Shown: positions 1 to 64,000 of the stretch, piece after piece
How the letters are laid out: each line of letters starts with the position of its first letter
Position numbering within the stretch: the stretch's first letter is position 1
Source: Winogradskyella echinorum
GTDB lineage: Bacteria > Bacteroidota > Bacteroidia > Flavobacteriales > Flavobacteriaceae
Length of the DNA stretch: 64,000 nt
Assembly: GCF_014297365.1 (NCBI RefSeq)
Contig: NZ_JACOQD010000001.1
Location: 930,001-994,000, forward strand
Direction: 5' to 3'
The notes under the pieces: model-generated
What the model was told of the DNA's origin: nothing
The model's input: the letters and a program-made list of their open reading frames with translations, nothing else
The model's database searches: none
Position numbers and translations under genes: made by a program

Positions 1-2
1 AT

Positions 3-1898
3 AATGGGTATCAATTTTACTGTCAAGTAAGAGAAAATTCTGCAACTTGCTACCAAGCCAGTAATGCTGTAAAACTTGAAGTAACTACAACTGTTTGGGA
101 TGGCACTAACTGGTCTTCTCTACCAGCATTAGATAAGGTTGCTATAATAGATGCAAATTATGATACTAGCGTGGGCACCAATGGTGAAACCAGTTTTGAA
201 GCTTGCCAATGTATTGTAAATAATGGGAGCACTTTAACTATCGAAAATAACACCTATGTATTAGTAGATAACGATCTTACAGTAAATGGCAATATTGTAG
301 TAAAAACAGATGGATCATTTGTTCAGATTGACGATAGCGCGTCTATACTTGGTGATGTTTTAACAGACAAAACTAAAATTAGTGTTGAAAAAGAAACGGC
401 TCCTTTAGCATCGCATTTAGAATATACCTATTGGAGTTCTCCTGTTGTTGATGAAGTAATTAATGAAGGTTTATTTGAAGCAAACGCTACTCGAATATTT
501 TCTTTTAGTGGACAAAATTTTAGAGATTCTACCGAAGAAACTAATAACGATAACACCACAGTTTTAGGACAAGATGATATTGATGATGATGCTAATGATT
601 GGCAGTATGTAAATGGCTCTACTGTAATGGAGTCTGGTGTTGGTTATGCAGCAACTCATAACCCAACTGGATTTATACCTGCACGTTATATATACACATT
701 TGAAGGTCCATTTCATAATGGTGTTTATAACATTCCTATTTATAGAAATGATAATGAACTCAATGATAATAATTGGAATTTTATTGGCAACCCATATCCT
801 TCAGCCATAGCAATTGATGGTACAGATGGATTTTTATCTCAGAATGCTTCTACGATAGATAATAATGTATCTGGTAGTCCTATTAATGGAGCAATATTCT
901 TATGGTCGCATAACACTGCTGCCGATGGAAATGCTAATGGAAACGAAAATTTCAACTTCGCACAAAGTGATTATGCCATTATTAATGGTTCTGGGCAAAC
1001 TGCAGGAGGAGATGGCGTTACTCCAAATAGATTTATTCCTTCTGGGCAAGGTTTCTTTGTCTCTATGGACGATGGAGCAACAGCTACTCCAATTGGTGGT
1101 AACATACATACAGCCAATGTGGTTTTTAATAACAGCATGCGTGTTACAGCTAATAACAATCAATTCTTTAGAGGTACCAACACCAATGAAGCTAACAGAC
1201 TTTGGTTAGATTTAACTTCCGATAATGGCATTTTCAATCAAATTTTAGTTGCTTATGTTGATGGCGCTACTGATAGTGATGATGGTGCTTATTACGATGC
1301 GTATAAAAACTTGTCTTCTGAACTTTACTCTGGTATTTATTCTCTAATAGATGATTCTATAGATAAGAAATTTGCTATACAAGGTAAAGACCCAAATAGT
1401 TTAACCCTTGAAGAAGTTATTCCCCTTGGATTTAATACAACCATAGATGTACCTACTATTTATTCAATTTCAATTCATGAAATCGAAGGAGCATTTATGA
1501 CAGAAAACACAATATACTTAAGAGATGATCTTCTTAACATAACACAAAATCTTACTCTAAATAATTACACGTTCACTTCTGAAACGGGAGAATTTAATGA
1601 TCGTTTCGAAATTGTATTTACTCCATCTGCACTTTCCATTGATGATAATCTAATAGACGCAAATGAGCTAACTATAATTGAGCAAGCAAATGGCGATGTA
1701 CTGTTTAAAGTAAGCGCTAACCTTACAATAACTAACGTAGAGATTATAGATATTACAGGAAGACAGATATATAATTTACGAGGTAATAATTCAACTGAAG
1801 TTTATAATTTATCTAGACTTAGTAACGCAGCCTATATTGCTAATGTAGCATTATCTAATGGACAAGTGATTACCAAAAAAGCTATAAAACAGCGTTAA
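3..1898 (+). CDS. T9SS-secreted protein, 3' part (partial)
   Basis: The reading frame is open from the first bases of the window, so the start lies upstream. A GTG at 171 could be mistaken for the start, but codons 3-170 are coding and end an Ig-like or adhesin-type module. What is visible (about 631 residues) is a beta-rich, Asn/Asp-rich extracellular protein. The last 80 or so residues (NVEIIDITGRQIYNL, a Gly/Asn turn, and a terminal TKKAIKQR) have the form of a T9SS type A sorting domain, which directs export across the outer membrane by the Por machinery and is then removed. The gene converges on the TonB receptor gene. The cargo function cannot be told from this fragment. Family call is firm for the sorting domain, open for the rest. 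Confidence 0.85.
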   Translation, partial: NGYQFYCQVRENSATCYQASNAVKLEVTTTVWDGTNWSSLPALDKVAIIDANYDTSVGTNGETSFEACQCIVNNGSTLTIENNTYVLVDNDLTVNGNIVVKTDGSFVQIDDSASILGDVLTDKTKISVEKETAPLASHLEYTYWSSPVVDEVINEGLFEANATRIFSFSGQNFRDSTEETNNDNTTVLGQDDIDDDANDWQYVNGSTVMESGVGYAATHNPTGFIPARYIYTFEGPFHNGVYNIPIYRNDNELNDNNWNFIGNPYPSAIAIDGTDGFLSQNASTIDNNVSGSPINGAIFLWSHNTAADGNANGNENFNFAQSDYAIINGSGQTAGGDGVTPNRFIPSGQGFFVSMDDGATATPIGGNIHTANVVFNNSMRVTANNNQFFRGTNTNEANRLWLDLTSDNGIFNQILVAYVDGATDSDDGAYYDAYKNLSSELYSGIYSLIDDSIDKKFAIQGKDPNSLTLEEVIPLGFNTTIDVPTIYSISIHEIEGAFMTENTIYLRDDLLNITQNLTLNNYTFTSETGEFNDRFEIVFTPSALSIDDNLIDANELTIIEQANGDVLFKVSANLTITNVEIIDITGRQIYNLRGNNSTEVYNLSRLSNAAYIANVALSNGQVITKKAIKQR

Positions 1899-1975
1899 GT
1901 TTTAGAGTTTAAGATTCTGAAAAGATTTTTATAAGTGTAAAATGAATTGGCATTTTTTAAACTCTTTAATGGCGT

Positions 1976-4411
1976 TTATAAGGTATAAGTTAAAGCAAGT
2001 ATTAAATTTCTACCTGCCGCTGATATCCCAGAAGAATACGGTCTATAACGCTGGTCTGTTATGTTTTCTAAACTGGCTGTTACACTTAAATTATCATTCC
2101 ACTTATATTGTGTTCTTAAATTTAGCGTATGCCATGATGGTGCATAAGGATTTCCATTGCTATCTAATGCGTAGATGTAATCTTTTGAGGCTTCTGATGG
2201 AGCCATCTGATTAAAAGAAAGCTCGTTGTTATAAACTACAAAAGCATCTAATAATAGCTTATGGTTTTCCCAGATAAAGTGGGTACGTCCAAAACTCGGA
2301 GCGACATGTCTTACAGGTTCTTCTACTCCATTATTATCCTCCGTACCACCAATAATATTATACTGAGAACGTAATTTTAAGTGTTCAGAAAAGTTGATTT
2401 CTAAACCAGTTTCAAATCCATAAATCCATGCCTTAGAAGCGTTTTGTATCGCCTGTATATTACTTAGTTCTCCATCGTACATCATTTCTGTTTCACCATT
2501 TAACTCGTAATCTCTTCGGATTAAGGCATTATCTAAAAAAGTATAATACGTTGCTAAGTCTAAAATAACTTTATTATTAAAATTTAGTTTTAAACCCAAC
2601 TCACCACTATAAGCATACTCTGCTTTAAGATCTTTATTAGGTACAACTACAGAACCAGGTTCGCTATCAAATACTTTTCCTATATCATCTATATTTGGCG
2701 CTCTAAATGCTGTTGAAGCATTTAGTTTCCACTGCATCATATCACTTGGCGACCAAGTAATACCGGCTGTACCAGTTAGTGCTCCTGTATTGACCTCAGC
2801 ATTATCAAAAGGAAGATTTAAAAACACATTATTAGCTGTAAAATCTGCTTTTGCAATAACCTGATTAAAACGAAGTCCGGACTGAAATACAAATTTAGAA
2901 TTTGGTTTATGCTTTAAGCTCGCATATGCTGCTATAGATTGCCAAGTAGAACCATCTGGATATCTGGTTACAGTTAAGGTATTATCATTCGTATCAATAT
3001 TCTCATCATGCCCTTCTGAACTTACTGTATTATGCAAATATTCTATACCATAAAAAAGACTTGTATTAGTATTAAAACCCTTTTCTAAATCTACATTAAA
3101 CGAAATGGCATCTACAGATTCTGCTCTAACAGCTCTTATTACAGATTGAAAATCTCTATCCTCTCTACTCTCTTTAAAATTCTGATAAGCTAAGGTTGCT
3201 TTTATCTTATCATAAAGATTAGAATTACTACTTAACTTGGTTAACTGTAAGTTTCCCATAAACCATTTCTGTGGTCCATAATTCCATTCTGCAGAACGTA
3301 GGTTATCATCTCTATATCTTATTAATCTATCATAGCGCGAATAATCTGAGGTTGTAGAATAATGTAATCCTAAATCAAAATTAAGGTTGTCTGACGGTTC
3401 ATATCTAACCTTTTGCATTAGGTTTATCTGATCGTAACCTGTAGGCGTTTGTACCAAAGGGTTAGGATTTTTAACAATAACATCTTCACCACTTTCTCTA
3501 ACTACGTATTCTGGTCTTATATAATCTACAGGACCATTGCTGCCCATTCTTAAATCATCAAAATCTGTATAACTAACACTTGTTAAAAAAGCCCATTTTT
3601 TATAACCAAGATTAACATCGAAATGACCTGTTTTTTCCTTATTTGCTAAAGCATATCTTACCAATGCATTTCCGCTTAGATATATTTCATCTTTATATGA
3701 TAACTGTGGTTTTTTTGTATAAAAACTCATTACACCTCCTATAGCATCGCTACCATATACTACAGAACCTGCACCTAAAGTAACTTCGGTATTTTTTATG
3801 GCAAAAGGGTCTATGGAAATTACATTTTGAAGGTTACCTCCTCTAAAGATGGCATTGTTCATGCGCACACCATCTACTGATAATAAAAGTCGGTTTGTTG
3901 AGAAACCTCTAATCATTGGACTTCCACCACCCAATTGGCTTTTTTGAACATAAATATTACCTGAGTTTTCTAATAAATCTGCACTAGTTTGCGGATTAGA
4001 CAAGGCAATTTGTTTAGCATCAAAACTAACTATGGTTTGAGGTATATCGCGTTTACTTTGTTCAAATTTAGAGGCAGAAATTACGATTTGGTTTAAGCCT
4101 TCTACTTTAAGTTTGAGATAAACAATATAGTTGTGCTTTGCAAGTTTAGATTTTTTAAGTTGATATTTTTCATAAAGAAAATTCTGAAAAAATATTGTTT
4201 CATTAGTTTTAAAAATATCTAAAGGTGCTTTTCCGTTTATATCTGTTACTAAAGATTTATTTTTTTTTAAATTATATAACGCTACACCAGGAATTGGCTC
4301 ATTAGTTTCTTCATCTAAAACAGTAACGGTTTGTGCAAAACTTAACTGCAAAAAGAGGAATAAAAAAATACTTAAAATGATATTGTACTTCACTTTTATG
4401 CTAATCGTCAT
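1976..4411 (-). CDS. TonB-dependent receptor, heme/hemoglobin-receptor-like
   Basis: An 811-residue outer-membrane active transporter. After a signal peptide ending LSFAQ, residues about 27-105 form a carboxypeptidase-regulatory-like beta domain. A plug domain (about 115-230) follows, with PMIRGFSTNRLLLSVDGVRMN and GAGSVVYGSDAIGGV, then a 22-strand barrel ending in an aromatic-rich strand. The plug signatures resemble the hemoglobin/transferrin-type receptor group more than SusC, and there is no SusD partner. The gene is last in a minus-strand run porZ-recO-receptor, 24 bases after recO. The ligand is inferred only from plug similarity. No Fur-type operator was recognised. Confidence 0.85.
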   Translation of the reverse strand: MTISIKVKYNIILSIFLFLFLQLSFAQTVTVLDEETNEPIPGVALYNLKKNKSLVTDINGKAPLDIFKTNETIFFQNFLYEKYQLKKSKLAKHNYIVYLKLKVEGLNQIVISASKFEQSKRDIPQTIVSFDAKQIALSNPQTSADLLENSGNIYVQKSQLGGGSPMIRGFSTNRLLLSVDGVRMNNAIFRGGNLQNVISIDPFAIKNTEVTLGAGSVVYGSDAIGGVMSFYTKKPQLSYKDEIYLSGNALVRYALANKEKTGHFDVNLGYKKWAFLTSVSYTDFDDLRMGSNGPVDYIRPEYVVRESGEDVIVKNPNPLVQTPTGYDQINLMQKVRYEPSDNLNFDLGLHYSTTSDYSRYDRLIRYRDDNLRSAEWNYGPQKWFMGNLQLTKLSSNSNLYDKIKATLAYQNFKESREDRDFQSVIRAVRAESVDAISFNVDLEKGFNTNTSLFYGIEYLHNTVSSEGHDENIDTNDNTLTVTRYPDGSTWQSIAAYASLKHKPNSKFVFQSGLRFNQVIAKADFTANNVFLNLPFDNAEVNTGALTGTAGITWSPSDMMQWKLNASTAFRAPNIDDIGKVFDSEPGSVVVPNKDLKAEYAYSGELGLKLNFNNKVILDLATYYTFLDNALIRRDYELNGETEMMYDGELSNIQAIQNASKAWIYGFETGLEINFSEHLKLRSQYNIIGGTEDNNGVEEPVRHVAPSFGRTHFIWENHKLLLDAFVVYNNELSFNQMAPSEASKDYIYALDSNGNPYAPSWHTLNLRTQYKWNDNLSVTASLENITDQRYRPYSSGISAAGRNLILALTYTL

Positions 4412-4435
4412 TAAAATCGTTTCTTAAAAGTTGGC

Positions 4436-5155
4436 TTAATGAAAAACATCGTTAAGCACTTGTAATGATTTAGGTTTTTTAAAACTGCCCAAATGTAATT
4501 CAAAATAATGCAATAACATATTTAAAAACTCTTGTCGTTGTTTTGCATTAATCTTTATAGAATTTAATGCATCAAAATTTGTGCCCAACAGGCGTTTTAA
4601 CAGTGTTAAATTTACGCCAGAAACAGAATAGATTCCTTGATTTACAGTTTCAAAAACTCCAGATTCTAAATTAAAATATGGATAGCTATCATTTAAGTTT
4701 TCGGGCTGAAATCCTAAATAACGTGTTAGCTTTAAAAGAAATAGTAAATGAAAGTTTGAAAAATCATCTTCATTGTCTAAATATTGAAGGGCTGTTTCTA
4801 TGTAATTAAATAAATCTTCGTTTTTCTCTTCCTCTTTAAGCACATTTGAAAGAATTTCGGATAAAAATAAAACAATGGCACTTTTAAAAATATTAGTATG
4901 AAGGCTTTTATAAATATAATTTAGCTTTACTTCTTTTATGGAATGAAGTGATTGATTGGGTTTATAATTCTCCTCAATTTGAAGTTGAGATAAAACCTGA
5001 AAATAAACCGTTTTTGTTTTTCCTCTTTTAGATTTTAGAACACCTCTTAAAATATAACTAACTACTCCTCTTTGTTGGGTATAACACTTAACAATAAGGT
5101 CGTAGTCTCTGTATTTTAACTTAGAAAGAACGATACTATTATTGGTTGTCAGCAT
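4436..5155 (-). CDS. recO: DNA repair protein RecO
   Basis: A 239-residue protein of the length usual for RecO. The N-terminal about 80 residues form an OB fold (SIVLSKLKYRDYDLIVKCYT, then GVVSYILRGV), followed by an all-helical C-terminal domain. RecO helps RecR load RecA onto SSB-coated single-stranded DNA in gap repair. I see no zinc-binding Cys cluster, as is common in Bacteroidota RecO. It lies 3 bases after the porZ-like gene and 24 before the TonB receptor gene, so the three are probably co-transcribed. This recO-porZ pairing is, as far as I know, common in Flavobacteriia. Confidence 0.9.
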   Translation of the reverse strand: MLTTNNSIVLSKLKYRDYDLIVKCYTQQRGVVSYILRGVLKSKRGKTKTVYFQVLSQLQIEENYKPNQSLHSIKEVKLNYIYKSLHTNIFKSAIVLFLSEILSNVLKEEEKNEDLFNYIETALQYLDNEDDFSNFHLLFLLKLTRYLGFQPENLNDSYPYFNLESGVFETVNQGIYSVSGVNLTLLKRLLGTNFDALNSIKINAKQRQEFLNMLLHYFELHLGSFKKPKSLQVLNDVFH

Positions 5156-5158
5156 CTT

Positions 5159-7546
5159 TTATCTAACGATTAAAACCTTTAATACTTTAGTTTCAAAAGA
5201 ATCTAAATCTGAAATCATAATAAGATATACACCACTTCTAACAACAGAATTCGCTAAATTTTTGCCATTCCATATTGCTGTACCTCCATCAATAGCAAAA
5301 TTATAATTGACATTAGAGGAGCGTTGGTTAACATTAGATTGCGCTTCGGCAACTAGGTTACCTTCAATATCAGTTATTTTAATATTTACACGATCTGTTA
5401 AACCACTAACTTTAACACCTTTATTAATATCGTTTAAATCCGTAAACCCAAGTATATTATATTCTGGTCGTACAGGATTGGGATACACAAAAGCGTTTTC
5501 TAAAGTGTCTTCTGGTTTAGAGCCACCTGCTTTAAATGACATTAAACCTCTTGTTGTGGCGATATAGACAAATCCATTATTTGGATCTAAAGCAATATCA
5601 TTTATTCGGTTAGATGGTAATGGCGAATTATCTGCTGTAAAATGATAGATTGTATTTTGACCATCTGAAGAAAAATAAAACGCACCAGAATCTACAGTAG
5701 CTACCCATTTATTATTAGAGCCATCTACTTCAATATCTGTAATAGATTGGCCTTCTAATAACTCCTTAGGAATACCATCTTCTAAGATAATAATTTGATT
5801 AAGACTTGGGTTAGGATCATCATAAAAACCAGAAGTATTGAATAATACTCTCAATCCCTTTGTAGTACCAATCCAAAGTTGGTTCCTATCATCTAATGCT
5901 AAAGCTGTAAATCTTGTAAATGGTAGTATATTCTGTGCCTCTGTGCTAATATTCCGTAATGGGTCGGTTGCAATATTTTCATTATAAGCTAATAAGCCAT
6001 TAGAATAAGATCCAATCCATTTTGTTCCATTATTGTCTATTTCAATTTCAAAAAAACCAATTTCGTCCAATAAAGGATTTTCTATTAAACTTGAAAAGCT
6101 ATAACCTTGCCAATTACCCGTATTTGGATCATAAGATTTTAACGCTCTATCTACTCTACTTGTTACGGACCAAAGCAACCCATTGGTATCGAACTCAGAA
6201 TCTGTGACTCTAATACTAACTGTATTTGGTACACTTGGATTAAACAAAGACTCTAATCCACTATTGTCTTGATTATACAGAACCGTTGGCTCAAAATCAT
6301 TAATCTCTAAAATACCATCATTTACCGCACTAATAAATACTTGATTAAAATTAAAGGGATTTACTGAAATCTCTGATAAATTTCTAGCTCCTAAAACGCT
6401 ATCAAATGGTATGTTTTCCCATTCTTCATTTTTAAAATAACTCAATCCTCGGCTTCTGAGTGGATCTGGATTAATAGAGGCTGAGTAATCACCATAAGAG
6501 ACCCAAACAGTTTCAGAATCTGTATTAACTCTATAGGCACTATTAAATAAAGGACCATTAGGTTTAATGTCTATATAAGAACTGTTATCAGTAATCTGAG
6601 TACTTAACACACCAAAATCTTCAGTACCAATATATATGAACTCATCTAATACAACAGCTGAAGTGAAGTTGGTGTTAAAATCTGCAGTTGGTTGAAAGCT
6701 ATTAATTAATTGTATGTTTTCGTTATAGACATAAACCGTATTTGATGTTGAAAAAATTAAATTAGAATCGGTTAATTCGGCGTCTAGTGGTAATAGTGGT
6801 AATGAAAATAATACACTTATTGAAGCTCCATCAATTTGATAAAGTGCTCTATTAGACCTTACAGAGTACACTCTATTGTTTATTGTACTCATTGTATAAT
6901 AGTCACCATCAATAACCGTCTGCCATTGCATAAAATCTATTAAATTAGGATTATTTAAATCCGCTTTTTTTATTCCATTACTATTTAAACAGGCAGCGTA
7001 AATTTCATTATTTAAAATAGATACCTGATTAACTGTAATTTGAGACCCTCCATTACCTAAAAAATAAGTATCCCCAAATTCTAATCCATCTAAACTATAG
7101 ACCGAAATACCATAGTCTGTTGATATGTAAATCAAACCTTCATGCTCATAGAAATGATTAATACGTTTATTTGTAGGTGGAATATTCTGTTTTTCAATAA
7201 TATCTACAACGGTTAAAACAGATTCGTCGGTTTCAGAATACACATCAATTAAACCCGTTTCGTAGCCAATAAGTAGATATTGATATACGTCGCTGTAATA
7301 AATGGTAGTAATTTCTTCACCAGACAATCCTTCAACAGTAGAAATAGTATTTAACTCGGATGTTAATACATTATATTCAAAAACGGCATTTTCAGCAGCT
7401 GCATAAATTTTATTTTCGCCTTTAACTACGTCAACAATATTATTATAAGAAAAATGACCTTGCCAGAGAGATGAAACTTCTTGACTATAGCAAGAAATAG
7501 ACAAGCTAAAAACAAGTATAAAAGTTTTAAAAACAGTTTTATGCAT
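5159..7546 (-). CDS. porZ: PorZ-like T9SS beta-propeller protein
   Basis: A 795-residue secreted protein. The frame extends to 7603, but the Met at 7546 begins a clean signal peptide (MHKTVFKTFILVFSLSISCYS), and a TAnnTTTG promoter element lies between the two candidates, so I take 7546. The body is built of beta-propeller blades with two-component-regulator-propeller-type repeats (for example NTKWIGSYSNGLLAYN, NQLWIGTTKGLRVL, NKWVATVDSGAFYF). The C-terminal about 90 residues (YPNPVRPEY to a terminal KVLIVR) are a T9SS-type C-terminal domain. PorZ belongs to the attachment complex that anchors T9SS cargo at the cell surface. The assignment rests on architecture and the neighbouring recO. Confidence 0.8.
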   Translation of the reverse strand: MHKTVFKTFILVFSLSISCYSQEVSSLWQGHFSYNNIVDVVKGENKIYAAAENAVFEYNVLTSELNTISTVEGLSGEEITTIYYSDVYQYLLIGYETGLIDVYSETDESVLTVVDIIEKQNIPPTNKRINHFYEHEGLIYISTDYGISVYSLDGLEFGDTYFLGNGGSQITVNQVSILNNEIYAACLNSNGIKKADLNNPNLIDFMQWQTVIDGDYYTMSTINNRVYSVRSNRALYQIDGASISVLFSLPLLPLDAELTDSNLIFSTSNTVYVYNENIQLINSFQPTADFNTNFTSAVVLDEFIYIGTEDFGVLSTQITDNSSYIDIKPNGPLFNSAYRVNTDSETVWVSYGDYSASINPDPLRSRGLSYFKNEEWENIPFDSVLGARNLSEISVNPFNFNQVFISAVNDGILEINDFEPTVLYNQDNSGLESLFNPSVPNTVSIRVTDSEFDTNGLLWSVTSRVDRALKSYDPNTGNWQGYSFSSLIENPLLDEIGFFEIEIDNNGTKWIGSYSNGLLAYNENIATDPLRNISTEAQNILPFTRFTALALDDRNQLWIGTTKGLRVLFNTSGFYDDPNPSLNQIIILEDGIPKELLEGQSITDIEVDGSNNKWVATVDSGAFYFSSDGQNTIYHFTADNSPLPSNRINDIALDPNNGFVYIATTRGLMSFKAGGSKPEDTLENAFVYPNPVRPEYNILGFTDLNDINKGVKVSGLTDRVNIKITDIEGNLVAEAQSNVNQRSSNVNYNFAIDGGTAIWNGKNLANSVVRSGVYLIMISDLDSFETKVLKVLIVR

Positions 7547-7563
7547 TAATAAATTTGTTTGTT

Positions 7564-7571
7564 CAAAGATA
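7564..7571 (-). promoter_or_regulatory. -7 promoter element for porZ-recO operon
   Basis: Read on the minus strand this is TATCTTTG, an exact match to the Bacteroidota -7 consensus TAnnTTTG. It is 18 bases upstream of the chosen porZ start. I did not find a clear -33 TTG at the usual distance. Confidence 0.5.
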
Positions 7572-7617
7572 TTTAATAGTAACGATAATATTAAGGGATT
7601 CATATATTATGTCATAA

Positions 7618-7652
7618 AAAAAAGCTTCCGAAAAAATTCCGGAAGCTTTTTA
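7618..7652 (-). terminator. Terminator of gdhA
   Basis: A perfect inverted repeat AAAGCTTCCG / CGGAAGCTTT with a short A/T loop, with a run of T on the minus strand after the stem. It lies 20 bases past the gdhA stop codon. Confidence 0.85.
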
Positions 7653-7671
7653 ATATATTGAAGTTAATCTA

Positions 7672-9015
7672 CTAGATAACTCCCTGTGCCAACATAGCGT
7701 CAGCTACTTTAACAAAACCTGCAATATTTGCACCTTTAACGTAATCTATAGAGCCGTCATCGTTTTTACCGTATTTTACACAAGAATCATGAATATCTTC
7801 CATAATATCTTTTAATCTTTCATCAACTTCTTTTCTAGACCAGCTAAGGCGTAATGAGTTTTGACTCATTTCTAAACCAGAAGTAGCTACACCACCTGCA
7901 TTAGATGCTTTTCCTGGTGCAAATAAAATACCTGCCTTTTGAAATGCATGCATTGCTTCTGGTGTTGAAGGCATATTTGCTCCTTCAGATACACAAATAC
8001 AACCATTGTCAATTAACATTTTTGCTTCATCTCCATTCAACTCATTTTGAGTAGCACATGGTAATGCTATGTCGCATTTAACTGACCAAGGTCTTTCTCC
8101 TTCTACATATTTAGCCGATGGATATTTAGTTACATACTCACTAATTCTACCTCTTCTATTGTTTTTTAGATCCATTACATACTCCAACTTCTCAGTATTA
8201 ATTCCATCTTCATCAACAATATAACCTCCTGAATCTGATAAAGTTAAAACAGTTGCACCTAATTCTATAGCTTTCTCAGCAGCGAATTGTGCAACATTAC
8301 CAGAACCAGAAATTACAACTCGTTTTCCATTAAAAGAGTCGTTTTTAGTTTTTAACATGTTTTCGGCAAAGTACACGTTTCCGTATCCTGTAGCTTCAGG
8401 TCTAATTAAAGATCCACCCCAAGATTGTCCTTTTCCTGTTAAAACCCCTGTAAATGTGTTGTTTAGCTTCTTATACATACCAAACATAAATCCAATTTCT
8501 CGTGCTCCTACTCCAATATCTCCTGCAGGAACATCTGTATTATGGCCAATATGTCTATATAGTTCTGTCATAAAAGCATGGCAAAAACGCATAATCTCGT
8601 TATCTGATTTGCCTTTAGGATCAAAATCAGAACCACCTTTACCACCACCCATTGGCAATGTTGTTAAAGAGTTTTTAAACACTTGCTCAAACGCCAAAAA
8701 CTTTAAAATACTTGCATTTACAGTTGGATGAAATCTTAATCCGCCTTTATAAGGTCCGATAGCAGAATTCATTTGAACTCTATAACCTCTATTAACCTGT
8801 ATCTCACCACTATCATCTACCCATGAAACACGAAAAGAAATTAAGCGTTCTGGCTCAACCATTCGTAATAAAATGTTCTTTCCATGATATATATCGTGTT
8901 TTACGATATAAGGAATAACCGTTTCCGCCACTTCTTGAACGGCTTGTAAAAATTCTGGTTCATGACCATTTCGTTCCTTTACAAGATCTAAAAAAGCGTC
9001 AATTTTATCTTTCAT
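7672..9015 (-). CDS. gdhA: NADP-type glutamate dehydrogenase
   Basis: A 447-residue hexameric-type glutamate dehydrogenase, which interconverts 2-oxoglutarate plus ammonia and glutamate. The start MKDKIDAFLD at 9015 is chosen because it gives the family's standard length and because a -7 promoter element sits at 9052-9059, inside the longer frame that begins at 9081. Visible motifs are the glycine-rich catalytic-lysine region PMGGGKGGSDFDPKGKSD, DVPAGDIGVGAREIGFM, the nucleotide-binding segment VVISGSGNVAQFAAEKA, and ANMPSTPEA and GKASNAGGVATSGLEM near the end. Monocistronic, with its own terminator. Confidence 0.96.
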   Translation of the reverse strand: MKDKIDAFLDLVKERNGHEPEFLQAVQEVAETVIPYIVKHDIYHGKNILLRMVEPERLISFRVSWVDDSGEIQVNRGYRVQMNSAIGPYKGGLRFHPTVNASILKFLAFEQVFKNSLTTLPMGGGKGGSDFDPKGKSDNEIMRFCHAFMTELYRHIGHNTDVPAGDIGVGAREIGFMFGMYKKLNNTFTGVLTGKGQSWGGSLIRPEATGYGNVYFAENMLKTKNDSFNGKRVVISGSGNVAQFAAEKAIELGATVLTLSDSGGYIVDEDGINTEKLEYVMDLKNNRRGRISEYVTKYPSAKYVEGERPWSVKCDIALPCATQNELNGDEAKMLIDNGCICVSEGANMPSTPEAMHAFQKAGILFAPGKASNAGGVATSGLEMSQNSLRLSWSRKEVDERLKDIMEDIHDSCVKYGKNDDGSIDYVKGANIAGFVKVADAMLAQGVI

Positions 9016-9051
9016 ATATATTATTGTTAAGAAATTGTGATTTATTGGGTA

Positions 9052-9059
9052 CAAAGATA
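9052..9059 (-). promoter_or_regulatory. -7 promoter element for gdhA
   Basis: TATCTTTG on the minus strand, an exact TAnnTTTG match 37 bases before the chosen gdhA start. It supports the shorter start. The -33 element is not clear. Confidence 0.5.
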
Positions 9060-9173
9060 CATTATCTATAAAAATAACCATTTATTTTTTATATATTCTC
9101 AATAAATTTTTTTCATGACTAAAATTCCTTAAAAATTAAAAAAATAATAAAATGTGCATTTTATCCGTTTTAT

Positions 9174-9203
9174 TTGGTAGTTCGTCGAGTTTTTATATAT
9201 TTG
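9174..9203 (+). promoter_or_regulatory. Bacteroidota sigma-A promoter
   Basis: TTG at 9174-9176 and TATATTTG at 9196-9203, spaced 19 bases. This matches the TTTG-N19-TAnnTTTG housekeeping promoter and lies about 33 bases before the barrel gene start at 9237. Confidence 0.75.
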
Positions 9204-9236
9204 CTCGGTAAGCATATCAATTAATTTAGAATTTAG

Positions 9237-10052
9237 ATGGTAATAAACATAAAGAGATTATTCATTGCTTCTGCATTGCTACTATCAATGCAACATAGCT
9301 ACTCACAATTAGGCTTTTCTCATGAGGTGGGTGTTATTTTTGGACCTGTGGCATACCAATCTGATTTTGGTGTTCGCTCAGATTTTGAAACTAATTCTGG
9401 AAACGCAGGTATTGGTATTGGGATTGTGCACTATATAAACTTTGCGTATCGTGCAGATTGTAACTGTTATACTACCGACAAATACTTTAATGATCATTTT
9501 AAATTAAGGACTGAAATCTCGTGGAATAAAACTAAACTTGAACATTTTGGAGAATTTGTGGACCCTAGTGAAACTAGTGCAGAGGCAGATAAATTAAGAG
9601 GACATACTGGTGAGGCAGAAAACTGGGATATTGGTATGCAATTAGAATATTATCCATTAAGTATTAGAGCCTTTTCTGCAGGTGTATATTCTTTTTCCCC
9701 ATTTGTAAGTTTAGGCGCACATTATGTATCATACCGTCCAAACGTATATACAAACTATGTAAGCAGCGATCCTCTAAATCCTAATGATGTTGGTAACATT
9801 GAAGACCCAAATAATTTTTATTCAAGATGGGAACCAGGCTCTATAGATGATGCCAATGGTTCTACTTGGTCTATTGTAAGTAGTATTGGTACAAGATATA
9901 AGCTAAATATACTTTCTGATTTAATGATAGATTTAAGGTTTCAATACTTTTTTAGTGATTGGACAGATGGTCTAAACCACCAATTGGCCTCAAATAAGTC
10001 TAAAGACTGGTTAGTGTGGCTTAATCTTGGTTACATTTACTACTTAGATTAG
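9237..10052 (+). CDS. Outer-membrane beta-barrel protein (THC0290_0291-like)
   Basis: A 271-residue protein with a signal peptide ending HSYSQ and alternating hydrophobic/polar strands rich in Tyr, Trp and Phe (FSPFVSLGAHYVSYRP, LMIDLRFQYFFSDW, WLVWLNLGYIYYLD), ending in an aromatic strand as outer-membrane barrels do. A Cys pair (RADCNCYTTDKY) lies near residue 77. It resembles a conserved flavobacterial family annotated only as THC0290_0291. No enzymatic motif is seen. It has its own promoter and a bidirectional terminator downstream. A role in T9SS or gliding is possible but is only a guess. Confidence 0.7.
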   Translation: MVINIKRLFIASALLLSMQHSYSQLGFSHEVGVIFGPVAYQSDFGVRSDFETNSGNAGIGIGIVHYINFAYRADCNCYTTDKYFNDHFKLRTEISWNKTKLEHFGEFVDPSETSAEADKLRGHTGEAENWDIGMQLEYYPLSIRAFSAGVYSFSPFVSLGAHYVSYRPNVYTNYVSSDPLNPNDVGNIEDPNNFYSRWEPGSIDDANGSTWSIVSSIGTRYKLNILSDLMIDLRFQYFFSDWTDGLNHQLASNKSKDWLVWLNLGYIYYLD

Positions 10053-10080
10053 GATTAGAAAACTTTAAAATAAAACATAC

Positions 10081-10116
10081 AAAAAAAGATCAAATCGACA
10101 AGATTTGGTCTTTTTT
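10081..10116. terminator. Bidirectional terminator
   Basis: GATCAAATC (10088-10096) pairs with GATTTGGTC (10102-10110), with an A run on one side and a T run on the other. It lies between two convergent genes (ends at 10052 and 10140) and can serve both. Confidence 0.8.
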
Positions 10117-10139
10117 GTTCCATCATTTATTAAAATAAA

Positions 10140-11279
10140 TCATCCGATGGCTTGTTTTAAATCTGCAATTAAATCTGCCTCATCTTCAATTCCAACACTT
10201 AATCTAATTAGCGAATCTACAACCCCTGTTTTTTCACGTTCTTCTTTAGGTATACTAGCATGTGTCATACTTGCTGGATGACCAGCTAAAGATTCTACAC
10301 CACCTAAAGATTCAGCTAAAGTGAATATTTTAAGGTTTTCTACTATTTTTATAGCTTCATCATAATTGTTTCCCTTAGTTGTAAAAGAAACCATACCACC
10401 AAAATCAGTCATTTGAGATTTTGCAATCTCATGATTTGGATGATTTTTAAAACCTGGCCAATATACATTTTCAATTTTAGGATGATTTTTTAAATATTCT
10501 GCTACAGTCTTACCGTTTTCGCAATGTCTTTGCATACGTATATGTAAGGTCTTTATACCTCTTAGTGCTAAAAACGAATCTTGAGGTCCACAAATAGCTC
10601 CACTTGCATTCTGAATAAAAAATAAACGTTCTGCTATTTCCTTATCATTTACAATTAAAGCACCCATAACCAAATCGCTATGACCACCAAGGTATTTAGT
10701 AGCAGAATGCATTACAATATCTGCTCCTAAGTCTAAAGGCTGTTGTAAATATGGAGTGGCAAACGTATTATCAACTGCTAAAAGAACCTTATGTTTTTTA
10801 GCAATTTTAGATGTAGTTACGATATCTATTATATTTAGCATTGGGTTAGTTGGCGTCTCAACCCAAATCAGTTTTGTGCGGTCGTTAATATAATCTTCTA
10901 TACGCTCTGCATTTTCCATTCCTATAAAATGAAACTTAATACCAAAATCTTCGTAAATTTTGGTGAATAATCGATAGGTGCCTCCATATAAATCGTTTGT
11001 AGAAATGACCTCATCACCAGTTTTTAGTAATTTTAAAATGGCATCGATTGCTGCCAAACCAGAACCAAAAGCCATACCATAATTGCCATTTTCTATACTT
11101 GCAAAAGCATTTTCCAAAGCGTTACGTGTTGGGTTGTGTGTTCTAGAATATTCGTACCCTTTATGTCCACCAGGTGTTGATTGTGCATACGTAGAGGTTT
11201 GATAAATTGGAGGCATTACAGATCTATAAGCCGGATCGTGCTCTTGACCTCCATGTATGGTTTTTGTATTGAATTTCAT
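10140..11279 (-). CDS. Cystathionine gamma-synthase / trans-sulfuration PLP enzyme
   Basis: A 379-residue member of the Cys/Met-metabolism PLP enzyme family (MetB, MetC, MccB and relatives). PLP binds the lysine in SATKYLGGHSD. Other family signatures are YEYSRTHNPTRNALE near residue 44, FGSGLAAIDAIL, VETPTNPMLNIID and the C-terminal SLGGVESLAGHPASMTHASIP. These motifs fit cystathionine gamma-synthase or gamma-lyase; sequence alone does not separate synthesis of cystathionine from O-acyl-homoserine and cysteine from the lyase reaction. No sulfur genes adjoin it. Confidence 0.85.
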   Translation of the reverse strand: MKFNTKTIHGGQEHDPAYRSVMPPIYQTSTYAQSTPGGHKGYEYSRTHNPTRNALENAFASIENGNYGMAFGSGLAAIDAILKLLKTGDEVISTNDLYGGTYRLFTKIYEDFGIKFHFIGMENAERIEDYINDRTKLIWVETPTNPMLNIIDIVTTSKIAKKHKVLLAVDNTFATPYLQQPLDLGADIVMHSATKYLGGHSDLVMGALIVNDKEIAERLFFIQNASGAICGPQDSFLALRGIKTLHIRMQRHCENGKTVAEYLKNHPKIENVYWPGFKNHPNHEIAKSQMTDFGGMVSFTTKGNNYDEAIKIVENLKIFTLAESLGGVESLAGHPASMTHASIPKEEREKTGVVDSLIRLSVGIEDEADLIADLKQAIG

Positions 11280-11374
11280 GTTAATTAAAAATTAAAGTGC
11301 CCTAAATGAATTTTAAGAACAACTAATTTAACGGATAATTCGTTCTATTCAAATCTATACAATACCTTTATTGA

Positions 11375-12118
11375 ATGTTTAACAAAACCTCATTAAAATT
11401 GAAGCAAATAATCACTTTTATAGTTCTTATCTTGGTTTTAAATTCATGCAGTACAGAATTTAAGCCAGTAACTTTTGAAACCACCTCAATAGACTCAAAA
11501 TTTGAGGCAGATATATCTGCTACCTACGACAATGCTATTGAAACTAATGAATTAGGTAAAACCATAAATTTTAATATTGAAAAAACCATACTTACGACAC
11601 TGAGCGATGCTTCTAAAAAAACAAATCTCAAAGCAGTTTTAGAAGACTTTAACTTAGAATATATCAACTTTAAAAAAGATTTTCCGGATTCTAATGAACC
11701 TATTTGGGAACTCCATATTGAAACTGAAAAAACCTATCAATCTGAAGATGTAATTACTTTAGCTGTTAGCACATACGAGTTTAAAGGTGGCGCACATGGT
11801 AATGACAAAATAAGATTTCTCAACCTAAATGCTAAAACTGGTGAAATTCTAAATTTAAATAATATTATTGAAGATATAGCTGCTTTTAAAACAATAGCTA
11901 AAGCTCATTTTATAAAATCGCTAGAAACCGAAGATGAAAATATGAAAATGGAAGATTTCTTTTTTGGAAAACCTTTTCAATTACCTGAAAATATTGGGTT
12001 TAGCGACGAAGGTCTTGTAATGTTATATAATGTTTATGAGGTGGCTTCTTATGATCAAGGTTATACCGAATTTGCCATTCCGTATACAGAAATAGAATCC
12101 TACTTAAAGGTTAATTAA
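11375..12118 (+). CDS. DUF4163/DUF3298 lipoprotein
   Basis: A 247-residue lipoprotein. The signal peptide ends in the lipobox LNSCS, so Cys25 would be lipidated. The body matches the DUF4163 (about residues 45-115) plus DUF3298 (about 135-235) arrangement seen in RsiV-like and PdaC-like proteins, with the typical SVSTYEFKGGAHGN-type segment (here TLAVSTYEFKGGAHG) and LNLNAKTGEILNL. Related domains bind lysozyme or deacetylate peptidoglycan, but no catalytic assignment can be made. It converges on the antiporter gene, with a 4-base overlap at the stop codons. Confidence 0.75.
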   Translation: MFNKTSLKLKQIITFIVLILVLNSCSTEFKPVTFETTSIDSKFEADISATYDNAIETNELGKTINFNIEKTILTTLSDASKKTNLKAVLEDFNLEYINFKKDFPDSNEPIWELHIETEKTYQSEDVITLAVSTYEFKGGAHGNDKIRFLNLNAKTGEILNLNNIIEDIAAFKTIAKAHFIKSLETEDENMKMEDFFFGKPFQLPENIGFSDEGLVMLYNVYEVASYDQGYTEFAIPYTEIESYLKVN

Positions 12119-13362
12119 TCTATTTTTTTTGTCAATTTTTTAATAATAGGTCCAACCGTTAAACCTTGCCCTACAATAGATACTACTACAACTACATATG
12201 TAATAACTAAAAATAGTTCTCTATGCATTTCTTGAGTTAGACTAAGTGCTAATGCTATAGAAATGCCACCTCGTAAACCTCCCCAAGTCATTATTAAATT
12301 TGTTTTAGGCACAAAATCTAGGCGTTTAGAAAAGAACTTTATTGGTAGCCAAAGTGAGATATAACGACACATTAAGATTATTGGTATTGCTAACAGACCT
12401 GCATAAATAAATTTTCCTTCTAAAGTAAGCACTAACATTTCCATACCAATCATTACAAAAAGAATAGTGTTTAACAGTACATCTATGAGTTCCCAAAATT
12501 TATCAACGTATGCTTCTGTGGTTTCAGACATTGCTGTATTTCTCACTGTATCGTTACCAACAATAAGTCCTGCTGTTACCATGGCTAAAGGTGCAGACAA
12601 ATGTAACTCATGCGCCAACATAGTACCTCCCATAACTGTTGCTAGGGTTAAAATGACCTCAATTTCGTAATTGTCTATAGATTTCATAAGACGATAGGTT
12701 ATCCAACCTAATAAAAGTCCTAGGACAATTCCGCCTATAACTTCTTGCCCAAATAATGTAGCTATATCCGAAAACTCAATAGCAGCATCTGGCTTTGCTG
12801 CAATTGCAAAAATGGTTAAGAATACTACCACACCTACACCATCATTAAATAAAGATTCACCAACAATTTTAGTTTCTAGTTTTTTGGGAGCTCCTGCTTT
12901 TTTAAGAATTCCGAGTACCGCAATAGGATCTGTTGGTGAAATTAAAGCACCAAATAATAGACAATAGATAAAATTAACCTCTAAGCTCATCCATTGTAAA
13001 ACATAAAACATTACAATACCTACTAAAAAAGTAGACACTAATACACCCAAAGTAGCAAACGCTAAAATTGGTCCTCTTTGAATTTTTAGTTGATTAAAAT
13101 TGGTGTGTAAGGCACCAGCAAACAGCAAAAAACTAAGCATTATATCTAGTAGAACGGTTTCAAAATCTATCATGCTAATAAATTCTCGTTCTCTAATAAG
13201 TAAGGTGTCATCAAATTGTGCTATGCCAACTAAAACTACTGTAAAAACAATAGTAATTAGCATAAGACCAATAGTTATTGGCAGTTTTAAAAACCGAACG
13301 TTTATATAACCAAAGAGCGCTGATAAAACAATTAATATAGTTGCTATTGAGTAGTAATCCAT
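12115..13362 (-). CDS. Na+/H+ antiporter, NhaP/CPA1 type
   Basis: A 415-residue inner-membrane protein with about 12-13 hydrophobic helices. CPA1 hallmarks are GALISPTDPIAVLGILKKAG near residue 140, with the ion-binding Asp, then GESLFNDGVGVVVF (the ND motif) and LIMTWGGLRGGISIALAL near residue 340. It exchanges Na+ (or K+) for protons for pH and salt homeostasis, consistent with a marine lifestyle. There is no long cytoplasmic C-terminal tail, so it is a short-form antiporter. Confidence 0.92.
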   Translation of the reverse strand: MDYYSIATILIVLSALFGYINVRFLKLPITIGLMLITIVFTVVLVGIAQFDDTLLIREREFISMIDFETVLLDIMLSFLLFAGALHTNFNQLKIQRGPILAFATLGVLVSTFLVGIVMFYVLQWMSLEVNFIYCLLFGALISPTDPIAVLGILKKAGAPKKLETKIVGESLFNDGVGVVVFLTIFAIAAKPDAAIEFSDIATLFGQEVIGGIVLGLLLGWITYRLMKSIDNYEIEVILTLATVMGGTMLAHELHLSAPLAMVTAGLIVGNDTVRNTAMSETTEAYVDKFWELIDVLLNTILFVMIGMEMLVLTLEGKFIYAGLLAIPIILMCRYISLWLPIKFFSKRLDFVPKTNLIMTWGGLRGGISIALALSLTQEMHRELFLVITYVVVVVSIVGQGLTVGPIIKKLTKKID

Positions 13363-13482
13363 TTTAATTATAGTAATGATTTTAAGATGACAAAAATATA
13401 ACCTTAATATATACTTTATTAGATTTTATTATTAATTATTATTGGCTTCTTACATTTAAAATTTAGAGTGACTACAGAAATA

Positions 13483-13863
13483 TTATTTCTTCTCAACTCG
13501 TAAAATTTTCTCCATTTTTCGACCTTTTGCCAATTCATCAATCAGCTTTTCCATCTGTCTGCATTGCTTATATAAAATAAATTCATCCTCGATGTCTTCA
13601 ATTCTATATCCACAAACAACTCCTTTAATCATGTGAGCGTTGGGATGCATTTTGGCCTTTTGAAAAAATGTTTGAAATGTTACCTTTTTGTCAATAAGCT
13701 CTTGTAATTTCTCTTCATTAAATCCGGTTAGCCATTCTATTACTTGGTTAAGCTCTTCCTTAGTCCTTCCATTTTTCACTATTCTGTTAAGATAATGTGG
13801 GTAAATAGATGCAAATATCATTTTTGCAACTTGCTCATTTTTCTTGGCTGTAACTTTCATCAC
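13483..13863 (-). CDS. DUF2200 family protein
   Basis: A 126-residue cytoplasmic protein matching the DUF2200 family across its whole length (KNEQVAKMIFASIYPHYLNR, NGRTKEELNQVIEWLTGF, VTFQTFFQKAKMHPNA, KGVVCGYRIEDIEDE, LIDELAKGRKMEKILR). The family is widespread, often annotated uncharacterised, and has no known activity that I can state. It starts with Met-Met, and either could be used. It is monocistronic, with about 120 bases to its neighbours on each side. Confidence 0.8.
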   Translation of the reverse strand: MMKVTAKKNEQVAKMIFASIYPHYLNRIVKNGRTKEELNQVIEWLTGFNEEKLQELIDKKVTFQTFFQKAKMHPNAHMIKGVVCGYRIEDIEDEFILYKQCRQMEKLIDELAKGRKMEKILRVEKK

Positions 13864-13988
13864 TAATTGACTTTAATTGTCTCGTCCAGAAATATAACTT
13901 TCACAGAAAATTTCTAAAAGATATTTTTTTGACTTTACGGAAAGATAGTTAAAAATTGAAAAAACTTAAAGTGAAGATTTCTACTTAT

Positions 13989-14900
13989 TTAATTCATTCG
14001 ATACTTTTCCCTATATTCCGTAGGGCTAATACCTTCTCTCTTTTTAAATAATCTTGAAAAATAAGGTGGATACTCAAACCCTAACTCATATGCCACTTCC
14101 GAAATACTTTTACTTGGTTGCAATAAAATGTTTTTGGCTTCATTAATTAAATGTAATTGCAAATGCTCGGTTGTAGTTTTCCCTGTTTCTTTCTTTAGTG
14201 TTTCACTAAGATAACGTTGAGAAACCGATAGTTTATTAGCAATGTGTTCAATACTCGGAATACCTTTTTCTTTTAATTGCCCTGATTCAAAATATTCAGA
14301 TAATTGAAGATTAAATTGCTCCAACAAATTATTAGAAAGCTCTTTTCTGTTTAAAAATTGTCTCTCATAAAAACGATTAGCATATTTAAAAAGTGTGCTT
14401 AACTGTGAAATGATGATATCTTTACTAAATTCGTCTTGATTGTTTTGATATTCTATTTCAATATTTTTTACAATAGATTCTATCTGTTTTTCTTCTTTTG
14501 GAGATAGATGTAGAGCTTCATTTGCTGAATAGGAAAAGAAACTATATTTCTTAATTTGTTGTGCTAATTCTGTTCCTTTGATAAAATCTTCGTGGAAGTT
14601 TATTGAAAAACCTTTCTGTTTATACACCACAGCATTATCCCATTGCAATACTTGCCTTGGAGCTATAAAAATTAAAGAACCATTGGCGAAATCATATTTT
14701 GTTCGACCGTAATTTAAATCGCCTTTTACAATCTTCTTCAAGCTTATAGAATAGCAGTCGTTAGTAATAGGTGGTGAACTTTCTTTTGGACAAGGCAAAA
14801 ATCCTTCACCAATAGCAGAAAACACACTTAGCATTGGATGTTCTGAACCTGGAAGGTTTAGGTAATCTATATACGCTGATAGTGTTTTAAAATGTTGCAT
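13989..14900 (-). CDS. AraC-family transcriptional regulator
   Basis: A 303-residue protein. The N-terminal about 190 residues form a cupin-like sensing domain (SLIFIAPRQVLQWD). The C-terminal about 100 residues hold the two AraC helix-turn-helix motifs: IEHIANKLSVSQRYLSETLK and SISEVAYELGFEYPPYFSRLF, ending SPTEYREKYR. It starts 1 base after the small membrane protein gene and is the last gene of an SDR-membrane protein-AraC operon, so it may autoregulate this operon. Ligand unknown. Confidence 0.9.
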   Translation of the reverse strand: MQHFKTLSAYIDYLNLPGSEHPMLSVFSAIGEGFLPCPKESSPPITNDCYSISLKKIVKGDLNYGRTKYDFANGSLIFIAPRQVLQWDNAVVYKQKGFSINFHEDFIKGTELAQQIKKYSFFSYSANEALHLSPKEEKQIESIVKNIEIEYQNNQDEFSKDIIISQLSTLFKYANRFYERQFLNRKELSNNLLEQFNLQLSEYFESGQLKEKGIPSIEHIANKLSVSQRYLSETLKKETGKTTTEHLQLHLINEAKNILLQPSKSISEVAYELGFEYPPYFSRLFKKREGISPTEYREKYRMN

Positions 14901-14901
14901 G

Positions 14902-15414
14902 TTACTTTTTCAATTCGTTTTTTATTAATAGTAATTGTTTATTATAAGCATCTATTCTACCGTGTGCTGTACCATCAACTAATAAAATAACGACTAACAT
15001 TGCAATAGTTGTAATCATACTTGCTCGCCAAATGGGTGTATTCAAAAAAATTATAACTAAGGCACAAACAGCAATAATTATTGGAATGGCCTTAAATACT
15101 ATGGTTTTGTATTCATTTAAAGTACTGTCGGCACGTTTAAGTTCTGCTTCTACGAAAGAAACAGCGTTATTGTTATATGCTGTTTCAAATTGTTTTATTC
15201 TCGATTTGTTGGTGTAAAATAACCCAAGGCCAATAGTTAAAAGCATAGCTCCTGCTATTAAAGTAGGAAATATATAGGCTTTCGCTATTTCGGTTTTTCC
15301 TAATTGCCAAAATCCTGCACTTGCTATTAAAAATCCAATAGCAAAAATAATGAAGAATCGTGTTGAAAAAACTTCGGCTTTTGCCCAATCGGTTGCTATT
15401 TTAAGTATATCCAT
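14902..15414 (-). CDS. Four-helix membrane protein, unknown function
   Basis: 170 residues with four clear membrane helices: about 18-37 (FFIIFAIGFLIASAGFW), 48-68, 107-127 (KAIPIIIAVCALVIIFL) and 131-150. A charged, partly helical segment of about 38 residues (KSRIKQFETAYNNNAVSF on) lies between helices 2 and 3. I do not recognise the family. It sits between an SDR gene (27 bases upstream) and an AraC gene (1 base downstream). I see no catalytic motif. Confidence 0.6.
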   Translation of the reverse strand: MDILKIATDWAKAEVFSTRFFIIFAIGFLIASAGFWQLGKTEIAKAYIFPTLIAGAMLLTIGLGLFYTNKSRIKQFETAYNNNAVSFVEAELKRADSTLNEYKTIVFKAIPIIIAVCALVIIFLNTPIWRASMITTIAMLVVILLVDGTAHGRIDAYNKQLLLIKNELKK

Positions 15415-15441
15415 TGTATTAACGTGTTGGTTTATTCAAAT

Positions 15442-16392
15442 TTAAACATTCCATTTTATACCTACTGCTTCTTCAGAAACAGTCCAAAGTTTATCCATTA
15501 CGGCTTGGTCTTTGGCATGTGGCTCTAATTTACATTCGCCTACTGGTCCTGTCCAATAATTTCGTCCTGTTGGACCGTAAAAACCTGACTGATCTAAATC
15601 TGGTTCTGTAGCACACATTAATTCTGGATACGCACCTTTTTCGGCTGATTGTACCATTGGCGTTAGTTTCATAATTTGCCAAACAAATCGTGTTAATAAG
15701 CTACCGTTAGTTTTTATTAGAGACGTACTAGAAGCACCAGGATGACATGCATAAGTTTTTACATTATTTTTACCTGCCTTTTTTAGTTTGTCTTGTAGCT
15801 TGTAAGCTATCATTATTTGTGCCAATTTACTTTGACTATACACACCGTTAGGATTGTAGTTTTTATCCCAGTTTAAATCATTAAACTGAATGGTTTTAAT
15901 ACCTAAGTTATATCCCATACTTCCTACAGTAACAATTCGTCCGTTTGAGGCTTCAATTTTAGGGAATAGTAATGCTTGTAATAAAAAATTACCATAATGA
16001 TTAACACCCATTTGGCTTTCAAAACCATCTACCGTAAATGTTTGTTTAGGTACTTGTGCAATTGCAGCATTTAATATTAAAGCATCAATTTGCGATACAG
16101 TTTTAAGTACTTTTTGTGCAGCAATTTTTATCGAAGCTTGAGATGCTAAATCCATTTGGATATTAACAACATTAATTGCACTACCAAGTTCTTGTTGCAA
16201 TGTTGCTATTGTAGCTTCGGATTTTTTTGGATTACGATTAAGCATCACCACTTTTCCACCCTTAGCCAACAAAATTTTTGCGGCTTCAAAACCCGTACCA
16301 CTTGTTGTACCAGTTAAAACGAAGGTTTTACCGTTTAAGTTTTTAATTCTATTAGGTGTCCACCCATTTTTACCGAATTGATTTGTACTCAT
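15442..16392 (-). CDS. SDR-family oxidoreductase (protochlorophyllide-reductase-like subgroup)
   Basis: A 316-residue NAD(P)-dependent short-chain dehydrogenase. The Rossmann motif TGTTSGTGFEAAK lies near residue 28, LILNAAIAQ near 106 (the NNAG position), and the catalytic YSQSKLAQ near 190. The C-terminal extension after residue 250 (YPELMCATEPDLDQSGFYGP, NYWTGPVGE) is like that of protochlorophyllide-reductase/retinol-dehydrogenase-type SDRs. No chlorophyll genes are present, so the substrate is unknown. It is first in the operon with a small membrane protein and an AraC regulator. Confidence 0.85.
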   Translation of the reverse strand: MSTNQFGKNGWTPNRIKNLNGKTFVLTGTTSGTGFEAAKILLAKGGKVVMLNRNPKKSEATIATLQQELGSAINVVNIQMDLASQASIKIAAQKVLKTVSQIDALILNAAIAQVPKQTFTVDGFESQMGVNHYGNFLLQALLFPKIEASNGRIVTVGSMGYNLGIKTIQFNDLNWDKNYNPNGVYSQSKLAQIMIAYKLQDKLKKAGKNNVKTYACHPGASSTSLIKTNGSLLTRFVWQIMKLTPMVQSAEKGAYPELMCATEPDLDQSGFYGPTGRNYWTGPVGECKLEPHAKDQAVMDKLWTVSEEAVGIKWNV

Positions 16393-16430
16393 AATTGCTT
16401 ATTTATTTTAAATTTTCAAAAAGAATAGGA

Positions 16431-16438
16431 CAAAGATA
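16431..16438 (-). promoter_or_regulatory. -7 promoter element for the SDR-AraC operon
   Basis: TATCTTTG on the minus strand, an exact TAnnTTTG match 39 bases before the SDR start. No convincing -33 element. The rest of the 334-base gap 16393-16726 is AT-rich. Its plus-strand end has CATCTTTG at 16658-16665, a near match to the -7 consensus that may serve ssb, and a TTGAA/TTCAA inverted repeat just after it. Confidence 0.45.
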
Positions 16439-16726
16439 GAAGTGAAGGCTTGATTATATCTTACACAGATTTTCGAATGTTATATACTTTTTAGTCGGTT
16501 ATAATTTTACATCAATTGATTTTATAAACATTTAACAAAAAATACAGCAACTTAATAAAAGCCAATAAACACAACACTTTATTCATGTACAAACGACTAC
16601 AAATATTTACAAACGAATTTAAATAGGTAACTACCGAATAAAATTTGAATGCTGCCACATCTTTGCAGTGTTGAATCAATGAAGGTTCAATAGTATTAAC
16701 TGTTTAACACATAAAATTTAGAAAAC

Positions 16727-17059
16727 ATGAACACATTAAGAAACAAAGTACAGTTGATTGGTAACTTAGGTAATGATCCAGAAATCACCAATTTTGAATC
16801 GGGCAAAACTTTAGCAAAATTTGCAATAGCAACAAACGAAAGCTATAAAAATGCACAAGGCGAAAAAGTAACGGACACCCAATGGCACAATATTGTAGCT
16901 TGGGGAAAAACAGCCCAAATCGTAGAAAAATATATTACTAAAGGTAAAGAAGTTGCTATTGAAGGAAAGTTAACCACTCGCTCTTGGGAAGATAAAGATG
17001 GTATAAAACGTTATATTACGGAAGTGGTTTGTAGTGAGCTTTTAATGTTAGGAAAGTAG
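16727..17059 (+). CDS. ssb: Single-stranded DNA-binding protein, short form
   Basis: A 110-residue OB-fold SSB: MNTLRNKVQLIGNLGNDPEI at the N-terminus, FAIATNESYKN, TQWHNIVAWGKTAQIVEKY, KGKEVAIEGKLTTRSWEDKDG and ITEVVCSELLML. It binds single-stranded DNA in replication and repair. It stops directly after the OB fold, with neither the flexible linker nor the acidic tip (DDDIPF type) that recruits partner proteins in housekeeping SSB. It is therefore more likely an accessory paralogue than the essential ssb. Monocistronic with its own terminator. Confidence 0.92.
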   Translation: MNTLRNKVQLIGNLGNDPEITNFESGKTLAKFAIATNESYKNAQGEKVTDTQWHNIVAWGKTAQIVEKYITKGKEVAIEGKLTTRSWEDKDGIKRYITEVVCSELLMLGK

Positions 17060-17084
17060 ATGTATACTTTTCTTAAGTAAATAT

Positions 17085-17117
17085 AAAGAGCAACCTAATT
17101 TACAGGTTGCTCTTTTT
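17085..17117 (+). terminator. Terminator of ssb
   Basis: AAAGAGCAACCT (17085-17096) and AGGTTGCTCTTT (17104-17115) form a perfect 12-base stem followed by T residues. It lies 26 bases after the ssb stop. Confidence 0.9.
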
Positions 17118-17287
17118 GTTTTAGATAAATAAATTGATGATTTTTATTTTATTATTCAGTAGTTTTTAAAGTTGAGTTGTTCTATATAAAAGAATCAAAA
17201 AAAACTAAAACAGTCTAAAGTAAGTCTTATTTTAACTTCATCGTATAATAATTAAAACTTATTTTTATTGAAAATTACTACTTATAT

Positions 17288-18193
17288 ATGAACGCCCTAA
17301 AAGTCATAATATACTTTTCAATCTTTAAATATCCTCTAACTTTAGAAGAAGTGTTTTCATTCTCTTCCGAAAAAAACATAGAAGATATAAAAAACCAACT
17401 ACAAGATTTAATTAATAATAATATCGTTTTTAAGTTTGGCAATTACTATTCCGATGTCAATGATGCTTCTTTAGTGCAAAGGCGATTAAACGGTAATATA
17501 ATGGCAGAACATATAATGCCAAAAGCCTTAAAACGAGGAAAACTGATTATGTCTTTTCCATTTATAGAATCTGTTTCTGTTTCTGGTGCATTATCAAAAG
17601 GGTATTATGATGATGATGGTGATATTGACTTCTTCATTATCACGAAACCAAAATATTTATGGTTGGCAAGGACGCTTCTAATCTTGTTTAAAAAGTTGTT
17701 TTTATTTAATTCTAAAAAATATTTTTGCGTCAATTATTTTATAAGCTCTGACCATCTAAAAATAGCTGAACAAAATAAATTTACTGCTACAGAGTTAATA
17801 ACGCTGATTCCTATTTATGGTAAAACTGTTTTTAATGTCTTTGTTGCCCAAAATAAATGGGCTCTAGATTTCTACCCTAACAGAACCATTAATATTCAGC
17901 TACTTTCAGAAAGTTTTAAAAAACCAATTTGGAGTCGATCTTTAGAATTCTTATTTACAAATAAATTGGGTTATAAATTAAATCTTTATCTCAAAAAACT
18001 GACTTTAAAAAAGTGGAAATCTAAATTTAAGCACCTCAGAAAAAAAGAATTTGAAATTGCTCTAAAATCGACGAATGATGTCTCAAAACATCATCCTCAG
18101 GATTTTCAAACCAAAGTTATTGGTAAACTAAATGAACGTTACGACGACAAAAACAAAGCATATAATCTTAACTTAACTATGGAAAATGCTTGA
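17288..18193 (+). CDS. Nucleotidyltransferase-fold protein with N-terminal winged-helix-like region
   Basis: 301 residues. The first about 60 (MNALKVIIYFSIFKYPLTLE, then a helix pair and IVFKFGNYYS) look like a small winged helix. Residues about 100-122 hold the nucleotidyltransferase signature SGALSKGYYDDDGDIDFFI, with the Asp-x-Asp metal pair and a diverged GS position (GA). The rest is helical and basic. Proteins of this type are annotated as MNT-like nucleotidyltransferases; the transferred nucleotide and acceptor are unknown. It is the first gene of a 12-gene operon and overlaps the next gene by 8 bases. Activity is inferred from the motif alone. Confidence 0.7.
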   Translation: MNALKVIIYFSIFKYPLTLEEVFSFSSEKNIEDIKNQLQDLINNNIVFKFGNYYSDVNDASLVQRRLNGNIMAEHIMPKALKRGKLIMSFPFIESVSVSGALSKGYYDDDGDIDFFIITKPKYLWLARTLLILFKKLFLFNSKKYFCVNYFISSDHLKIAEQNKFTATELITLIPIYGKTVFNVFVAQNKWALDFYPNRTINIQLLSESFKKPIWSRSLEFLFTNKLGYKLNLYLKKLTLKKWKSKFKHLRKKEFEIALKSTNDVSKHHPQDFQTKVIGKLNERYDDKNKAYNLNLTMENA

Positions 18194-19649
18194 TGTTGTA
18201 TTCTCACACTCATATTACTACAAATTTGATCCTAAACAATGGAACAATAAAACTCCATATCCTCCACTAGGCACTTTATATGCTGCTTCGTATTTAAGAG
18301 AAAACGGATATAAAGTTGGTGTTTTTGATGCTAACCTATTAGACAATCCACAAGCTGTACAACCTTATTTAGAAGCTCAGAAGCCTAAAACATTTGTGCT
18401 TTATGACGATGGTTTTAATTACCTCACTAAAATGTGTTTAACAACAATGCGCGATGCTGCTTTTGAGATGATTAAAATTGCCAAACAACTTAACTGTAAG
18501 GTGATTGTTTGCAGCTCAGATTCTACTGATCATTATGAAAAGTATTTAAATGCTGGTGCAGATTTTATAATACAAGGAGAAGGTGAAATAGCTTTAAAAG
18601 AATTGGTTGACGCGCTAGAAAATAATACTAATACCTCTGAAATTAAAGGACTTGTTTTTTATCAAAACGGAAGTATAAAAAAAAATCCGCAACGACCTGT
18701 TTTACGAGATTTAGACGAGCTTCCAATACCAGCATGGGATTTGATAGATATTAATGCTTATAAAGCCATTTGGACTAGTGGCGGAAATAAGTTTACATTA
18801 AATATTGCCACTACTCGTGGTTGCCCTTTTAAATGCAATTGGTGTGCAAAACCAATTTACGGCAACCGTTATAATTCGCATTCACCAAAATACATTACAA
18901 AACATATAAAATACCTCTCAGAAACTTATGGAGTCAATCGTTTTTGGATGTGTGATGACATATTTGGATTGAAACCAAATTGGGTTCAGGATTTTAATAA
19001 AGAACTTAAAAAAGAAGAGCTTTCAATCTCTTATTACATTCAAAGTCGTGTTGATTTATTATTAAAAGAAGACACTATTGATGCTTTAGCAGAAAGCGGA
19101 TTAGAAGAAGTGTGGGTTGGTGCAGAAAGTGGCTCACAAGCCATTTTAGATGCAATGGATAAAGACACAACCATTGAACAGATTTATGAAGCCACACGAT
19201 TACTAAAAGAAAAAAACGTTAGAGTCGCTTTCTTTATTCAGTTTGGATATTTAGGAGAAACCAAAGAAGATATTTCTAAAACCATTGCTATGATTAAAGA
19301 ATTGGTGCCAGATAATATTGGTGTTTCCGTGTCTTATCCTCTACCTGGAACAAAGTTTTATGATAAAGTAAAAGATGATTTAAAACTAAAAGCCAATTGG
19401 ACAGACTCTGACGATTTAGCAATGCTTTTTAAAGGTACATACAGCTCTGCATTTTATAAAAAACTTCAGCGTTATGTGCATAAAGAATATAGAAAAAGTC
19501 AAGCATTTGAAAACTTAAAAAATGGTATTAAACATCCATTTAAATTATCTAAGCAACAACTGAGATCTATAGTATTATTAGGTTATTATTTACCTTCTGC
19601 TTTTTTAGATAAACTGCAACTTAAAAATATGGAACTCTCTAATGGTTAA
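18186..19649 (+). CDS. B12-binding-domain radical SAM protein (1 of 3)
   Basis: 487 residues. The N-terminal about 160 residues have the cobalamin-binding-type Rossmann fold (PYPPLGTLYAASYLRENGY, DFIIQGEGEIALKELV), but I see no DxHxxG motif, so a base-off B12 ligand is missing. The radical SAM core begins near residue 208 with TTRGCPFKCNWCAKPIYG, the CxxxCxxC cluster site, followed by FWMCDDIFGLKP and EEVWVGAESGSQ. The BchE-like class carries out methylations, cyclisations and rearrangements on unactivated carbons. It overlaps both neighbours by 8 bases. Substrate unknown. Confidence 0.88.
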   Translation: MLDVVFSHSYYYKFDPKQWNNKTPYPPLGTLYAASYLRENGYKVGVFDANLLDNPQAVQPYLEAQKPKTFVLYDDGFNYLTKMCLTTMRDAAFEMIKIAKQLNCKVIVCSSDSTDHYEKYLNAGADFIIQGEGEIALKELVDALENNTNTSEIKGLVFYQNGSIKKNPQRPVLRDLDELPIPAWDLIDINAYKAIWTSGGNKFTLNIATTRGCPFKCNWCAKPIYGNRYNSHSPKYITKHIKYLSETYGVNRFWMCDDIFGLKPNWVQDFNKELKKEELSISYYIQSRVDLLLKEDTIDALAESGLEEVWVGAESGSQAILDAMDKDTTIEQIYEATRLLKEKNVRVAFFIQFGYLGETKEDISKTIAMIKELVPDNIGVSVSYPLPGTKFYDKVKDDLKLKANWTDSDDLAMLFKGTYSSAFYKKLQRYVHKEYRKSQAFENLKNGIKHPFKLSKQQLRSIVLLGYYLPSAFLDKLQLKNMELSNG

Positions 19650-20424
19650 TGGTTTTGATATAGCTTCTGTAGAATACGATTCTGCATTTACCTTTTCTAA
19701 CATTGGTAAAGCACAGCGTCGTATGGTATATAAATATCTAAATCCTCTTCTTAATCAAAAAGAGAAGCTTTCTATTTTAGAGCTCAATTGTGGAACTGGA
19801 GAAGATGCTATTCAATTTGCCAAATTAGGGCATCATATCTTAGCTACAGACATTTCTGAAGGTATGATTAAAGTGGCAAAAGCAAAGACACATTCAAAAA
19901 ACTTGAGTTTTAAAATTCAAGATATTAATACCATTGATGAAACCTCTTTTAACAGAAAGTTTGACCTTATATTTTCAAATTTTGGTGGTTTAAACTGCTT
20001 GTCTCAAATTGAATTAAAGACATTTTTTTATTCAGCTTCGCAATTACTTCACGCTAATGGTAAAATTATTTTAGTAATTATGCCTAAGCATTGCCTTTGG
20101 GAACAAACTTACTATACGCTAAAAGGTGATTTAAAAAATGCCAAAAGAAGAAACACATCAGGACGTGTATTTGCCAATGTTGACGGTGTTAATGTAGAAA
20201 CTTGGTATCATAATCCTAACGACATTATAGATTTAGCGAAATCACATTTCAATACTGTAAAGGTGAAACCAATAGGATTATCAATTCCTCCGTCTTATCT
20301 TGAAAATTCATTTTTATCAAAACAACCAATAATATCCGTTTTTAAAGCATTAGATAATACATTTACTAGCGCTTTTTGGGCTAAATATGCAGATCATTAT
20401 TTAATAGAACTGACAAAAAAATAA
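19642..20424 (+). CDS. Class I SAM-dependent methyltransferase
   Basis: 260 residues. The SAM-binding motif I is ILELNCGTGEDAIQFAKLG near residue 49, followed by ATDISEGMIKVAKAK (motif II acidic residue) and FDLIFSNFGGLNCL (motif IV). It is a methyltransferase or an enzyme of that fold acting on a small molecule. It overlaps the upstream radical SAM gene by 8 bases and ends 3 bases before the next radical SAM gene. The alternation radical SAM-methyltransferase is repeated in this operon. Substrate unknown. Confidence 0.85.
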   Translation: MVNGFDIASVEYDSAFTFSNIGKAQRRMVYKYLNPLLNQKEKLSILELNCGTGEDAIQFAKLGHHILATDISEGMIKVAKAKTHSKNLSFKIQDINTIDETSFNRKFDLIFSNFGGLNCLSQIELKTFFYSASQLLHANGKIILVIMPKHCLWEQTYYTLKGDLKNAKRRNTSGRVFANVDGVNVETWYHNPNDIIDLAKSHFNTVKVKPIGLSIPPSYLENSFLSKQPIISVFKALDNTFTSAFWAKYADHYLIELTKK

Positions 20425-20427
20425 CTA

Positions 20428-21816
20428 ATGAGCATTGTACTTACACATGCATATTATCTGTACGAAGATGCCAAAGAACAGGCTGTAATGAAGCCTTATG
20501 CTCCGCTAGGTTTACTTTATATTTCTGGTTATTTAAATGAAAATAACGTAGAAAATCATCTCTATGATTCTACATTTTATTCAAAAGAAGAACAACTGAT
20601 TTTTATAGAAGAAAAACAACCCAAAGTTGTTGCTATTTATACCAACTTAATGACAAAAATTAATGTTATTAAACTGGTTAAAATTCTAAAAACAGAAAAG
20701 AAATACGGTTTCCCAAAACTGATTTTAGGTGGTCCAGATATTACTTACAATTGTGAAAACTATCTCAATACTGGAGTAGATTTTCTAATCATTGGCGAAG
20801 GAGAACAAACGACTTTAGAGCTCTATAATGCTATTAAAGAAAATAACGATTTTAGCAAAATTACAGGTATTGCATATTTAGAAAATGGCAGCGTTGTAAA
20901 AACACCACCTAGAATTAAAATGAAAGATCTTTCGGAATTGCCTTTGCCTAATAGAGCTGCAATTCCGGTAGATAAATATTTAAGTACATGGAAAACGCAT
21001 CATGGTAAAAGTTCAATGACAATTAGCACTCAAAGAGGTTGTCCTTATACTTGTAAATGGTGCAGCACAGCAGTTTATGGACAAAGCTACAGAAGACGAC
21101 CTGCAAAAATGGTTGCCGCTGAAATGTTGATGTTAAAACAAACCTATAATACGGATAGCATTTGGTTTGTAGATGATGTTTTTACCGTAAGTCATAAGTG
21201 GATAAAAGAATTCCATGAGGAAGTCTTAAAACAAAATGCAACTATTCCTTTTGAATGCATTACAAGAGCAGAGCGTTTAACTGATGAAGTTTTACAACTA
21301 TTAAAAGAAGCTGGATGTTTCAGAATTTGGATTGGAGCAGAAAGTGGATCTCAAAAAATTATCGATGCTATGGATAGACGTGTCGATGTTGATGTTGTAA
21401 AATCTGCCATTAAGAAAACCAACGAAATTGGTATGGAAACTGGCACCTTTATAATGGTTGGCTATCCTGGTGAAGATGAACAAGATATTAATGAAACCAT
21501 TACCTATCTAAAGGCAGCAAATCCAACACATTTTACAATTACTGTGGCTTATCCTATAAAAGGTACATCTCTTTATAATGAAATTGAAGACCAAATAACT
21601 GTTAAACCAAACTGGGACACCTCAACAGATAGAGATATTGACTTTACCAGAACCTATTCTCGTAAATTTTATGATTATGCGGTGAGGCGAATTGTGAATG
21701 AGGTGAATTTTAATAAAGAAATTCTAAAAGGGAGAAACAAAAATTTATTGACCTCTTTTAAGTTAAAAACAAAATCTATTATAGCACAAACTGGGATGAA
21801 ATTATATAAAGGATAA
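20428..21816 (+). CDS. B12-binding-domain radical SAM protein (2 of 3)
   Basis: 462 residues with the same architecture as its upstream paralogue: B12-type Rossmann domain (KPYAPLGLLYISGYLNENNV, LILGGPDITYN, DFLIIGEGEQTTLELY), then the radical SAM core with STQRGCPYTCKWCSTAVYG, SIWFVDDVFTVSH and FRIWIGAESGSQ. No DxHxxG motif was found. It shares its stop/start base with the following methyltransferase gene. Paralogy with the neighbour suggests successive steps on one molecule; this is inference. Confidence 0.88.
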   Translation: MSIVLTHAYYLYEDAKEQAVMKPYAPLGLLYISGYLNENNVENHLYDSTFYSKEEQLIFIEEKQPKVVAIYTNLMTKINVIKLVKILKTEKKYGFPKLILGGPDITYNCENYLNTGVDFLIIGEGEQTTLELYNAIKENNDFSKITGIAYLENGSVVKTPPRIKMKDLSELPLPNRAAIPVDKYLSTWKTHHGKSSMTISTQRGCPYTCKWCSTAVYGQSYRRRPAKMVAAEMLMLKQTYNTDSIWFVDDVFTVSHKWIKEFHEEVLKQNATIPFECITRAERLTDEVLQLLKEAGCFRIWIGAESGSQKIIDAMDRRVDVDVVKSAIKKTNEIGMETGTFIMVGYPGEDEQDINETITYLKAANPTHFTITVAYPIKGTSLYNEIEDQITVKPNWDTSTDRDIDFTRTYSRKFYDYAVRRIVNEVNFNKEILKGRNKNLLTSFKLKTKSIIAQTGMKLYKG

Positions 21817-22562
21817 TGGATTTCAGTCAATTACATATAAAAAACAATGTTGTATATATCACTGAAGAGACTAACTCTTTTTCAGATGTTTACATCGCTG
21901 TTAGACAAAAGGAACAGCGTATTCTTACAGATAAAGAAGTTGCATTATTGCCAAAATTAAAGCGAAACGAGTGGGAATTTAGAGTTAAATCTACTGAACG
22001 ATTTATAAATTATATAGATTCAAAAAAAGAAGCTCTAAACATACTCGATGTTGGCTGTGGAAATGGTTGGTTTACTAATGCAATCTCTAATGTATCTGAA
22101 AAAAATAAAGTTATTGGGTTAGATGTTAATAGAAATGAATTAGAACAAGCAGCTCGTGTTTTTAAAAGACAAAACTTACAGTATGTTTATTGTGATATTT
22201 TTAAAAAAGAATCTGGCTTTAAACAGCAGTTCGATATTATTACCCTAAACAGTTGTGTTCAATATTTTCCAGATTTTAGGAAGTTAATTTCAACTTTAAA
22301 AATGTTTTTAAAACCTAATGGAGAAATTCATATCATAGATAGTCCATTTTATAAGGCATCACAAATTACTGAAGCCAAACAAAGAACATTAAATTACTAT
22401 AATAAACTTGGTTTCCCAGAAATGGCATCACACTATTTTCATCACTCGATTGATAACCTTGATGAATTTGAACATTTATACACTAATAAACACAAACTAT
22501 TAAATAAAATTTTGAATAAAAAGGACTCACCTTTTCCTTGGATACGCTTTATAAAACAATAA
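21816..22562 (+). CDS. Class I SAM-dependent methyltransferase
   Basis: 248 residues. The SAM-binding core begins at LNILDVGCGNGWFTNAIS near residue 74, with VIGLDVNRNELEQAARV and FDIITLNSCVQYFPDF. The first 60 residues form a lead domain (ERFINYIDSKKE just before the core). Start and upstream stop overlap as taATG, so translation is probably coupled to the radical SAM gene before it. No substrate can be named. Confidence 0.85.
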   Translation: MDFSQLHIKNNVVYITEETNSFSDVYIAVRQKEQRILTDKEVALLPKLKRNEWEFRVKSTERFINYIDSKKEALNILDVGCGNGWFTNAISNVSEKNKVIGLDVNRNELEQAARVFKRQNLQYVYCDIFKKESGFKQQFDIITLNSCVQYFPDFRKLISTLKMFLKPNGEIHIIDSPFYKASQITEAKQRTLNYYNKLGFPEMASHYFHHSIDNLDEFEHLYTNKHKLLNKILNKKDSPFPWIRFIKQ

Positions 22563-22566
22563 TCAT

Positions 22567-24006
22567 TTGAATTTAAAAACGAACAATATAATATCTCCTT
22601 ATATGGTACTAACCTTAGTACCTTTTCTATTATTGATGTTTACTAGAGCTTTAGGTTTTGATGGTCTATATGGACAAGATTCTTACGAATATTTAAGATA
22701 CTCTAATGCGCTATATAATGCGTTAAATGGTGGTGAATCTGCGGGCGATTATTTTTGGCCATTGTACTACCCTTTATTTGGAGCAATTGCAAATTTTGTG
22801 TTTGGAAATATAACCATAACATTAAGTTCTATAACCCTTATTGCCTCAATAATTAGCTCAATTTATCTTTTTAAAATCATAAGACTCCTCTATGACAATA
22901 CAGAATATGCACTTCATTTTATTATTCTGTTTTTTATTTTATCTCCTTCCATCTTTGTTTTTGGCGTGGTTATAATGTCAGATCTATTATCCACTTGTTT
23001 TATAATTTTAGCAATCTATCATGCCTTAAAATTTAATAAACAAAGTGTAACTAGGAGTTTATATTATGCAGCTGTATTTGCGCTATCAGCAATTATGACA
23101 CGTTATGCAAGTTTTGTTGTTCTCGTTCCTTTTGGGTTTTTAATACTTTTTAAATTATTAAAACATAAACGTCAACTTGTACATCTTCTTCCTATTTTAA
23201 TCATCTTAGGTATATTAAGTATTCCTCATTTTTATATTAGAAGTGATAATGTTTCTGGATTTTTAAATCACGATTGGCTGCAGCAATGGTCGTTTTTAAA
23301 CTTTTTTAAGTCAGAATTTAATACCGTTGATGGCACATCTTATAACAAGTTACCCAACATTTTCTATGCCTTTTACAATGCCTATCATCCAAAATTTTTA
23401 ATTATTGGTATTGTATTATTAGCTGCCATAGCTTTTAAAAAATTGAAATTTAAACCAAATAAAACAATACTGATTTCGTACCTATTATACAGTTTGTTTT
23501 TAGCTGGAATTCCTTTTCAGAACTCTCGTTTTTTAGTTCTAAATTTTGGTTTAATTTTAATTTTATTATTTCCTGTTTTTCAGTCTTTACTCCATAAATT
23601 CTCAGCACGAAAAAAAATTAGAAATAGTACTTTTCTATTTATTTTATTAATTCAAATTACACTTTGCATTTACGTTTTTCGACCTTTTTATCATAGAAAT
23701 CAATTAGAAAAACGAATTGTAACTCTAATGAAACCTTACCAAAACAAAACACTTTACAGTTTTGATATTGATATTGCCTTAAAAGGCAGAGCATTAAATT
23801 TTGACTACAAAAACATGTGGATTGAACGCTATAGTAACTTTAACTCTAATGCTATGGTTTTGTTTAATCCTAATAAATTTAGGATTCAGTGGAAAGATAA
23901 AAACCCAATGCTAAATTGGAAAAACATGGAAGATAACTATAGATTAAAATTAATAAAAGAAGGTCCAGAAGGTTGGAAGCTTTATGAACTAAAAAACAAG
24001 AATTAA
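22567..24006 (+). CDS. Polytopic membrane glycosyltransferase-like protein (GT39/GT-C type)
   Basis: 479 residues with about 10-11 membrane helices. The first periplasmic loop carries GLYGQDSYEYLRYSNALYN. The acidic residues after the first helix match the catalytic Asp region of GT-C enzymes (PMT/ArnT-like), which move sugars from polyprenyl-phosphate donors on the outer face of the inner membrane. The C-terminal about 100 residues are soluble. The start is probably TTG at 22567; the first ATG would be at codon 13. It lies 4 bases after the methyltransferase gene. Confidence 0.7.
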   Translation: MNLKTNNIISPYMVLTLVPFLLLMFTRALGFDGLYGQDSYEYLRYSNALYNALNGGESAGDYFWPLYYPLFGAIANFVFGNITITLSSITLIASIISSIYLFKIIRLLYDNTEYALHFIILFFILSPSIFVFGVVIMSDLLSTCFIILAIYHALKFNKQSVTRSLYYAAVFALSAIMTRYASFVVLVPFGFLILFKLLKHKRQLVHLLPILIILGILSIPHFYIRSDNVSGFLNHDWLQQWSFLNFFKSEFNTVDGTSYNKLPNIFYAFYNAYHPKFLIIGIVLLAAIAFKKLKFKPNKTILISYLLYSLFLAGIPFQNSRFLVLNFGLILILLFPVFQSLLHKFSARKKIRNSTFLFILLIQITLCIYVFRPFYHRNQLEKRIVTLMKPYQNKTLYSFDIDIALKGRALNFDYKNMWIERYSNFNSNAMVLFNPNKFRIQWKDKNPMLNWKNMEDNYRLKLIKEGPEGWKLYELKNKN

Positions 24007-24023
24007 ATAAGTTACAAACAGCA

Positions 24024-25073
24024 TTGAAATCGAAAATTACACATATCGTTTTTTTAACTCCAGGCTTTGCAGAATCTAAAACTGATAGCACTACAATACC
24101 AGCGCTACAAGTGTATCTAAAAAGTCTAAAAGCTACGCTACCAAATACTAAAATGAGTTTATTAGCATTTCAATTTCCATTTTCTAATAACACTTATCAT
24201 TGGAATGGTATAGATGTTATTCCGCTAAATGGTAAAAACAAACATTTAAAAAAACTCTTAATCTGGCGAAAAGCCATGCGGACTCTTTTAAAACTTCATA
24301 TAGAAAATCCTATAACAGTTATACATAGTTTTTGGATTGGAGAATGTTCTCTAATTGGTTCTAAATTCTCAAAAAAGCATAATATTAAGCATATTTCTAC
24401 AGTGATGGGACAAGATGCCAATCTTGGCAATAAATATGTAAAAGCCTTAATGAAAACTAATGTAGAAATTGTGACACTTTCTGAAAATCATAAGGCAACA
24501 TTGTTTAATAATTATAAGTTACAATCTAAGATTATTCCTTGGGAATTAGACACCACATCTTTTCCAGTTATACAAGAAAGTACCATTGATATTTTGGGTG
24601 TTGGTTCATTAAATGAGGTTAAAAACTATTCACTTTTTGTTAAAATTATTGCCGATTTAGCTAAAACAAATCCCAATCTTAAAGTTGAAATCATTGGAGA
24701 AGGAACCATGCGTGCTGCCCTAGAGAAACAAATTGAAACGTTAGAGCTAAATGCCATTATTAACCTTACTGGTAAACTACCAAGACAAGACGTTCTTAAA
24801 AAAATGGCACAAGCAAAAGTTTTATTGCATACTAGTACTTATGAGTCTTTTGGGTTTGTGTTTTTAGAAGCTTTACACTCAGGCTTGCAGGTTGTTTCTT
24901 TTAATGTTGGTATCGCAGAACCCTTGCCCGAATGGAAAATTTGCACCTCAAACAAAGAGATGTTAGGGACTTTAAAATCCTTTTTCAATGAACCAATAAA
25001 TGATAAAAAACGTGTTTACTTAACCGAGAAGAACAATTGTATTCAATCCTATTTAAAACTGTATAATGAATAG
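24024..25073 (+). CDS. GT4-type glycosyltransferase
   Basis: 349 residues. The C-terminal half has glycosyltransferase family 4 signatures: ILGVGSLNEVKNYSLFVKI near residue 193, LKVEIIGEGTMRAALEKQI, NLTGKLPRQDVLKKMAQAK, and the donor-binding STYESFGFVFLEALHSGLQV with the conserved E-x7-E. It would add a sugar from a nucleotide donor in the cytoplasm. The start codon is TTG at 24024. Its 3' end overlaps the flippase gene by 8 bases. Donor and acceptor unknown. Confidence 0.85.
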   Translation: MKSKITHIVFLTPGFAESKTDSTTIPALQVYLKSLKATLPNTKMSLLAFQFPFSNNTYHWNGIDVIPLNGKNKHLKKLLIWRKAMRTLLKLHIENPITVIHSFWIGECSLIGSKFSKKHNIKHISTVMGQDANLGNKYVKALMKTNVEIVTLSENHKATLFNNYKLQSKIIPWELDTTSFPVIQESTIDILGVGSLNEVKNYSLFVKIIADLAKTNPNLKVEIIGEGTMRAALEKQIETLELNAIINLTGKLPRQDVLKKMAQAKVLLHTSTYESFGFVFLEALHSGLQVVSFNVGIAEPLPEWKICTSNKEMLGTLKSFFNEPINDKKRVYLTEKNNCIQSYLKLYNE

Positions 25074-26202
25074 ATTATTACTAATAGGAATAAATACAAT
25101 ACGAGGATTTTCTGGCCCTGTGTTCAATTTTTTAATTGCTCTTTTTGCTATTAAATATTATGGAAAAGAAGATTGGGGAACGATGATTAACGTTTTATTA
25201 TCCGTCTTTTTAATTGTGTTTATTATTAGTTGGGGAAACAAAGATTATTTAATTAGAAAATATAGTCAACAACCCTCTAAAGTCTATAACGCTTTTTATT
25301 CTAATTTTTTTAGCAGAAGCCTTTTATTACCTTTAGCATTATTACTATTATTATTTTTTCCATTAAACATTGCTTGTTGGAGTATTATCCTAGTAGTACT
25401 TATGCATTCGTATAACGCCTTAGAAAGTTTGGTGATATACCATCAAAAATTTGGTGCACAGTTTATAGCAGAATTAATTGCTTTCTCACTAATTTTAAGT
25501 AGTATTTTTTACTTTAAAAGTTTTAGCTTAGAAACATTTTTAAAGCTGTATTGTATCACTTTTTTATTTAAGTTTTTATGGGTAATTATTGCTCTAAAGT
25601 TATGGAACGAGGATTTTTATTTTAAAATTTCATCCATCGAATTTAAAGCTTCATTTTGGTTTTTCATGCTTGGTTTGAGTGGTTGGGTTGCTTCAAAAAT
25701 TGACTTGTATATCGTTAATTTTACAATGACAAAAGCTCAAATTTCAGAATACCAAATTGCAATTACGGCTTTCTTATTAATTCAATCATTATCCTACTTA
25801 ATTATTTTACCTTTTAATAAGCATTTGTATAGACTTCCTGCAAAATCAATTGCTGAAATTAAAAGAATGTTGGCTTTAATTTCATTTCCGATAGTAGCCA
25901 TATGTACTTTTGCTCTATGGCTTATTTTAGAAAAAATAGCACTTCTAAACTTACCTATTAAATTTTATATCTTAGGTGGTTTAGCTTCAATTCCTACTTA
26001 TTTTTTTATTGTAGATATTATAATGTATTACAGAAATAAAAAAGAAAGTTCTATTCTAAAAATCAATTTTATAAACGCTATATTAAACTTAATTCTTACG
26101 TATATCTTAATTCAAGAAATGGGAATAATGGGAGCTATAATAAGCGTGTTTATAAACCAATGTAGCTTTTTGTGTTTTTATAAATTAAAGTTAATTAAAT
26201 GA
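25066..26202 (+). CDS. Polysaccharide/lipid-linked flippase, Wzx/MATE-like
   Basis: 378 residues, almost entirely hydrophobic, with about 11-12 membrane helices. It is an oligosaccharide flippase-type protein (MVIN/Wzx superfamily): GFSGPVFNFLIALFAIKYYG at the N-terminus and SGWVASKIDLYIVNFTMTKA near residue 205. It would turn a lipid-linked product across the inner membrane. Together with the GT-C and GT4 proteins it suggests that the cluster's product is exported. It overlaps the next gene by 4 bases. It is a little short for Wzx (usually about 420-480). Confidence 0.75.
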   Translation: MNRLLLIGINTIRGFSGPVFNFLIALFAIKYYGKEDWGTMINVLLSVFLIVFIISWGNKDYLIRKYSQQPSKVYNAFYSNFFSRSLLLPLALLLLLFFPLNIACWSIILVVLMHSYNALESLVIYHQKFGAQFIAELIAFSLILSSIFYFKSFSLETFLKLYCITFLFKFLWVIIALKLWNEDFYFKISSIEFKASFWFFMLGLSGWVASKIDLYIVNFTMTKAQISEYQIAITAFLLIQSLSYLIILPFNKHLYRLPAKSIAEIKRMLALISFPIVAICTFALWLILEKIALLNLPIKFYILGGLASIPTYFFIVDIIMYYRNKKESSILKINFINAILNLILTYILIQEMGIMGAIISVFINQCSFLCFYKLKLIK

Positions 26203-27026
26203 AAATACTCCATCCAAATAATGATCAATATTGTTCACTAGATGAATTGAAAAACTATTACTCTAATGGTTATTATTCCATTATATCGGATGACGAAAAA
26301 GAAAAATTAAATTATTTTTTGAATGCCTTTCAAGATTACAGAAAAACGAAAAATCTAATAATTACAGATAACACTTTGTATAAAAATCTTCCGTTTTCTA
26401 TACATACAACTGAATGGAAAGAGAGGCAAAAAGATGTAAAAATAATTGATGCAACCATCGGCAACAAACAAAATTTAGAGATTCTAGATGTTGGTTCTTG
26501 GAATGGGTGGTTATGTAATTACCTTACAAAAAAAGGCCATAACCTAACTGGAATTAATTTTTTTGATGACGCGTTTGATGGCTTAAAAACTAACATCCAT
26601 TACAATACAAAATTCACATTATTGCAAATGCAAGCTGATGAATTATATAGAATTGAAAAGAAATTTGACCTCATTATCTTTAATAGAAATTGGGCATTCT
26701 TTCAAAATCATGACACTGTATTTAATGATGCAAAAAAATTATTAAGTACTAATGGTCTAATCATTTTTACAGGATTAGCTATTTACAAAAATCCAACTTT
26801 AATTAAGCAACATTTTGAATCAAAAAATTTAGAGTTTAAAAAACGTTATAATATTCCTTTATTCTATAATCAATCTAAAGGGTTTTTAGATTATAAAGAT
26901 AAAAAATGGTTAAAAAAAAGTGATATAAAACTCAATCCTTATAATCGGTTAAAAAATATTTTAAAGCATTATTTTCCTAAAAGACCTAAAATTTATTTTG
27001 GGATATACTTTAACTCAAATCTTTAA
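26199..27026 (+). CDS. Class I SAM-dependent methyltransferase
   Basis: 275 residues. An N-terminal about 90-residue lead region precedes the SAM motif NLEILDVGSWNGWLCNYLTK. Here GSWNG replaces the usual GCGxG, then GINFFDDAFDGL and FDLIIFNRNWAFFQNHD follow. The C-terminus is strongly basic (KHYFPKRPKIYF). The fold call is good, but the altered motif I means catalysis is not certain. The coding stretch is visibly more A/T-rich than the radical SAM genes. Confidence 0.7.
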   Translation: MKILHPNNDQYCSLDELKNYYSNGYYSIISDDEKEKLNYFLNAFQDYRKTKNLIITDNTLYKNLPFSIHTTEWKERQKDVKIIDATIGNKQNLEILDVGSWNGWLCNYLTKKGHNLTGINFFDDAFDGLKTNIHYNTKFTLLQMQADELYRIEKKFDLIIFNRNWAFFQNHDTVFNDAKKLLSTNGLIIFTGLAIYKNPTLIKQHFESKNLEFKKRYNIPLFYNQSKGFLDYKDKKWLKKSDIKLNPYNRLKNILKHYFPKRPKIYFGIYFNSNL

Positions 27027-27035
27027 TTAGACTAT

Positions 27036-27710
27036 ATGCTACAATTCATTAAATCATATAAAAGTCTGCTTTTTTACCGAAAACTAATTGGTAAAAACAA
27101 CCTATGTTTTGATGTTGGAGCAAATCTAGGAATTAAGAGTAAATTATTTTTATCCTTAGGAGCTAAAGTTATAGCCTTTGAGCCTCAAACTAAATGCCAT
27201 GAAGCATTACAAAAAATAACACACCGCAATTTTAAATTAAATAAAATAGCAATTGGGTCTAAAAAAGGTGAATTAGATTTACACGTAGGTAACCATATTG
27301 AAATAGCAACATTATCTAATAAATTTAAAACCTATTTTACTTCCGAAAATAGCTATTGGGATAAAAAAGAGACCGTTAAAGTTGTAACTTTAAATTCGCA
27401 AATCGAAAAGTATGGAATTCCGGATTTCTGCAAAATTGATGCAGAAGGCTACGAATACGAGATTTTAATAAATCTAAATTATAAGATTCCAATTATTGAA
27501 TTTGAGTTTACTGGTGGATTTATAGAGGAAACAATACTATGCATATCTAAGATACAAAATTTAGGAGTTTATACTTTTAACTATGTACTCAATGAAAAAA
27601 TAAAAATGAGCTCCAAAAAATGGATGTCAGCTAAAGAAATAACAACACAACTTAATGCAATGAACATTAAAAATCTTCATGGCAATATTTTTGCAAAATT
27701 GAATAATTAA
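27036..27710 (+). CDS. FkbM-family methyltransferase
   Basis: 224 residues: NLCFDVGANLGIKSKLFLSL near residue 22 (motif I of FkbM enzymes), KVIAFEPQTKCHEAL, the KGELDLHVG turn, and FCKIDAEGYEYEIL near residue 140, a hallmark of the family. FkbM enzymes O-methylate sugars and polyketides. It starts 9 bases after the previous methyltransferase and overlaps the third radical SAM gene by 1 base. Confidence 0.85.
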   Translation: MLQFIKSYKSLLFYRKLIGKNNLCFDVGANLGIKSKLFLSLGAKVIAFEPQTKCHEALQKITHRNFKLNKIAIGSKKGELDLHVGNHIEIATLSNKFKTYFTSENSYWDKKETVKVVTLNSQIEKYGIPDFCKIDAEGYEYEILINLNYKIPIIEFEFTGGFIEETILCISKIQNLGVYTFNYVLNEKIKMSSKKWMSAKEITTQLNAMNIKNLHGNIFAKLNN

Positions 27711-29230
27711 TGGCCAATAAAATCATCATTTTCAATCCTAAAAGTGCAAACGGTAAACATAGAATACCCAATTCTATTTTACAAGTTGGTGCCTCTATAC
27801 ATGGCAAATACGATTATGTATTTGTAGATGGTAATTTAGAAAAAGACCCATGGCAAACCATCTCTAATTATTTTAATACAGGCGAGTTTAAATACTTTTG
27901 TTCTACTGTGATGCCAGGACCTCAACTGAAACAAGCTATTCCATTTACAAAAAAAATAAAAGATAACTATACAAATGCAATAACCATTTGGGGTGGTTAT
28001 TTTGCTTCAAATCAGTATAAGGTTTCTATAGAAGCACCTTATGTAGATTTTATTGTTAATGGCCCAGGAGACGTTACGTTTCCTCATTTATTAGACACCT
28101 TAGAAACAGGTAATTTAGAAGAATTAACAAACATTATGAATCTAATTTATTTAGAAGCTGATGGCACCATTATACGTACCAAAAAAGAAAAACTTCTAGA
28201 ACAAGATAGTCTGCCTAAGCTACCTTATAAACATCTCAACTCATTTTACGATTTAGAAGGTTATTTAAGCCGCACATTTTTAGGTAATAAAACGCTTTCT
28301 TATCATTCTAGTTTAGGTTGTCCATTTACCTGTTCATTTTGTGCAGTGGTGCCTATTTATGATGGGCGTTGGAAAGCTAAATCAGCCAAAACAGTTTACA
28401 ATGATGTCAAATACTTTAAAGACAACTATGGCATAGATGCTATAGAGTTTCATGACAACAACTTCTTTACATCAAGAAAACGCGTTGTTGCTTTTTCCGA
28501 ACTAATAAAAAACGACGGAATAACTTGGTGGGGCGAAGGTCGTATAGATACTATTAATAAGTACTCGGATGACGACCTAAAACTAATGAAAGAAGCCGGT
28601 TGTAAAATGATTTTTCTCGGTGCAGAAACTGGAAACGACGAGATCCTTAAACAAATGAATAAAGGAGGTACGCAGACAGGGCAAGGGATAAAAGATTTTG
28701 CAGCGCGTTTATATCCAATTGGTATTATTCCTGAGTTTTCTTTTGTATTAGGAATGCCAGCAGATACACCAGAACAAGTGATGGCACAAATTGAGTGGGA
28801 CATCAAGTTTATAAAAGAAATAAAGGAGATAAATCCAAATGCTGAAATCATTATTTATTTATACAGTCCTGTAGCCACGGAAGGTTCAGAGCTTTATGAG
28901 CAAATTCAAAAGGCGGGTTTTAGTTTTCCTAAAAAATTAGATGATTGGTTAGATCCTGCTTGGGAAAATTTCGATTTACGAAAAAATCCATTAACACCAT
29001 GGCTAACACCAAAAATGGTAGATCGCATTATGAATTTTGAAACGGTATTAAATGGTTATTACCCAACAGCTTCAGATTTTAGAATTAAAGGGGTTAAGAA
29101 AAAATTACTAAGAGTCATCTCTAAAATACGCTATAAATCAGGAATTTACAAATACCCTTATGAGATTAAAGCATTACATAAAATTTGGAAATATAGACAA
29201 CCAGAAATTGAAGGATTTTATTCAGAATGA
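27710..29230 (+). CDS. B12-binding-domain radical SAM protein (3 of 3)
   Basis: 506 residues. The N-terminal part (IIFNPKSANGKHRIPNSILQ, ITIWGGYFASNQY, DFIVNGPGDVTFPHLL) is a diverged B12-type domain without DxHxxG. The radical SAM core has SSLGCPFTCSFCAVVPIYDG near residue 200, IEFHDNNFFTSRKR and CKMIFLGAETGNDEIL. It differs more from the other two than they do from each other. It overlaps the next methyltransferase gene by 4 bases. Substrate unknown. Confidence 0.88.
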   Translation: MANKIIIFNPKSANGKHRIPNSILQVGASIHGKYDYVFVDGNLEKDPWQTISNYFNTGEFKYFCSTVMPGPQLKQAIPFTKKIKDNYTNAITIWGGYFASNQYKVSIEAPYVDFIVNGPGDVTFPHLLDTLETGNLEELTNIMNLIYLEADGTIIRTKKEKLLEQDSLPKLPYKHLNSFYDLEGYLSRTFLGNKTLSYHSSLGCPFTCSFCAVVPIYDGRWKAKSAKTVYNDVKYFKDNYGIDAIEFHDNNFFTSRKRVVAFSELIKNDGITWWGEGRIDTINKYSDDDLKLMKEAGCKMIFLGAETGNDEILKQMNKGGTQTGQGIKDFAARLYPIGIIPEFSFVLGMPADTPEQVMAQIEWDIKFIKEIKEINPNAEIIIYLYSPVATEGSELYEQIQKAGFSFPKKLDDWLDPAWENFDLRKNPLTPWLTPKMVDRIMNFETVLNGYYPTASDFRIKGVKKKLLRVISKIRYKSGIYKYPYEIKALHKIWKYRQPEIEGFYSE

Positions 29231-29886
29231 TTAGAAAGCTACTAAAAAAGATATCGCACCCATTACTAAAATTCGGAACAGAAAAGTATTTCTCAAAACC
29301 TAGGCCATTTAGTTACGAAGGTGTTGAAGTTTTGGTGATGCCAGGTGTTTTTCCACCTCATTACACCTTTAGCACCAAAATACTTTTAGACTATATAAGT
29401 CAAATTGAACTGAAAGGTAAAACAGTTTTAGAATTAGGTTGTGGCTCTGGGATTATTTCTTTATATACTTCAAAAAAAGAAGCTATAGTAACAGCATCAG
29501 ACATTAATGAAAGTGCATTAACTGCATTAAAAGAAGCTTCAATTAAAAACAATTTAGTAATAGAAATTATTAATTCAAATTTGTTTAAAGCAATAACAAA
29601 TTCTAATTTCGATTACATTTTTATTAATCCGCCATATTATCCAAAATCACCACAGGATGTTAAAGAAAAAGCATGGTTTTGTGGGGAATATTTCGAATAT
29701 TTTGAAGATCTTTTTAAACAGTTATCTCAAAGAAAAGACAAAAATGTAATAATGATCTTGTCTCAAGACTGTAACATAGATAAGATTAAAGACATAGCTT
29801 TTAAAAATCATTTAAAATTAGAAATAGAATTAGAAAGAACAACCATAGCTGAAAAGAATTTTATTTATAGAATTATTACAATCTAA
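29227..29886 (+). CDS. PrmC/HemK-like methyltransferase
   Basis: 219 residues. Motif I is KTVLELGCGSGIISLYTSK near residue 61, then ASDINESALTALKEA, and FDYIFINPPYYPKSP near residue 137. The NPPY motif marks N-methyltransferases acting on planar amino groups (Gln side chains, adenine, guanine) and a few small-molecule enzymes. It is not the housekeeping prmC, which is about 280 residues with an N-terminal helical domain. Last gene of the operon, followed by a strong terminator. Confidence 0.82.
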   Translation: MIRKLLKKISHPLLKFGTEKYFSKPRPFSYEGVEVLVMPGVFPPHYTFSTKILLDYISQIELKGKTVLELGCGSGIISLYTSKKEAIVTASDINESALTALKEASIKNNLVIEIINSNLFKAITNSNFDYIFINPPYYPKSPQDVKEKAWFCGEYFEYFEDLFKQLSQRKDKNVIMILSQDCNIDKIKDIAFKNHLKLEIELERTTIAEKNFIYRIITI

Positions 29887-29930
29887 ATTTTTAATTAAAC
29901 TGATCTTTAACGATACATCAATGAAAAATA

Positions 29931-29962
29931 AAAGAGCGACCAAATTTGGTTGCTCTTTTTAG
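29931..29962 (+). terminator. Terminator of the radical SAM operon
   Basis: AAAGAGCGACCAAA and TTTGGTTGCTCTTT form a 14-base palindromic stem (one G-T pair) followed by T residues, 44 bases after the last gene of the cluster. Confidence 0.9.
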
Positions 29963-29991
29963 TTTGTAAGAAACTAGACCATTCAGATACA

Positions 29992-31323
29992 CTAATCTTT
30001 AATTACTCGTTTTGTAATACTAGCTCCGTTATTCTTATTGGTAATTTCTAAAAAGTAAATGGCATTTTCTAATTGATCTAAATTAGAAATAACTATTGAA
30101 CCATCCATTGAGTTTTTTATCTCATTTAAAATAACTCTTCCCTTTATGTCAATTATACTAATATTATAATCGTCGTTATTACCATTAATAAATTTAATCG
30201 TTAAAGACGAACTGAAAGGATTAGGACTTATTTCAATTGACTCTAATGTTAATTCTTCTGTACTAAGCGAACCACCACAAATTGACCAACCCATATCTTC
30301 CATAAAACCAAGGGTAACTAATCCAGGGTTGTGTATAGCTTCACCTGGCGCAATAAAAGGAGTCATTAAAGAATTAGGATGACCTGCAAAATATGTAGAT
30401 TCATCCCAATGACTATAGCTAGAACCACCATTAAATGTTGATGGTGCATAAGTAGATGGTTTTACACCTCCATTTTGAGAGGTAGCAATTGGTCCATTAC
30501 AAAATAAGTTATTCCCTGTAAATTCAGAAAGTAGAGCCGCAGATGGATCTGTAAAACTTGTTATTGGAGCTGGTGTTCCATTTTCAATAAATTGGTCCCA
30601 AGGAGTTATAAAACCACTGTTTCTAAGGGCTCCAACTACTGGTGGATCTGGATCTGGATTACCGTCAACATCAGTTGGTACTCTGCCAAATCCAAGAATA
30701 CCTAGACCATGACCAAGTTCGTGTAATACAACCGATACAAAATCTACCTGCCCTCCAGGAGGGTTAGCATCTAAACCAAAATAAAAATTTGCAGTACTAC
30801 TAAAAGTTGCTACAATATCATTAGAAGTCCCTGAAGGACCATCGGAATCTTCACCTATAAGTTGCTCTCCAAGCGCAGAAGCAAAAGCCATATTTGTTGG
30901 AAATCCTGGAACATTAATTATAAATCCATCAGGACCAGCACCACCCAGTACGCCATCACCTAAGGGTCCAAAATTAGCAAATACTCTAATAGGCACAGGC
31001 GATTCTAATAAATTAGACCAAATATCTACAGCTTGTTGAAAAGCAGCTTGTGCTTGCGGTGTAAATCCATTATAGTTTACAATAAAAGTAGAGCAACCAC
31101 CTCCACCATTAATGACTTTTTGTCTAATATAGTTAGGGACTTTAATAGAAGATTTATGACTGTTAGGACTTGGATAATATCTACAAACGTCCCAATCTAA
31201 ATCAATCACTTCAATTTCAGAGTTTTGAGCTTGTATAAAAGATGACAGAACAAATAATAAGGATAACCCAAAAACGGTTATCCTCTTTTTGTTAAAAAAT
31301 TTAAACTTGTAATTTTTCTTCAT
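29992..31323 (-). CDS. T9SS-secreted metalloprotease-like protein
   Basis: 443 residues with a signal peptide ending SFIQAQ after a basic lead. The central part has the zinc-peptidase motif LHELGHGLGILGFG near residue 202: HExxH is intact, but the third ligand expected in HExxHxxGxxH is a Gly. The surroundings (FTPQAQAAFQQAVDIWSNLL, and LMTPF with Met downstream) resemble secreted metzincin-like proteases of Bacteroidota. The last about 75 residues (ISPNPFSSSLTIKF, IYFLEITNKN, TKRVIKD) are a T9SS type A sorting domain. It has its own promoter region and faces the operon terminator. Confidence 0.82.
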   Translation of the reverse strand: MKKNYKFKFFNKKRITVFGLSLLFVLSSFIQAQNSEIEVIDLDWDVCRYYPSPNSHKSSIKVPNYIRQKVINGGGGCSTFIVNYNGFTPQAQAAFQQAVDIWSNLLESPVPIRVFANFGPLGDGVLGGAGPDGFIINVPGFPTNMAFASALGEQLIGEDSDGPSGTSNDIVATFSSTANFYFGLDANPPGGQVDFVSVVLHELGHGLGILGFGRVPTDVDGNPDPDPPVVGALRNSGFITPWDQFIENGTPAPITSFTDPSAALLSEFTGNNLFCNGPIATSQNGGVKPSTYAPSTFNGGSSYSHWDESTYFAGHPNSLMTPFIAPGEAIHNPGLVTLGFMEDMGWSICGGSLSTEELTLESIEISPNPFSSSLTIKFINGNNDDYNISIIDIKGRVILNEIKNSMDGSIVISNLDQLENAIYFLEITNKNNGASITKRVIKD

Positions 31324-31401
31324 TATATATTAGTGTTTAGTTAGGACTTAAAGTTAATGTTCTTAGTCTACAAAATCTCATAAACTTACTATTTTATGCA
31401 T

Positions 31402-31434
31402 AAAAAAGAGCGACATAAAATTTATGTCGCTCTT
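31402..31434 (-). terminator. Terminator of the cupredoxin-like gene
   Basis: AAGAGCGACATAAA (31407-31420) and TTTATGTCGCTCTT (31421-31434) form a perfect 14-base palindrome. On the minus strand it is followed by a T run. It lies 37 bases past the stop at 31471. Confidence 0.88.
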
Positions 31435-31470
31435 CTACTACAATCTATTATTCTATAATTTATAAAACAG

Positions 31471-31854
31471 CTACTCTACAATTAACGTATATTGAGGCGT
31501 AGGATTTAATGGGCAGAAATACACATATTCACCTTTTGCTAATGTTGTTACTTTACTAGTCTCTTTGGTGTTATTCTCTACAGCTTTGGTAACATAAGCT
31601 GTTGATATATGATTTTCTGGTTTAGAGGCATCTTTGCCTTTTGGTACTAAAACAAATCCTACTTTATGACCTACATTGTTATTTGAGATTTCAAAAATGT
31701 AGTTACCCTCTTTTAACGTAATTTCTTTTTGAGTAAACTCTCCTTTAGTTTGCTCTAAAGTTACAACTGTAGCTTTAGCTTTCATTTTGTCTTGTGCATT
31801 ACCAATTAATGTAAAGGTTAATGCAATTACTAATATTGAAATGATTTTTTTCAT
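31471..31854 (-). CDS. Secreted cupredoxin-like protein
   Basis: 127 residues with a signal peptide ending LIGNAQ. The rest is a single beta-sandwich: ITLKEGNYIFEISNNNVGHK, then LAKGEYVYFCPLNPTPQYTL. This is the cupredoxin layout with a first His (NVGHKVGF) and a Cys (YFCPLNPTPQY), but the second His and the Met after the Cys are absent, so a normal type 1 copper site is unlikely. It follows the AhpD-like gene by 28 bases, in one operon. Periplasmic; function unknown. Confidence 0.7.
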   Translation of the reverse strand: MKKIISILVIALTFTLIGNAQDKMKAKATVVTLEQTKGEFTQKEITLKEGNYIFEISNNNVGHKVGFVLVPKGKDASKPENHISTAYVTKAVENNTKETSKVTTLAKGEYVYFCPLNPTPQYTLIVE

Positions 31855-31882
31855 AATGTTAAAATTTATAGTTTATTTATTA

Positions 31883-32431
31883 TTATACTGTTTCAGTTTC
31901 TAACGGTTGAGCTACTGGAAAATCTACAGGAACTTTAGTTGTACTATGTACATAGTTAGAAATAGTTTTATCACCTACTAAAGAAATAGTATCTATTAAA
32001 TTTCCTTTGGTATAACCAGCATTAAAAAAGTTTTCTAATACCGCTTCATCTGTCTTTCCTCTATTTTCAGTAATGTTTTTTGCCAATTTTGCTAAAGCAT
32101 TAAGTTTTGCATTATCTGAAGAAAAACCAGCTCTAAATTCTAAGATTTGTTCATCACTAAAACCATTCATTTTTCCAATTGCAGTGTGAGCAGAAAGGCA
32201 GTAAATACAATCATTTACTTGACTAACAGCTAAGTTTACTACTTCTTTCTCTTTAGCAGACAAAGATGTTTTAGCATTTGCAAAGTTTAAGTAGTTTTCT
32301 AATGCTGTATCACTATGCGCATAAGTTGCATATAAATTTGGCACAAAACCTAAACCTTTATTAAGGTTGTCAAAAATTGCTTGATTGTTTGTGCTTACGT
32401 CTTCTCTTGTTGGTACATTAAATGTGTTCAT
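31883..32431 (-). CDS. AhpD-like / carboxymuconolactone decarboxylase family protein
   Basis: 182 residues, all-helical, with VNDCIYCLSAHTAIGKMNG near residue 69: the CxxC...H motif of the AhpD/CMD family, which supports peroxidase or thiol-disulfide activity. The N-terminus has FNVPTREDVSTNNQAIFDNL and GFVPNLYATYAHSDTAL, typical of stand-alone CMD proteins. It is first in a two-gene operon with the cupredoxin-like gene. An AraC gene lies upstream in the same orientation and may control it. Role in oxidative stress is inferred from the family. Confidence 0.85.
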   Translation of the reverse strand: MNTFNVPTREDVSTNNQAIFDNLNKGLGFVPNLYATYAHSDTALENYLNFANAKTSLSAKEKEVVNLAVSQVNDCIYCLSAHTAIGKMNGFSDEQILEFRAGFSSDNAKLNALAKLAKNITENRGKTDEAVLENFFNAGYTKGNLIDTISLVGDKTISNYVHSTTKVPVDFPVAQPLETETV

Positions 32432-32810
32432 AATTTTAAATTTTTATTCTGAATTTTTATTCAGCGTTTTGTTATTATTTTTTGTTGATACAAAGTTGCG
32501 ACAGATAAGAAACTTATGGAATGATTATATTTCCCTTAGGCTTGTCATTTTTTCCCTTTGCAATTTTTTAGCTTATATGCGGCCTTTCAGCATCACAATA
32601 AAAATCATGGATGTATTTATGCTCGCAATATGTTTTAGTAACAATTGTGTTTGTTATTGGTTTAGGGCTTCTTCTAAATATTTCAATGAGATTGAATATT
32701 GATTTGTGTTTAAGTTTCATCTTGTTATTGTTTTAATATTACAATGCAAAGATGACGCAAGAGATAAAGTTAAAGAATAGTAAAATTGCCCAAGAGCTTG
32801 TCAATTTTTC
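32432..32810. other. Intergenic region upstream of the AhpD-like gene
   Basis: 379 bases between two minus-strand genes. It holds the probable promoter of the AhpD-like gene: CAACTTTG at about 32490-32497 on the minus strand is one base off TAnnTTTG. It also has a CTGAATttttATTCAG-like inverted repeat at 32448-32464. A plus-strand frame crosses the region but looks non-coding. Confidence 0.4.
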
Positions 32811-33659
32811 CTAACCATTAGTTTTAAGACCTTTTTTATAGTTAGATGGAGTTAAAGATGTATGTTTTTTAAATAAACGACTTAAATGCGAAGGGTCTTC
32901 AAAACCAATTTCAAAGGCAATTTCTTTTGCCGTCTTATTTGTATAGGTTAATAATCGTTTTGCTTCCAAAACAATACGCTCGTGTATAATTTGTAAAGGA
33001 CTTCTATTAAGTTTAGCAAAATTATTAGATAATGTTTTTGGTGATCTAAACAATTTTTCAGCATAAAAAGCTACACTATGCTCAGTTTTAAAATGCTGTT
33101 CTACCAAAAAATTAAACTCACGCAGTAAATCTACTTTAGAGCTTTTAGGAGTTTCAACTATACCTTCTTTAGTCTTTAATAACCGTGTACATTTAATAAT
33201 AAATCTTGCCATTAACATTCTAAGCATTTCTGCTTGTATATTGTCTTCGGTTTCTAATTCATCTATAAACACATCATGAAGCGTTTTAAATTTATATCGC
33301 TCAGTGTCATTTAAATGAATTACAGGAATATTAGTATTTCCAAAAAACAAAATACCAGCACAGCTTACTTCTTGGTCGTGGTCTTTAATACAATAAAATT
33401 CTCTATTAAATTGATAAACAATGGCATCATTACCTTTTATATATTCTAAGTACTGAATTGGAGTAAGTGCTAAAATACTATGAGGTTTAATTGTAAAAGG
33501 AATACTATCTATAATGATTTCAATAGCATCAGAATTAGACCAAATAAAAGTATAAAATTCGGTCTGTTTAGCTTTACTAAACGACTTTAAATCCCCTTCA
33601 TTACCAATACTAAAAATGGCGTTGGTAGAAAACTCTTTAAATGTATAAATCATAGCCAC
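32811..33659 (-). CDS. AraC-family transcriptional regulator
   Basis: 282 residues. The N-terminal about 175 residues are a cupin-like sensor (DSIPFTIKPHSILALTPIQY). The C-terminal DNA-binding domain has VAFYAEKLFRSPKTLSNNF and AKEIAFEIGFEDPSHLSRLFK, ending LTPSNYKKG. It lies after the terminator of the bdhA operon, so it has its own promoter, probably in 33660-33714. It stands between the 3-hydroxybutyrate locus and the AhpD operon and could control either; its position beside the former, and the shared motif there, make that locus the better guess. Confidence 0.9.
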   Translation of the reverse strand: MAMIYTFKEFSTNAIFSIGNEGDLKSFSKAKQTEFYTFIWSNSDAIEIIIDSIPFTIKPHSILALTPIQYLEYIKGNDAIVYQFNREFYCIKDHDQEVSCAGILFFGNTNIPVIHLNDTERYKFKTLHDVFIDELETEDNIQAEMLRMLMARFIIKCTRLLKTKEGIVETPKSSKVDLLREFNFLVEQHFKTEHSVAFYAEKLFRSPKTLSNNFAKLNRSPLQIIHERIVLEAKRLLTYTNKTAKEIAFEIGFEDPSHLSRLFKKHTSLTPSNYKKGLKTNG

Positions 33660-33714
33660 TAAGTCTCATTTATGGCATAGACATTACAAATAAATTTAAA
33701 TTTTATAATTTAAA

Positions 33715-33759
33715 AGGCGCCAGAAAACTTTGACTAACACTTAATTTTTTCTGACGCCT
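33715..33759 (-). terminator. Terminator of the bdhA transcription unit
   Basis: AGGCGCCAGAAAA (33715-33727) and TTTTCTGACGCCT (33747-33759) pair over 13 bases with one mismatch, followed on the minus strand by TTTTAAATT. It lies 18 bases past the bdhA stop. Confidence 0.75.
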
Positions 33760-33777
33760 GATTTTAAAAACATATAA

Positions 33778-34548
33778 TTATTGAGCGCTCCAACCACCAT
33801 CAAGAGCAAATGAAGTACCTGTTATAGTTGTAGAGCTTTCTTTAGCAAGAAATATTGCCATATCTGCAATGGCTTGCACAGGTACAAATTGTTTTACGGC
33901 TTGTTTTTTTAGCATCACTTTTTCAACCACCTCTTCTTCAGTCATTTGATGTGCTTTGGCCTGATCTTTTATTTGGCCTTCAACCAATGGAGTTTTTACA
34001 TATCCAGGACAAATAGCATTACAAGTAATATTGAATGGAGCTCCTTCTAAAGCTAGTACTTTCGTCATACCTATTACTCCATGTTTAGCCGTAACATATG
34101 CCGATTTAAATTCTGAAGCTCTAATGCCATGTACAGAAGACACATTAATTATCCTTCCGAACTCTTGAGATTTCATTTGTTTCCAAGCGGCTTTTGAAGC
34201 GTAGAACACAGCATTCATATTAATGGCTATAATATTTTCGTATTTCTGATTTGGAAAATCTTCTATTGGTGAAACATATTGAATGCCAGCATTATTTACT
34301 AATACATGAAGCGCACCAAAAGTTTCAATGGTTTTTTTTATTAATGCTTCAATAGCTTTGGATTGTAATAAATTTGCATTAGAAAAGGCAACTTTTATCC
34401 GATGCTTATCTCCAATTTCCTCGGCTATTTCAGGTCCATTTTTCTCTAAGCCATGAAACATAATATTATAGCCTTCTTTAGCAAATTGCTTTGCAATTCC
34501 TAGACCAATACCACTTGTGCTTCCTGTAATAAGAACGGTTTTATTCAT
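33778..34548 (-). CDS. bdhA: 3-hydroxybutyrate dehydrogenase
   Basis: A 256-residue SDR that oxidises (R)-3-hydroxybutyrate to acetoacetate with NAD+. The nucleotide motif TGSTSGIGLGIAK is at the N-terminus; the catalytic Ser138-Tyr151-Lys155 set lies in NVSSVHG and SAYVTAKHG. The residues that hold the substrate carboxylate in characterised bacterial enzymes are all present: Gln90 (NNAGIQYVS), His140, Lys148 (EFKSAY) and Gln192 (LVEGQI). This makes the substrate call stronger than for most SDRs. It overlaps the upstream hydrolase gene by 8 bases and is last in its transcription unit. Confidence 0.92.
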   Translation of the reverse strand: MNKTVLITGSTSGIGLGIAKQFAKEGYNIMFHGLEKNGPEIAEEIGDKHRIKVAFSNANLLQSKAIEALIKKTIETFGALHVLVNNAGIQYVSPIEDFPNQKYENIIAINMNAVFYASKAAWKQMKSQEFGRIINVSSVHGIRASEFKSAYVTAKHGVIGMTKVLALEGAPFNITCNAICPGYVKTPLVEGQIKDQAKAHQMTEEEVVEKVMLKKQAVKQFVPVQAIADMAIFLAKESSTTITGTSFALDGGWSAQ

Positions 34549-35323
34549 GGTTTAAAAATTTTTGAAGTTCGAGATTAAATGCCTCTGGTTGATCTATAAC
34601 CACTCCGTGTCTTGAGTTTTTAATAACACTTAAACTAGCATTTGGCAATTTTTGTACATAGTCTTCTTTAAATGATACAGGTGTATAATCCATGTCTGAT
34701 GCTACAACAAGTGTTCTAGTAGAAATTTCTTTTATTCGATCTCCCAAACCCCAAGCCATTAAGGTTACAAAAGAATTGTAATAGGCATTATAATCGTTGT
34801 TTTTACAACGCTCTTCAAATTGATTTCTTAATTCTATTTGGTGATCTTCAGGAAACATATTAAACGAAATTTCTTTAGCTAATTGAGCTAAACCTTTAGT
34901 TTCTAAATAATGTGTTCTACTCTGTAAAAGTTCTTCACCTATTTCTCCCATATTGTTAAAATCTGGTCCACTATTTACAATAACTAGGTTGTCTAAATAT
35001 TCAGGATGTTTAGCTGCCATTTCAAAAGCGACTGCTCCTCCCATGGAAAAACCAACAATAGTTGCCTTTTTAATATTAAGTTGGTCTAAAAACTGTTTGA
35101 CATCTTCAGTCATTAATTCTACACCGTAATCTGACTTTGGTTTAGTAGAATTACCATGTCCTCTGAGGTCTAAAGCGATGACTTTGTAATTTTTTGAAAA
35201 GAATGGAACTTGTGCGTCCCAATCTTTTTTTGTTGATCCTAATCCATGAAGCAATAGAAGTACTTGTCCTTCTCCATAAGCTTCATAATCAAGTTCTATA
35301 GTATTAACTTGTAATATTGGCAT
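34541..35323 (-). CDS. Alpha/beta hydrolase, cytoplasmic
   Basis: 260 residues without a signal peptide. The fold is marked by the oxyanion region LLLHGLGSTKKDWD, the nucleophile elbow VGFSMGGAV (Ser near residue 94), and a late Asp/His pair (VASDMDYTPV; SRHGVVIDQPEAFN). It would hydrolyse an ester or a related bond. Between a TonB receptor gene (12 bases upstream) and bdhA (8-base overlap), the simplest reading is cleavage of a hydroxybutyrate ester or oligomer inside the cell. The substrate is inferred from context only. Confidence 0.85.
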   Translation of the reverse strand: MPILQVNTIELDYEAYGEGQVLLLLHGLGSTKKDWDAQVPFFSKNYKVIALDLRGHGNSTKPKSDYGVELMTEDVKQFLDQLNIKKATIVGFSMGGAVAFEMAAKHPEYLDNLVIVNSGPDFNNMGEIGEELLQSRTHYLETKGLAQLAKEISFNMFPEDHQIELRNQFEERCKNNDYNAYYNSFVTLMAWGLGDRIKEISTRTLVVASDMDYTPVSFKEDYVQKLPNASLSVIKNSRHGVVIDQPEAFNLELQKFLNHE

Positions 35324-35334
35324 GGTTAAGACGC

Positions 35335-37830
35335 TTAGTTATTTTCTGGAGCTTTGTTTTTAAAGAAGTTGATTTTATACTTCAATTCAAAAGACACTAA
35401 AGTTTCTATTACTGGAGAAGCAACAAATTCTCTAACTTCTGCGTTAAATAAATTTGTAATATTAAGACCTAAAGATAAGCTGTCCGAAAAATTATAACCT
35501 GCGTTTGCATCTACTGTAAATCCACCTAACTGACCGTAGTTCCATGTTCTTCCAACTTGGGCATTTTCAACAATTTCGTTAACTCCGTCACCATCTTGAT
35601 CTTGTGTTTCAGCAGCTACATTTATACCAGAGAAGAAATCATACTTTTGTACATATCTTCCGTAAATTGCTCCATAAAATTTTCCTTTATTGTAATGAAA
35701 TCCTAAGCTAAATTTATGATTTGGTGTATTAATTGGCAATTCACTTTCTAGTACTTGGCCATCTAAATTTCCATCATTATCAAGATCATTTTTATCTAAA
35801 TCGCGATCAAAGTAAGAGTAGTTAAACGATGTTCTTAAATTGTTATTAAAGTAATAGTTAAGTCCAATATCTAGACCATAAGTATCTACATGTCCAAAGT
35901 TTAAATAGGTTAGTACAAATGAGCCGTCTGAACCTGGAACAACATCGCCTATTGGTTTGTCACCAACATGTGTTACAAAGTTACCATTTGCGGCATCAGC
36001 TACATTACGTAGTGGACTAATAAAATTATCGGATTGATTATAATAAGCATTAGCATCTATGAATAATTTATCAGATAACTGACCTTTATAACCTATTTCG
36101 TACGAGTTAATAGTCTCTACATCTAACTTCTGAATTTTTGTACCATCAGTTAATGTAAAACCTTCACCATTACCGAGAACTAAACCTCCAAATAAATTAC
36201 CTTTAAGATTAAGAATCGATGGTACGGCAATACCTTTACCATAGGTTACTCTAAAGGTTCCATTATTCATTTTTTTAGTTATTGCCACCTTTGGAATAAA
36301 GTTAGAGCCATATAACTCATGATTGTCTACACGTCCTCCAAATAAAAAGCCCCATCCAGAATCTTCCATTTTATATTCTAACTGTGTATAGATACCTGTT
36401 TGGTCTAAGTCTATGCCATCCTCATCTAGTAAATAAGTGCCTTTTGAGTCTGCCATGTCTAACTGATACTGAGCACCAACGGTTGCATAAAAATTTCCCC
36501 AATTATTATTGTACTGAGCTTCTGCATTAAATCGTTGCGAGTCGTCTTTGAACAGAGCACCTCTTTGTAATGCAATACCTTCTCCTTGGTTTGCACCAGT
36601 TTGAAACCATTGTTCGGTGAAAGAACGTTCTCTTGCTTCTTCTTCTGAAAATCCATTTTCTATAAACGAAACATAGTTTTGAGTTCTTTGGTTCATTGCA
36701 TAGGTTTTGTCTGTTTTACTCCATGTGTAATACGTATTTGCAAAGAAATGCTTAGACACATATTTTAATTGTGCTACATCGATGCTCCAATCTTTTATCT
36801 GATTTCTACCTGCACTAGTAATACCTATATTGTTGTTGTTACTATGTCCATAATATCCAGAAATTTCTGAACTCGATGTTGGTTTGTAGAATAATGAAGC
36901 ACCATATTTTTGTGAATCAAAATCGCGATCTAAATCTAATTCTTTATAAGCGTTTGTGCCCACATAAACACTATCTACATAATTAAACTCTGTTCCTTGA
37001 GATCTTTCAAAATGAAATTTATAAGCAAACTTTTCATCTATAACTTGTGCATGTCTTAATCTAGCTGTAATAACATTTTGGTTTCCTGCTCCAACTGCAA
37101 ATGTTGTTCCTTCTGAACGTCTCGGATTTTTAGTTATGGTACTAACAAGTCCGTTATGAGCATTTGGGCCATAAAGCGTTCCATTAGGACCTAGTAATAT
37201 TTCCACACGCGCAATATCATCTTTAGTAACAGTAGAAAATGAACCCATTGGTAAACCCGTAGCTATTAAGGTTGAAAGCCTATCATCTGTAACTTGTAAA
37301 TTCTTAGAATTAAAAGCAGAATTAAATCCTCTTATATTAATACCAGTACCTAAAACACCACTTCTTACAAAGTCAACACCTTTTTGTCTAGAGGCTAATT
37401 CTCCAATATTAAAACTCGAAAATTCTTCAATATCTCTTGCACTAATTACATTTACAGTGGCAGGTACATCGGTTATTTTTTGCGGTTGCTTATTTGCCGT
37501 AATAATAACTTGGTTTAAAACCGTATCAGATTCCTTTATAGAAGTGTTGAGCGTAGTAGCACTCCCAGCTGTAACTGTTACGCTTTGTATAGAAGTTTCG
37601 TAACCAAGGTAAGACACTGAGACATCATAGGTGCCTGGAGCTATGTTCTCAATAATATAATTGCCATCAAAATCTGTTACAGTTCCTTTGTCTAAGGCTT
37701 TAATATAAACCGTAGCGCCAGATAAAGGCATACCGTTTACTTCGGTAATAATTCCTTTAATACTTCCGGTATCTTGAGCGTAAATATTAAAAGAACTAAT
37801 GAGGGTAAGTAAAAAGAATAGTTTTTTCAT
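35335..37830 (-). CDS. TonB-dependent receptor of the 3-hydroxybutyrate locus
   Basis: 831 residues from the Met at 37830, which begins the signal peptide MKKLFFLLTLISSFNIYAQ; a Met four codons upstream is less likely. Residues about 22-105 are a carboxypeptidase-D-regulatory-like domain (GSIKGIITEVNGMPLSGATV). A plug follows (INIRGFNSAFNSKNLQVTDD, VEILLGPNGTLYGPNAHNGL), then the barrel, ending FELKYKINFFKN. No SusD gene accompanies it, so it takes up a small or flexible ligand by itself. It heads a transcription unit with a hydrolase and bdhA; AAGTCRCAC motifs lie 98 and 178 bases upstream. Confidence 0.88.
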   Translation of the reverse strand: MKKLFFLLTLISSFNIYAQDTGSIKGIITEVNGMPLSGATVYIKALDKGTVTDFDGNYIIENIAPGTYDVSVSYLGYETSIQSVTVTAGSATTLNTSIKESDTVLNQVIITANKQPQKITDVPATVNVISARDIEEFSSFNIGELASRQKGVDFVRSGVLGTGINIRGFNSAFNSKNLQVTDDRLSTLIATGLPMGSFSTVTKDDIARVEILLGPNGTLYGPNAHNGLVSTITKNPRRSEGTTFAVGAGNQNVITARLRHAQVIDEKFAYKFHFERSQGTEFNYVDSVYVGTNAYKELDLDRDFDSQKYGASLFYKPTSSSEISGYYGHSNNNNIGITSAGRNQIKDWSIDVAQLKYVSKHFFANTYYTWSKTDKTYAMNQRTQNYVSFIENGFSEEEARERSFTEQWFQTGANQGEGIALQRGALFKDDSQRFNAEAQYNNNWGNFYATVGAQYQLDMADSKGTYLLDEDGIDLDQTGIYTQLEYKMEDSGWGFLFGGRVDNHELYGSNFIPKVAITKKMNNGTFRVTYGKGIAVPSILNLKGNLFGGLVLGNGEGFTLTDGTKIQKLDVETINSYEIGYKGQLSDKLFIDANAYYNQSDNFISPLRNVADAANGNFVTHVGDKPIGDVVPGSDGSFVLTYLNFGHVDTYGLDIGLNYYFNNNLRTSFNYSYFDRDLDKNDLDNDGNLDGQVLESELPINTPNHKFSLGFHYNKGKFYGAIYGRYVQKYDFFSGINVAAETQDQDGDGVNEIVENAQVGRTWNYGQLGGFTVDANAGYNFSDSLSLGLNITNLFNAEVREFVASPVIETLVSFELKYKINFFKNKAPENN

Positions 37831-37927
37831 AATATAAGACAATTGATTAAGTTAGTTTATTTATTAGTTTGTAGAGCAATCTATTATGAAATTGAAAATA
37901 AAGACAATTAAAAGGAAAAGCTTTTAA

Positions 37928-38016
37928 GTGTGACTTTCTTAAATTTTTAAGATATAATTTGAAGTTTAATAGCTGAAAAGGGTCGATTTTGCTATACTTT
38001 ATTAGATGTGCGACTT
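37928..38016 (-). promoter_or_regulatory. Paired AAGTCRCAC motifs upstream of the TonB receptor gene
   Basis: On the minus strand AAGTCACAC is at 37928-37936 and AAGTCGCAC at 38008-38016 (the latter in the last codons of the upstream gene). The same nine-base motif occurs twice in front of the symporter gene at 43.4 kb. Four copies, two before each unit of one pathway, look like operator sites. The binding protein is unknown. Confidence 0.5.
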
Positions 38017-39417
38017 TAGCTCTAAAAAGGCTTCGGGTAAATTGTTTGAAAGTCTATCGATGACCTTAATCATTAATTGTTTTTGGTTTTTTGTAGGATG
38101 AATCGCTTTAAGTGGTGCCTTAATTTCTTCTAATAAACGATTAGAATTTATTTGTCCTTCCATATATCTTGAAAGTGAAATACTCCAAAAAATATTTGGA
38201 ACATAGTTGTTTTGTTTTTGCCGTTCACTTTCCTTTTCAATTAGGTTAAACTTTGAGGCTAGCTTTAAAACTTCCTCATATTTTTCAAGAATTATCAATA
38301 CATTAATATATGAGGTAAAAAAATGATGCCAGCGATGGTTTAAGACTTCATTTTTATATTTTTTTAAAAAGGTTTTTGCAGTAGATTCAGCAAGTTTATG
38401 TTTTTGAAGTTCAGACAGAACACGCACGCGATACGAACAATAGCCTATTTTTTGATGGTAATTATGAGTCTCCTTATATAGATCGTGATGCTGTTCTAAT
38501 AAAGTAAAAGCACCTTCTGGTTTATTATTTCTCAATAAAATGGCAACCAAATTATTTAGATACATTAGAGCATCATTATTCTTTTGCCTTATAGATAAAT
38601 AACCATAAAATTCAGCTTCTTCAAACTCATCTTGTTTAGAGTGAAGCAATACTCGGCTTGCATAATAATTAGATAATAAACGTCTAGAGTACATTTCACC
38701 TTCACTGAAATAATAATCAATTTGGTTAAAAATAACTTTTAGCTTATCGTTCTCGTTATAATTGGTGTACATAAAAGCGAGTAAAACAAATGCCTGATAT
38801 CTGTTTTTGCCATCTATATTTTTATCATTAAAAACGTCGAGTAACCACGTTTCTAAATGTTTTGTTTCGTTATTATTTCGGGTGTATTGATTAGTAATTT
38901 CTGTAGTTGCCTTGTAGAGTTTATCTTTTATCTCTTTGGCTTCTGCGTACTTAGTTTTGTATGTTTCTATAAAATCTGCTACGACATCATGGTCTTTGTA
39001 GCGCATTCTTACTAATAGATAAGACTTATATTCCTTAGCAAGCTCATATAAATTCTGAAAATTGAACTCAATATTTTTATAGGATGAAATATAATTTAAA
39101 AAGTCTTTTTCTTCGTTTGAAGCAATAGCATCTGTTAGGATTTTTTTATTTAAAGACATAATCCATGCAATTGTAGCATCTACATCTATGCTTGCAAGTT
39201 TTTTCTCAATCCAATCTTTTATATAGGAATATTTTCGTTTATCAATTGTAGAATCAAAAACTACAGGTTTGTTTTGAGATAAAGCATTAGCAATAACTAA
39301 TGAAATTATATTGCGTTTTTCAGAGTCCGTAAACTGATATCTATTTTCTAGATATTTGGCTTCATTAGGTAAAATGGTTTTACTAAACTCTGTAAATTTT
39401 TTAAGCTTTGTTTTCAT
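38002..39417 (-). CDS. Helical-repeat protein, unknown function
   Basis: 471 residues, entirely helical, with no signal peptide or membrane segment. From about residue 200 onward, paired helices of about 35-40 residues (for example YASRVLLHSKQDEFEEAEFY, NLVAILLRNNKPEGAFTLLE, YRVRVLSELQKHKLAESTAK) look like degenerate TPR units, suggesting a scaffold or regulator. I recognise no catalytic motif. It overlaps the upstream hydrolase gene by 4 bases, so it belongs to the symporter-ligase-hydrolase operon. It could be a locus-specific control protein, but nothing shows this. Confidence 0.6.
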   Translation of the reverse strand: MKTKLKKFTEFSKTILPNEAKYLENRYQFTDSEKRNIISLVIANALSQNKPVVFDSTIDKRKYSYIKDWIEKKLASIDVDATIAWIMSLNKKILTDAIASNEEKDFLNYISSYKNIEFNFQNLYELAKEYKSYLLVRMRYKDHDVVADFIETYKTKYAEAKEIKDKLYKATTEITNQYTRNNNETKHLETWLLDVFNDKNIDGKNRYQAFVLLAFMYTNYNENDKLKVIFNQIDYYFSEGEMYSRRLLSNYYASRVLLHSKQDEFEEAEFYGYLSIRQKNNDALMYLNNLVAILLRNNKPEGAFTLLEQHHDLYKETHNYHQKIGYCSYRVRVLSELQKHKLAESTAKTFLKKYKNEVLNHRWHHFFTSYINVLIILEKYEEVLKLASKFNLIEKESERQKQNNYVPNIFWSISLSRYMEGQINSNRLLEEIKAPLKAIHPTKNQKQLMIKVIDRLSNNLPEAFLELKSHI

Positions 39418-40358
39418 TCTGCATCGACAAATTGCTGAATGAGCATATTAATTTCTGAAGGTTTTTCATATTGAACAAAATGTCCAGCATCTTTTATGTA
39501 CTTCACCTTTACAGATTTTATATACTTTTTAGCTACATTACCAACATCTTCAACACTTAGCTTTGGATTAAAATAACGGTTAGGAATCAGTGCATCCATA
39601 TCACCAAACACTACTAAGGTTGGTTGAGAAATGGCTTCTAAATCTTTAATAACAGGTTCATCTAACATGCCCGAAATACTGTTTGCTATAGCATCACAAT
39701 GTGCTTCAAAATCTGAAGCTTCTTTTATTTTTTTTCGGTCTTCAATCATTTTTGAAACCGATTCTGGTATGGTATGAAAATTAAGTGCGTAGTTTTTTTC
39801 AATTTGTGCATCGGTTGTGTTTTTAACCATTTCTGGCGAAAAATAACCCTTCATAAATGTTGCATTAGTTGCTGTAAATTGCTCTAAACCTGCAGGAGCA
39901 ACTAAAATTAATTTTTCAATAGTATTAGGATAAGCTGCAGCAAATTTTATACTGGCTTGGCCTCCCATGGAATGACCAACTAAGACGACATTTTTAAGCT
40001 GAAGTTTTTCTATAAATTTGTACAAAACTTCAGCAAAAAAGGAAGGTGTATACACAGCATCAGGTTTAGATGATTTTCCGTATCCAGGCAGATCTAAAGC
40101 AATGCATGTATATTGATCTTTTAGTGAGGCGATATTTTTAGACCAAGCATCAGAATTACTACTTAAACCATGCACAAATAAAAGTGTGATTTTATTGTTG
40201 CCTTCTTTTATATAGTTTATTTCCAAGCTGTCAATAGTTATGGCATGGGTTTTAAAATTATAATCTGAAAGTAATTCTTTCATTGGTTTTTTAGTGTTTT
40301 GAGAAAATAGTGTAGCGTTAAAAAAAAGAATTAATAATACTATTCCAAATCGTTTCAT
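39414..40358 (-). CDS. Exported alpha/beta hydrolase
   Basis: 314 residues with a signal peptide ending ATLFSQ, so periplasmic or outer-membrane-facing. Fold motifs are LLFVHGLSSNSDAW, the nucleophile elbow VGHSMGGQAS (Ser near residue 125), FGDMDALIPNRYF and the His in DAGHFVQYEKPSE. It overlaps genes on both sides by 4 bases. An exported esterase beside an acyl-CoA ligase, symporter and bdhA fits a hydroxyalkanoate-oligomer esterase acting before uptake by the symporter. The fold is certain, the substrate inferred. Confidence 0.85.
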   Translation of the reverse strand: MKRFGIVLLILFFNATLFSQNTKKPMKELLSDYNFKTHAITIDSLEINYIKEGNNKITLLFVHGLSSNSDAWSKNIASLKDQYTCIALDLPGYGKSSKPDAVYTPSFFAEVLYKFIEKLQLKNVVLVGHSMGGQASIKFAAAYPNTIEKLILVAPAGLEQFTATNATFMKGYFSPEMVKNTTDAQIEKNYALNFHTIPESVSKMIEDRKKIKEASDFEAHCDAIANSISGMLDEPVIKDLEAISQPTLVVFGDMDALIPNRYFNPKLSVEDVGNVAKKYIKSVKVKYIKDAGHFVQYEKPSEINMLIQQFVDAE

Positions 40359-41860
40359 TGTTGGGATTTTAAAGCGTTAAAATATTTATTGAGTTTTTTT
40401 CGAGATACTTTCCCGACACTGGTTATTGGAATTTCGTCTAGTATAAAAATGTACTTTGGGTGTTTAAAAGCTACCAAATTATTTTTTAATTCTTCACGTA
40501 TTTCAGTAACCGAAAGGTCTTTATTTGTTGAGGTTACAAAGGCTATACCACATTCTCCCCATTTGTCGTCTTTAACACTTAAAACAACCGCTTTTTTTAT
40601 GGCTTCTATCTGTTCTAATTGTGTTTCAATTTCTTGAGGATAGATATTTTCACCTCCAGAAATATACATGTCATTTTTACGACCTTTTATGTATAAAAAG
40701 CCTTCATTATCACTGTAGGCAAAATCGCCTGTGAATAACCAGCCTTTCTTAATTTTATTACTTGTTTTAACTGAGTTATTCCAATATCCTGGAGTAACGA
40801 TATCTCCTTTTATACAGAGTTCGCCAACTTCATATGGCTTTACAGTTTCTCCATTAGTATTCACAATTTTTATATCTAAATAAAAATTAGGTTTTCCAAT
40901 AGAATTAGGTTTAAGCTCTGTCATTTCATGGTGTAATGACGTAATGCTTGGTCCTGCTTCTGTCAATCCATAACCTGGTCTAATAAAAATGTTTTTCTCT
41001 TTTTTCCAAAAACTAACCAGTTCTGATGGCACTTTTTCGCCACCAGAAATAATATAACGCAACTTTCTAAGATTTACATCTTTAAAAACAGGTGTTTTTT
41101 GCATCATCAATAACATAGTTGGCAATGCCATAAATAAAGTGGTCTTATTGAGCTCTAAGAGACACAATATTTTTTCGGCATCAAATTTCTCTAACATGCC
41201 TATATGTGCTCCTTTATGTAATAATGGTGTTACGAAAACATGCCAGCCAGAGGTATGGTAAGGCGGTAATGTATTTATGGTAGAATCTCTGAATGTAATG
41301 CCGAGTTGCATGGAAGTATTTAGGCTGTTCCAAAATAACATTTTATTGGTGTAAACAACACCCTTTGGTGTACCAGTTGTGCCAGATGTATAGAAAATGA
41401 ATAACGGGTTATCTTCTTTAATCTGAAAAGTTTGAGTTGTTAAATATCCAGAAGTTTCATAATAATTAGATAATCTTTCAAAAGTTGAAATGTTTAAATT
41501 CTGAATTGGTAATTGTTCTGCTTTGTCTTTGTGATTGTTATTATAAATAAATAAACTTGGTGTGCAATCAACAACCAATTTAGATATTTCATTAACAGAC
41601 TGTCTGTAATTTAATGGTACCAAAACAAGTCCCATTCGCTGGCATGTAACAAACAGAACCATGTACTCTAAACCATGATCTGCTAAAACTGCTATTCTAT
41701 CACCTTCTTCGAGATGGAATTCTGTAAATTTTTTAACTAAACGATTGGCATAGATATGTAATTCGCTATAAGTATAGCTTTTATTAGCATCATACGAAGT
41801 AATAGCGACTTTATCGGGAGTGTAATCTGCCCATTTAGCTGTCCAATCTAACCTATCCAC
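40355..41860 (-). CDS. Acyl-CoA synthetase (class I adenylate-forming)
   Basis: 501 residues. The AMP-binding P-loop is FIFYTSGTTGTPKGVVYTN near residue 150; then GYGLTEAGPSITS, the hinge region FTGDFAYSDNEGFLYIKGRK, MYISGGENIYPQEIE, and the catalytic Lys in ITSVGKVSRKKL near the C-terminus. It activates a carboxylic acid to its CoA thioester with ATP. In this operon acetoacetate or 3-hydroxybutyrate is the likely acid, which would lead to acetoacetyl-CoA; the motifs alone do not fix chain length. It overlaps the symporter gene by 8 bases. Confidence 0.9.
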   Translation of the reverse strand: MDRLDWTAKWADYTPDKVAITSYDANKSYTYSELHIYANRLVKKFTEFHLEEGDRIAVLADHGLEYMVLFVTCQRMGLVLVPLNYRQSVNEISKLVVDCTPSLFIYNNNHKDKAEQLPIQNLNISTFERLSNYYETSGYLTTQTFQIKEDNPLFIFYTSGTTGTPKGVVYTNKMLFWNSLNTSMQLGITFRDSTINTLPPYHTSGWHVFVTPLLHKGAHIGMLEKFDAEKILCLLELNKTTLFMALPTMLLMMQKTPVFKDVNLRKLRYIISGGEKVPSELVSFWKKEKNIFIRPGYGLTEAGPSITSLHHEMTELKPNSIGKPNFYLDIKIVNTNGETVKPYEVGELCIKGDIVTPGYWNNSVKTSNKIKKGWLFTGDFAYSDNEGFLYIKGRKNDMYISGGENIYPQEIETQLEQIEAIKKAVVLSVKDDKWGECGIAFVTSTNKDLSVTEIREELKNNLVAFKHPKYIFILDEIPITSVGKVSRKKLNKYFNALKSQQ

Positions 41861-43346
41861 GTTCTACTTTTTTTGAATCTATTTTAAATATAATATAACC
41901 AACAATTAAAGATGTGATAATTCCTATTGCAGCTGAAACACCAGGATTATTTACTGGTTCTTGCATGTAGGGCGTCAATCTGCCATAATAAATTCCAAAA
42001 TGCACTACAATAGCAGTAATACTAGCAATAAATACAGATCGGGTTGAAACATGTTTTAAAAATGTGCCAAATAAAACAGGTACAAAAGCAGCGGCGAAGT
42101 AGGCATAGACCCCATTTTGGGCGAAAATTGCCACACTAACGTTAGGGTTTTTTATCTGTTCCCAGCTTAATAAAAAGCTTACAATACCTAAAACTATTAT
42201 AACCACTTTATTTATGGTTATGGTCTTTTCAGTAAATTTATCATTAAATAGAGGATTAATTATATCTGAAGTAATAGTTATAGATAAAGATTGAATTAAA
42301 CTTTCTAAAGTAGATAAACCTGCGGAAATTAAACCCACCACAATAACTAAACCAACAGCCACCGAGAACTTTGTGACTACATAGGTTGGAATAATTTCAT
42401 CCATTCGTAGTTTCTCACCATTTACCATAAAATCTGGAAAACTGATACGAGCATAAAGGCCAACAATAACAACTAAAAAGAAAACAATCATAAAAGCAAT
42501 ACCACTAAATAGATAGGAATTAATTTTACTGGAATCCTTTAGTAATAGGGATTTGGTAATAATATGTGGTTGACAAACAATCGCAACACCAATAACAATT
42601 TGGGTTAATATAATTTCAAAATAATCTCTAAACAAGAAACTCGATGGGTTCGTAGATTTTGTTAAATTAGGATCAATTGCGTTTAGTTTATCCATAAAAC
42701 CAGTAACACCATTTGCAAAATATTCCGAACCAGATCCTATTAATATTAGAGCTACAATACACATTATTATTGCTTGGATGGTATTGGTGTAAACCATAGA
42801 ATTTGCACCACCAAACATCATATACCCAAATACAAAAGCAGTAATTGCCATAAGTACGTAAAACGGTTCTGCGTTTAGTGATTTTGAAATTACTTGTGTT
42901 AGTCCTACATTAATAAGTACAATAAATGTAATTAATAACAGTGCAATAAAACCAAAGAAGAAGGCATAACTTTTACTTTTATATCGTTTGCCTATCCATT
43001 GTGCCATAGTTGTAGCCTTTACTGCATTCCCTTGTTTAACAAAGCCTTTTGTAAAAACAATTAGGGAAATAAATGCCGCAGTTGGCAATACAATAGCAAA
43101 AGAAATAACTCCAGAAATACCATAAAGTGCAATAAATCCAGGATTTATAATAAAGGTGGCAGCACTTGTCATGGAAGCTGCTAAGGACAAACCAACAACC
43201 CAAGATGGAAAGCCAATATTGCCAACGGCATAATCTTTTATGTTCGTGTTTTTACGAGCGCCTCTAATGACGAAAAATAATATTACAGCAGCATAAACTG
43301 CTAATAAAATCCACATATACGTCACTAACTTGTCTGATGCTATCAT
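41853..43346 (-). CDS. Sodium:solute symporter (SSS family)
   Basis: 497 residues with about 13 membrane helices: an N-terminal helix, then the SSS core (PSWVVGLSLAASMTSAATFI near residue 47, TTMAQWIGKRY near residue 110, GLISAGLSTLESLIQSLSIT near residue 340). Members carry short carboxylic acids, sugars or amino acids with Na+. As first gene of the operon with an acyl-CoA ligase and an exported esterase, it probably brings in a short organic acid such as 3-hydroxybutyrate or acetoacetate. The substrate is inferred. Confidence 0.9.
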   Translation of the reverse strand: MIASDKLVTYMWILLAVYAAVILFFVIRGARKNTNIKDYAVGNIGFPSWVVGLSLAASMTSAATFIINPGFIALYGISGVISFAIVLPTAAFISLIVFTKGFVKQGNAVKATTMAQWIGKRYKSKSYAFFFGFIALLLITFIVLINVGLTQVISKSLNAEPFYVLMAITAFVFGYMMFGGANSMVYTNTIQAIIMCIVALILIGSGSEYFANGVTGFMDKLNAIDPNLTKSTNPSSFLFRDYFEIILTQIVIGVAIVCQPHIITKSLLLKDSSKINSYLFSGIAFMIVFFLVVIVGLYARISFPDFMVNGEKLRMDEIIPTYVVTKFSVAVGLVIVVGLISAGLSTLESLIQSLSITITSDIINPLFNDKFTEKTITINKVVIIVLGIVSFLLSWEQIKNPNVSVAIFAQNGVYAYFAAAFVPVLFGTFLKHVSTRSVFIASITAIVVHFGIYYGRLTPYMQEPVNNPGVSAAIGIITSLIVGYIIFKIDSKKVERG

Positions 43347-43428
43347 TGTTTTTATTAGTCTTTAAAACAAATAACAAACTTTAAATAATTCTAGTCCTTA
43401 CTATTTTATTTTATACAGGTGTGACTTT

Positions 43429-43493
43429 TGAGTTATATTGAGTTTATTTTATAGTAAATACTAATTTATATAAATAAAATAGAAGTGCGACTT
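43429..43493 (-). promoter_or_regulatory. Paired AAGTCRCAC motifs upstream of the symporter operon
   Basis: On the minus strand AAGTCACAC at 43429-43437 and AAGTCGCAC at 43485-43493, 83 and 139 bases before the symporter start. They match the pair before the TonB receptor gene. The rest of the gap 43347-43730 is AT-rich, with a plus-strand TATATTTG at 43656-43663 but no matching -33 box. Confidence 0.5.
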
Positions 43494-43730
43494 ATTGTTA
43501 CGTAAATTAATTGGGATAGTTTTTATAATACTTTTATGATGCTTCGTTCATTACATTGGTTTGTATCTATTAAGAAGGTTAAATGAGATATCAAATTGGC
43601 CAAAATTAAAAGAGTAACTAACCGTTCTTAGAAATAGTTTCGCTATTACATATACTATATTTGAATGTTGAATAAAATCTAAACGAATAGGCTTAAAACG
43701 ATGGAAATTTCTAAAACAAGTCTAAAAACT

Positions 43731-43907
43731 TTAGGCAACTTTTTTAAGAAGATCAAAGCAAGGGCATTTTTTACAGCGCTTATTTTCTGCCTTTTTGTAC
43801 TTTTTACAGCACTTGGATTTTACTTTACCTAAAGCATCAAAACCAGAAGTTTGAAGAACTTTAATTCGTTCTTCTTTTAGTTTTTTGTTTTTCTTTTTTT
43901 TGCCCAT
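43731..43907 (-). CDS. Small Lys/Cys-rich protein
   Basis: 58 residues from the Met at 43907 (MGKKKKNKKLKEERIKVL); a frame reaching 43949 has an unconvincing extra N-terminus. The second half is VKSKCCKKYKKAE then KRCKKCPCFDLLKKVA, with five Cys in a pattern (CC...CxxCxC) that could bind zinc. Very basic, cytoplasmic. I believe similar small proteins recur in Flavobacteriaceae, but no function is known to me. It lies 81 bases before the ferritin stop codon region, in the same orientation as ferritin. Confidence 0.65.
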   Translation of the reverse strand: MGKKKKNKKLKEERIKVLQTSGFDALGKVKSKCCKKYKKAENKRCKKCPCFDLLKKVA

Positions 43908-43988
43908 TTGCAGTTCCCTATGGATTGGGATCTTTAAATTCGGCAACAAAAATAGTTATTTTTATTAATTCTAAATAAACTTTAACAC

Positions 43989-44513
43989 TTAAATTCCAGC
44001 GCCAGGTGTCTGAGCAGCAGAGCTTACTGTAAGTTGTTGTATATCTCTATCAAACAAATACAAGCCACCTTTGTCATCTCCAATCATATTTATTTTATCA
44101 AGGATCGTTCTTGCCATAGCTTCTTCTTCAATTTGCTCGGCAACATACCATTGCAAGAAATTGTGTGTAGCATAGTCTCTTTCCTCAAGTGAAATATGAA
44201 CAAGCTCATTAATGCTTTCGGATACAAAAACCTCGTGCTCTAATAGTTTTTTAAACATTTCTTTGAAAGACTTAAACGTAACATTTGGTGCATTAAGCTC
44301 AGATATTTGTGCATGTCCACCACGTTCGTTAATAAACTTTACCAATTTTAGCATATGCTCACGTTCTTCATCAGATTGGTCGTACATAAAGTTAGAAATA
44401 CCTTCTAATCCTTTTACTTCTGCCCAAACTGCCATGGCAAGATATACCTGAGACGATTCGGCTTCTATACGTATCTGCTTGTTTAATGCAGCTTCTATTG
44501 ATTTTGATAACAT
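43989..44513 (-). CDS. ftnA: Ferritin
   Basis: 174 residues from the Met at 44513 (MLSKSIEAALNKQIRIEAES), the usual length for bacterial non-heme ferritin; the longer frame to 44567 adds an unlikely tail. Ferroxidase ligands are visible: Glu17, Glu50 and His53 (DEEREHMLKL), with a later Glu near 94 (LLEHEVFVSESI) and Gln near 127 (YVAEQIEEEAMART). It stores iron as a 24-subunit shell. No Fur site was recognised upstream. Confidence 0.94.
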   Translation of the reverse strand: MLSKSIEAALNKQIRIEAESSQVYLAMAVWAEVKGLEGISNFMYDQSDEEREHMLKLVKFINERGGHAQISELNAPNVTFKSFKEMFKKLLEHEVFVSESINELVHISLEERDYATHNFLQWYVAEQIEEEAMARTILDKINMIGDDKGGLYLFDRDIQQLTVSSAAQTPGAGI

Positions 44514-44622
44514 AATTCCTTTTTTACCAAAGATACAGACAATCAGCTTTATTCTAAAACTATTCAAAGCGCGATGTTGCCTATGGAGCGTAATTCAGAT
44601 TTAATCTAATTTGAGTTAGAAT

Positions 44623-44654
44623 TTTGATTTTACCCATATTTTATAGCATATTTG
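44623..44654 (+). promoter_or_regulatory. Bacteroidota sigma-A promoter
   Basis: TTTG at 44623-44626 and CATATTTG at 44647-44654, spaced 20 bases; one base off the TAnnTTTG consensus. The start of transcription should fall near 44660. Confidence 0.6.
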
Positions 44655-44662
44655 CAACACTA

Positions 44663-44782
44663 ATGAGAAAAACAATGGTACATAGAGCACCAAAATCACT
44701 GATGTGTCAGTGGGATTATCGTGGAAATAGCATTGAATTATTTCAACGACAAGGACGTTATGTATCTATTTTTAATCATTAA
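44663..44782 (+). CDS. Possible 39-residue small protein
   Basis: ATG at 44663, 3 or so bases after the predicted transcription start, would make a leaderless message for MRKTMVHRAPKSLMCQWDYR followed by 19 more residues ending SIFNH. It has its own promoter and terminator. The composition (basic, two Cys-free hairpins apart from one Cys, aromatic-rich) is not obviously random, but there is no family evidence. The alternative is that the RNA is the functional product. Confidence 0.3.
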   Translation: MRKTMVHRAPKSLMCQWDYRGNSIELFQRQGRYVSIFNH

Positions 44783-44820
44783 TTGTATATGATTTAAACA
44801 CAAAAACTATAAATAGTACA

Positions 44821-44849
44821 AGCGTCCAAGAAGTTGGGCGCTTTTTTTA
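44821..44849 (+). terminator. Terminator of the small transcription unit
   Basis: AGCGTCCAA (44821-44829) and TTGGGCGCT (44834-44842) pair over 9 bases (one T-G) around a GAAG loop, followed by seven T residues. Confidence 0.88.
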
Positions 44850-45033
44850 TGAAAAAAATTAGAAAAATTTGAAACTAGACTTTAAAAACTAAAATAACAC
44901 GTATTGAAGACTAAGCAATTGGGAGACAGACGCTTGCCAAAAACCTTCAAACATCTGCATAAAGCGGACAGGAATTTCCTTGCTTAAAAACAATATAACT
45001 AACTAAAAATCAATTAATTAAATTGTTTTTTTA

Positions 45034-45066
45034 TTTGGAATTTTCAAAAATTACATTTTATATTTG
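45034..45066 (+). promoter_or_regulatory. Bacteroidota sigma-A promoter
   Basis: TTTG at 45034-45037 and an exact TATATTTG at 45059-45066, spaced 21 bases. Transcription should begin near 45073 and runs into the terminator at 45217-45252. The preceding 44851-45033 shows no gene, only a small AAGC...GCTT-type inverted repeat near 44967-44994. Confidence 0.7.
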
Positions 45067-45072
45067 CATCGC

Positions 45073-45252
45073 AGAATTAAACAATTCGCAATAACATAAT
45101 TAATAAAAAAACAAGAAGCCATGCTAAAGCATATAGTAGCATTTCAAAATTTAAGTTATGACCTCGAGTCATTTACAAGGCTTCGGTATTTTCTGTAGAT
45201 AATTTATTTCCCAGAGAAAAATCCGAAGCAAACAAACTGTTTCGGATTTTTT
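45073..45252 (+). ncRNA. Candidate structured RNA with three-way junction
   Basis: A promoter-to-terminator unit of about 180 bases. GAAGCC (45115-45120) pairs with GGCTTC (45179-45184), closing a junction with two arms: ATGCTA/TAGCAT (45121-45126 with 45137-45142) and ATGAC/GTCAT (45158-45162 with 45168-45172, loop CTCGA). A terminator follows 33 bases later. A 25-codon frame (45121-45198) overlaps the arms, so a leader peptide is possible. Position upstream of the TPR gene fits either an sRNA or an attenuator/riboswitch-like leader. No known family recognised. Confidence 0.45.
45217..45252 (+). terminator. Terminator upstream of the TPR gene
   Basis: AAATCCGAA (45219-45227) and TTCGGATTT (45241-45249), extended by flanking A/T and inner G-T, C-G and A-T pairs, then T residues. 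It lies between the promoter at 45034 and the gene at 45354, so it may act as an attenuator. Confidence 0.85.
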
Positions 45253-45284
45253 ATTTCAAAAAATTTAAGAATACATCAATCTGA

Positions 45285-45329
45285 ACAGTTTTAAGAGCAC
45301 CACCAAATGGTGTTGCATTTTAAAACAGT
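45285..45329 (+). repeat. Long imperfect hairpin before the TPR gene
   Basis: The two arms ACAGTTTTAAGAGCACCACC and GGTGTTGCATTTTAAAACAG, joined by AAAT, pair over most of their length, ending 24 bases before the ATG at 45354. It has no T run, so it is more likely an mRNA leader structure or protein site than a terminator. Confidence 0.5.
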
Positions 45330-45353
45330 AATAATCAATTGAATTAATATATC

Positions 45354-45938
45354 ATGGAAAATAATTTACATAACATCCATTTGTTTAGAGCCATTGAAGC
45401 CTATCCATGGGAATTAGAAAGAGCAGTTGAGGCATTAAATTACGCTTTGTCTTACGACCCAGAAAATGTAAAAGCCTTGCATTTAATGGCAAAAGTGCAC
45501 TACGAGCAATTGGGTGATAATGAAACGGCAAAAAAGTACTTTGAAACAGCTTTAGCGAGTCGATTGAATATACCAGATGTGTATCCGGATTACATACGGT
45601 TATTAATTAATAATCACGATTTTAAAGAAGCGCAAAGATTAATTGATTTTGCCAAAACCGTAAAAGGAATTGATAGAGCAAGTATCGCTTTAACTCAAGG
45701 ACAGTTATACGAAAGTATCGCTAAATATGAAGATGCTGAAAAAGTCCTTAAAGACGCAAAGCAATTAGCCTTAAATGATGATTTTATAAGTTTTGTTGAT
45801 ACTGTTTTATCTCGAGTTAAAAAGAAGAGAAAGATTCAAGCCAATGAAAATAGAATCATAGAAAATCAGGTTAAAAAAGAAGCTGAAACTGAAGTTAAAA
45901 ACAGTTGGTTTCAGAATCGGTTAAATAATTTATTGTAA
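45354..45938 (+). CDS. TPR-repeat protein upstream of the tRNA array
   Basis: 194 residues, helical, cytoplasmic. TPR-like units are visible: ELERAVEALNYALSYDPENV and VKALHLMAKVHYEQLGDNET then AKKYFETALASRLNIPDVY; DYIRLLINNHDFKEAQRLI; and IALTQGQLYESIAKYEDAEK. The C-terminal about 45 residues are highly charged (RVKKKRKIQANE), able to bind nucleic acid, and end in WFQNRLNNLL. It lies between a structured RNA unit and the tRNA-like array, 124 bases before the first tRNA, so it may be part of the same system. No catalytic motif. Confidence 0.75.
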   Translation: MENNLHNIHLFRAIEAYPWELERAVEALNYALSYDPENVKALHLMAKVHYEQLGDNETAKKYFETALASRLNIPDVYPDYIRLLINNHDFKEAQRLIDFAKTVKGIDRASIALTQGQLYESIAKYEDAEKVLKDAKQLALNDDFISFVDTVLSRVKKKRKIQANENRIIENQVKKEAETEVKNSWFQNRLNNLL

Positions 45939-45965
45939 TAAAAAGAAAGGAGAATTTATATAAAA

Positions 45966-46041
45966 ACTGTCACATTGAGCGTAGTCGAAATGTATTAAAA
46001 ACAAAAAAATGCATTTTCTCGACTTCGCTCGAAATGACAGT
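45966..46041. repeat. Palindromic intergenic repeat (REP-like)
   Basis: An imperfect inverted repeat: ACTGTCACATTGAGCGTAGT at the left and the complement of ACTGTCATTTCGAGCGAAGT at the right. TGTCATTTCGAGCGAAGTCGAG-type units are common interspersed palindromes in Bacteroidota genomes. It lies just before the tRNA-like array. Confidence 0.75.
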
Positions 46042-46061
46042 GAATAGATGACCTTTTTAAT

Positions 46062-46144
46062 GGGAATTCGTCAGCGTTGGAGAGCTGAGACAGACTGTAA
46101 ATCTGTTACCTCTGGTTGAGTAAGTTCGAATCTTTCAATTCCCA
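46062..46144 (+). tRNA. tRNA-Tyr (GTA), array member 1
   Basis: Acceptor GGGAATT/AATTCCC, D-stem TCAGC/GCTGA, anticodon arm ACAGA-CTGTAAA-TCTGT, long variable arm as expected for bacterial Tyr, and T-loop TTCGAAT. The T-stem has one T-T mismatch (GTAAG/CTTTC). No encoded CCA. Confidence 0.85.
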
Positions 46145-46149
46145 CAAAT

Positions 46150-46222
46150 AGTATCGTAGCTCAATGGCTAGAGTGCTCGGTTGTCTCCCGAGAAGTTGCG
46201 AGTTCGAATCTCGTCGGTACTG
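46150..46222 (+). tRNA. tRNA-Asp (GTC), array member 2
   Basis: Acceptor AGTATCG/CGGTACT (one T-G), anticodon arm CTCGG-TTGTCTC-CCGAG, T-arm GCGAG-TTCGAAT-CTCGT, and discriminator G as in normal tRNA-Asp. The first base pair is A-T instead of the usual G-C. Spacer of 5 bases from member 1. Confidence 0.85.
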
Positions 46223-46228
46223 CGAAAT

Positions 46229-46300
46229 GCTCCGTTGGTCAAATGGTTAAGACGCCTGACTTTCTATCAGGAATTAAGGGTTCAATTCCCTTACGGAGTA
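46229..46300 (+). tRNA. tRNA-Glu (TTC), array member 3
   Basis: Acceptor GCTCCGT/ACGGAGT (first pair G-T), anticodon arm CCTGA-CTTTCTA-TCAGG, T-arm AAGGG-TTCAATT-CCCTT. Spacer of 6 bases. No encoded CCA. Confidence 0.85.
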
Positions 46301-46305
46301 CAAAA

Positions 46306-46377
46306 TGAGGTATAGCTCAGTGGAAGAGCGTCACGCTTACATCGTGAATGTCATAGGTTCGATTCCTATTATCTCAA
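46306..46377 (+). tRNA. tRNA-Val (TAC), array member 4
   Basis: Acceptor TGAGGTA/TATCTCA, anticodon arm TCACG-CTTACAT-CGTGA, T-arm ATAGG-TTCGATT-CCTAT. It starts with T, unusual for bacterial tRNA. Spacer of 5 bases. Confidence 0.85.
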
Positions 46378-46382
46378 CTAAT

Positions 46383-46455
46383 TGAGGTGTAGCTTAATTG
46401 TTAAAGCACCGAGCTTTTAACTCGGGTGATTTAGGTTCAAGTCCTAATACCTCAA
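46383..46455 (+). tRNA. tRNA-Lys (TTT), array member 5
   Basis: Acceptor TGAGGTG/TACCTCA, anticodon arm CCGAG-CTTTTAA-CTCGG, T-arm TTAGG-TTCAAGT-CCTAA. The acceptor stem is almost the same as that of member 4, suggesting duplication or shared selection. Spacer of 5 bases. Confidence 0.85.
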
Positions 46456-46461
46456 CAATTT

Positions 46462-46534
46462 GCAGGAATGGCGAAACGGCAAACGCACTCGACTTAGAAT
46501 CGAGAAACTGGGAGTTCGAATCTCTCTTCCTGTA
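46462..46534 (+). tRNA. tRNA-Leu-like (TAG) with short variable loop, array member 6
   Basis: Acceptor GCAGGAA/TTCCTGT, anticodon arm CTCGA-CTTAGAA-TCGAG, T-arm GGGAG-TTCGAAT-CTCTC. The variable region is only AAACT. Normal bacterial Leu tRNAs are class II with a long variable arm, so this is not an ordinary Leu tRNA. Confidence 0.8.
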
Positions 46535-46538
46535 CAAT

Positions 46539-46612
46539 GCTCCACTAGCCCAATTGGGAGAGGCAACGGTCTTAAACGCCGAAAAGTCCAAGTTCGAATC
46601 TTGGGTGGAGTA
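46539..46612 (+). tRNA. tRNA-Leu-like (TAA) with short variable loop, array member 7
   Basis: Acceptor GCTCCAC/GTGGAGT, anticodon arm CGGT-CTTAAAC-GCCG (four pairs, outer A-A mismatch), T-arm CCAAG-TTCGAAT-CTTGG. Again the variable region is about five bases, against the class II rule for Leu. Confidence 0.78.
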
Positions 46613-46617
46613 CGAAT

Positions 46618-46689
46618 AAGCTTATAGTGTAATGGATAGCATTCAAAGCTACGGACTTTGAGGTATGAGTTCAAATCTTATTAAGCTTA
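46618..46689 (+). tRNA. tRNA-Arg (ACG), array member 8
   Basis: Acceptor AAGCTTA/TAAGCTT, a perfect but A/T-rich stem; anticodon arm CAAAG-CTACGGA-CTTTG; T-arm ATGAG-TTCAAAT-CTTAT (one G-T). D-stem of three pairs. It starts with A. Confidence 0.82.
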
Positions 46690-46695
46690 CAATAA

Positions 46696-46766
46696 TAACC
46701 TGTGGTGTAATGGTAACACTCAAGATTTTGATTCTTGTATTATAGGTTCGAATCCTATCAGGTTAT
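46696..46766 (+). tRNA. tRNA-Gln (TTG), array member 9
   Basis: Acceptor TAACCTG/CAGGTTA, anticodon arm CAAGA-TTTTGAT-TCTTG, T-arm ATAGG-TTCGAAT-CCTAT, discriminator T. Starts with T. Spacer of 6 bases. Confidence 0.83.
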
Positions 46767-46769
46767 CTG

Positions 46770-46892
46770 GTGTCTATAGTGTAATGGCTAGCACAAGAGG
46801 TATATCCTCTAGGATCAAGTTCGAAATGCAAAGCATTCATGAGTACTTATTTATTTAAGTAGAAATGAAACGAACTAATCTTAATAGACACT
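46770..46892 (+). tRNA. tRNA-like with 53-base insert in the T-loop, array member 10
   Basis: Acceptor GTGTCTA (46770-46776) pairs with TAGACAC (46885-46891), with a normal D-arm. The anticodon stem AGAGG/CCTCT leaves a 5-base loop; with four pairs the loop is GTATATC and the anticodon ATA. The T-stem TCAAG/CTTAA is interrupted after TTCGAA by 53 bases that contain ATGC/GCAT and TACTTA/TAAGTA hairpins and a CGAACT that can pair with AGTTCG of the T-arm. A disrupted gene, or an RNA processed by removal of the insert. Confidence 0.6.
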
Positions 46893-46898
46893 AAAACC

Positions 46899-46971
46899 GG
46901 AACAGTAGCAAAGTTGGTCAATGCACCAGATTGAAGATCTGGCGATATAGGTTCGAATCCTGTCTGTTCCA
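46899..46971 (+). tRNA. tRNA-Phe (GAA), array member 11
   Basis: Acceptor GGAACAG/CTGTTCC, anticodon arm CCAGA-TTGAAGA-TCTGG, T-arm ATAGG-TTCGAAT-CCTGT (one T-G). The most regular cloverleaf of the array. No encoded CCA. Confidence 0.87.
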
Positions 46972-46996
46972 CAAATGAAATAGTTCGTTGAAAATA

Positions 46997-47015
46997 TTTC
47001 TGCCTACGCAGGAAA
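46997..47015. repeat. Short palindrome, fragment of an interspersed repeat
   Basis: TTTCTGCCTACGCAGGAAA folds on itself (TTTC-TGC/GCA-GGAAA). It is of the TTCCTGCG..GGCAGGAA type common in Flavobacteriia. The 46972-47133 stretch around it has no complete tRNA; it holds only weak tRNA-like scraps. Confidence 0.55.
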
Positions 47016-47133
47016 TGATATCAAGCTGGTCTTGTTGGGTGTTTCGGTATAGCACTATTGTATAATTCGTTGCAGAGATGCATTATGGTTTTATATACAA
47101 CTAGACTTGAAGGTTTTGACTATTAACCAAAAA

Positions 47134-47228
47134 ATAGTCACCAGTTCTATGTACGTGGGTTCGAATCCCACCTTCCCCTCAAAAGATAATAAAAAAATGG
47201 GGAAGTAGCTTAGCGGTGAAGCAATAGA
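47134..47228 (+). other. tRNA halves in reversed order (3' half, linker, 5' half)
   Basis: The 3' half comes first: anticodon-stem strand TCTAT (47146-47150), GTAC, T-arm GTGGG-TTCGAAT-CCCAC, acceptor strand CTTCCCC (47172-47178). After a 20-base A-rich linker comes the 5' half: acceptor strand GGGGAAG (47199-47205), TA, D-arm GCTT/AAGC, and anticodon-stem strand ATAGA (47224-47228). GGGGAAG pairs 7/7 with CTTCCCC and ATAGA 5/5 with TCTAT, as in a circularly permuted tRNA. CACCAGT before the first strand could supply a CCA (Trp) anticodon. The alternative is a rearranged remnant of tandem copies. Confidence 0.55.
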
Positions 47229-47229
47229 T

Positions 47230-47264
47230 CGTAGCTGTCGTCGGTTCGAATCCGATCTCTAGCT
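47230..47264 (+). other. tRNA 3' half fused to the preceding 5' half
   Basis: CGTAG (47230-47234), CTGTC, T-arm GTCGG-TTCGAAT-CCGAT, acceptor strand CTCTAGC (47257-47263). It follows the previous 5' half with only one T between the anticodon-stem strands, so no anticodon loop exists here. Its strands pair instead with the next 5' half: CGTAG with CTACG (47308-47312) 5/5, and CTCTAGC with GCTATTG (47280-47286) 5/7. Confidence 0.5.
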
Positions 47265-47279
47265 TGGATAATATCCATG

Positions 47280-47381
47280 GCTATTGTAGCTCAGTTAGGT
47301 TAGAGCACTACGCTTTTAACGTAGGTTATGGACTTATAATCCATCAACACCAAAGCTTATCATCTTGTAAAACTGATAGCC
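47280..47381 (+). tRNA. tRNA-Lys-like (TTT) with expanded T-arm region
   Basis: Acceptor GCTATTG (47280-47286) with TGATAGC (47374-47380, two G-T pairs), D-stem GCTC/GAGC, anticodon arm CTACG-CTTTTAA-CGTAG. In place of a normal 17-base T-arm there are about 44 bases with an ATGGA-CTTATAA-TCCAT hairpin and no TTC loop. Its 5' half can also pair with the 3' half upstream, so linear and permuted foldings compete. Confidence 0.45.
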
Positions 47382-47442
47382 AAGCAGTCCGTCACACTGC
47401 TCAATAAAAATGACAAAAATGGTGGATTGTGAATTGGCTTTA

Positions 47443-47492
47443 GATTCCTGTTGAAGCCTGTCTTGAGCTAAGACGAAAGGCAGGAATGACAG
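47443..47492. repeat. Palindromic intergenic repeat (REP-like)
   Basis: ATTCCTG (47444-47450) pairs with CAGGAAT (47481-47487); inside, GTCTT-GAGCT-AAGAC forms a second stem. It ends in TGACAG like the repeat before the array, so related palindromes bracket the tRNA region. Between it and the last tRNA-like gene an AGCAGT/ACTGCT hairpin lies near 47384-47402. Confidence 0.65.
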
Positions 47493-47499
47493 TAAAAGA

Positions 47500-47700
47500 G
47501 CAATTTTAGATGTTCCAGAACTACTGATTTGTAATCTTAAAAGTAGTTACTGCTTTGATATAAAGTTTGAAAGACACATCGATAAGATACCTTTTTCAGC
47601 AAAATGTCATTGCACTAATTGTGGATGGTTTTACTATGAGTATTTCCGTACGGAAGAGATGATTTGCAATCTGCTATTTTTTAAAAAGAAAATAGAATAA
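47500..47700 (+). pseudogene. Cys-rich small reading frame without a clear start (truncated or alternative start)
   Basis: An in-frame stretch of about 66 codons closed by TAA at 47700. It encodes VPELLICNLKSSYCFDIKFE, and later a zinc-knuckle-like KCHCTNCGWFYYEYFRTEEM, so it looks like real protein. There is no ATG, GTG or TTG at the front; an ATT at 47503 is the only plausible start before the conserved-looking part. The palindromic repeat directly upstream may have replaced the true N-terminus. It lies between the array and the slipin gene, 124 bases before it. Confidence 0.4.
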
Positions 47701-47708
47701 AAAATATA

Positions 47709-47790
47709 CTTCAAAAATTATTGAGCTCGTCAGTGATTTTTGAAGCTGGTAATCCGTCCGTTACAAGAATTACCAATCCGCCTTAATTGG
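47709..47790 (+). promoter_or_regulatory. Structured leader before the slipin gene
   Basis: CTTCAAAAAT (47709-47718) pairs with ATTTTTGAAG (47736-47745). Then GGTAAT (47748-47753) pairs with ATTACC (47769-47774), competing with CCAAT/ATTGG (47773-47777 with 47786-47790). Two alternating hairpins just before the gene suggest a folded mRNA leader; no T run, so not a plain terminator. Confidence 0.45.
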
Positions 47791-47824
47791 CAAACACTAA
47801 TGTTTAATTTTAAAAACAAAAACA

Positions 47825-48922
47825 ATGTTACGAGTAAGAATTAATGCAGGAAAAGTAGGTTTAGTATTCAAAAGAGGAGATTACGTGAAGGTAATTACTC
47901 AAGGATTACACTGGCTAGGGCTCAATAAGCGTGTTTTAACGTATGATTTGAGTGCAATTTTCACAGCACCAGTAGCATTAGAAATCTTATTGAAAGATGA
48001 GGTTTTAGCTAATATGCTAGATGTTATTGAGGTAAAGGACGGAGAAATCGTTTTTCTATACGAAAAAGGAAATTTTAAATCTATTCTAACCGCTGATCGT
48101 TATGTGTACTGGAAAGGACTAATTGAACGCGATTATGTGCGTGTAGATTTAAGTAAAATTTACATTACAGAAAAATTAGACAAATCGCTATTTAGCAAAT
48201 TAGAAGTGAATAAATACATCAGAACATTTGAAGTCGCAACTTACGAAAAAGCAGTGCTTTTAGTAGATGATGTATATACCAAAACTTTAGAAGGTGGTAC
48301 ATACCGTTTCTGGAGAAATGACACTTCTATTAAAATTGCAAAAGCAGATTTACGTCAGTTACAATTAGAAATTGCAGGACAAGAATTGTTAACTAAAGAT
48401 AAGGCAGCTATCCGTATCAACTTTTACACACAGTACAAAGTTACAGATGTAGAAAAAGCGCTTTTAGATAACAAGGATTACGAAAAGCAATTATACATCA
48501 CTATGCAATTAGTTTTGCGTGCTTATGTTGGTGCATACACTTTAGATGAATTGTTAGAACGTAAAGAAAATATTGCTGAGGCCGTATTTGAAGACGTAAA
48601 GGCAAGTGCAACTAAATTAGGTGTAACCGTACTAAACTGCGGTATAAGAGATGTGATTTTAACTGGTGAAATGAAAGATATCATGAACCAAGTTTTAGTC
48701 GCTCAAAAGAAAGCACAAGCTAATGTTATTATGAGACGTGAGGAAACAGCTTCTACACGTAGCTTGCTAAATACGGCAAAGTTGATGGAAGAGAATGACA
48801 TGCTGTACAAGCTAAAGGAGATGGAATATGTGGAAAAAATAGCTGAGAAAATTGGCGAGATTACAGTCTCAGGTAATGGAAATATGGTAACACAATTAAA
48901 GGAGATTTTCTCTGGAAAATAA
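47825..48922 (+). CDS. Slipin/SPFH (Band-7) protein with three N-terminal beta repeats
   Basis: 365 residues. Residues about 170-310 are the SPFH/Band-7 domain (LQLEIAGQELLTKDKAAIRI, FYTQYKVTDVEKAL, ELLERKENIAEAVFEDVKAS, LGVTVLNCGIRDVILTGEMK), followed by a coiled coil (VLVAQKKAQANVIMRREETA). There is no N-terminal membrane helix, unlike most slipins. Instead three similar beta units occur near residues 5-35 (KVGLVFKRGDYVKVITQGLH), 68-97 (EIVFLYEKGNFKSILTADRY) and 137-166 (AVLLVDDVYTKTLEGGTYRF). SPFH proteins of this kind accompany RNA-repair operons and a tRNA-like RNA in other bacteria. It follows the tRNA-like array and has its own terminator. Confidence 0.88.
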   Translation: MLRVRINAGKVGLVFKRGDYVKVITQGLHWLGLNKRVLTYDLSAIFTAPVALEILLKDEVLANMLDVIEVKDGEIVFLYEKGNFKSILTADRYVYWKGLIERDYVRVDLSKIYITEKLDKSLFSKLEVNKYIRTFEVATYEKAVLLVDDVYTKTLEGGTYRFWRNDTSIKIAKADLRQLQLEIAGQELLTKDKAAIRINFYTQYKVTDVEKALLDNKDYEKQLYITMQLVLRAYVGAYTLDELLERKENIAEAVFEDVKASATKLGVTVLNCGIRDVILTGEMKDIMNQVLVAQKKAQANVIMRREETASTRSLLNTAKLMEENDMLYKLKEMEYVEKIAEKIGEITVSGNGNMVTQLKEIFSGK

Positions 48923-48933
48923 GTGGGTGTAAA

Positions 48934-48962
48934 AAAAGCGCAAGTTATTGACTTGCGCTTTT
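48934..48962. terminator. Bidirectional terminator after the slipin gene
   Basis: AAAAGCGCAAGT (48934-48945) and ACTTGCGCTTTT (48951-48962), a perfect 12-base stem with A and T runs on either side, between the slipin gene and the convergent YceI-like gene. Confidence 0.92.
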
Positions 48963-48979
48963 AATTTTAGAATAAAATT

Positions 48980-49528
48980 CTATTTTTTAACCAATTCAAA
49001 ATTAAAATCTATTTCAACCTCATTAGACAATTTATTAGCAACAATCTTGGGTACCTCAATATCAAAGTCCGATACTAATACCTTAAAACTTCCAGTTATA
49101 ACAATGTTGTTGTCTTTAACTTTAATAGTTAGTGGAATGCCATTAAATTGTTTTGTAACGCCATGAAAGGTCAGTGAGCCATCAATATGTGAATAACTAT
49201 CAGTTTCACTTAAAGTATCAAAATCAAAGCTTACTATTTTACCTTTAAATGTGGCTTTGGGATACTTATCTGATTCCGCATAGTTTTCATTAAAATGCTC
49301 TTCCATTAAGGCATTTTTAAAACGAAACGCTTTTACAAAAGCAAGCGCTGCAAACTCACCATTTTCGGTATTTAATATTGCAGTAACCGATTCATTTTTT
49401 GCCGCAACTTCTTCAAATGAAGGCACTGAAGCTTCGAATGAAAGTGTTCCAGTTTTAGTTAGATACTTGGTTTGTCCTATAGCACTTAAACTGAATAATA
49501 CAAGTAATAAAAATGTGATCTTTTTCAT
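48980..49528 (-). CDS. YceI-like lipid-binding protein
   Basis: 182 residues with a signal peptide ending SAIGQ. The rest is a lipocalin-like barrel of the YceI family: TKTGTLSFEASVPSFEEVAA, ENYAESDKYPKATFKGKIVS, SHIDGSLTFHGVTKQFNGIP, and a C-terminal SFKVLVSDFDIEVPKIVANK. YceI proteins bind long polyprenyl or amide lipids in the periplasm. It is downstream of a c-type cytochrome lipoprotein gene by 6 bases and ends a five-gene-type run read on the minus strand from 51141. Confidence 0.88.
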   Translation of the reverse strand: MKKITFLLLVLFSLSAIGQTKYLTKTGTLSFEASVPSFEEVAAKNESVTAILNTENGEFAALAFVKAFRFKNALMEEHFNENYAESDKYPKATFKGKIVSFDFDTLSETDSYSHIDGSLTFHGVTKQFNGIPLTIKVKDNNIVITGSFKVLVSDFDIEVPKIVANKLSNEVEIDFNFELVKK

Positions 49529-49534
49529 AATAGT

Positions 49535-49894
49535 TTAATTTTCTATTAGACCTTCTGCATCCCATTGAATAACAAGGTCAATTAAATTTTGCGGTAATCT
49601 TGGTCCTCCAAAAGGCATACCAAATCCAGAATCGGTTGATTCTATACGACTTATTAAGCCTCTATTCTCTACTGCGTTTTTTACATCATTATAAATTGTT
49701 AGTGACATTGGCGCACCATTTACTGGTGGATTACTATGGCAACCAATACAATTGGTATCTATTATTGCTTTAATGTTGTCTTCATAATTAACAACGTCAA
49801 CAATTATATCTTTTGTTAAATCATCTTCGCTATTATAAGAACAACTGTAAAAAAAACTTATAATTAAAAGGAATATTAGGTATATACGTTTCAT
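49535..49894 (-). CDS. c-type cytochrome-like lipoprotein
   Basis: 119 residues. The signal peptide ends in the lipobox FYSCS, so it is membrane-anchored. One heme-attachment motif, TNCIGCHSNPP (CxxCH), lies near residue 50, and a possible axial Met in SGFGMPFGGPRLPQ near residue 95. The layout is that of small mono-heme cytochromes in the Bacteroidota periplasm, often annotated as cytochrome c domain proteins. It lies between the DUF5777 barrel gene and the YceI-like gene; together they suggest a periplasmic electron-transfer or respiratory accessory unit. Confidence 0.82.
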   Translation of the reverse strand: MKRIYLIFLLIISFFYSCSYNSEDDLTKDIIVDVVNYEDNIKAIIDTNCIGCHSNPPVNGAPMSLTIYNDVKNAVENRGLISRIESTDSGFGMPFGGPRLPQNLIDLVIQWDAEGLIEN

Positions 49895-49906
49895 AATTTT
49901 TAGATT

Positions 49907-50758
49907 TTAAAATACACGACTTAAGTTAAAGCCAAAATAGATATTACCATCACTCCAGTCACCAGTAGCTTGTCCTAAAAACCCATTAGTATTCATAGCC
50001 TGAGCATTAGAAAAATGCATCTGAAAAACATGACCTCCCGTTTCAAAATCAAAACCAATAGACAAGGGGTTTTTAAAAGGTGAATCGTCAGCTCTATTAA
50101 GATGCCAACCATAATCTAAGTTTATAGACCATCGCTTTCCTAGTTTTTGTCTACCACCAAATCCAATAGCATATTGTGAGTTGTGTTGCTCGTCATAAGC
50201 CACAAAATTGTCGTGAAAAAATGTGGGAGCAAGTTCCAACGACAAATTTGTGCTTACTTTTTTGGAAATCAGTAGTTGAACTGTATATCCTAGACGATCC
50301 CTAAATTCTAACTTTGGTAAATTTTCTTTTTCTAATGCTGTATTTATTAAAATAGAATTATATCCAACTATGGTAAATGGAAAGCCGTTTTCTTGCTGTC
50401 TTGCTAGTCTGTATTTTGCAGAAGCTTCATATATTTTTTGAAACGAACTGCGAGATACTCCAACATTTATAGCATCTGTTAAACCGTAAACAAAATTGAG
50501 TCGTGTTACGGCATCATCAAGTCCAAAAAAACTATCAAAACCATTTTCTATGCTTCCAAAACGGTGCGAAACGATAAAAGTTAATTCTTTTTTTGCAACG
50601 AGTTTTGTGGATTCAAAATTCACGATTTTTAAACCTTTAAAGGCAGCTGTAGCGTAATTATCTATAACAGAATCTGTATCTATTTCATCTAATAAGTCCT
50701 CTTGAGCATGTGTAAATGCGCAAAATAAGAATGCTATAAATAACAATTGGTGTTTCAT
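49907..50758 (-). CDS. DUF5777-type outer-membrane beta-barrel protein
   Basis: 283 residues from the Met at 50758 (signal peptide MKHQLLFIAFLFCAFTHAQ); a frame to 50779 adds seven residues overlapping the gene upstream. The body is a beta-barrel: ELTFIVSHRFGSIENGFDSF, AINVGVSRSSFQKIYEASAK, RWSINLDYGWHLN, and a C-terminal HVFQMHFSNAQAMNTNGFLG then IYFGFNLSRVF. This matches the flavobacterial DUF5777 barrel family, usually found with YceI and cytochrome-like genes as here. Function unknown. Confidence 0.82.
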   Translation of the reverse strand: MKHQLLFIAFLFCAFTHAQEDLLDEIDTDSVIDNYATAAFKGLKIVNFESTKLVAKKELTFIVSHRFGSIENGFDSFFGLDDAVTRLNFVYGLTDAINVGVSRSSFQKIYEASAKYRLARQQENGFPFTIVGYNSILINTALEKENLPKLEFRDRLGYTVQLLISKKVSTNLSLELAPTFFHDNFVAYDEQHNSQYAIGFGGRQKLGKRWSINLDYGWHLNRADDSPFKNPLSIGFDFETGGHVFQMHFSNAQAMNTNGFLGQATGDWSDGNIYFGFNLSRVF

Positions 50759-50760
50759 TT

Positions 50761-51141
50761 TTATTTTATAATTGTGCATTGGTCTAACTTTATTTGTTCT
50801 AATAAATCATCGTATCCAATAACACGACCCTTAACTTTTATTTTCGAGTTTACATTAATGGAATTTAAAATTGGGTTTGAGAATTGACAAAAGACTTTGT
50901 CGTCTATAGTAATTTCATTGGTGTTTAATTCTGAAATTGTGCCAGAAACTTCAATGGTTTTATTCAAATATTTTTGCTCTGAAGCTAAAGCATCTTCAGA
51001 AAATTGATTTGAAATTTCTGCTGTAGATATTACAAACTCAGCACTTTCACTTTCAATATCTCTATGATCTTGATAGATGTAATTGTAGCTAATGATTGCT
51101 GCTACTATTATAGCACTAAGAATGATTAGTTTTTTACGCAT
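50761..51141 (-). CDS. Membrane-anchored OB-fold protein
   Basis: 126 residues. One N-terminal membrane anchor (KLIILSAIIVAAIISYNYIY), then a linker, then an OB-fold domain like the tRNA_anti-like family (NKTIEVSGTISELNTNEITI, KVFCQFSNPI, SKIKVKGRVIGYDDLLEQIK). The OB domain faces the periplasm and is short. It precedes the DUF5777 gene by 2 bases, so it is the first gene of this operon. Although the fold is related to nucleic-acid-binding OB domains, its location argues against that role. Confidence 0.75.
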   Translation of the reverse strand: MRKKLIILSAIIVAAIISYNYIYQDHRDIESESAEFVISTAEISNQFSEDALASEQKYLNKTIEVSGTISELNTNEITIDDKVFCQFSNPILNSINVNSKIKVKGRVIGYDDLLEQIKLDQCTIIK

Positions 51142-51222
51142 TTAGTTTCGCTTTTAGTTAATATTAAAATGTGCTAAAATTCTATTTAGTAAAGCCATTT
51201 ATGAGTAGGTTTTCTTCTTTAT

Positions 51223-51708
51223 TTAGTTTTTTTGAAAAACTAAAGTGTCGGTTCCTCCATTTCCTCCACTGATGTCAATTAGACTTAAAGTCGTTTCACT
51301 ATGGGAAGTTATATCCCAATCGTCATTTAAATCTTCAAAATTATTGGTGTCTGGTACTGGGAATGAAATATTAAAATCAATATCGTCGTCGTTATTACTA
51401 TCATCATTACTATTACTGCTATTAGTTACAGACCAACTACCTGTGTAAGTTGTTGTTCCGTTAGTAGCTACTACAGTTCCGTCCGTATTAAATGAAAAAT
51501 TATAACCATTAAAATCGTTGGTTTCATCTTGACCTGAATCTATATAACTCGTAATTCTCCAAGTTCCAGTTTCAACATTGTTTTCAATTAGATTAATTTC
51601 TTCCGAATTATCATTTTGGTTACTTCCATCATCGTCTGATGAGCAGGTAAAAGACATTAGTGAAAAACTAACCATTAATAAAATGCTATAAAAAATTGAT
51701 TTTTTCAT
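51223..51708 (-). CDS. Lipoprotein with lipocalin-like domain
   Basis: 161 residues. The signal peptide ends in lipobox SFTCSS followed by an acidic spacer (DDDGSNQNDN), typical of surface lipoproteins of Bacteroidota. Residues about 45-105 (GTWRITSYIDSGQDETNDFN, FSFNTDGTVVA, YTGSWSV) resemble a lipocalin-like beta domain. The same domain recurs in the next lipoprotein gene upstream, so the two are a paralogous pair. Low-complexity Asp/Asn/Ser runs interrupt it. Function unknown. Confidence 0.7.
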   Translation of the reverse strand: MKKSIFYSILLMVSFSLMSFTCSSDDDGSNQNDNSEEINLIENNVETGTWRITSYIDSGQDETNDFNGYNFSFNTDGTVVATNGTTTYTGSWSVTNSSNSNDDSNNDDDIDFNISFPVPDTNNFEDLNDDWDITSHSETTLSLIDISGGNGGTDTLVFQKN

Positions 51709-51735
51709 TATTACGTATTTTAGGTTTATAAATAT

Positions 51736-52806
51736 TTAATTACAATTATTTTCATATCGAATACGATCATCGTCACCTACTCTTAAATCTATTTTGGTTT
51801 CGGCAGAGCAATTTTCAACTTCATGTAAAATCCAATTGGCATTACATAAAGGTAGGCTTGGCACATTTATTACTACTTCTAAATTATTTCCGGAGCCACT
51901 AGCAACCCATGTTCCGCTAACAGTTGTAGTGTTCCAATTAACTGACATAGTGCCGTTATTAAAGAAGTTAAAAACATACCCATCATAAGTATCATCGTAA
52001 TCGATATCATTACGTTTTAGTTTATCTACCTCCCAATTAGTGCAGCTTACAAGTAAATCTTCTACTTGAGTAATTGTACAATTATCGCAATCATCATCAT
52101 TATAATCGTAATCATCATCTTCATCACAAGCATCTTCAGCATTTTCTATTGCTGTCTCTAACTCAATAAGATTATTTATTATAATTTCAGAATTGTCTGA
52201 TAGAATAACAGTTATAGGAAACTCTATTGTTACAATATCATTTTCGTCTATATCGTTTAAAAATTCATAGAGTTCATTGTCACCATTTATAGTAATAGTA
52301 TCAATTAATTCATTGTTTGTATTAAATATAGAGGCTATTATTGGATACTGAAAATCTATGCATTCAATATCATCGTCATATACATTTTCGCCATTACAAT
52401 TATTTATATAATTATTTAGCTCACTTGTACTAGCAATGTTTACTTCTGAAAAATCGGATAGTATTATGGTTATTGGAAATACAATATCTAAGGTATCTGT
52501 ATTGTCTTCATCTTCATCTAGTATACACTCAACTGTCTCTAAATCGTTAAAAGAATTTATAGTTAAAAACTGTTGATTTACATTAACAGAATAAGGAAAA
52601 AGAATATCAAAACAATTAGCTCTATCCACTATATTATCTAGCGAACCATCATTAGATACTGTTCTTTGTATTAACAATGAAATACTAGAATCTGGCCCTA
52701 GAATTTCATCTTCTGGAGCTTGAACAAATTCTCTTTCCTCTTTTCTACATGACGTAAAAGTAAGACCAATGAAAAGAGACAGTAATAAATAAGTTCTAAG
52801 AGTCAT
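51736..52806 (-). CDS. Acidic lipoprotein with C-terminal lipocalin-like domain
   Basis: 356 residues from the Met at 52806 (signal peptide MTLRTYLLLSLFIGLTFTSC, lipobox Cys); the frame to 53019 would run into the sigma-factor gene and lacks a signal sequence. The middle has two similar repeats (residues about 60-130 and 145-215: FDILFPYSVNVNQQFLTINS, IDFQYPIIASIFN, each followed by a VFPITIILSDFSEV-like segment). An Asp-rich linker follows, then a lipocalin-like domain (NWEVDKLKRNDIDYDDTYDG) also found in the 51223 gene. Very acidic and Cys-containing. Divergent from the ECF sigma gene, so it may be in its regulon. Confidence 0.72.
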   Translation of the reverse strand: MTLRTYLLLSLFIGLTFTSCRKEEREFVQAPEDEILGPDSSISLLIQRTVSNDGSLDNIVDRANCFDILFPYSVNVNQQFLTINSFNDLETVECILDEDEDNTDTLDIVFPITIILSDFSEVNIASTSELNNYINNCNGENVYDDDIECIDFQYPIIASIFNTNNELIDTITINGDNELYEFLNDIDENDIVTIEFPITVILSDNSEIIINNLIELETAIENAEDACDEDDDYDYNDDDCDNCTITQVEDLLVSCTNWEVDKLKRNDIDYDDTYDGYVFNFFNNGTMSVNWNTTTVSGTWVASGSGNNLEVVINVPSLPLCNANWILHEVENCSAETKIDLRVGDDDRIRYENNCN

Positions 52807-52910
52807 AATAGCTTTAATTTGTTGCCATTTAATATATAACAACTTAGTTTTTAAAACTACTGATATTTTTAAAAAAAATATTTCAATATCTTTAACCAAA
52901 CAATTAACTC

Positions 52911-53435
52911 TTGCCAAAAAAATTAAGCGAAAATATTTGCGAAGCAGCAACATTTGAGCGCATCTATAACAAGCATGCTGACGATGTTCATGATTTTCTA
53001 TACTACAAATACGGTGCACAATTTAATCCTAGAGATAAAGTACAAGATGCCTTTATAAAGCTATGGGATAATTGTAAAAAAATAACTTTAACTAAAGCCA
53101 AATCATTTTTGTTTACTGTTGCTAATAATATGATGCTAAATGAGATTAAACACCAGAAAGTTGTATTACAACATCGGAAAATAAATCCTAAGAATCATAA
53201 TAATGAAACCCCAGAATTTATTTTAGAGCAAGAACAATACCTAGAAAAATACAATAAAATACTCTCTAATTTAAAAGAAGAACAACGCGTGGCGTTTTTA
53301 TTGAGTAAAGTTGAAGGAAAGAAACACAGTGAAATAGCAGAACTTTTAGGTGTCACTCAAAAGGTTGTAGAATATAGAATTTACAGTGCGTTTAATATTC
53401 TTAAAAAAGAACTCGAAGGCTTTAAAATAAAATAA
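52911..53435 (+). CDS. ECF-type RNA polymerase sigma factor
   Basis: 174 residues. The start is TTG at 52911, giving MPKKLSENICEAATFERIYN. Region 2 is FERIYNKHADDVHDFLYYKY with DKVQDAFIKLWDNC; region 4 is LLSKVEGKKHSEIAELLGVT and VVEYRIYSAFNIL. FecI-like sigma factors are held inactive by a FecR anti-sigma protein until an outer-membrane receptor signals. Here FecR and an STN-type receptor follow directly, so the trio is one signalling unit. Confidence 0.9.
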   Translation: MPKKLSENICEAATFERIYNKHADDVHDFLYYKYGAQFNPRDKVQDAFIKLWDNCKKITLTKAKSFLFTVANNMMLNEIKHQKVVLQHRKINPKNHNNETPEFILEQEQYLEKYNKILSNLKEEQRVAFLLSKVEGKKHSEIAELLGVTQKVVEYRIYSAFNILKKELEGFKIK

Positions 53436-53482
53436 TAAGGAGAATTAAGACCTTAGTTGTTATATAACTAGGTAAACTATAT

Positions 53483-54391
53483 ATGACTGAAAACGATTTA
53501 TTAAAAAAATGGTTAAATGATGAACTTACAGATGCAGAAAAAGATGCATTTAGTAAGCAACCAGACTATGCAATAAATCAAAATATTATTGACAAAGCCA
53601 AACATTTTAAAGCCTCTCAATTTTCTAAAGCAGAAGATTTTAAAACCTTTAAAGCCAATTACCAAAATAAAACACCTGTTAAACGTTTAACTTGGCTACA
53701 ACCATTTATTAGTATTGCCGCAGCTTTGATTATAGGCTTTGGTGTTTATTTTACCTTTTTCAATTCAGATATTGTTGAAGTAAAAACATTGATTGCACAG
53801 CAAACAACAACTAGTTTACCAGACCAATCTACAGTGATTTTAAATGCTGATTCTAAAATAACCTATGATTCTGATACATGGAATACTACAAGACGTTTAA
53901 ATCTTGAGGGAGAAGCGTACTTTAAAGTAGCAAAAGGAAAAACATTTGATGTGGTTACACCAAACGGAACTGTAACTGTTATAGGTACTGAATTTAATGT
54001 AAAAGCTCGAAAAGCTTATTTTGAAATTATGTGTTTTGAAGGGATTGTAAAGGTAACTTCAGATACAATTACTGAGCAATTAGTAGCTGGTGAAACTTTT
54101 CGTATCTTAAACAAAAAGTTTACTCAAAGTAAAACAATAGATTTAGAACCTCAATGGACCAATAACAGAAGTAGCTTTAAATCAGTTCCTCTAAAAAAAG
54201 TCTTTGATGAGTTAGAGCGTCAGTACAACATTAAAGTGTTATTTAAAAATACAGACCTGTCTAGGGTTTTTACAGGTGTGTTTGTAAATGACAATATAGA
54301 AAATGCTCTTATATCTATTACAAAACCAATGAATTTAACTTTTGAAATTAGTTCACCAAAGCAAGTTCTAATTCATGGCAATAAAAATTAG
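53483..54391 (+). CDS. FecR-family anti-sigma factor
   Basis: 302 residues. The cytoplasmic N-terminal about 75 residues carry the anti-sigma region (ENDLLKKWLNDELTDAEKDA). One membrane helix (PFISIAAALIIGFGVYFTFF) lies near residue 80. The periplasmic part has the FecR domain (LPDQSTVILNADSKITYDSD, NLEGEAYFKVAKGKTFDVVT, VIGTEFNVKARKAYFEIMCF) and a C-terminal DUF4974 domain (FKSVPLKKVFDELERQYNIK). It starts 47 bases after the sigma gene and overlaps the receptor gene by 17 bases. Confidence 0.92.
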   Translation: MTENDLLKKWLNDELTDAEKDAFSKQPDYAINQNIIDKAKHFKASQFSKAEDFKTFKANYQNKTPVKRLTWLQPFISIAAALIIGFGVYFTFFNSDIVEVKTLIAQQTTTSLPDQSTVILNADSKITYDSDTWNTTRRLNLEGEAYFKVAKGKTFDVVTPNGTVTVIGTEFNVKARKAYFEIMCFEGIVKVTSDTITEQLVAGETFRILNKKFTQSKTIDLEPQWTNNRSSFKSVPLKKVFDELERQYNIKVLFKNTDLSRVFTGVFVNDNIENALISITKPMNLTFEISSPKQVLIHGNKN

Positions 54392-56657
54392 GCATTATCT
54401 ATTTATAATCCTTATAAGCTTCATCTTTTCTCTTAAAGTAAATGCCCAAGAGACTGATAAAAAAACATCCTTGTCTCAAATTTTAAAGTCTTTAGAAGGA
54501 CAGTTTAATGTTCAATTTAATTATGCTGAGGAAGCGATTCTTAACACAGATATTATAGCACCATCAAAAGATTACACACTAAAAAAAGCATTAAGATACC
54601 TAGAAGCAAAAACGGGTTTAGAATTTATTTTAGCAAATGATAATGTAGTTTTGATAATCTCTAATTCAAACAATTTAAAGCTTCAAACACTCTCTGAGGT
54701 TACAGTTGCAGGCTATATTGTTAAAGGAATTAATAAGTTGAACAATGGTTCTTTTGAAATAGATATTTCAGATTTTGATATTTTACCAGGATTAATAGAT
54801 ACGGATGTATTACAGGCAGTACAAGCATTTCCAGGCATACAAAGTATTAACGAAACCGTTTCAAATATTAACATAAGAGGCGGCACACACGACCAAAATC
54901 TAATTTTGTGGGATAACATTAAAATGTATCAATCTGGTCACTTTTTTGGTCTTATCTCTATGTTTAATCCACAAATAACACAACGCGTTTCATTAACAAA
55001 AAATGGAACTACTACAGAATTTACAGATGGAGTTTCTGGTACCATTGCTATGGAAACAGAAAAATTCATTAATAAAGACTTTAAAGGAAATATAGGTATT
55101 AATTTTATAGATGCTAATGGATTTGTTGATGTACCAATTAGCAAAAAATCTTCACTACAGATTGCAACCCGAAAATCGATTAGTGATTTTACTGAAACAC
55201 CAACCTATAACAATTATTTTGAACGCATATCTCAAAATACCGAAGTAGAAAACAATGCAATGGACATTGTTAATTCTAATAAACAATTTGATTTTTACGA
55301 TGCTTCCTTACGTTGGATTTATATAATAAATGATAAAGAAGAATTAAGAATAAACTTTATTAATGCTGCTAACGAATTAGTCTTTAACGAAAGTATAAAT
55401 GAAGAATCTAGAGAGAGTAGTTTAAAGCAAAATAGTATTGCTGGTGCTATTTATTATTCTAAACTATGGAATAGTAAATGGCAAACCACTTTTGAAGGTT
55501 ATGAAACAGATTATAAACTAAAATCCATTAATGCTAATGTTTTGGATGCGCAGCGATTTCTTCAAGAAAATAAGGTATCTGAAACTAGCCTAAAACTAAA
55601 GATATATTATAACATTAATAACAGATTAAGTCTATTAAATGGTTATCATTTTGTTGAAACTCAAGTCACAAATTTAGATGATGTAGATAATCCTCTTTTT
55701 AGATTATTAGTATCTGAAGTGGTGAGAACACATGGTGTATTTTCCCAAATTTCTTATAAATCTAAAGACAGAAATACGAATTTAATTACTGGATTAAGAT
55801 ATAATTATATTGATAAATTTAAAAAGCATTTATTTGAACCTAGATTGAGTTTTTCTCATAAATTTCTTCAAAATTTTTCGTTTGAAATATTAGGCGAGTT
55901 TAAACACCAAAATACGTCTCAAATTATCAATTTTCAAAATGATTTTTTAGGTATTGAAAAACGTAGGTGGCAATTATCTAACAATAATGATATACCTGTA
56001 ATACAAAGTAAACAAGCTTCAGTTGGTGTTTCATTTAATAAAAGTGGATGGTTAGTAAGCGCAGAGAGTTATTATAAAAAAGTAAAAGGTATTACAACGC
56101 AAAGCCAAGGGTTTCAAAACCAATATGAGTTTGTAAAAACTGATGGTGAATACAACGTAAAAGGCTTAGACTTTATAATTAGAAAACAGTTGAATAATTT
56201 TAATACGTGGTTAAGTTATTCTTATATGGATAACAAATACACCTTTAAGTCTTTACCAGAACATTCTTTTCCTAGCAATTTTGATGTTACACACGCCATT
56301 ACACTTGGAACCAATTATACTGCAGAAAAACTTAAAATATCCACAGGTATAAACTGGAATTCTGGCAGACCTAAAACCAGCCCTATTAATGGTATTGAAA
56401 TTAATAATGATGAAATCAATTACAATGCTACTAATTCAGAAAAATTAGAGGATTACTTAAGGATTGATGTCTCTGCTTTGTATGATTTTAAATTATCTAA
56501 AACCACTAATGCTAACCTTGGTATTTCAATTTGGAATCTTTTAGATAAAAAAAACACCATCAATAATTTCTATAGACTTAATGATGGTGTTGTTAATGAG
56601 ATAAAGCAACAGTCTCTGGGGCTTACTCCTAATGTAATATTTAGAGTTAATTTTTAA
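54375..56657 (+). CDS. STN-domain TonB-dependent receptor
   Basis: 760 residues. After the signal peptide (SFIFSLKVNAQ), residues about 30-105 are an STN/secretin-type signalling domain (LSQILKSLEGQFNVQFNYAE, LKKALRYLEAKTGLEFILAN) that contacts FecR. The plug (about 110-230) has TDVLQAVQAFPGIQSINETV and NINIRGGTHDQNLILWDNIK. The barrel runs to the terminal FRVNF. The FecR-type DUF4974 and this STN domain pair across the periplasm. No SusD follows. The convergent gene 7 bases away is the first of the MG2/plug-like trio. Confidence 0.9.
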   Translation: MAIKIRHYLFIILISFIFSLKVNAQETDKKTSLSQILKSLEGQFNVQFNYAEEAILNTDIIAPSKDYTLKKALRYLEAKTGLEFILANDNVVLIISNSNNLKLQTLSEVTVAGYIVKGINKLNNGSFEIDISDFDILPGLIDTDVLQAVQAFPGIQSINETVSNINIRGGTHDQNLILWDNIKMYQSGHFFGLISMFNPQITQRVSLTKNGTTTEFTDGVSGTIAMETEKFINKDFKGNIGINFIDANGFVDVPISKKSSLQIATRKSISDFTETPTYNNYFERISQNTEVENNAMDIVNSNKQFDFYDASLRWIYIINDKEELRINFINAANELVFNESINEESRESSLKQNSIAGAIYYSKLWNSKWQTTFEGYETDYKLKSINANVLDAQRFLQENKVSETSLKLKIYYNINNRLSLLNGYHFVETQVTNLDDVDNPLFRLLVSEVVRTHGVFSQISYKSKDRNTNLITGLRYNYIDKFKKHLFEPRLSFSHKFLQNFSFEILGEFKHQNTSQIINFQNDFLGIEKRRWQLSNNNDIPVIQSKQASVGVSFNKSGWLVSAESYYKKVKGITTQSQGFQNQYEFVKTDGEYNVKGLDFIIRKQLNNFNTWLSYSYMDNKYTFKSLPEHSFPSNFDVTHAITLGTNYTAEKLKISTGINWNSGRPKTSPINGIEINNDEINYNATNSEKLEDYLRIDVSALYDFKLSKTTNANLGISIWNLLDKKNTINNFYRLNDGVVNEIKQQSLGLTPNVIFRVNF

Positions 56658-56664
56658 AGCTCAA

Positions 56665-59043
56665 TTAATTCAATGATATGGTCTTTTCTTCAAAAATAAA
56701 GGACCCATCATTTGCTATGCCTTCAATATATAAGGTTACTGGTACTTCAGGTTGTTTTATTTTAATACTAATATATCCATTAGCATCTGTTACAAGTTCT
56801 GGCTTCCACGCTATTGTTCCATAACCTTTATAAAAATCATCATTATAATATCTGTACTTTGGTACGTAGAACTTTTTTTCTGGAGTAAATGTCAAAGGGA
56901 ACTTAAACTCTAATTTCTTATTTCTATTATTTTCTCTTCTAGAGCCAGGATAAGTAAAAATTTTTATAGCTCCATAATTTCTCCCGTAAGTACCATTTTT
57001 TTCAATCTCAATATAATCAATATGGTCCATAGAATACAAGTAGAGTTCATTCATATTTGCACGAAAATTATCTACAAATATTGCTGGTGGTGGATTAAAA
57101 GAACTACGATTTGTAACAAAAAGTACTGAAGCGTCATGAACGTCTATTGCTATATAGCCTTTTGATTGTAGGAAGCGAGATAAAAACATATGTTGTGTTA
57201 TTTCATTTTCATCTATAATCGTTATTCTTCCAAAAGCATTTTCGCTTAGTTCCTTTAATCGTATTTTTTTCTTATCTAACTCCCCTTTAACTATAACTTC
57301 ATCTAATTCTTCTACTCTATTAATCTTTTCAAATTGCATTACATTTTTGTTCAAATCTGTAGCTATCGTATAGTTATCTTTTGGATTAAGACCATATCTT
57401 AGAGAAAACAAATGAGGTATTTCATTCGGTGTTGATTGTAGATATAATTTTGGTGGCTGAATGATCTCTTTTTTATCAAATGTTGATAAATACAGTCTTT
57501 CTGATTTCACGGGAAATAGACTGTCAATATAGAAATAATTATATTCTAGATTTTCAACTTTAAAAAAACGAGGCTGAGTTATATTTGAAGTATGCATCAT
57601 GTATATTGATTCTGATGCTTTATTTTCAGAATGAATATTAGCTTTTAACGTTATACCTTGCTCAAAAGGATAATTTAAAGATGGATTTGTATTAAAAATA
57701 TGTTGCCAATCGTAACTACTCCATCCTTGCGTGATTAAAAGATTGTCTAATTCCATTTGCTTTTCTTGGCTTATATCTGTAAAATAGTATTTGGCTTGTT
57801 CTATCGTACCGTTTACATAAGGTTGCAAGTAAGTATATGATAAGATATTATGATGCCTACCATAAGATTTCGTTTCTTGAGGTAAAACAGAAACACTAAG
57901 ATTATTAAATTGTTGAGCACTGATATCTTTAAAATTCAGTTTCATTGTAATAGAATCACCTGCCTTAGATGCCGATAAATTACTAGATGTTATTACGTCA
58001 ATACCATTATAATTAAAAAACAAACGTTCTATGATAGGCTGATTTTTTTCATTAAATAATGTAAGAATATTAACTCCAGGAGTTAACATTTCTAAATCAA
58101 ATACAGTTAGAATATCCAATTGATTATTAAATACGATATCTAAAACTTCAATTTTTTCACCATTATGTACTGTAAGGCTGTAAGGTTTGTTTTTAATATG
58201 CTTTAAGCTCTCTTTATTAGTTGTTAAAGAAACAATAGCTTTGTTTTTATGATTTACAAGAGACATGGTAACACCAATAGATTCTATCTTTTCATTTAAT
58301 GTAAAGCTGTAATCCTTGTTAAGATAGCTTAGATTTACTTTGTAGCTATTCCCTATCTCTGCCAATAAAGGGAACTTACCTATACCAAATTGGTTGACCT
58401 CAAATTGTGTAACAAGGTTATCCTTTTGATCTCTTACTTCACCTTTTACAGAAGCCACTCCATATCCTTTAGAGTCTTTTAAAACCACACCAACATTGTT
58501 AATTACACCATTAAGTAAATGACCACCTTCTGGCAAGAATTGTGCGTCAATAGTATTTTCTACAGTTGTAGTTTCTAAATATTCTTCGGCTTTTGGATCA
58601 ATTATCCTTACAGATTCTATAAAATAGTTTTGCTCGTTAAAATTCCGCATCCAGTTTGTGTAAGCCTTAAACGTGTAGTAACCAGAAGTAAAACTAGAAT
58701 CTAACTCAATAATATTAGAGGCGACACCATTTTCTACCTTGAGTAGTTTTTTTTGTAGAACATTATTCTTTTCATCTTCTATACTTACATAAAGATTGGT
58801 AGTGACCAATGAAGGTTTTTTATCTTTTTTATCGAGCACATAGGCTGTAAATCCAATACTTTCACCTTTTATATAAGTCGATTTATTAAGGTGAACATAG
58901 ACAACTTCTCTTGCGCCTGAAGTGTAATCTTCGTAACTGTCTAATATATCAATTGGGTCTTCTTGGGCAGTTAATAGATTAAAACTTAAGAAAGTAATAA
59001 AGAAAACTAATTTTGAAACTGAAAAAAGAGTAGAGTTTTTCAT
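56665..59043 (-). CDS. Large secreted MG2/plug-like protein (copy 1 of 3)
   Basis: 792 residues with signal peptide ending LTAQ. The first about 230 residues have macroglobulin MG2-like beta domains (YVHLNKSTYIKGESIGFTAY, ASNIIELDSSFTSGYYTFKA). The middle (about 450-600) is beta-rich. Residues about 600-720 resemble a TonB receptor plug without a barrel (LDEVIVKGELDKKKIRLKEL, YIEIEKNGTYGRNYGAIKIF). A conserved tail of about 60 residues (FYVPKYRYYNDDFYKGYGTI on) closes it. Its first about 450 residues are nearly identical to copy 2 while the plug-like part differs. Probably outer-membrane associated; function unknown. Confidence 0.75.
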   Translation of the reverse strand: MKNSTLFSVSKLVFFITFLSFNLLTAQEDPIDILDSYEDYTSGAREVVYVHLNKSTYIKGESIGFTAYVLDKKDKKPSLVTTNLYVSIEDEKNNVLQKKLLKVENGVASNIIELDSSFTSGYYTFKAYTNWMRNFNEQNYFIESVRIIDPKAEEYLETTTVENTIDAQFLPEGGHLLNGVINNVGVVLKDSKGYGVASVKGEVRDQKDNLVTQFEVNQFGIGKFPLLAEIGNSYKVNLSYLNKDYSFTLNEKIESIGVTMSLVNHKNKAIVSLTTNKESLKHIKNKPYSLTVHNGEKIEVLDIVFNNQLDILTVFDLEMLTPGVNILTLFNEKNQPIIERLFFNYNGIDVITSSNLSASKAGDSITMKLNFKDISAQQFNNLSVSVLPQETKSYGRHHNILSYTYLQPYVNGTIEQAKYYFTDISQEKQMELDNLLITQGWSSYDWQHIFNTNPSLNYPFEQGITLKANIHSENKASESIYMMHTSNITQPRFFKVENLEYNYFYIDSLFPVKSERLYLSTFDKKEIIQPPKLYLQSTPNEIPHLFSLRYGLNPKDNYTIATDLNKNVMQFEKINRVEELDEVIVKGELDKKKIRLKELSENAFGRITIIDENEITQHMFLSRFLQSKGYIAIDVHDASVLFVTNRSSFNPPPAIFVDNFRANMNELYLYSMDHIDYIEIEKNGTYGRNYGAIKIFTYPGSRRENNRNKKLEFKFPLTFTPEKKFYVPKYRYYNDDFYKGYGTIAWKPELVTDANGYISIKIKQPEVPVTLYIEGIANDGSFIFEEKTISLN

Positions 59044-59100
59044 AATTGATGGTTTTGAGATTAATAATTGATTGCATGTAAATAAACACCCTTTACAATT

Positions 59101-61548
59101 TTAGAAACTCTTATTCAATGATATCGTCTTTTCTTCAAAAATAAAGGATCCATCATTAGCTATACCTTCAATATATAAGGTTACTGGTACTTCTGGTTGT
59201 TTTATTTTAATACTAATATCTCCATTAGCATCTGTTACAAGTTCTGGCTTCCACGATATTGTTCCATAACCTTTGTAGAAATCATCATTATAGTATCTGT
59301 ACTTTGGTACGTAGAACTTTTTCTTTCCGCTAAATGTTAAAGGAAGGCTATATTTTTGGGCAGTCTCTCTGTTTACAGATTTATATGCACTGCCTTGTAG
59401 TGTATAAATTTTTATAACACCTTGATTACCTCTTATACCCATACCAAAACCTGAAGGGTCTAATTCTACATAATCTATATTACTCATTGGCATTTGTGAA
59501 AATATAGAAGTATCCATAATCTGCATGCCATCCAAAAACATTAAAGCTCCCGTATTAGATAATCTACCATTTTCTGCTTCACCTTCGACTCCATTACCTC
59601 CAAATGATCCTCTATCATTCCTCCTAAAGCTGGCAGAAAAAGATCCAAGTCCATCCGAAACACTCAGGTTAGACTGTGCTAAATACGCCCCAAGAGTATA
59701 GTAATTAAGCCTATCTAATTGAGTAGGTATCTTAATTCTACCATAGCTATGTTGGCCAAGTTCTAACATTCTTACCCTAATTTTATCTAATTCAGTTTCT
59801 ACAACTACCTCATCTAATTCGTGAATGTTATTTAAGTTTTCAAATATCACTTTATTTTTTAAACCCGTTAAAGTTGCATAATCTGCCTTTGGATTTAATA
59901 CTTTTTTAGTTGTATTAAGAAAAGGAATCTCATTAGGATATGATTGTAAATACAGCTTAGCAGGAGAAAGCAAATCTTTAGCCTTTACTTCTGATAAAAA
60001 CATACTATCTTTTTCAGAAATAAAAATGTTTTCTAAAATAAACGTTTTATCTGTTTCGCTAGCTTCAAACAACTTAGGTTCTTGATCAGCAATGGCATGT
60101 AACATATATTTACTGCTTGGTCCTCTTACCTCTTTATTAACATTTGCTCTTAACGTAAATCCTTGCTCAAATGGGTAAGTAAGGTATTCTGCCGGTTTAA
60201 AAATATGTTGCCAATCATAACTACTCCATCCTTGCGTGATTAAAAGATTGTCTAATTCCATCTGCTTTTCTTGGCTTATATCTGTAAAATAATATTTGGC
60301 CTGTTCTATCGTACCGTTTACATAAGGTTGCAAATAAGTATATGATAAGATATTATGATGCCTACCATAAGATTTCGTTTCTTGAGGTAAAACAGAAACA
60401 CTAAGATTATTAAATTGTTGAGCACTGATATCTTTAAAATTCAGTTTCATTGTAATAGAATCACCTGCCTTAGATGCCGATAAATTACTAGATGTTATTA
60501 CGTCAATACCATTATAATTAAAAAACAAACGTTCTATGATAGGCTGATTTTTTTCATTAAATAATGTAAGAATATTAACTCCAGGAGTTAACATTTCTAA
60601 ATCAAATACAGTTAGAATATCCAATTGATTATTAAATACGATATCTAAAACTTCAATTTTTTCACCATTATGTACTGTAAGGCTGTAAGGTTTGTTTTTA
60701 ATATGCTTTAAGCTCTCTTTATTAGTTGTTAAAGAAACAATAGCTTTGTTTTTATGATTTACAAGAGACATGGTAACACCAATAGATTCTATCTTTTCAT
60801 TTAATGTAAAGCTGTAATCCTTGTTAAGATAGCTTAGATTTACTTTGTAGCTATTCCCTATCTCTGCCAATAAAGGGAACTTACCTATACCAAATTGGTT
60901 GACCTCAAATTGTGTAACAAGGTTATCCTTTTGATCTCTTACTTCACCTTTTACAGAAGCCACTCCATATCCTTTAGAGTCTTTTAAAACCACACCAACA
61001 TTGTTAATTACACCATTAAGTAAATGACCACCTTCTGGCAAGAATTGTGCGTCAATAGCATTTTCTACATTTGCAGTTTCTAAATATTCTTCGGCTTTTG
61101 GATCAATTATCCTTACAGATTCTATAAAATAATTTTGCTCGTTAAAATTCCGCATCCAATTTGTGTAAGCCTTAAACGTGTAGTAACCAGAAGTAAAACT
61201 AGAATCTAACTCAATAATATTAGAGGCGACACCATTTTCTACCTTGAGTAGCTTTTTTTGTAGAACATTATTCTTTTCATCTTCTATACTTACATAAAGA
61301 TTGGTAGTGACCAATGAAGGTTTTTTATCTTTTTTATCGAGCACATAGGCTGTAAATCCAATACTTTCACCTTTTATATAAGTCGATTTATTAAGGTGAA
61401 CATAGACAACTTCTCTTGCGTCTGAAGTGTAATCTTCGTAACTGTCTAATATATCAATTGGGTCTTCTTGGGCAGTTAATAGATTAAAACTTAAGAAAGT
61501 AATAAAGAAAACTAATTTTGAAACTGAAAAAAGAGTAGAGTTTTTCAT
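59101..61548 (-). CDS. Large secreted MG2/plug-like protein (copy 2 of 3)
   Basis: 815 residues, same plan as copy 1: signal peptide to LTAQ, MG2-like N-terminal half, then a plug-like part (LDEVVVETELDKIRVRMLEL, LMFLDGMQIMDTSIFSQMPM, YVELDPSGFGMGIRGNQGVI). Over the first about 450 residues I see only four substitutions from copy 1 (SGAREV to SDAREV; TTTVENT to TANVENA). From QHIF near residue 453 the two are clearly different until the last about 60 residues, which again match almost exactly. The 52-base spacers and the 5' flanks are also similar. This is a recent duplication with a diverged cassette in the middle. Confidence 0.75.
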   Translation of the reverse strand: MKNSTLFSVSKLVFFITFLSFNLLTAQEDPIDILDSYEDYTSDAREVVYVHLNKSTYIKGESIGFTAYVLDKKDKKPSLVTTNLYVSIEDEKNNVLQKKLLKVENGVASNIIELDSSFTSGYYTFKAYTNWMRNFNEQNYFIESVRIIDPKAEEYLETANVENAIDAQFLPEGGHLLNGVINNVGVVLKDSKGYGVASVKGEVRDQKDNLVTQFEVNQFGIGKFPLLAEIGNSYKVNLSYLNKDYSFTLNEKIESIGVTMSLVNHKNKAIVSLTTNKESLKHIKNKPYSLTVHNGEKIEVLDIVFNNQLDILTVFDLEMLTPGVNILTLFNEKNQPIIERLFFNYNGIDVITSSNLSASKAGDSITMKLNFKDISAQQFNNLSVSVLPQETKSYGRHHNILSYTYLQPYVNGTIEQAKYYFTDISQEKQMELDNLLITQGWSSYDWQHIFKPAEYLTYPFEQGFTLRANVNKEVRGPSSKYMLHAIADQEPKLFEASETDKTFILENIFISEKDSMFLSEVKAKDLLSPAKLYLQSYPNEIPFLNTTKKVLNPKADYATLTGLKNKVIFENLNNIHELDEVVVETELDKIRVRMLELGQHSYGRIKIPTQLDRLNYYTLGAYLAQSNLSVSDGLGSFSASFRRNDRGSFGGNGVEGEAENGRLSNTGALMFLDGMQIMDTSIFSQMPMSNIDYVELDPSGFGMGIRGNQGVIKIYTLQGSAYKSVNRETAQKYSLPLTFSGKKKFYVPKYRYYNDDFYKGYGTISWKPELVTDANGDISIKIKQPEVPVTLYIEGIANDGSFIFEEKTISLNKSF

Positions 61549-61626
61549 AATTAATGGTTTTGAGATTAATAATTGATAGCTTATAAGTAAGCATCAAAAT
61601 TTATACCAAAACCATTCTTTACAATT

Positions 61627-64000
61627 TTAGAAACTCTTATTCAATGATATGGTCTTCTCTTCAAAAACGAACGAACCATCATTGGCAACACCCTCTATAT
61701 ATAATGTAACTGGAATTCTTGGTTGAGAAAACTTAATAACGATATCGCCATTTTTATCAACAGAACATTCTGGTTTCCAATCTAAAACCCCGTAAGCTTT
61801 GAAAAAATCATCACCAGTATTTCTATATTTAGGTGCATAATATTTTTTATCTACACTAAAAACTAAAGGCAATTTAAATTGTTGCACACTATCTTGATTA
61901 TTATAACTACCTGATATTGCTGGATTAGAATAAATACGAATTGATCCATTATTTCCTCTAAGACCTTCACCAAGACCCTGTCTGTTTATTTCAATGTAAT
62001 CTATATTAGTTAAAGAATATTGAGATAAAATTGCGGTATCAACTAATTGCATATCATCAAGGTAAATAGTTGGACTAAGCACTTTGGCTTCTCCTTCACC
62101 AAATCCAGGTCTACCTCCAGAAGCACTTAAACGATCTGTTATAATAAACTGCCCTCCACTTTCATTTACATTATAGCCTTTGTAATTTAGATAACTGCCT
62201 AAAGTATTAAAGAGTAACCGATCTTCTTCTTCTACAATATCTACTTTTCCATAACGTCCTTGGCTTAATTTTTCAATACGTTGTCTTTTTCTATCTAATC
62301 TTGTCTTTACTACAACTTCGTCTAATCTTTGTACTTCACCCGTTCTATTTTCTAAAATTTTATTTCCTCTAGTAAGGCTTTCCGAAATTTTATAATCGAG
62401 TTTAGGTTTTAATACTTTAAAATCTGTTGTTAAAGTAGGAATAGAATTCGGAAAAGATTGAAAGTAAAGAGCAGCAGGAATAAGTCCGTTTACCTTTGTC
62501 ATTTTAGACATACTAATTTGGTCTTGTCCAACAGGAAATAAGTTTTCTACTATAAAACTATTTTCACCTTCTTTAAGTTCAAATATTCTTGGTTCCTCAG
62601 CACTAATAGCATGCATTAAATAATTATTTTCAGGACCCTTTGCAACATTACTAGGTAAATTTGCTTTGAGTCTAATACCTTGCTCAAAATTGTGAGTTTG
62701 ATTGTATTCATCGTTAAAAATCTGATTCCAGTCGTAACTACTCCAACCCTGAGTTAATAATAAGTTATCTAACTCGTATTGCTTTTTAGCACTAACATCT
62801 GTAAAATAGTATTTAGCTTGTTCTATTGTTCCCTTTATATATGGCTGCAAAAATGTATAAGAGACAATATTATTATGCTTATTGTAGGATTCCGTTTCAT
62901 TTGGTAAAACAGAAACGCTCAATGAGTTGTTAATCGTTGGGTCTATGTCTTTAAAGTTAAGTTTTACAGTCACAGAATCTCGACTTCGGGTTGCAGAAAT
63001 ATCACTAGAAGTTAAGACATTAATACCTTCATAATTGAAAAATAATCGTTCCGCTATAGGCTCATCATTTTCATTAAATAGTGTAAGAATATTTACTCCA
63101 GATGCACTATTACTGTAATCAATTGCTTTTGTAACAACAGTTTCATCTGTAAAATAGATATCCATAATATCGTAATTTTCACCATTATGAATCATTAAAG
63201 TATGTCTTCTATTCCTTACGCTTTCTAAGGTTTCTGTATTAGTTGTTAAAGACACAAAAATCTTGGACTTTAAACTTTTAACTGACATAATTATGCCTTT
63301 TTCTTCTATGGTTTGGTTTAAGTCTATACTAAAACCCTTGTTTGCCTTTTTGATGTTTACTTTATATGCATTCTCCTTGTCTGCTAATAACTGAAATTTG
63401 CCAATACCAAATTGATTGGTTTCAAAAGAGGATAATACTTCATTATTTTTATCTATGACCTCTCCTTTAGCATTAGAAATTCCAAAACCAAGATTATCTT
63501 TTATAACTACACCTATGTTATTTATAACTCCATTAAGCAAATGCCCACTCTCTGGTAAAAACTGTGCGTCAATGGCATTATCTATAACAGTTTCTTCTAC
63601 ATAGGCTTCATTTTCGGGATTGATAATTCTTATAGATTCGGCATAAAAATTTTGTTCATTAAAATTAAGCATCCAATTGGTGTAGGCTTTAATATTATAA
63701 TATCCTGAAGCAAAAACAGAATCAACTTCAAATGTATTTGAAGCCACTCCGTCCGTTACTTTAATTAATTTTTGCTTAAGTATATTTTTATTTTCATCCT
63801 CAATACTTACATAAAGGTTGGTGGTAAGTAGTGATGGTTTTTTATCTTTCTTATCCATCACATAAGCTGTAAAACCAATAGATTCTCCAGAAATGTACGT
63901 GGACTTGTTTAAGTGCATATACACAACCTCTCTAGCAGCATCTGTATACTCTTCGTAATATTCTAATATTTCTGAATCTTCTTGCGCACTAATAAGGAAC
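61627..64000 (-). CDS. Large secreted MG2/plug-like protein (copy 3 of 3, 5' end outside window)
   Basis: The frame is open to the window edge: codons before the Met at 63924 read FLISAQEDSEILEYYEEYT, the end of a signal peptide and the start of the mature chain, so only the first signal-peptide residues are missing. At least 790 residues. It has the same plan as copies 1 and 2 but is more diverged throughout (YMHLNKSTYISGESIGFTAY; LDEVVVKTRLDRKRQRIEKL; YIEINRQGLGEGLRGNNGSI). Its stop region is nearly the same as that of copy 2 (ending FEEKTISLNKSF). The older paralogue of the set. Confidence 0.75.
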   Translation of the reverse strand, partial: FLISAQEDSEILEYYEEYTDAAREVVYMHLNKSTYISGESIGFTAYVMDKKDKKPSLLTTNLYVSIEDENKNILKQKLIKVTDGVASNTFEVDSVFASGYYNIKAYTNWMLNFNEQNFYAESIRIINPENEAYVEETVIDNAIDAQFLPESGHLLNGVINNIGVVIKDNLGFGISNAKGEVIDKNNEVLSSFETNQFGIGKFQLLADKENAYKVNIKKANKGFSIDLNQTIEEKGIIMSVKSLKSKIFVSLTTNTETLESVRNRRHTLMIHNGENYDIMDIYFTDETVVTKAIDYSNSASGVNILTLFNENDEPIAERLFFNYEGINVLTSSDISATRSRDSVTVKLNFKDIDPTINNSLSVSVLPNETESYNKHNNIVSYTFLQPYIKGTIEQAKYYFTDVSAKKQYELDNLLLTQGWSSYDWNQIFNDEYNQTHNFEQGIRLKANLPSNVAKGPENNYLMHAISAEEPRIFELKEGENSFIVENLFPVGQDQISMSKMTKVNGLIPAALYFQSFPNSIPTLTTDFKVLKPKLDYKISESLTRGNKILENRTGEVQRLDEVVVKTRLDRKRQRIEKLSQGRYGKVDIVEEEDRLLFNTLGSYLNYKGYNVNESGGQFIITDRLSASGGRPGFGEGEAKVLSPTIYLDDMQLVDTAILSQYSLTNIDYIEINRQGLGEGLRGNNGSIRIYSNPAISGSYNNQDSVQQFKLPLVFSVDKKYYAPKYRNTGDDFFKAYGVLDWKPECSVDKNGDIVIKFSQPRIPVTLYIEGVANDGSFVFEEKTISLNKSF

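What the first reader, a model, noticed from the sequence alone, without database searches (positions are those of the whole stretch)
46062..48922. Dense tRNA-like array coupled to an SPFH/slipin gene: a candidate RNA-damage or tRNA-decoy system
Eleven tRNA-like genes (Tyr, Asp, Glu, Val, Lys, Leu, Leu, Arg, Gln, one disrupted, Phe) follow each other with spacers of only 3-6 bases, then tRNA halves and a Lys-like gene, then a slipin gene with no membrane helix. Many have features unlike housekeeping tRNAs: A- or T-initial acceptor stems, A/T-rich stems, and Leu types without long variable arms. SPFH/Band-7 proteins have been linked by comparative genomics of RNA-repair systems to a tRNA-like RNA. 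Inference: the array makes surplus or decoy tRNAs, or a scaffold RNA, used when tRNAs are cleaved. No ligase (RtcB) or regulator (RtcR) is in the window.
Basis: partly seen in the sequence, partly recalled or inferred. Interest (0 to 1): 0.92.

Follow-up and report, generated by a model that had tools for sequence, protein, structure and literature searches.

The report
Spare-tRNA array in an RNA-repair operon
A marine bacterium carries a block of spare transfer-RNA genes, a chain of tRNA look-alikes and a ring-protein gene in one conserved unit that in relatives often sits with RNA-repair enzymes, so it probably keeps protein synthesis going after tRNAs are cut.

Summary
The window (genus Winogradskyella) has ten ARAGORN tRNAs plus one disrupted tRNA gene, mostly 3-5 nt apart, then tRNA-like pieces, then a slipin. 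All ten anticodons also occur elsewhere in the genome. The "tRNA halves" are one conserved RNA of tandem, circularly permuted tRNA-like modules with covarying stems; they resemble the Y RNA YrlA but stay below its Rfam cut-off. Such modules lie upstream of 79 of 80 slipins examined, the closest relatives of at least 502; 49 of 80 also have three or more upstream tRNAs. The same loci often hold a TPR gene (55 of 81), the RNA ligase RtcB (40 of 81), release factor H (24 of 81) and sometimes GOLLD RNA. Array tRNAs form their own lineage with conserved order (780 of 838 pairs), do not follow amino-acid usage, and many carry conserved anticodon-loop changes. Best reading: an RNA-damage tolerance operon supplying cleavage-resistant stand-in tRNAs plus a slipin/tRNA-mimic particle. 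Induction, charging and resistance are untested. The window's genome lacks RtcB, Ro, and PrfH above its cut-off.

The parts
45354..45938 (+). TPR protein, 194 aa, first gene of the unit
   Evidence: TPR Pfam hits; homologue in 55 of 81 slipin loci, upstream in 54; gap to the first tRNA 14-183 nt in 14 of the 28 loci that have a TPR gene and 3 or more tRNAs
46062..46145 (+). array tRNA-Tyr(GUA)
   Evidence: ARAGORN; not in the Rfam gathering list; 63% identical to own housekeeping Tyr
46150..46223 (+). array tRNA-Asp(GUC), anticodon loop UUGUCUC with U37
46229..46301 (+). array tRNA-Glu(UUC), loop CUUUCUA with U37
46306..46378 (+). array tRNA-Val(UAC)
46383..46456 (+). array tRNA-Lys(UUU), loop as housekeeping
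46462..46535 (+). array tRNA-Leu(UAG), no long variable arm
46539..46613 (+). array tRNA-Leu(UAA), no long variable arm
46618..46690 (+). array tRNA-Arg(ACG)
46696..46767 (+). array tRNA-Gln(UUG)
46770..46892 (+). disrupted tRNA gene with about 50 nt inserted in the T-loop at about 46823-46875; L055 has an uninterrupted Tyr-AUA-like gene at the same place in its array
   Evidence: read by eye; GAAATGCNNNGCATTCA at 46823-46839; L055
46899..46972 (+). array tRNA-Phe(GAA)
47018..47440 (+). conserved noncoding RNA core (D-arm-like hairpin 47039-47055, H-type pseudoknot 47112-47139, tandem permuted tRNA-like modules, tail); both ends approximate
   Evidence: alignment of 27 loci A1; pseudoknot variants; hairpin by eye
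47149..47228 (+). permuted tRNA-like module 1: T-arm, acceptor 3' strand CTTCCCC, loop, acceptor 5' strand GGGGAAG, D-arm
   Evidence: model R1 58.4 bits; pairing table; covariation of the module family
47234..47312 (+). permuted tRNA-like module 2; in the window itself its acceptor stem is imperfect (4 of 6 pairs)
   Evidence: R1 44.5 bits; overlaps a weak full-length YrlA match 47213-47335, 20.4 bits, E 0.16
47280..47352 (+). third, Lys-like tRNA-like unit (D-arm, anticodon arm, T-arm-like hairpin)
   Evidence: Rfam tRNA 39.2 bits
47825..48922 (+). slipin, 365 aa: three tandem beta repeats, SPFH domain, C-terminal helix
   Evidence: Band_7 E 2.8e-29; AlphaFold2 models

Best explanation
This is an RNA-damage tolerance operon. 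Shown by sequence: a co-directional run of TPR gene, redundant tRNA array, tandem permuted tRNA-like RNA and slipin, recurring in many genera, where it often stands next to RtcB and PrfH genes. Inferred: the run is transcribed together under translation stress. tRNA-processing enzymes free the array tRNAs, which replace housekeeping tRNAs cut by anticodon nucleases; changed residues at positions 32, 37 and 38 make many of them poor nuclease targets while they still decode. Inferred: slipin subunits assemble into a ring or cage that holds the tandem tRNA-mimic RNA as scaffold or bait and gathers the repair machinery (RtcB ligase, PrfH) where these exist. In the window's genome, where no RtcB was found, replacement would stand in for repair.
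For: Array anticodons all duplicate tRNA genes elsewhere, so the array is not needed for basal decoding. For each of the ten isotypes the window's array tRNA is closer on average to arrays outside its genus (67-87%; 41 loci with five or more tRNAs) than to its own housekeeping copy (53-68%). Order is kept in 780 of 838 comparable pairs. Isotype presence does not follow amino-acid usage of 17 window ORFs (Spearman -0.17, p 0.48; Cys in 32 of 41 arrays, Ala in 1). Anticodon loops: 8 of 10 window array tRNAs differ from the own housekeeping loop; over the named loci Asp has U37 in 37 of 38 and Glu in 34 of 34 array copies where the window's housekeeping genes have A37. Neighbours: TPR in 55, RtcB in 40 and PrfH in 24 of 81 loci. 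One Winogradskyella (G001) has TPR, nine array tRNAs and an RtcB gene at the same chromosomal site with no slipin. Tandem tRNA-like modules in 79 of 80 slipin loci. In Anabaena a 26-tRNA operon, rtcB and a slipin gene are repressed by one regulator and rise under translation stress (PMC10272220, passages).
Against: No expression, charging or cleavage data. In the window's genome RtcB and TROVE/Ro were not found and PrfH matches stay below cut-off. Loops of Tyr (30 of 31), Lys (31 of 31), Asn (13 of 14), Trp (11 of 13), Ser-UGA (13 of 14) and Met (6 of 7) array tRNAs equal the housekeeping loop. The housekeeping reference is one genome only. RtcB lies in the fetched flank less often beside large arrays (14 of 43 loci with five or more tRNAs) than small ones (24 of 31 with under three; 6 loci between were left out), though long arrays push it out of the flank. 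14 of 80 loci have no upstream ARAGORN tRNA (three of these have about 1 kb or less upstream), so the array is not essential to the slipin unit, and G001 shows an array without slipin. The Leu tRNAs lack the long variable arm; whether LeuRS charges them is unknown.
Confidence: 0.58

Rival explanations
1. Decoy: the array and the tandem RNA soak up anticodon nucleases and spare housekeeping tRNAs.
For: The tandem RNA keeps tRNA-like shape while its anticodon-arm letters vary (by eye). Unchanged loops in Tyr, Lys, Asn, Trp, Met and Ser-UGA array tRNAs. Hughes et al. [quoted passage not shown]
Against: Asp, Glu, Gln, Leu-UAG, Arg-ACG, Pro, His and Phe array loops mostly differ from the window's housekeeping loops, unexpected for bait. 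Order and spacing are those of a processed tRNA operon.
Confidence: 0.13
2. Phage or mobile-element remnant: a phage tRNA island, in some species with GOLLD RNA, that was stranded next to a slipin gene and has no host role.
For: GOLLD RNA and dense tRNA islands are phage features (PMC12286853 and PMC6582537, passages); GOLLD lies upstream of the modules in 10 of 26 genus loci besides the window and 12 of 80 named loci, four of them the same genomes; distribution is patchy (strong slipin match in 27 of 60 genus genomes; 20 of 395 in a phylum sample).
Against: No slipin relative was found in viral contigs, and in 50,697 phage records only one 25% partial hit; array order is conserved across genera; array DNA matches in 14 of 27 slipin-bearing and 1 of 33 other Winogradskyella genomes.
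Confidence: 0.11
3. The tandem tRNA-like RNA is a cis-regulatory leader of the slipin mRNA that senses the state of tRNAs or tRNA-processing enzymes; the array is a separate co-transcribed cargo.
For: The modules lie 371-881 nt upstream of the slipin start on the same strand in 79 of 80 loci, with further conserved stretches down to the start codon.
Against: The module has the shape of the Y RNA YrlA, which acts apart from an mRNA (recalled). No promoter, terminator or switch analysis was made here, so this rival was not tested directly.
Confidence: 0.14
4. Codon supply: the array raises tRNA levels for common codons.
For: Real, well-scoring tRNAs.
Against: No correlation with amino-acid usage of 17 window ORFs; Ala, Gly, Thr and Val are rare in arrays though common in those ORFs.
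Confidence: 0.04

Closest known systems
Bacterial Y RNA YrlA (Rfam RF02553) of the rsr-yrlBA-rtcBA RNA-repair operon
   Same: Permuted order T-arm, closed acceptor hairpin, D-arm; two adjacent matches E 3.3e-8 and 9e-7 in a 231-nt stretch of one relative; RtcB nearby in 40 of 81 relatives' loci
   Different: Two or more modules in tandem in 70 of 80 loci; scores up to 42.2 bits against a 69-bit cut-off; no Ro protein found in the genome; partner is a slipin
SPFH/Band-7 plus tRNA-like RNA repair modules (Burroughs and Aravind 2016, NAR gkw722; recalled, paper not held; only its reference entry seen)
   Same: SPFH gene beside a tRNA-like RNA in RNA-repair neighbourhoods
   Different: As far as recalled, no tRNA array, no GOLLD and no permuted tandem described
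Anabaena trn operon and TrcR regulon (PMC10272220, passages)
   Same: Redundant tRNA array, rtcB and a slipin gene under one repressor, raised by translation stress
   Different: Array on a megaplasmid and rtcB on the chromosome; no tandem permuted RNA in the passages seen; whether that slipin is of this subfamily was not tested
Phage, plasmid and mycobacterial tRNA arrays, some with GOLLD RNA (PMC6582537, PMC12286853, PMC10264068, PMC12803027; abstracts or passages)
   Same: Dense arrays, GOLLD in some; anticodon-loop changes in phage tRNAs proposed to evade anticodon nucleases
   Different: Here conserved in order across genera and co-directional with TPR, slipin and, in relatives, RNA-repair genes
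Major vault protein
   Same: Tandem beta repeats, then SPFH fold, then helix; among the 50 listed fold matches only MVP chains align from model residue 3-4 on
   Different: No sequence similarity found; repeats alone match single SPFH subdomains of erlin, prohibitin, stomatin and HflK better than MVP repeats

Membership tests
YrlA Y RNA (RF02553) | score at or above the curated cut-off of 69 bits | tested here: not met
   best 42.2 bits over 26 genus loci; window 20.4 bits
YrlA Y RNA (RF02553) | permuted tRNA-like module with T-arm, closed acceptor stem, D-arm | tested here: met
   alignment to the YrlA consensus structure; 31 chosen modules: 93.3% of cells paired, all 7 acceptor pairs with two-sided changes; all 54 genus modules: acceptor 309 of 324 cells
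YrlA Y RNA (RF02553) | Ro (TROVE) protein partner | tested here: not met
   no PF05731 match in the genome; control rang in 1 of 14
YrlA Y RNA (RF02553) | Ro-binding stem at the ends (recalled) | tested here: inconclusive
   best matches cover model 19-90 only; some weaker matches are full length
RtcB-type RNA-repair operon | RtcB ligase gene | tested here: not met
   no match in the window's genome; present in 40 of 81 homologous loci
SPFH / slipin | Band_7 domain | tested here: met
   E 2.8e-29; all 47 aligned members
tRNA | Rfam tRNA score over cut-off | tested here: met
   nine of ten array genes, 51.7-71.4 bits; Tyr not listed
tRNA | aminoacylated and used in translation | not testable with these tools
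   needs experiment
GOLLD RNA (RF02032) | match to the Rfam model | tested here: not met
   none in the window or genome (the genome search had no positive control); in 10 of 26 genus loci below the cut-off, best 149.9 bits against 150
Major vault protein | tandem MVP repeats with SPFH shoulder and cap helix (recalled) | tested here: inconclusive
   full model Z 12.5 over 249 residues to 9z4w_3, rmsd 11.4; repeats alone Z 2.4 to 3gnf; no Vault Pfam among the families shown
Stress-induced tRNA operon (Anabaena trn type) | induction by translation stress | not testable with these tools
   redundancy of the array is met

The most novel reading that the evidence does not exclude
A bacterial vault-like particle: a soluble slipin of tandem SPFH repeats forms a cage around a chain of domain-swapped tRNA mimics (in some species joined by the GOLLD RNA cage) that senses cut tRNAs, and the linked array makes cleavage-proof tRNAs, so damaged decoding is by-passed rather than repaired. 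The permuted modules themselves would have arisen from tandem tRNA genes by pairing of neighbouring acceptor strands.
Probability: 0.15. Interest if true: 0.95.

Novelty: new variant of a known kind. Interest (0 to 1): 0.82.

Why it matters
It places dense, phage-like tRNA arrays in the company of host RNA-repair genes and gives a testable reason for them: replacement of cut tRNAs. It shows a slipin-linked family of tandem permuted tRNA mimics, and brings together RNAs and a protein of unclear function (Y-like RNA, GOLLD, slipin) at one locus. DNA like the Citrobacter slipin with its leader lies in 1624 of 5426 complete E. coli genomes, so part of the question can be tested in a genetic model.

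Tried and rejected
Codon supply was tested and dropped (usage from 17 window ORFs only). Phage origin of the slipin was tested in phage records and viral contigs and not supported. A protein-coding role for 46973-47824 was not pursued: one search lists no ORF of 60 aa or more there. PADLOC gave no hit for five proteins. Vault homology by sequence found nothing, and by fold of the N-terminal part alone stayed weak.

Limits of counts. Covariation used 31 of 54 modules, mostly with short loops; all seven module-2 copies with imperfect acceptor pairing (window, L057, L058, L060, L062, L069, L078) were left out. Of its five measures, three exceed all 500 shuffles; two (pairs with two-sided change, 13 against 12.4; further pair types, 31 against 30.9) do not. 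The recount on all 54 gives T-stem 270 of 270, acceptor 309 of 324, D-stem 186 of 216 cells, with the partner strand chosen by best pairing; strands of different loci pair at 4.6 and 3.9 of 6 on average against 5.9 and 5.5 for own strands. Pseudoknot scoring tried many alternatives per sequence, so its 27 of 27 is no significance test, and three of its picks (L057, L060, L061) are other pairings. The GOLLD profile was built from eight of the loci it then found again; of its 12 named loci four are genomes of the genus set and one (L138) is a 98-nt piece; a thirteenth hit under 1e-5 (L095) covers only the tRNA-like part and was dropped. One search left out L083-L086 and loci with under five tRNAs. 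Weak SPFH hits (L025, L052-L054, L080-L082) were not counted as this slipin; of the 27 counted one (G032) is in two pieces and one (G002) has an in-frame stop. RtcB, PrfH and the small ORF were counted as sequence clusters with one member each checked against families; one of the 40 RtcB loci has only a fragment under 300 aa. Only 300 of 488 R1 matches were shown; one search uses the shown rows with E at most 8.1e-9.

Full report
What is there. The window lies in a 3.78-Mb genome of Winogradskyella, the genus named in record titles of the closest loci. On the + strand follow a TPR gene (45354-45938), ten ARAGORN tRNAs and one disrupted tRNA gene (46062-46972), a stretch without listed ORFs that holds tRNA-like pieces, and a slipin gene (47825-48922). 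Nine of the ten tRNAs pass Rfam's cut-off. The genome search lists 42 tRNA matches over the cut-off, ten of them in this island; every array anticodon also has a gene elsewhere. No RtcB and no TROVE protein was found in the genome, and PrfH matches stay below its cut-off.

The tRNA-like stretch is one conserved RNA. In the same genus 27 of 60 genomes have a strong match to this slipin (one is split, one has an in-frame stop), and their leaders align over about 700-800 nt (A1). The leader holds a D-arm-like hairpin, a variable pseudoknot and tandem modules in permuted tRNA order: T-arm, acceptor 3' strand, loop, acceptor 5' strand, D-arm. Module 1 pairs its acceptor fully in 25 of 27 sequences and module 2 in 20 of 27; the window's own module 2 pairs only in part. 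On 31 chosen modules 93.3% of cells pair and 143 cells change on both sides (shuffles 51.7), while slid controls give 32-47%; two of the five measures do not exceed shuffles. On all 54 modules 309 of 324 acceptor cells pair.

Relation to YrlA. Rfam's YrlA model gives two neighbouring matches in L027, E 3.3e-8 and 9e-7 for a 231-nt search, over its tRNA-like part; over 26 genus loci scores reach 42.2 bits against a cut-off of 69, and the window itself gives 20.4 bits. So it is shaped like, and may work like, the Y-RNA effector module, but is not filed as YrlA.

How general. A model of one module (R1) was run on the window and 80 named loci, the best of at least 502 slipin relatives. 79 of 80 have a module 371-881 nt upstream of the slipin start at E at most 8.1e-9, 70 have two or more, nine have three, and the one miss has only 492 nt upstream. 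The window's R1 rows shown are the two modules and two tRNA-tRNA junctions of the array. 66 of 80 loci have at least one upstream tRNA, 49 at least three, 35 at least eight; downstream eight have one or more and none has three. In a phylum sample 20 of 395 genomes have a strong slipin match. Distant slipins in plasmid-collection records (34-41% identity) show weaker module matches upstream in Subdoligranulum (E 7e-7), Photobacterium (2.7e-6) and one Burkholderia (1.4e-5), and doubtful ones in a second Burkholderia and Citrobacter (0.02, 0.01); in Photobacterium two tRNA-like units stand in normal, not permuted, order (by eye). The Citrobacter slipin is beside rtcR.

The company it keeps. Over 81 loci (80 plus window) a TPR homologue is in 55, RtcB in 40, PrfH in 24, both enzymes in 22, a WYL-domain protein on the other strand in 15, a small ORF of about 106 aa in 15. 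The TPR gene ends 14-183 nt before the first tRNA in 14 of 28 loci tested. GOLLD RNA lies upstream of the modules in 10 of 26 genus loci besides the window and in 12 of 80 named loci by a local profile, not in the window. Genome G001 has the TPR gene, nine array tRNAs and an RtcB at the same chromosomal site, with no slipin match and no strong module: a natural swap that ties the array to RNA repair.

What the array tRNAs are. They are 53-68% identical to their own housekeeping counterparts but 67-87% on average to arrays outside the genus, in each of ten isotypes. Order is kept in 780 of 838 pairs over 41 loci and the median spacer is 5 nt. Asp, Gln, Glu, Leu, Cys, Tyr, Lys, Phe and His are the most frequent; Ala, Thr, Gly, Val, Met and Ile are rare; this does not follow amino-acid usage. 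Anticodon loops differ from the window's housekeeping loops in 8 of 10 window isotypes; over the named loci with five or more tRNAs Asp and Glu have U37 in 37 of 38 and 34 of 34, while Tyr, Lys, Asn, Trp, Met and Ser-UGA are mostly unchanged. Loop changes in phage tRNAs have been read as escape from anticodon nucleases (PMC10264068, abstract and passages). The housekeeping reference here is the window's genome alone.

The slipin. The model (pLDDT 79.9) shows three tandem four-strand repeats, an SPFH domain and a long C-terminal helix. Stomatin, prohibitin, erlin and HflK chains match from residue 107 or later; among the 50 listed rows only vault-protein chains align from residue 3-4 on. The N-terminal repeats alone (pLDDT 93.3) superpose one by one on SPFH subdomains of erlin, prohibitin, stomatin and HflK (Z up to 4.4), with only a weak vault match and no Foldseek match under 0.001. 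A ring or cage is thus likely by family; kinship with vaults is open.

Mechanism and standing. I take the unit as an RNA-damage tolerance operon that supplies stand-in tRNAs and a slipin/tRNA-mimic particle. Shown: anatomy, redundancy, lineage, order, loop changes, covariation, genomic company. Inferred: co-transcription, induction, processing, charging, cleavage resistance, particle. The nearest functional precedent is Anabaena, where a 26-tRNA operon, rtcB and a slipin gene are repressed by TrcR and rise under translation stress (PMC10272220, passages). Library searches for slipin with tRNA-like and RtcB gave no paper; slipin with tRNA array, and rtcR with slipin, gave only the Anabaena paper; SPFH with tRNA and RNA repair gave one paper whose hits are reference entries. 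The key earlier survey by Burroughs and Aravind is not held, so any claim of novelty is limited to these searches.

Noticed in passing
window 46823-46875; also L057, L060, L061, L062, L071, L079, L091 and others: A 50-60 nt insert beginning GAAATGCNNNGCATTCA interrupts array tRNAs, in the T-loop in the window and L057 (by eye); the pattern is in 24 of 198 loci then held, some of them overlapping. It looks like a small mobile element or intron; L076 and L078 have a similar insert in an anticodon loop (by eye).
   Followed up: partly
L085 780-848, L083 5561-5628, L087 5787-5855 and other GOLLD loci: The permuted tRNA-like module (R1, up to 60.8 bits) also lies inside GOLLD RNA near the start of its conserved 3' domain.
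   Followed up: partly
window 46347-46413: The Val-Lys junction of the array matches the permuted-module model at 50.3 bits: the 3' acceptor strand of one tRNA can pair with the 5' strand of the next, which suggests how permuted modules could arise.
   Followed up: no
L198, L197, L192: DNA like the Citrobacter slipin and leader lies in 1624 of 5426 complete E. coli genomes; in the two E. coli records looked at, a nucleotidyltransferase gene follows and lysC and pgi are near; in Citrobacter rtcR adjoins.
   Followed up: partly
L199 4255-5640: Genome G001 has RtcB where slipin and tandem RNA would stand downstream of the array.
   Followed up: yes
L084 5899-6207 and 14 other loci: A small ORF of about 106 aa without Pfam match lies upstream of the tandem RNA, often after the array; none of the 15 loci has a full GOLLD hit.
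   Followed up: no
L040 1338-1421, L038 1391-1459: Flavo-1 RNA matches lie just past the slipin gene in some loci.
   Followed up: no
window 45965-46045: A palindrome of the CTGTCA...TGACAG type stands between the TPR gene and the array (read by eye).
   Followed up: no
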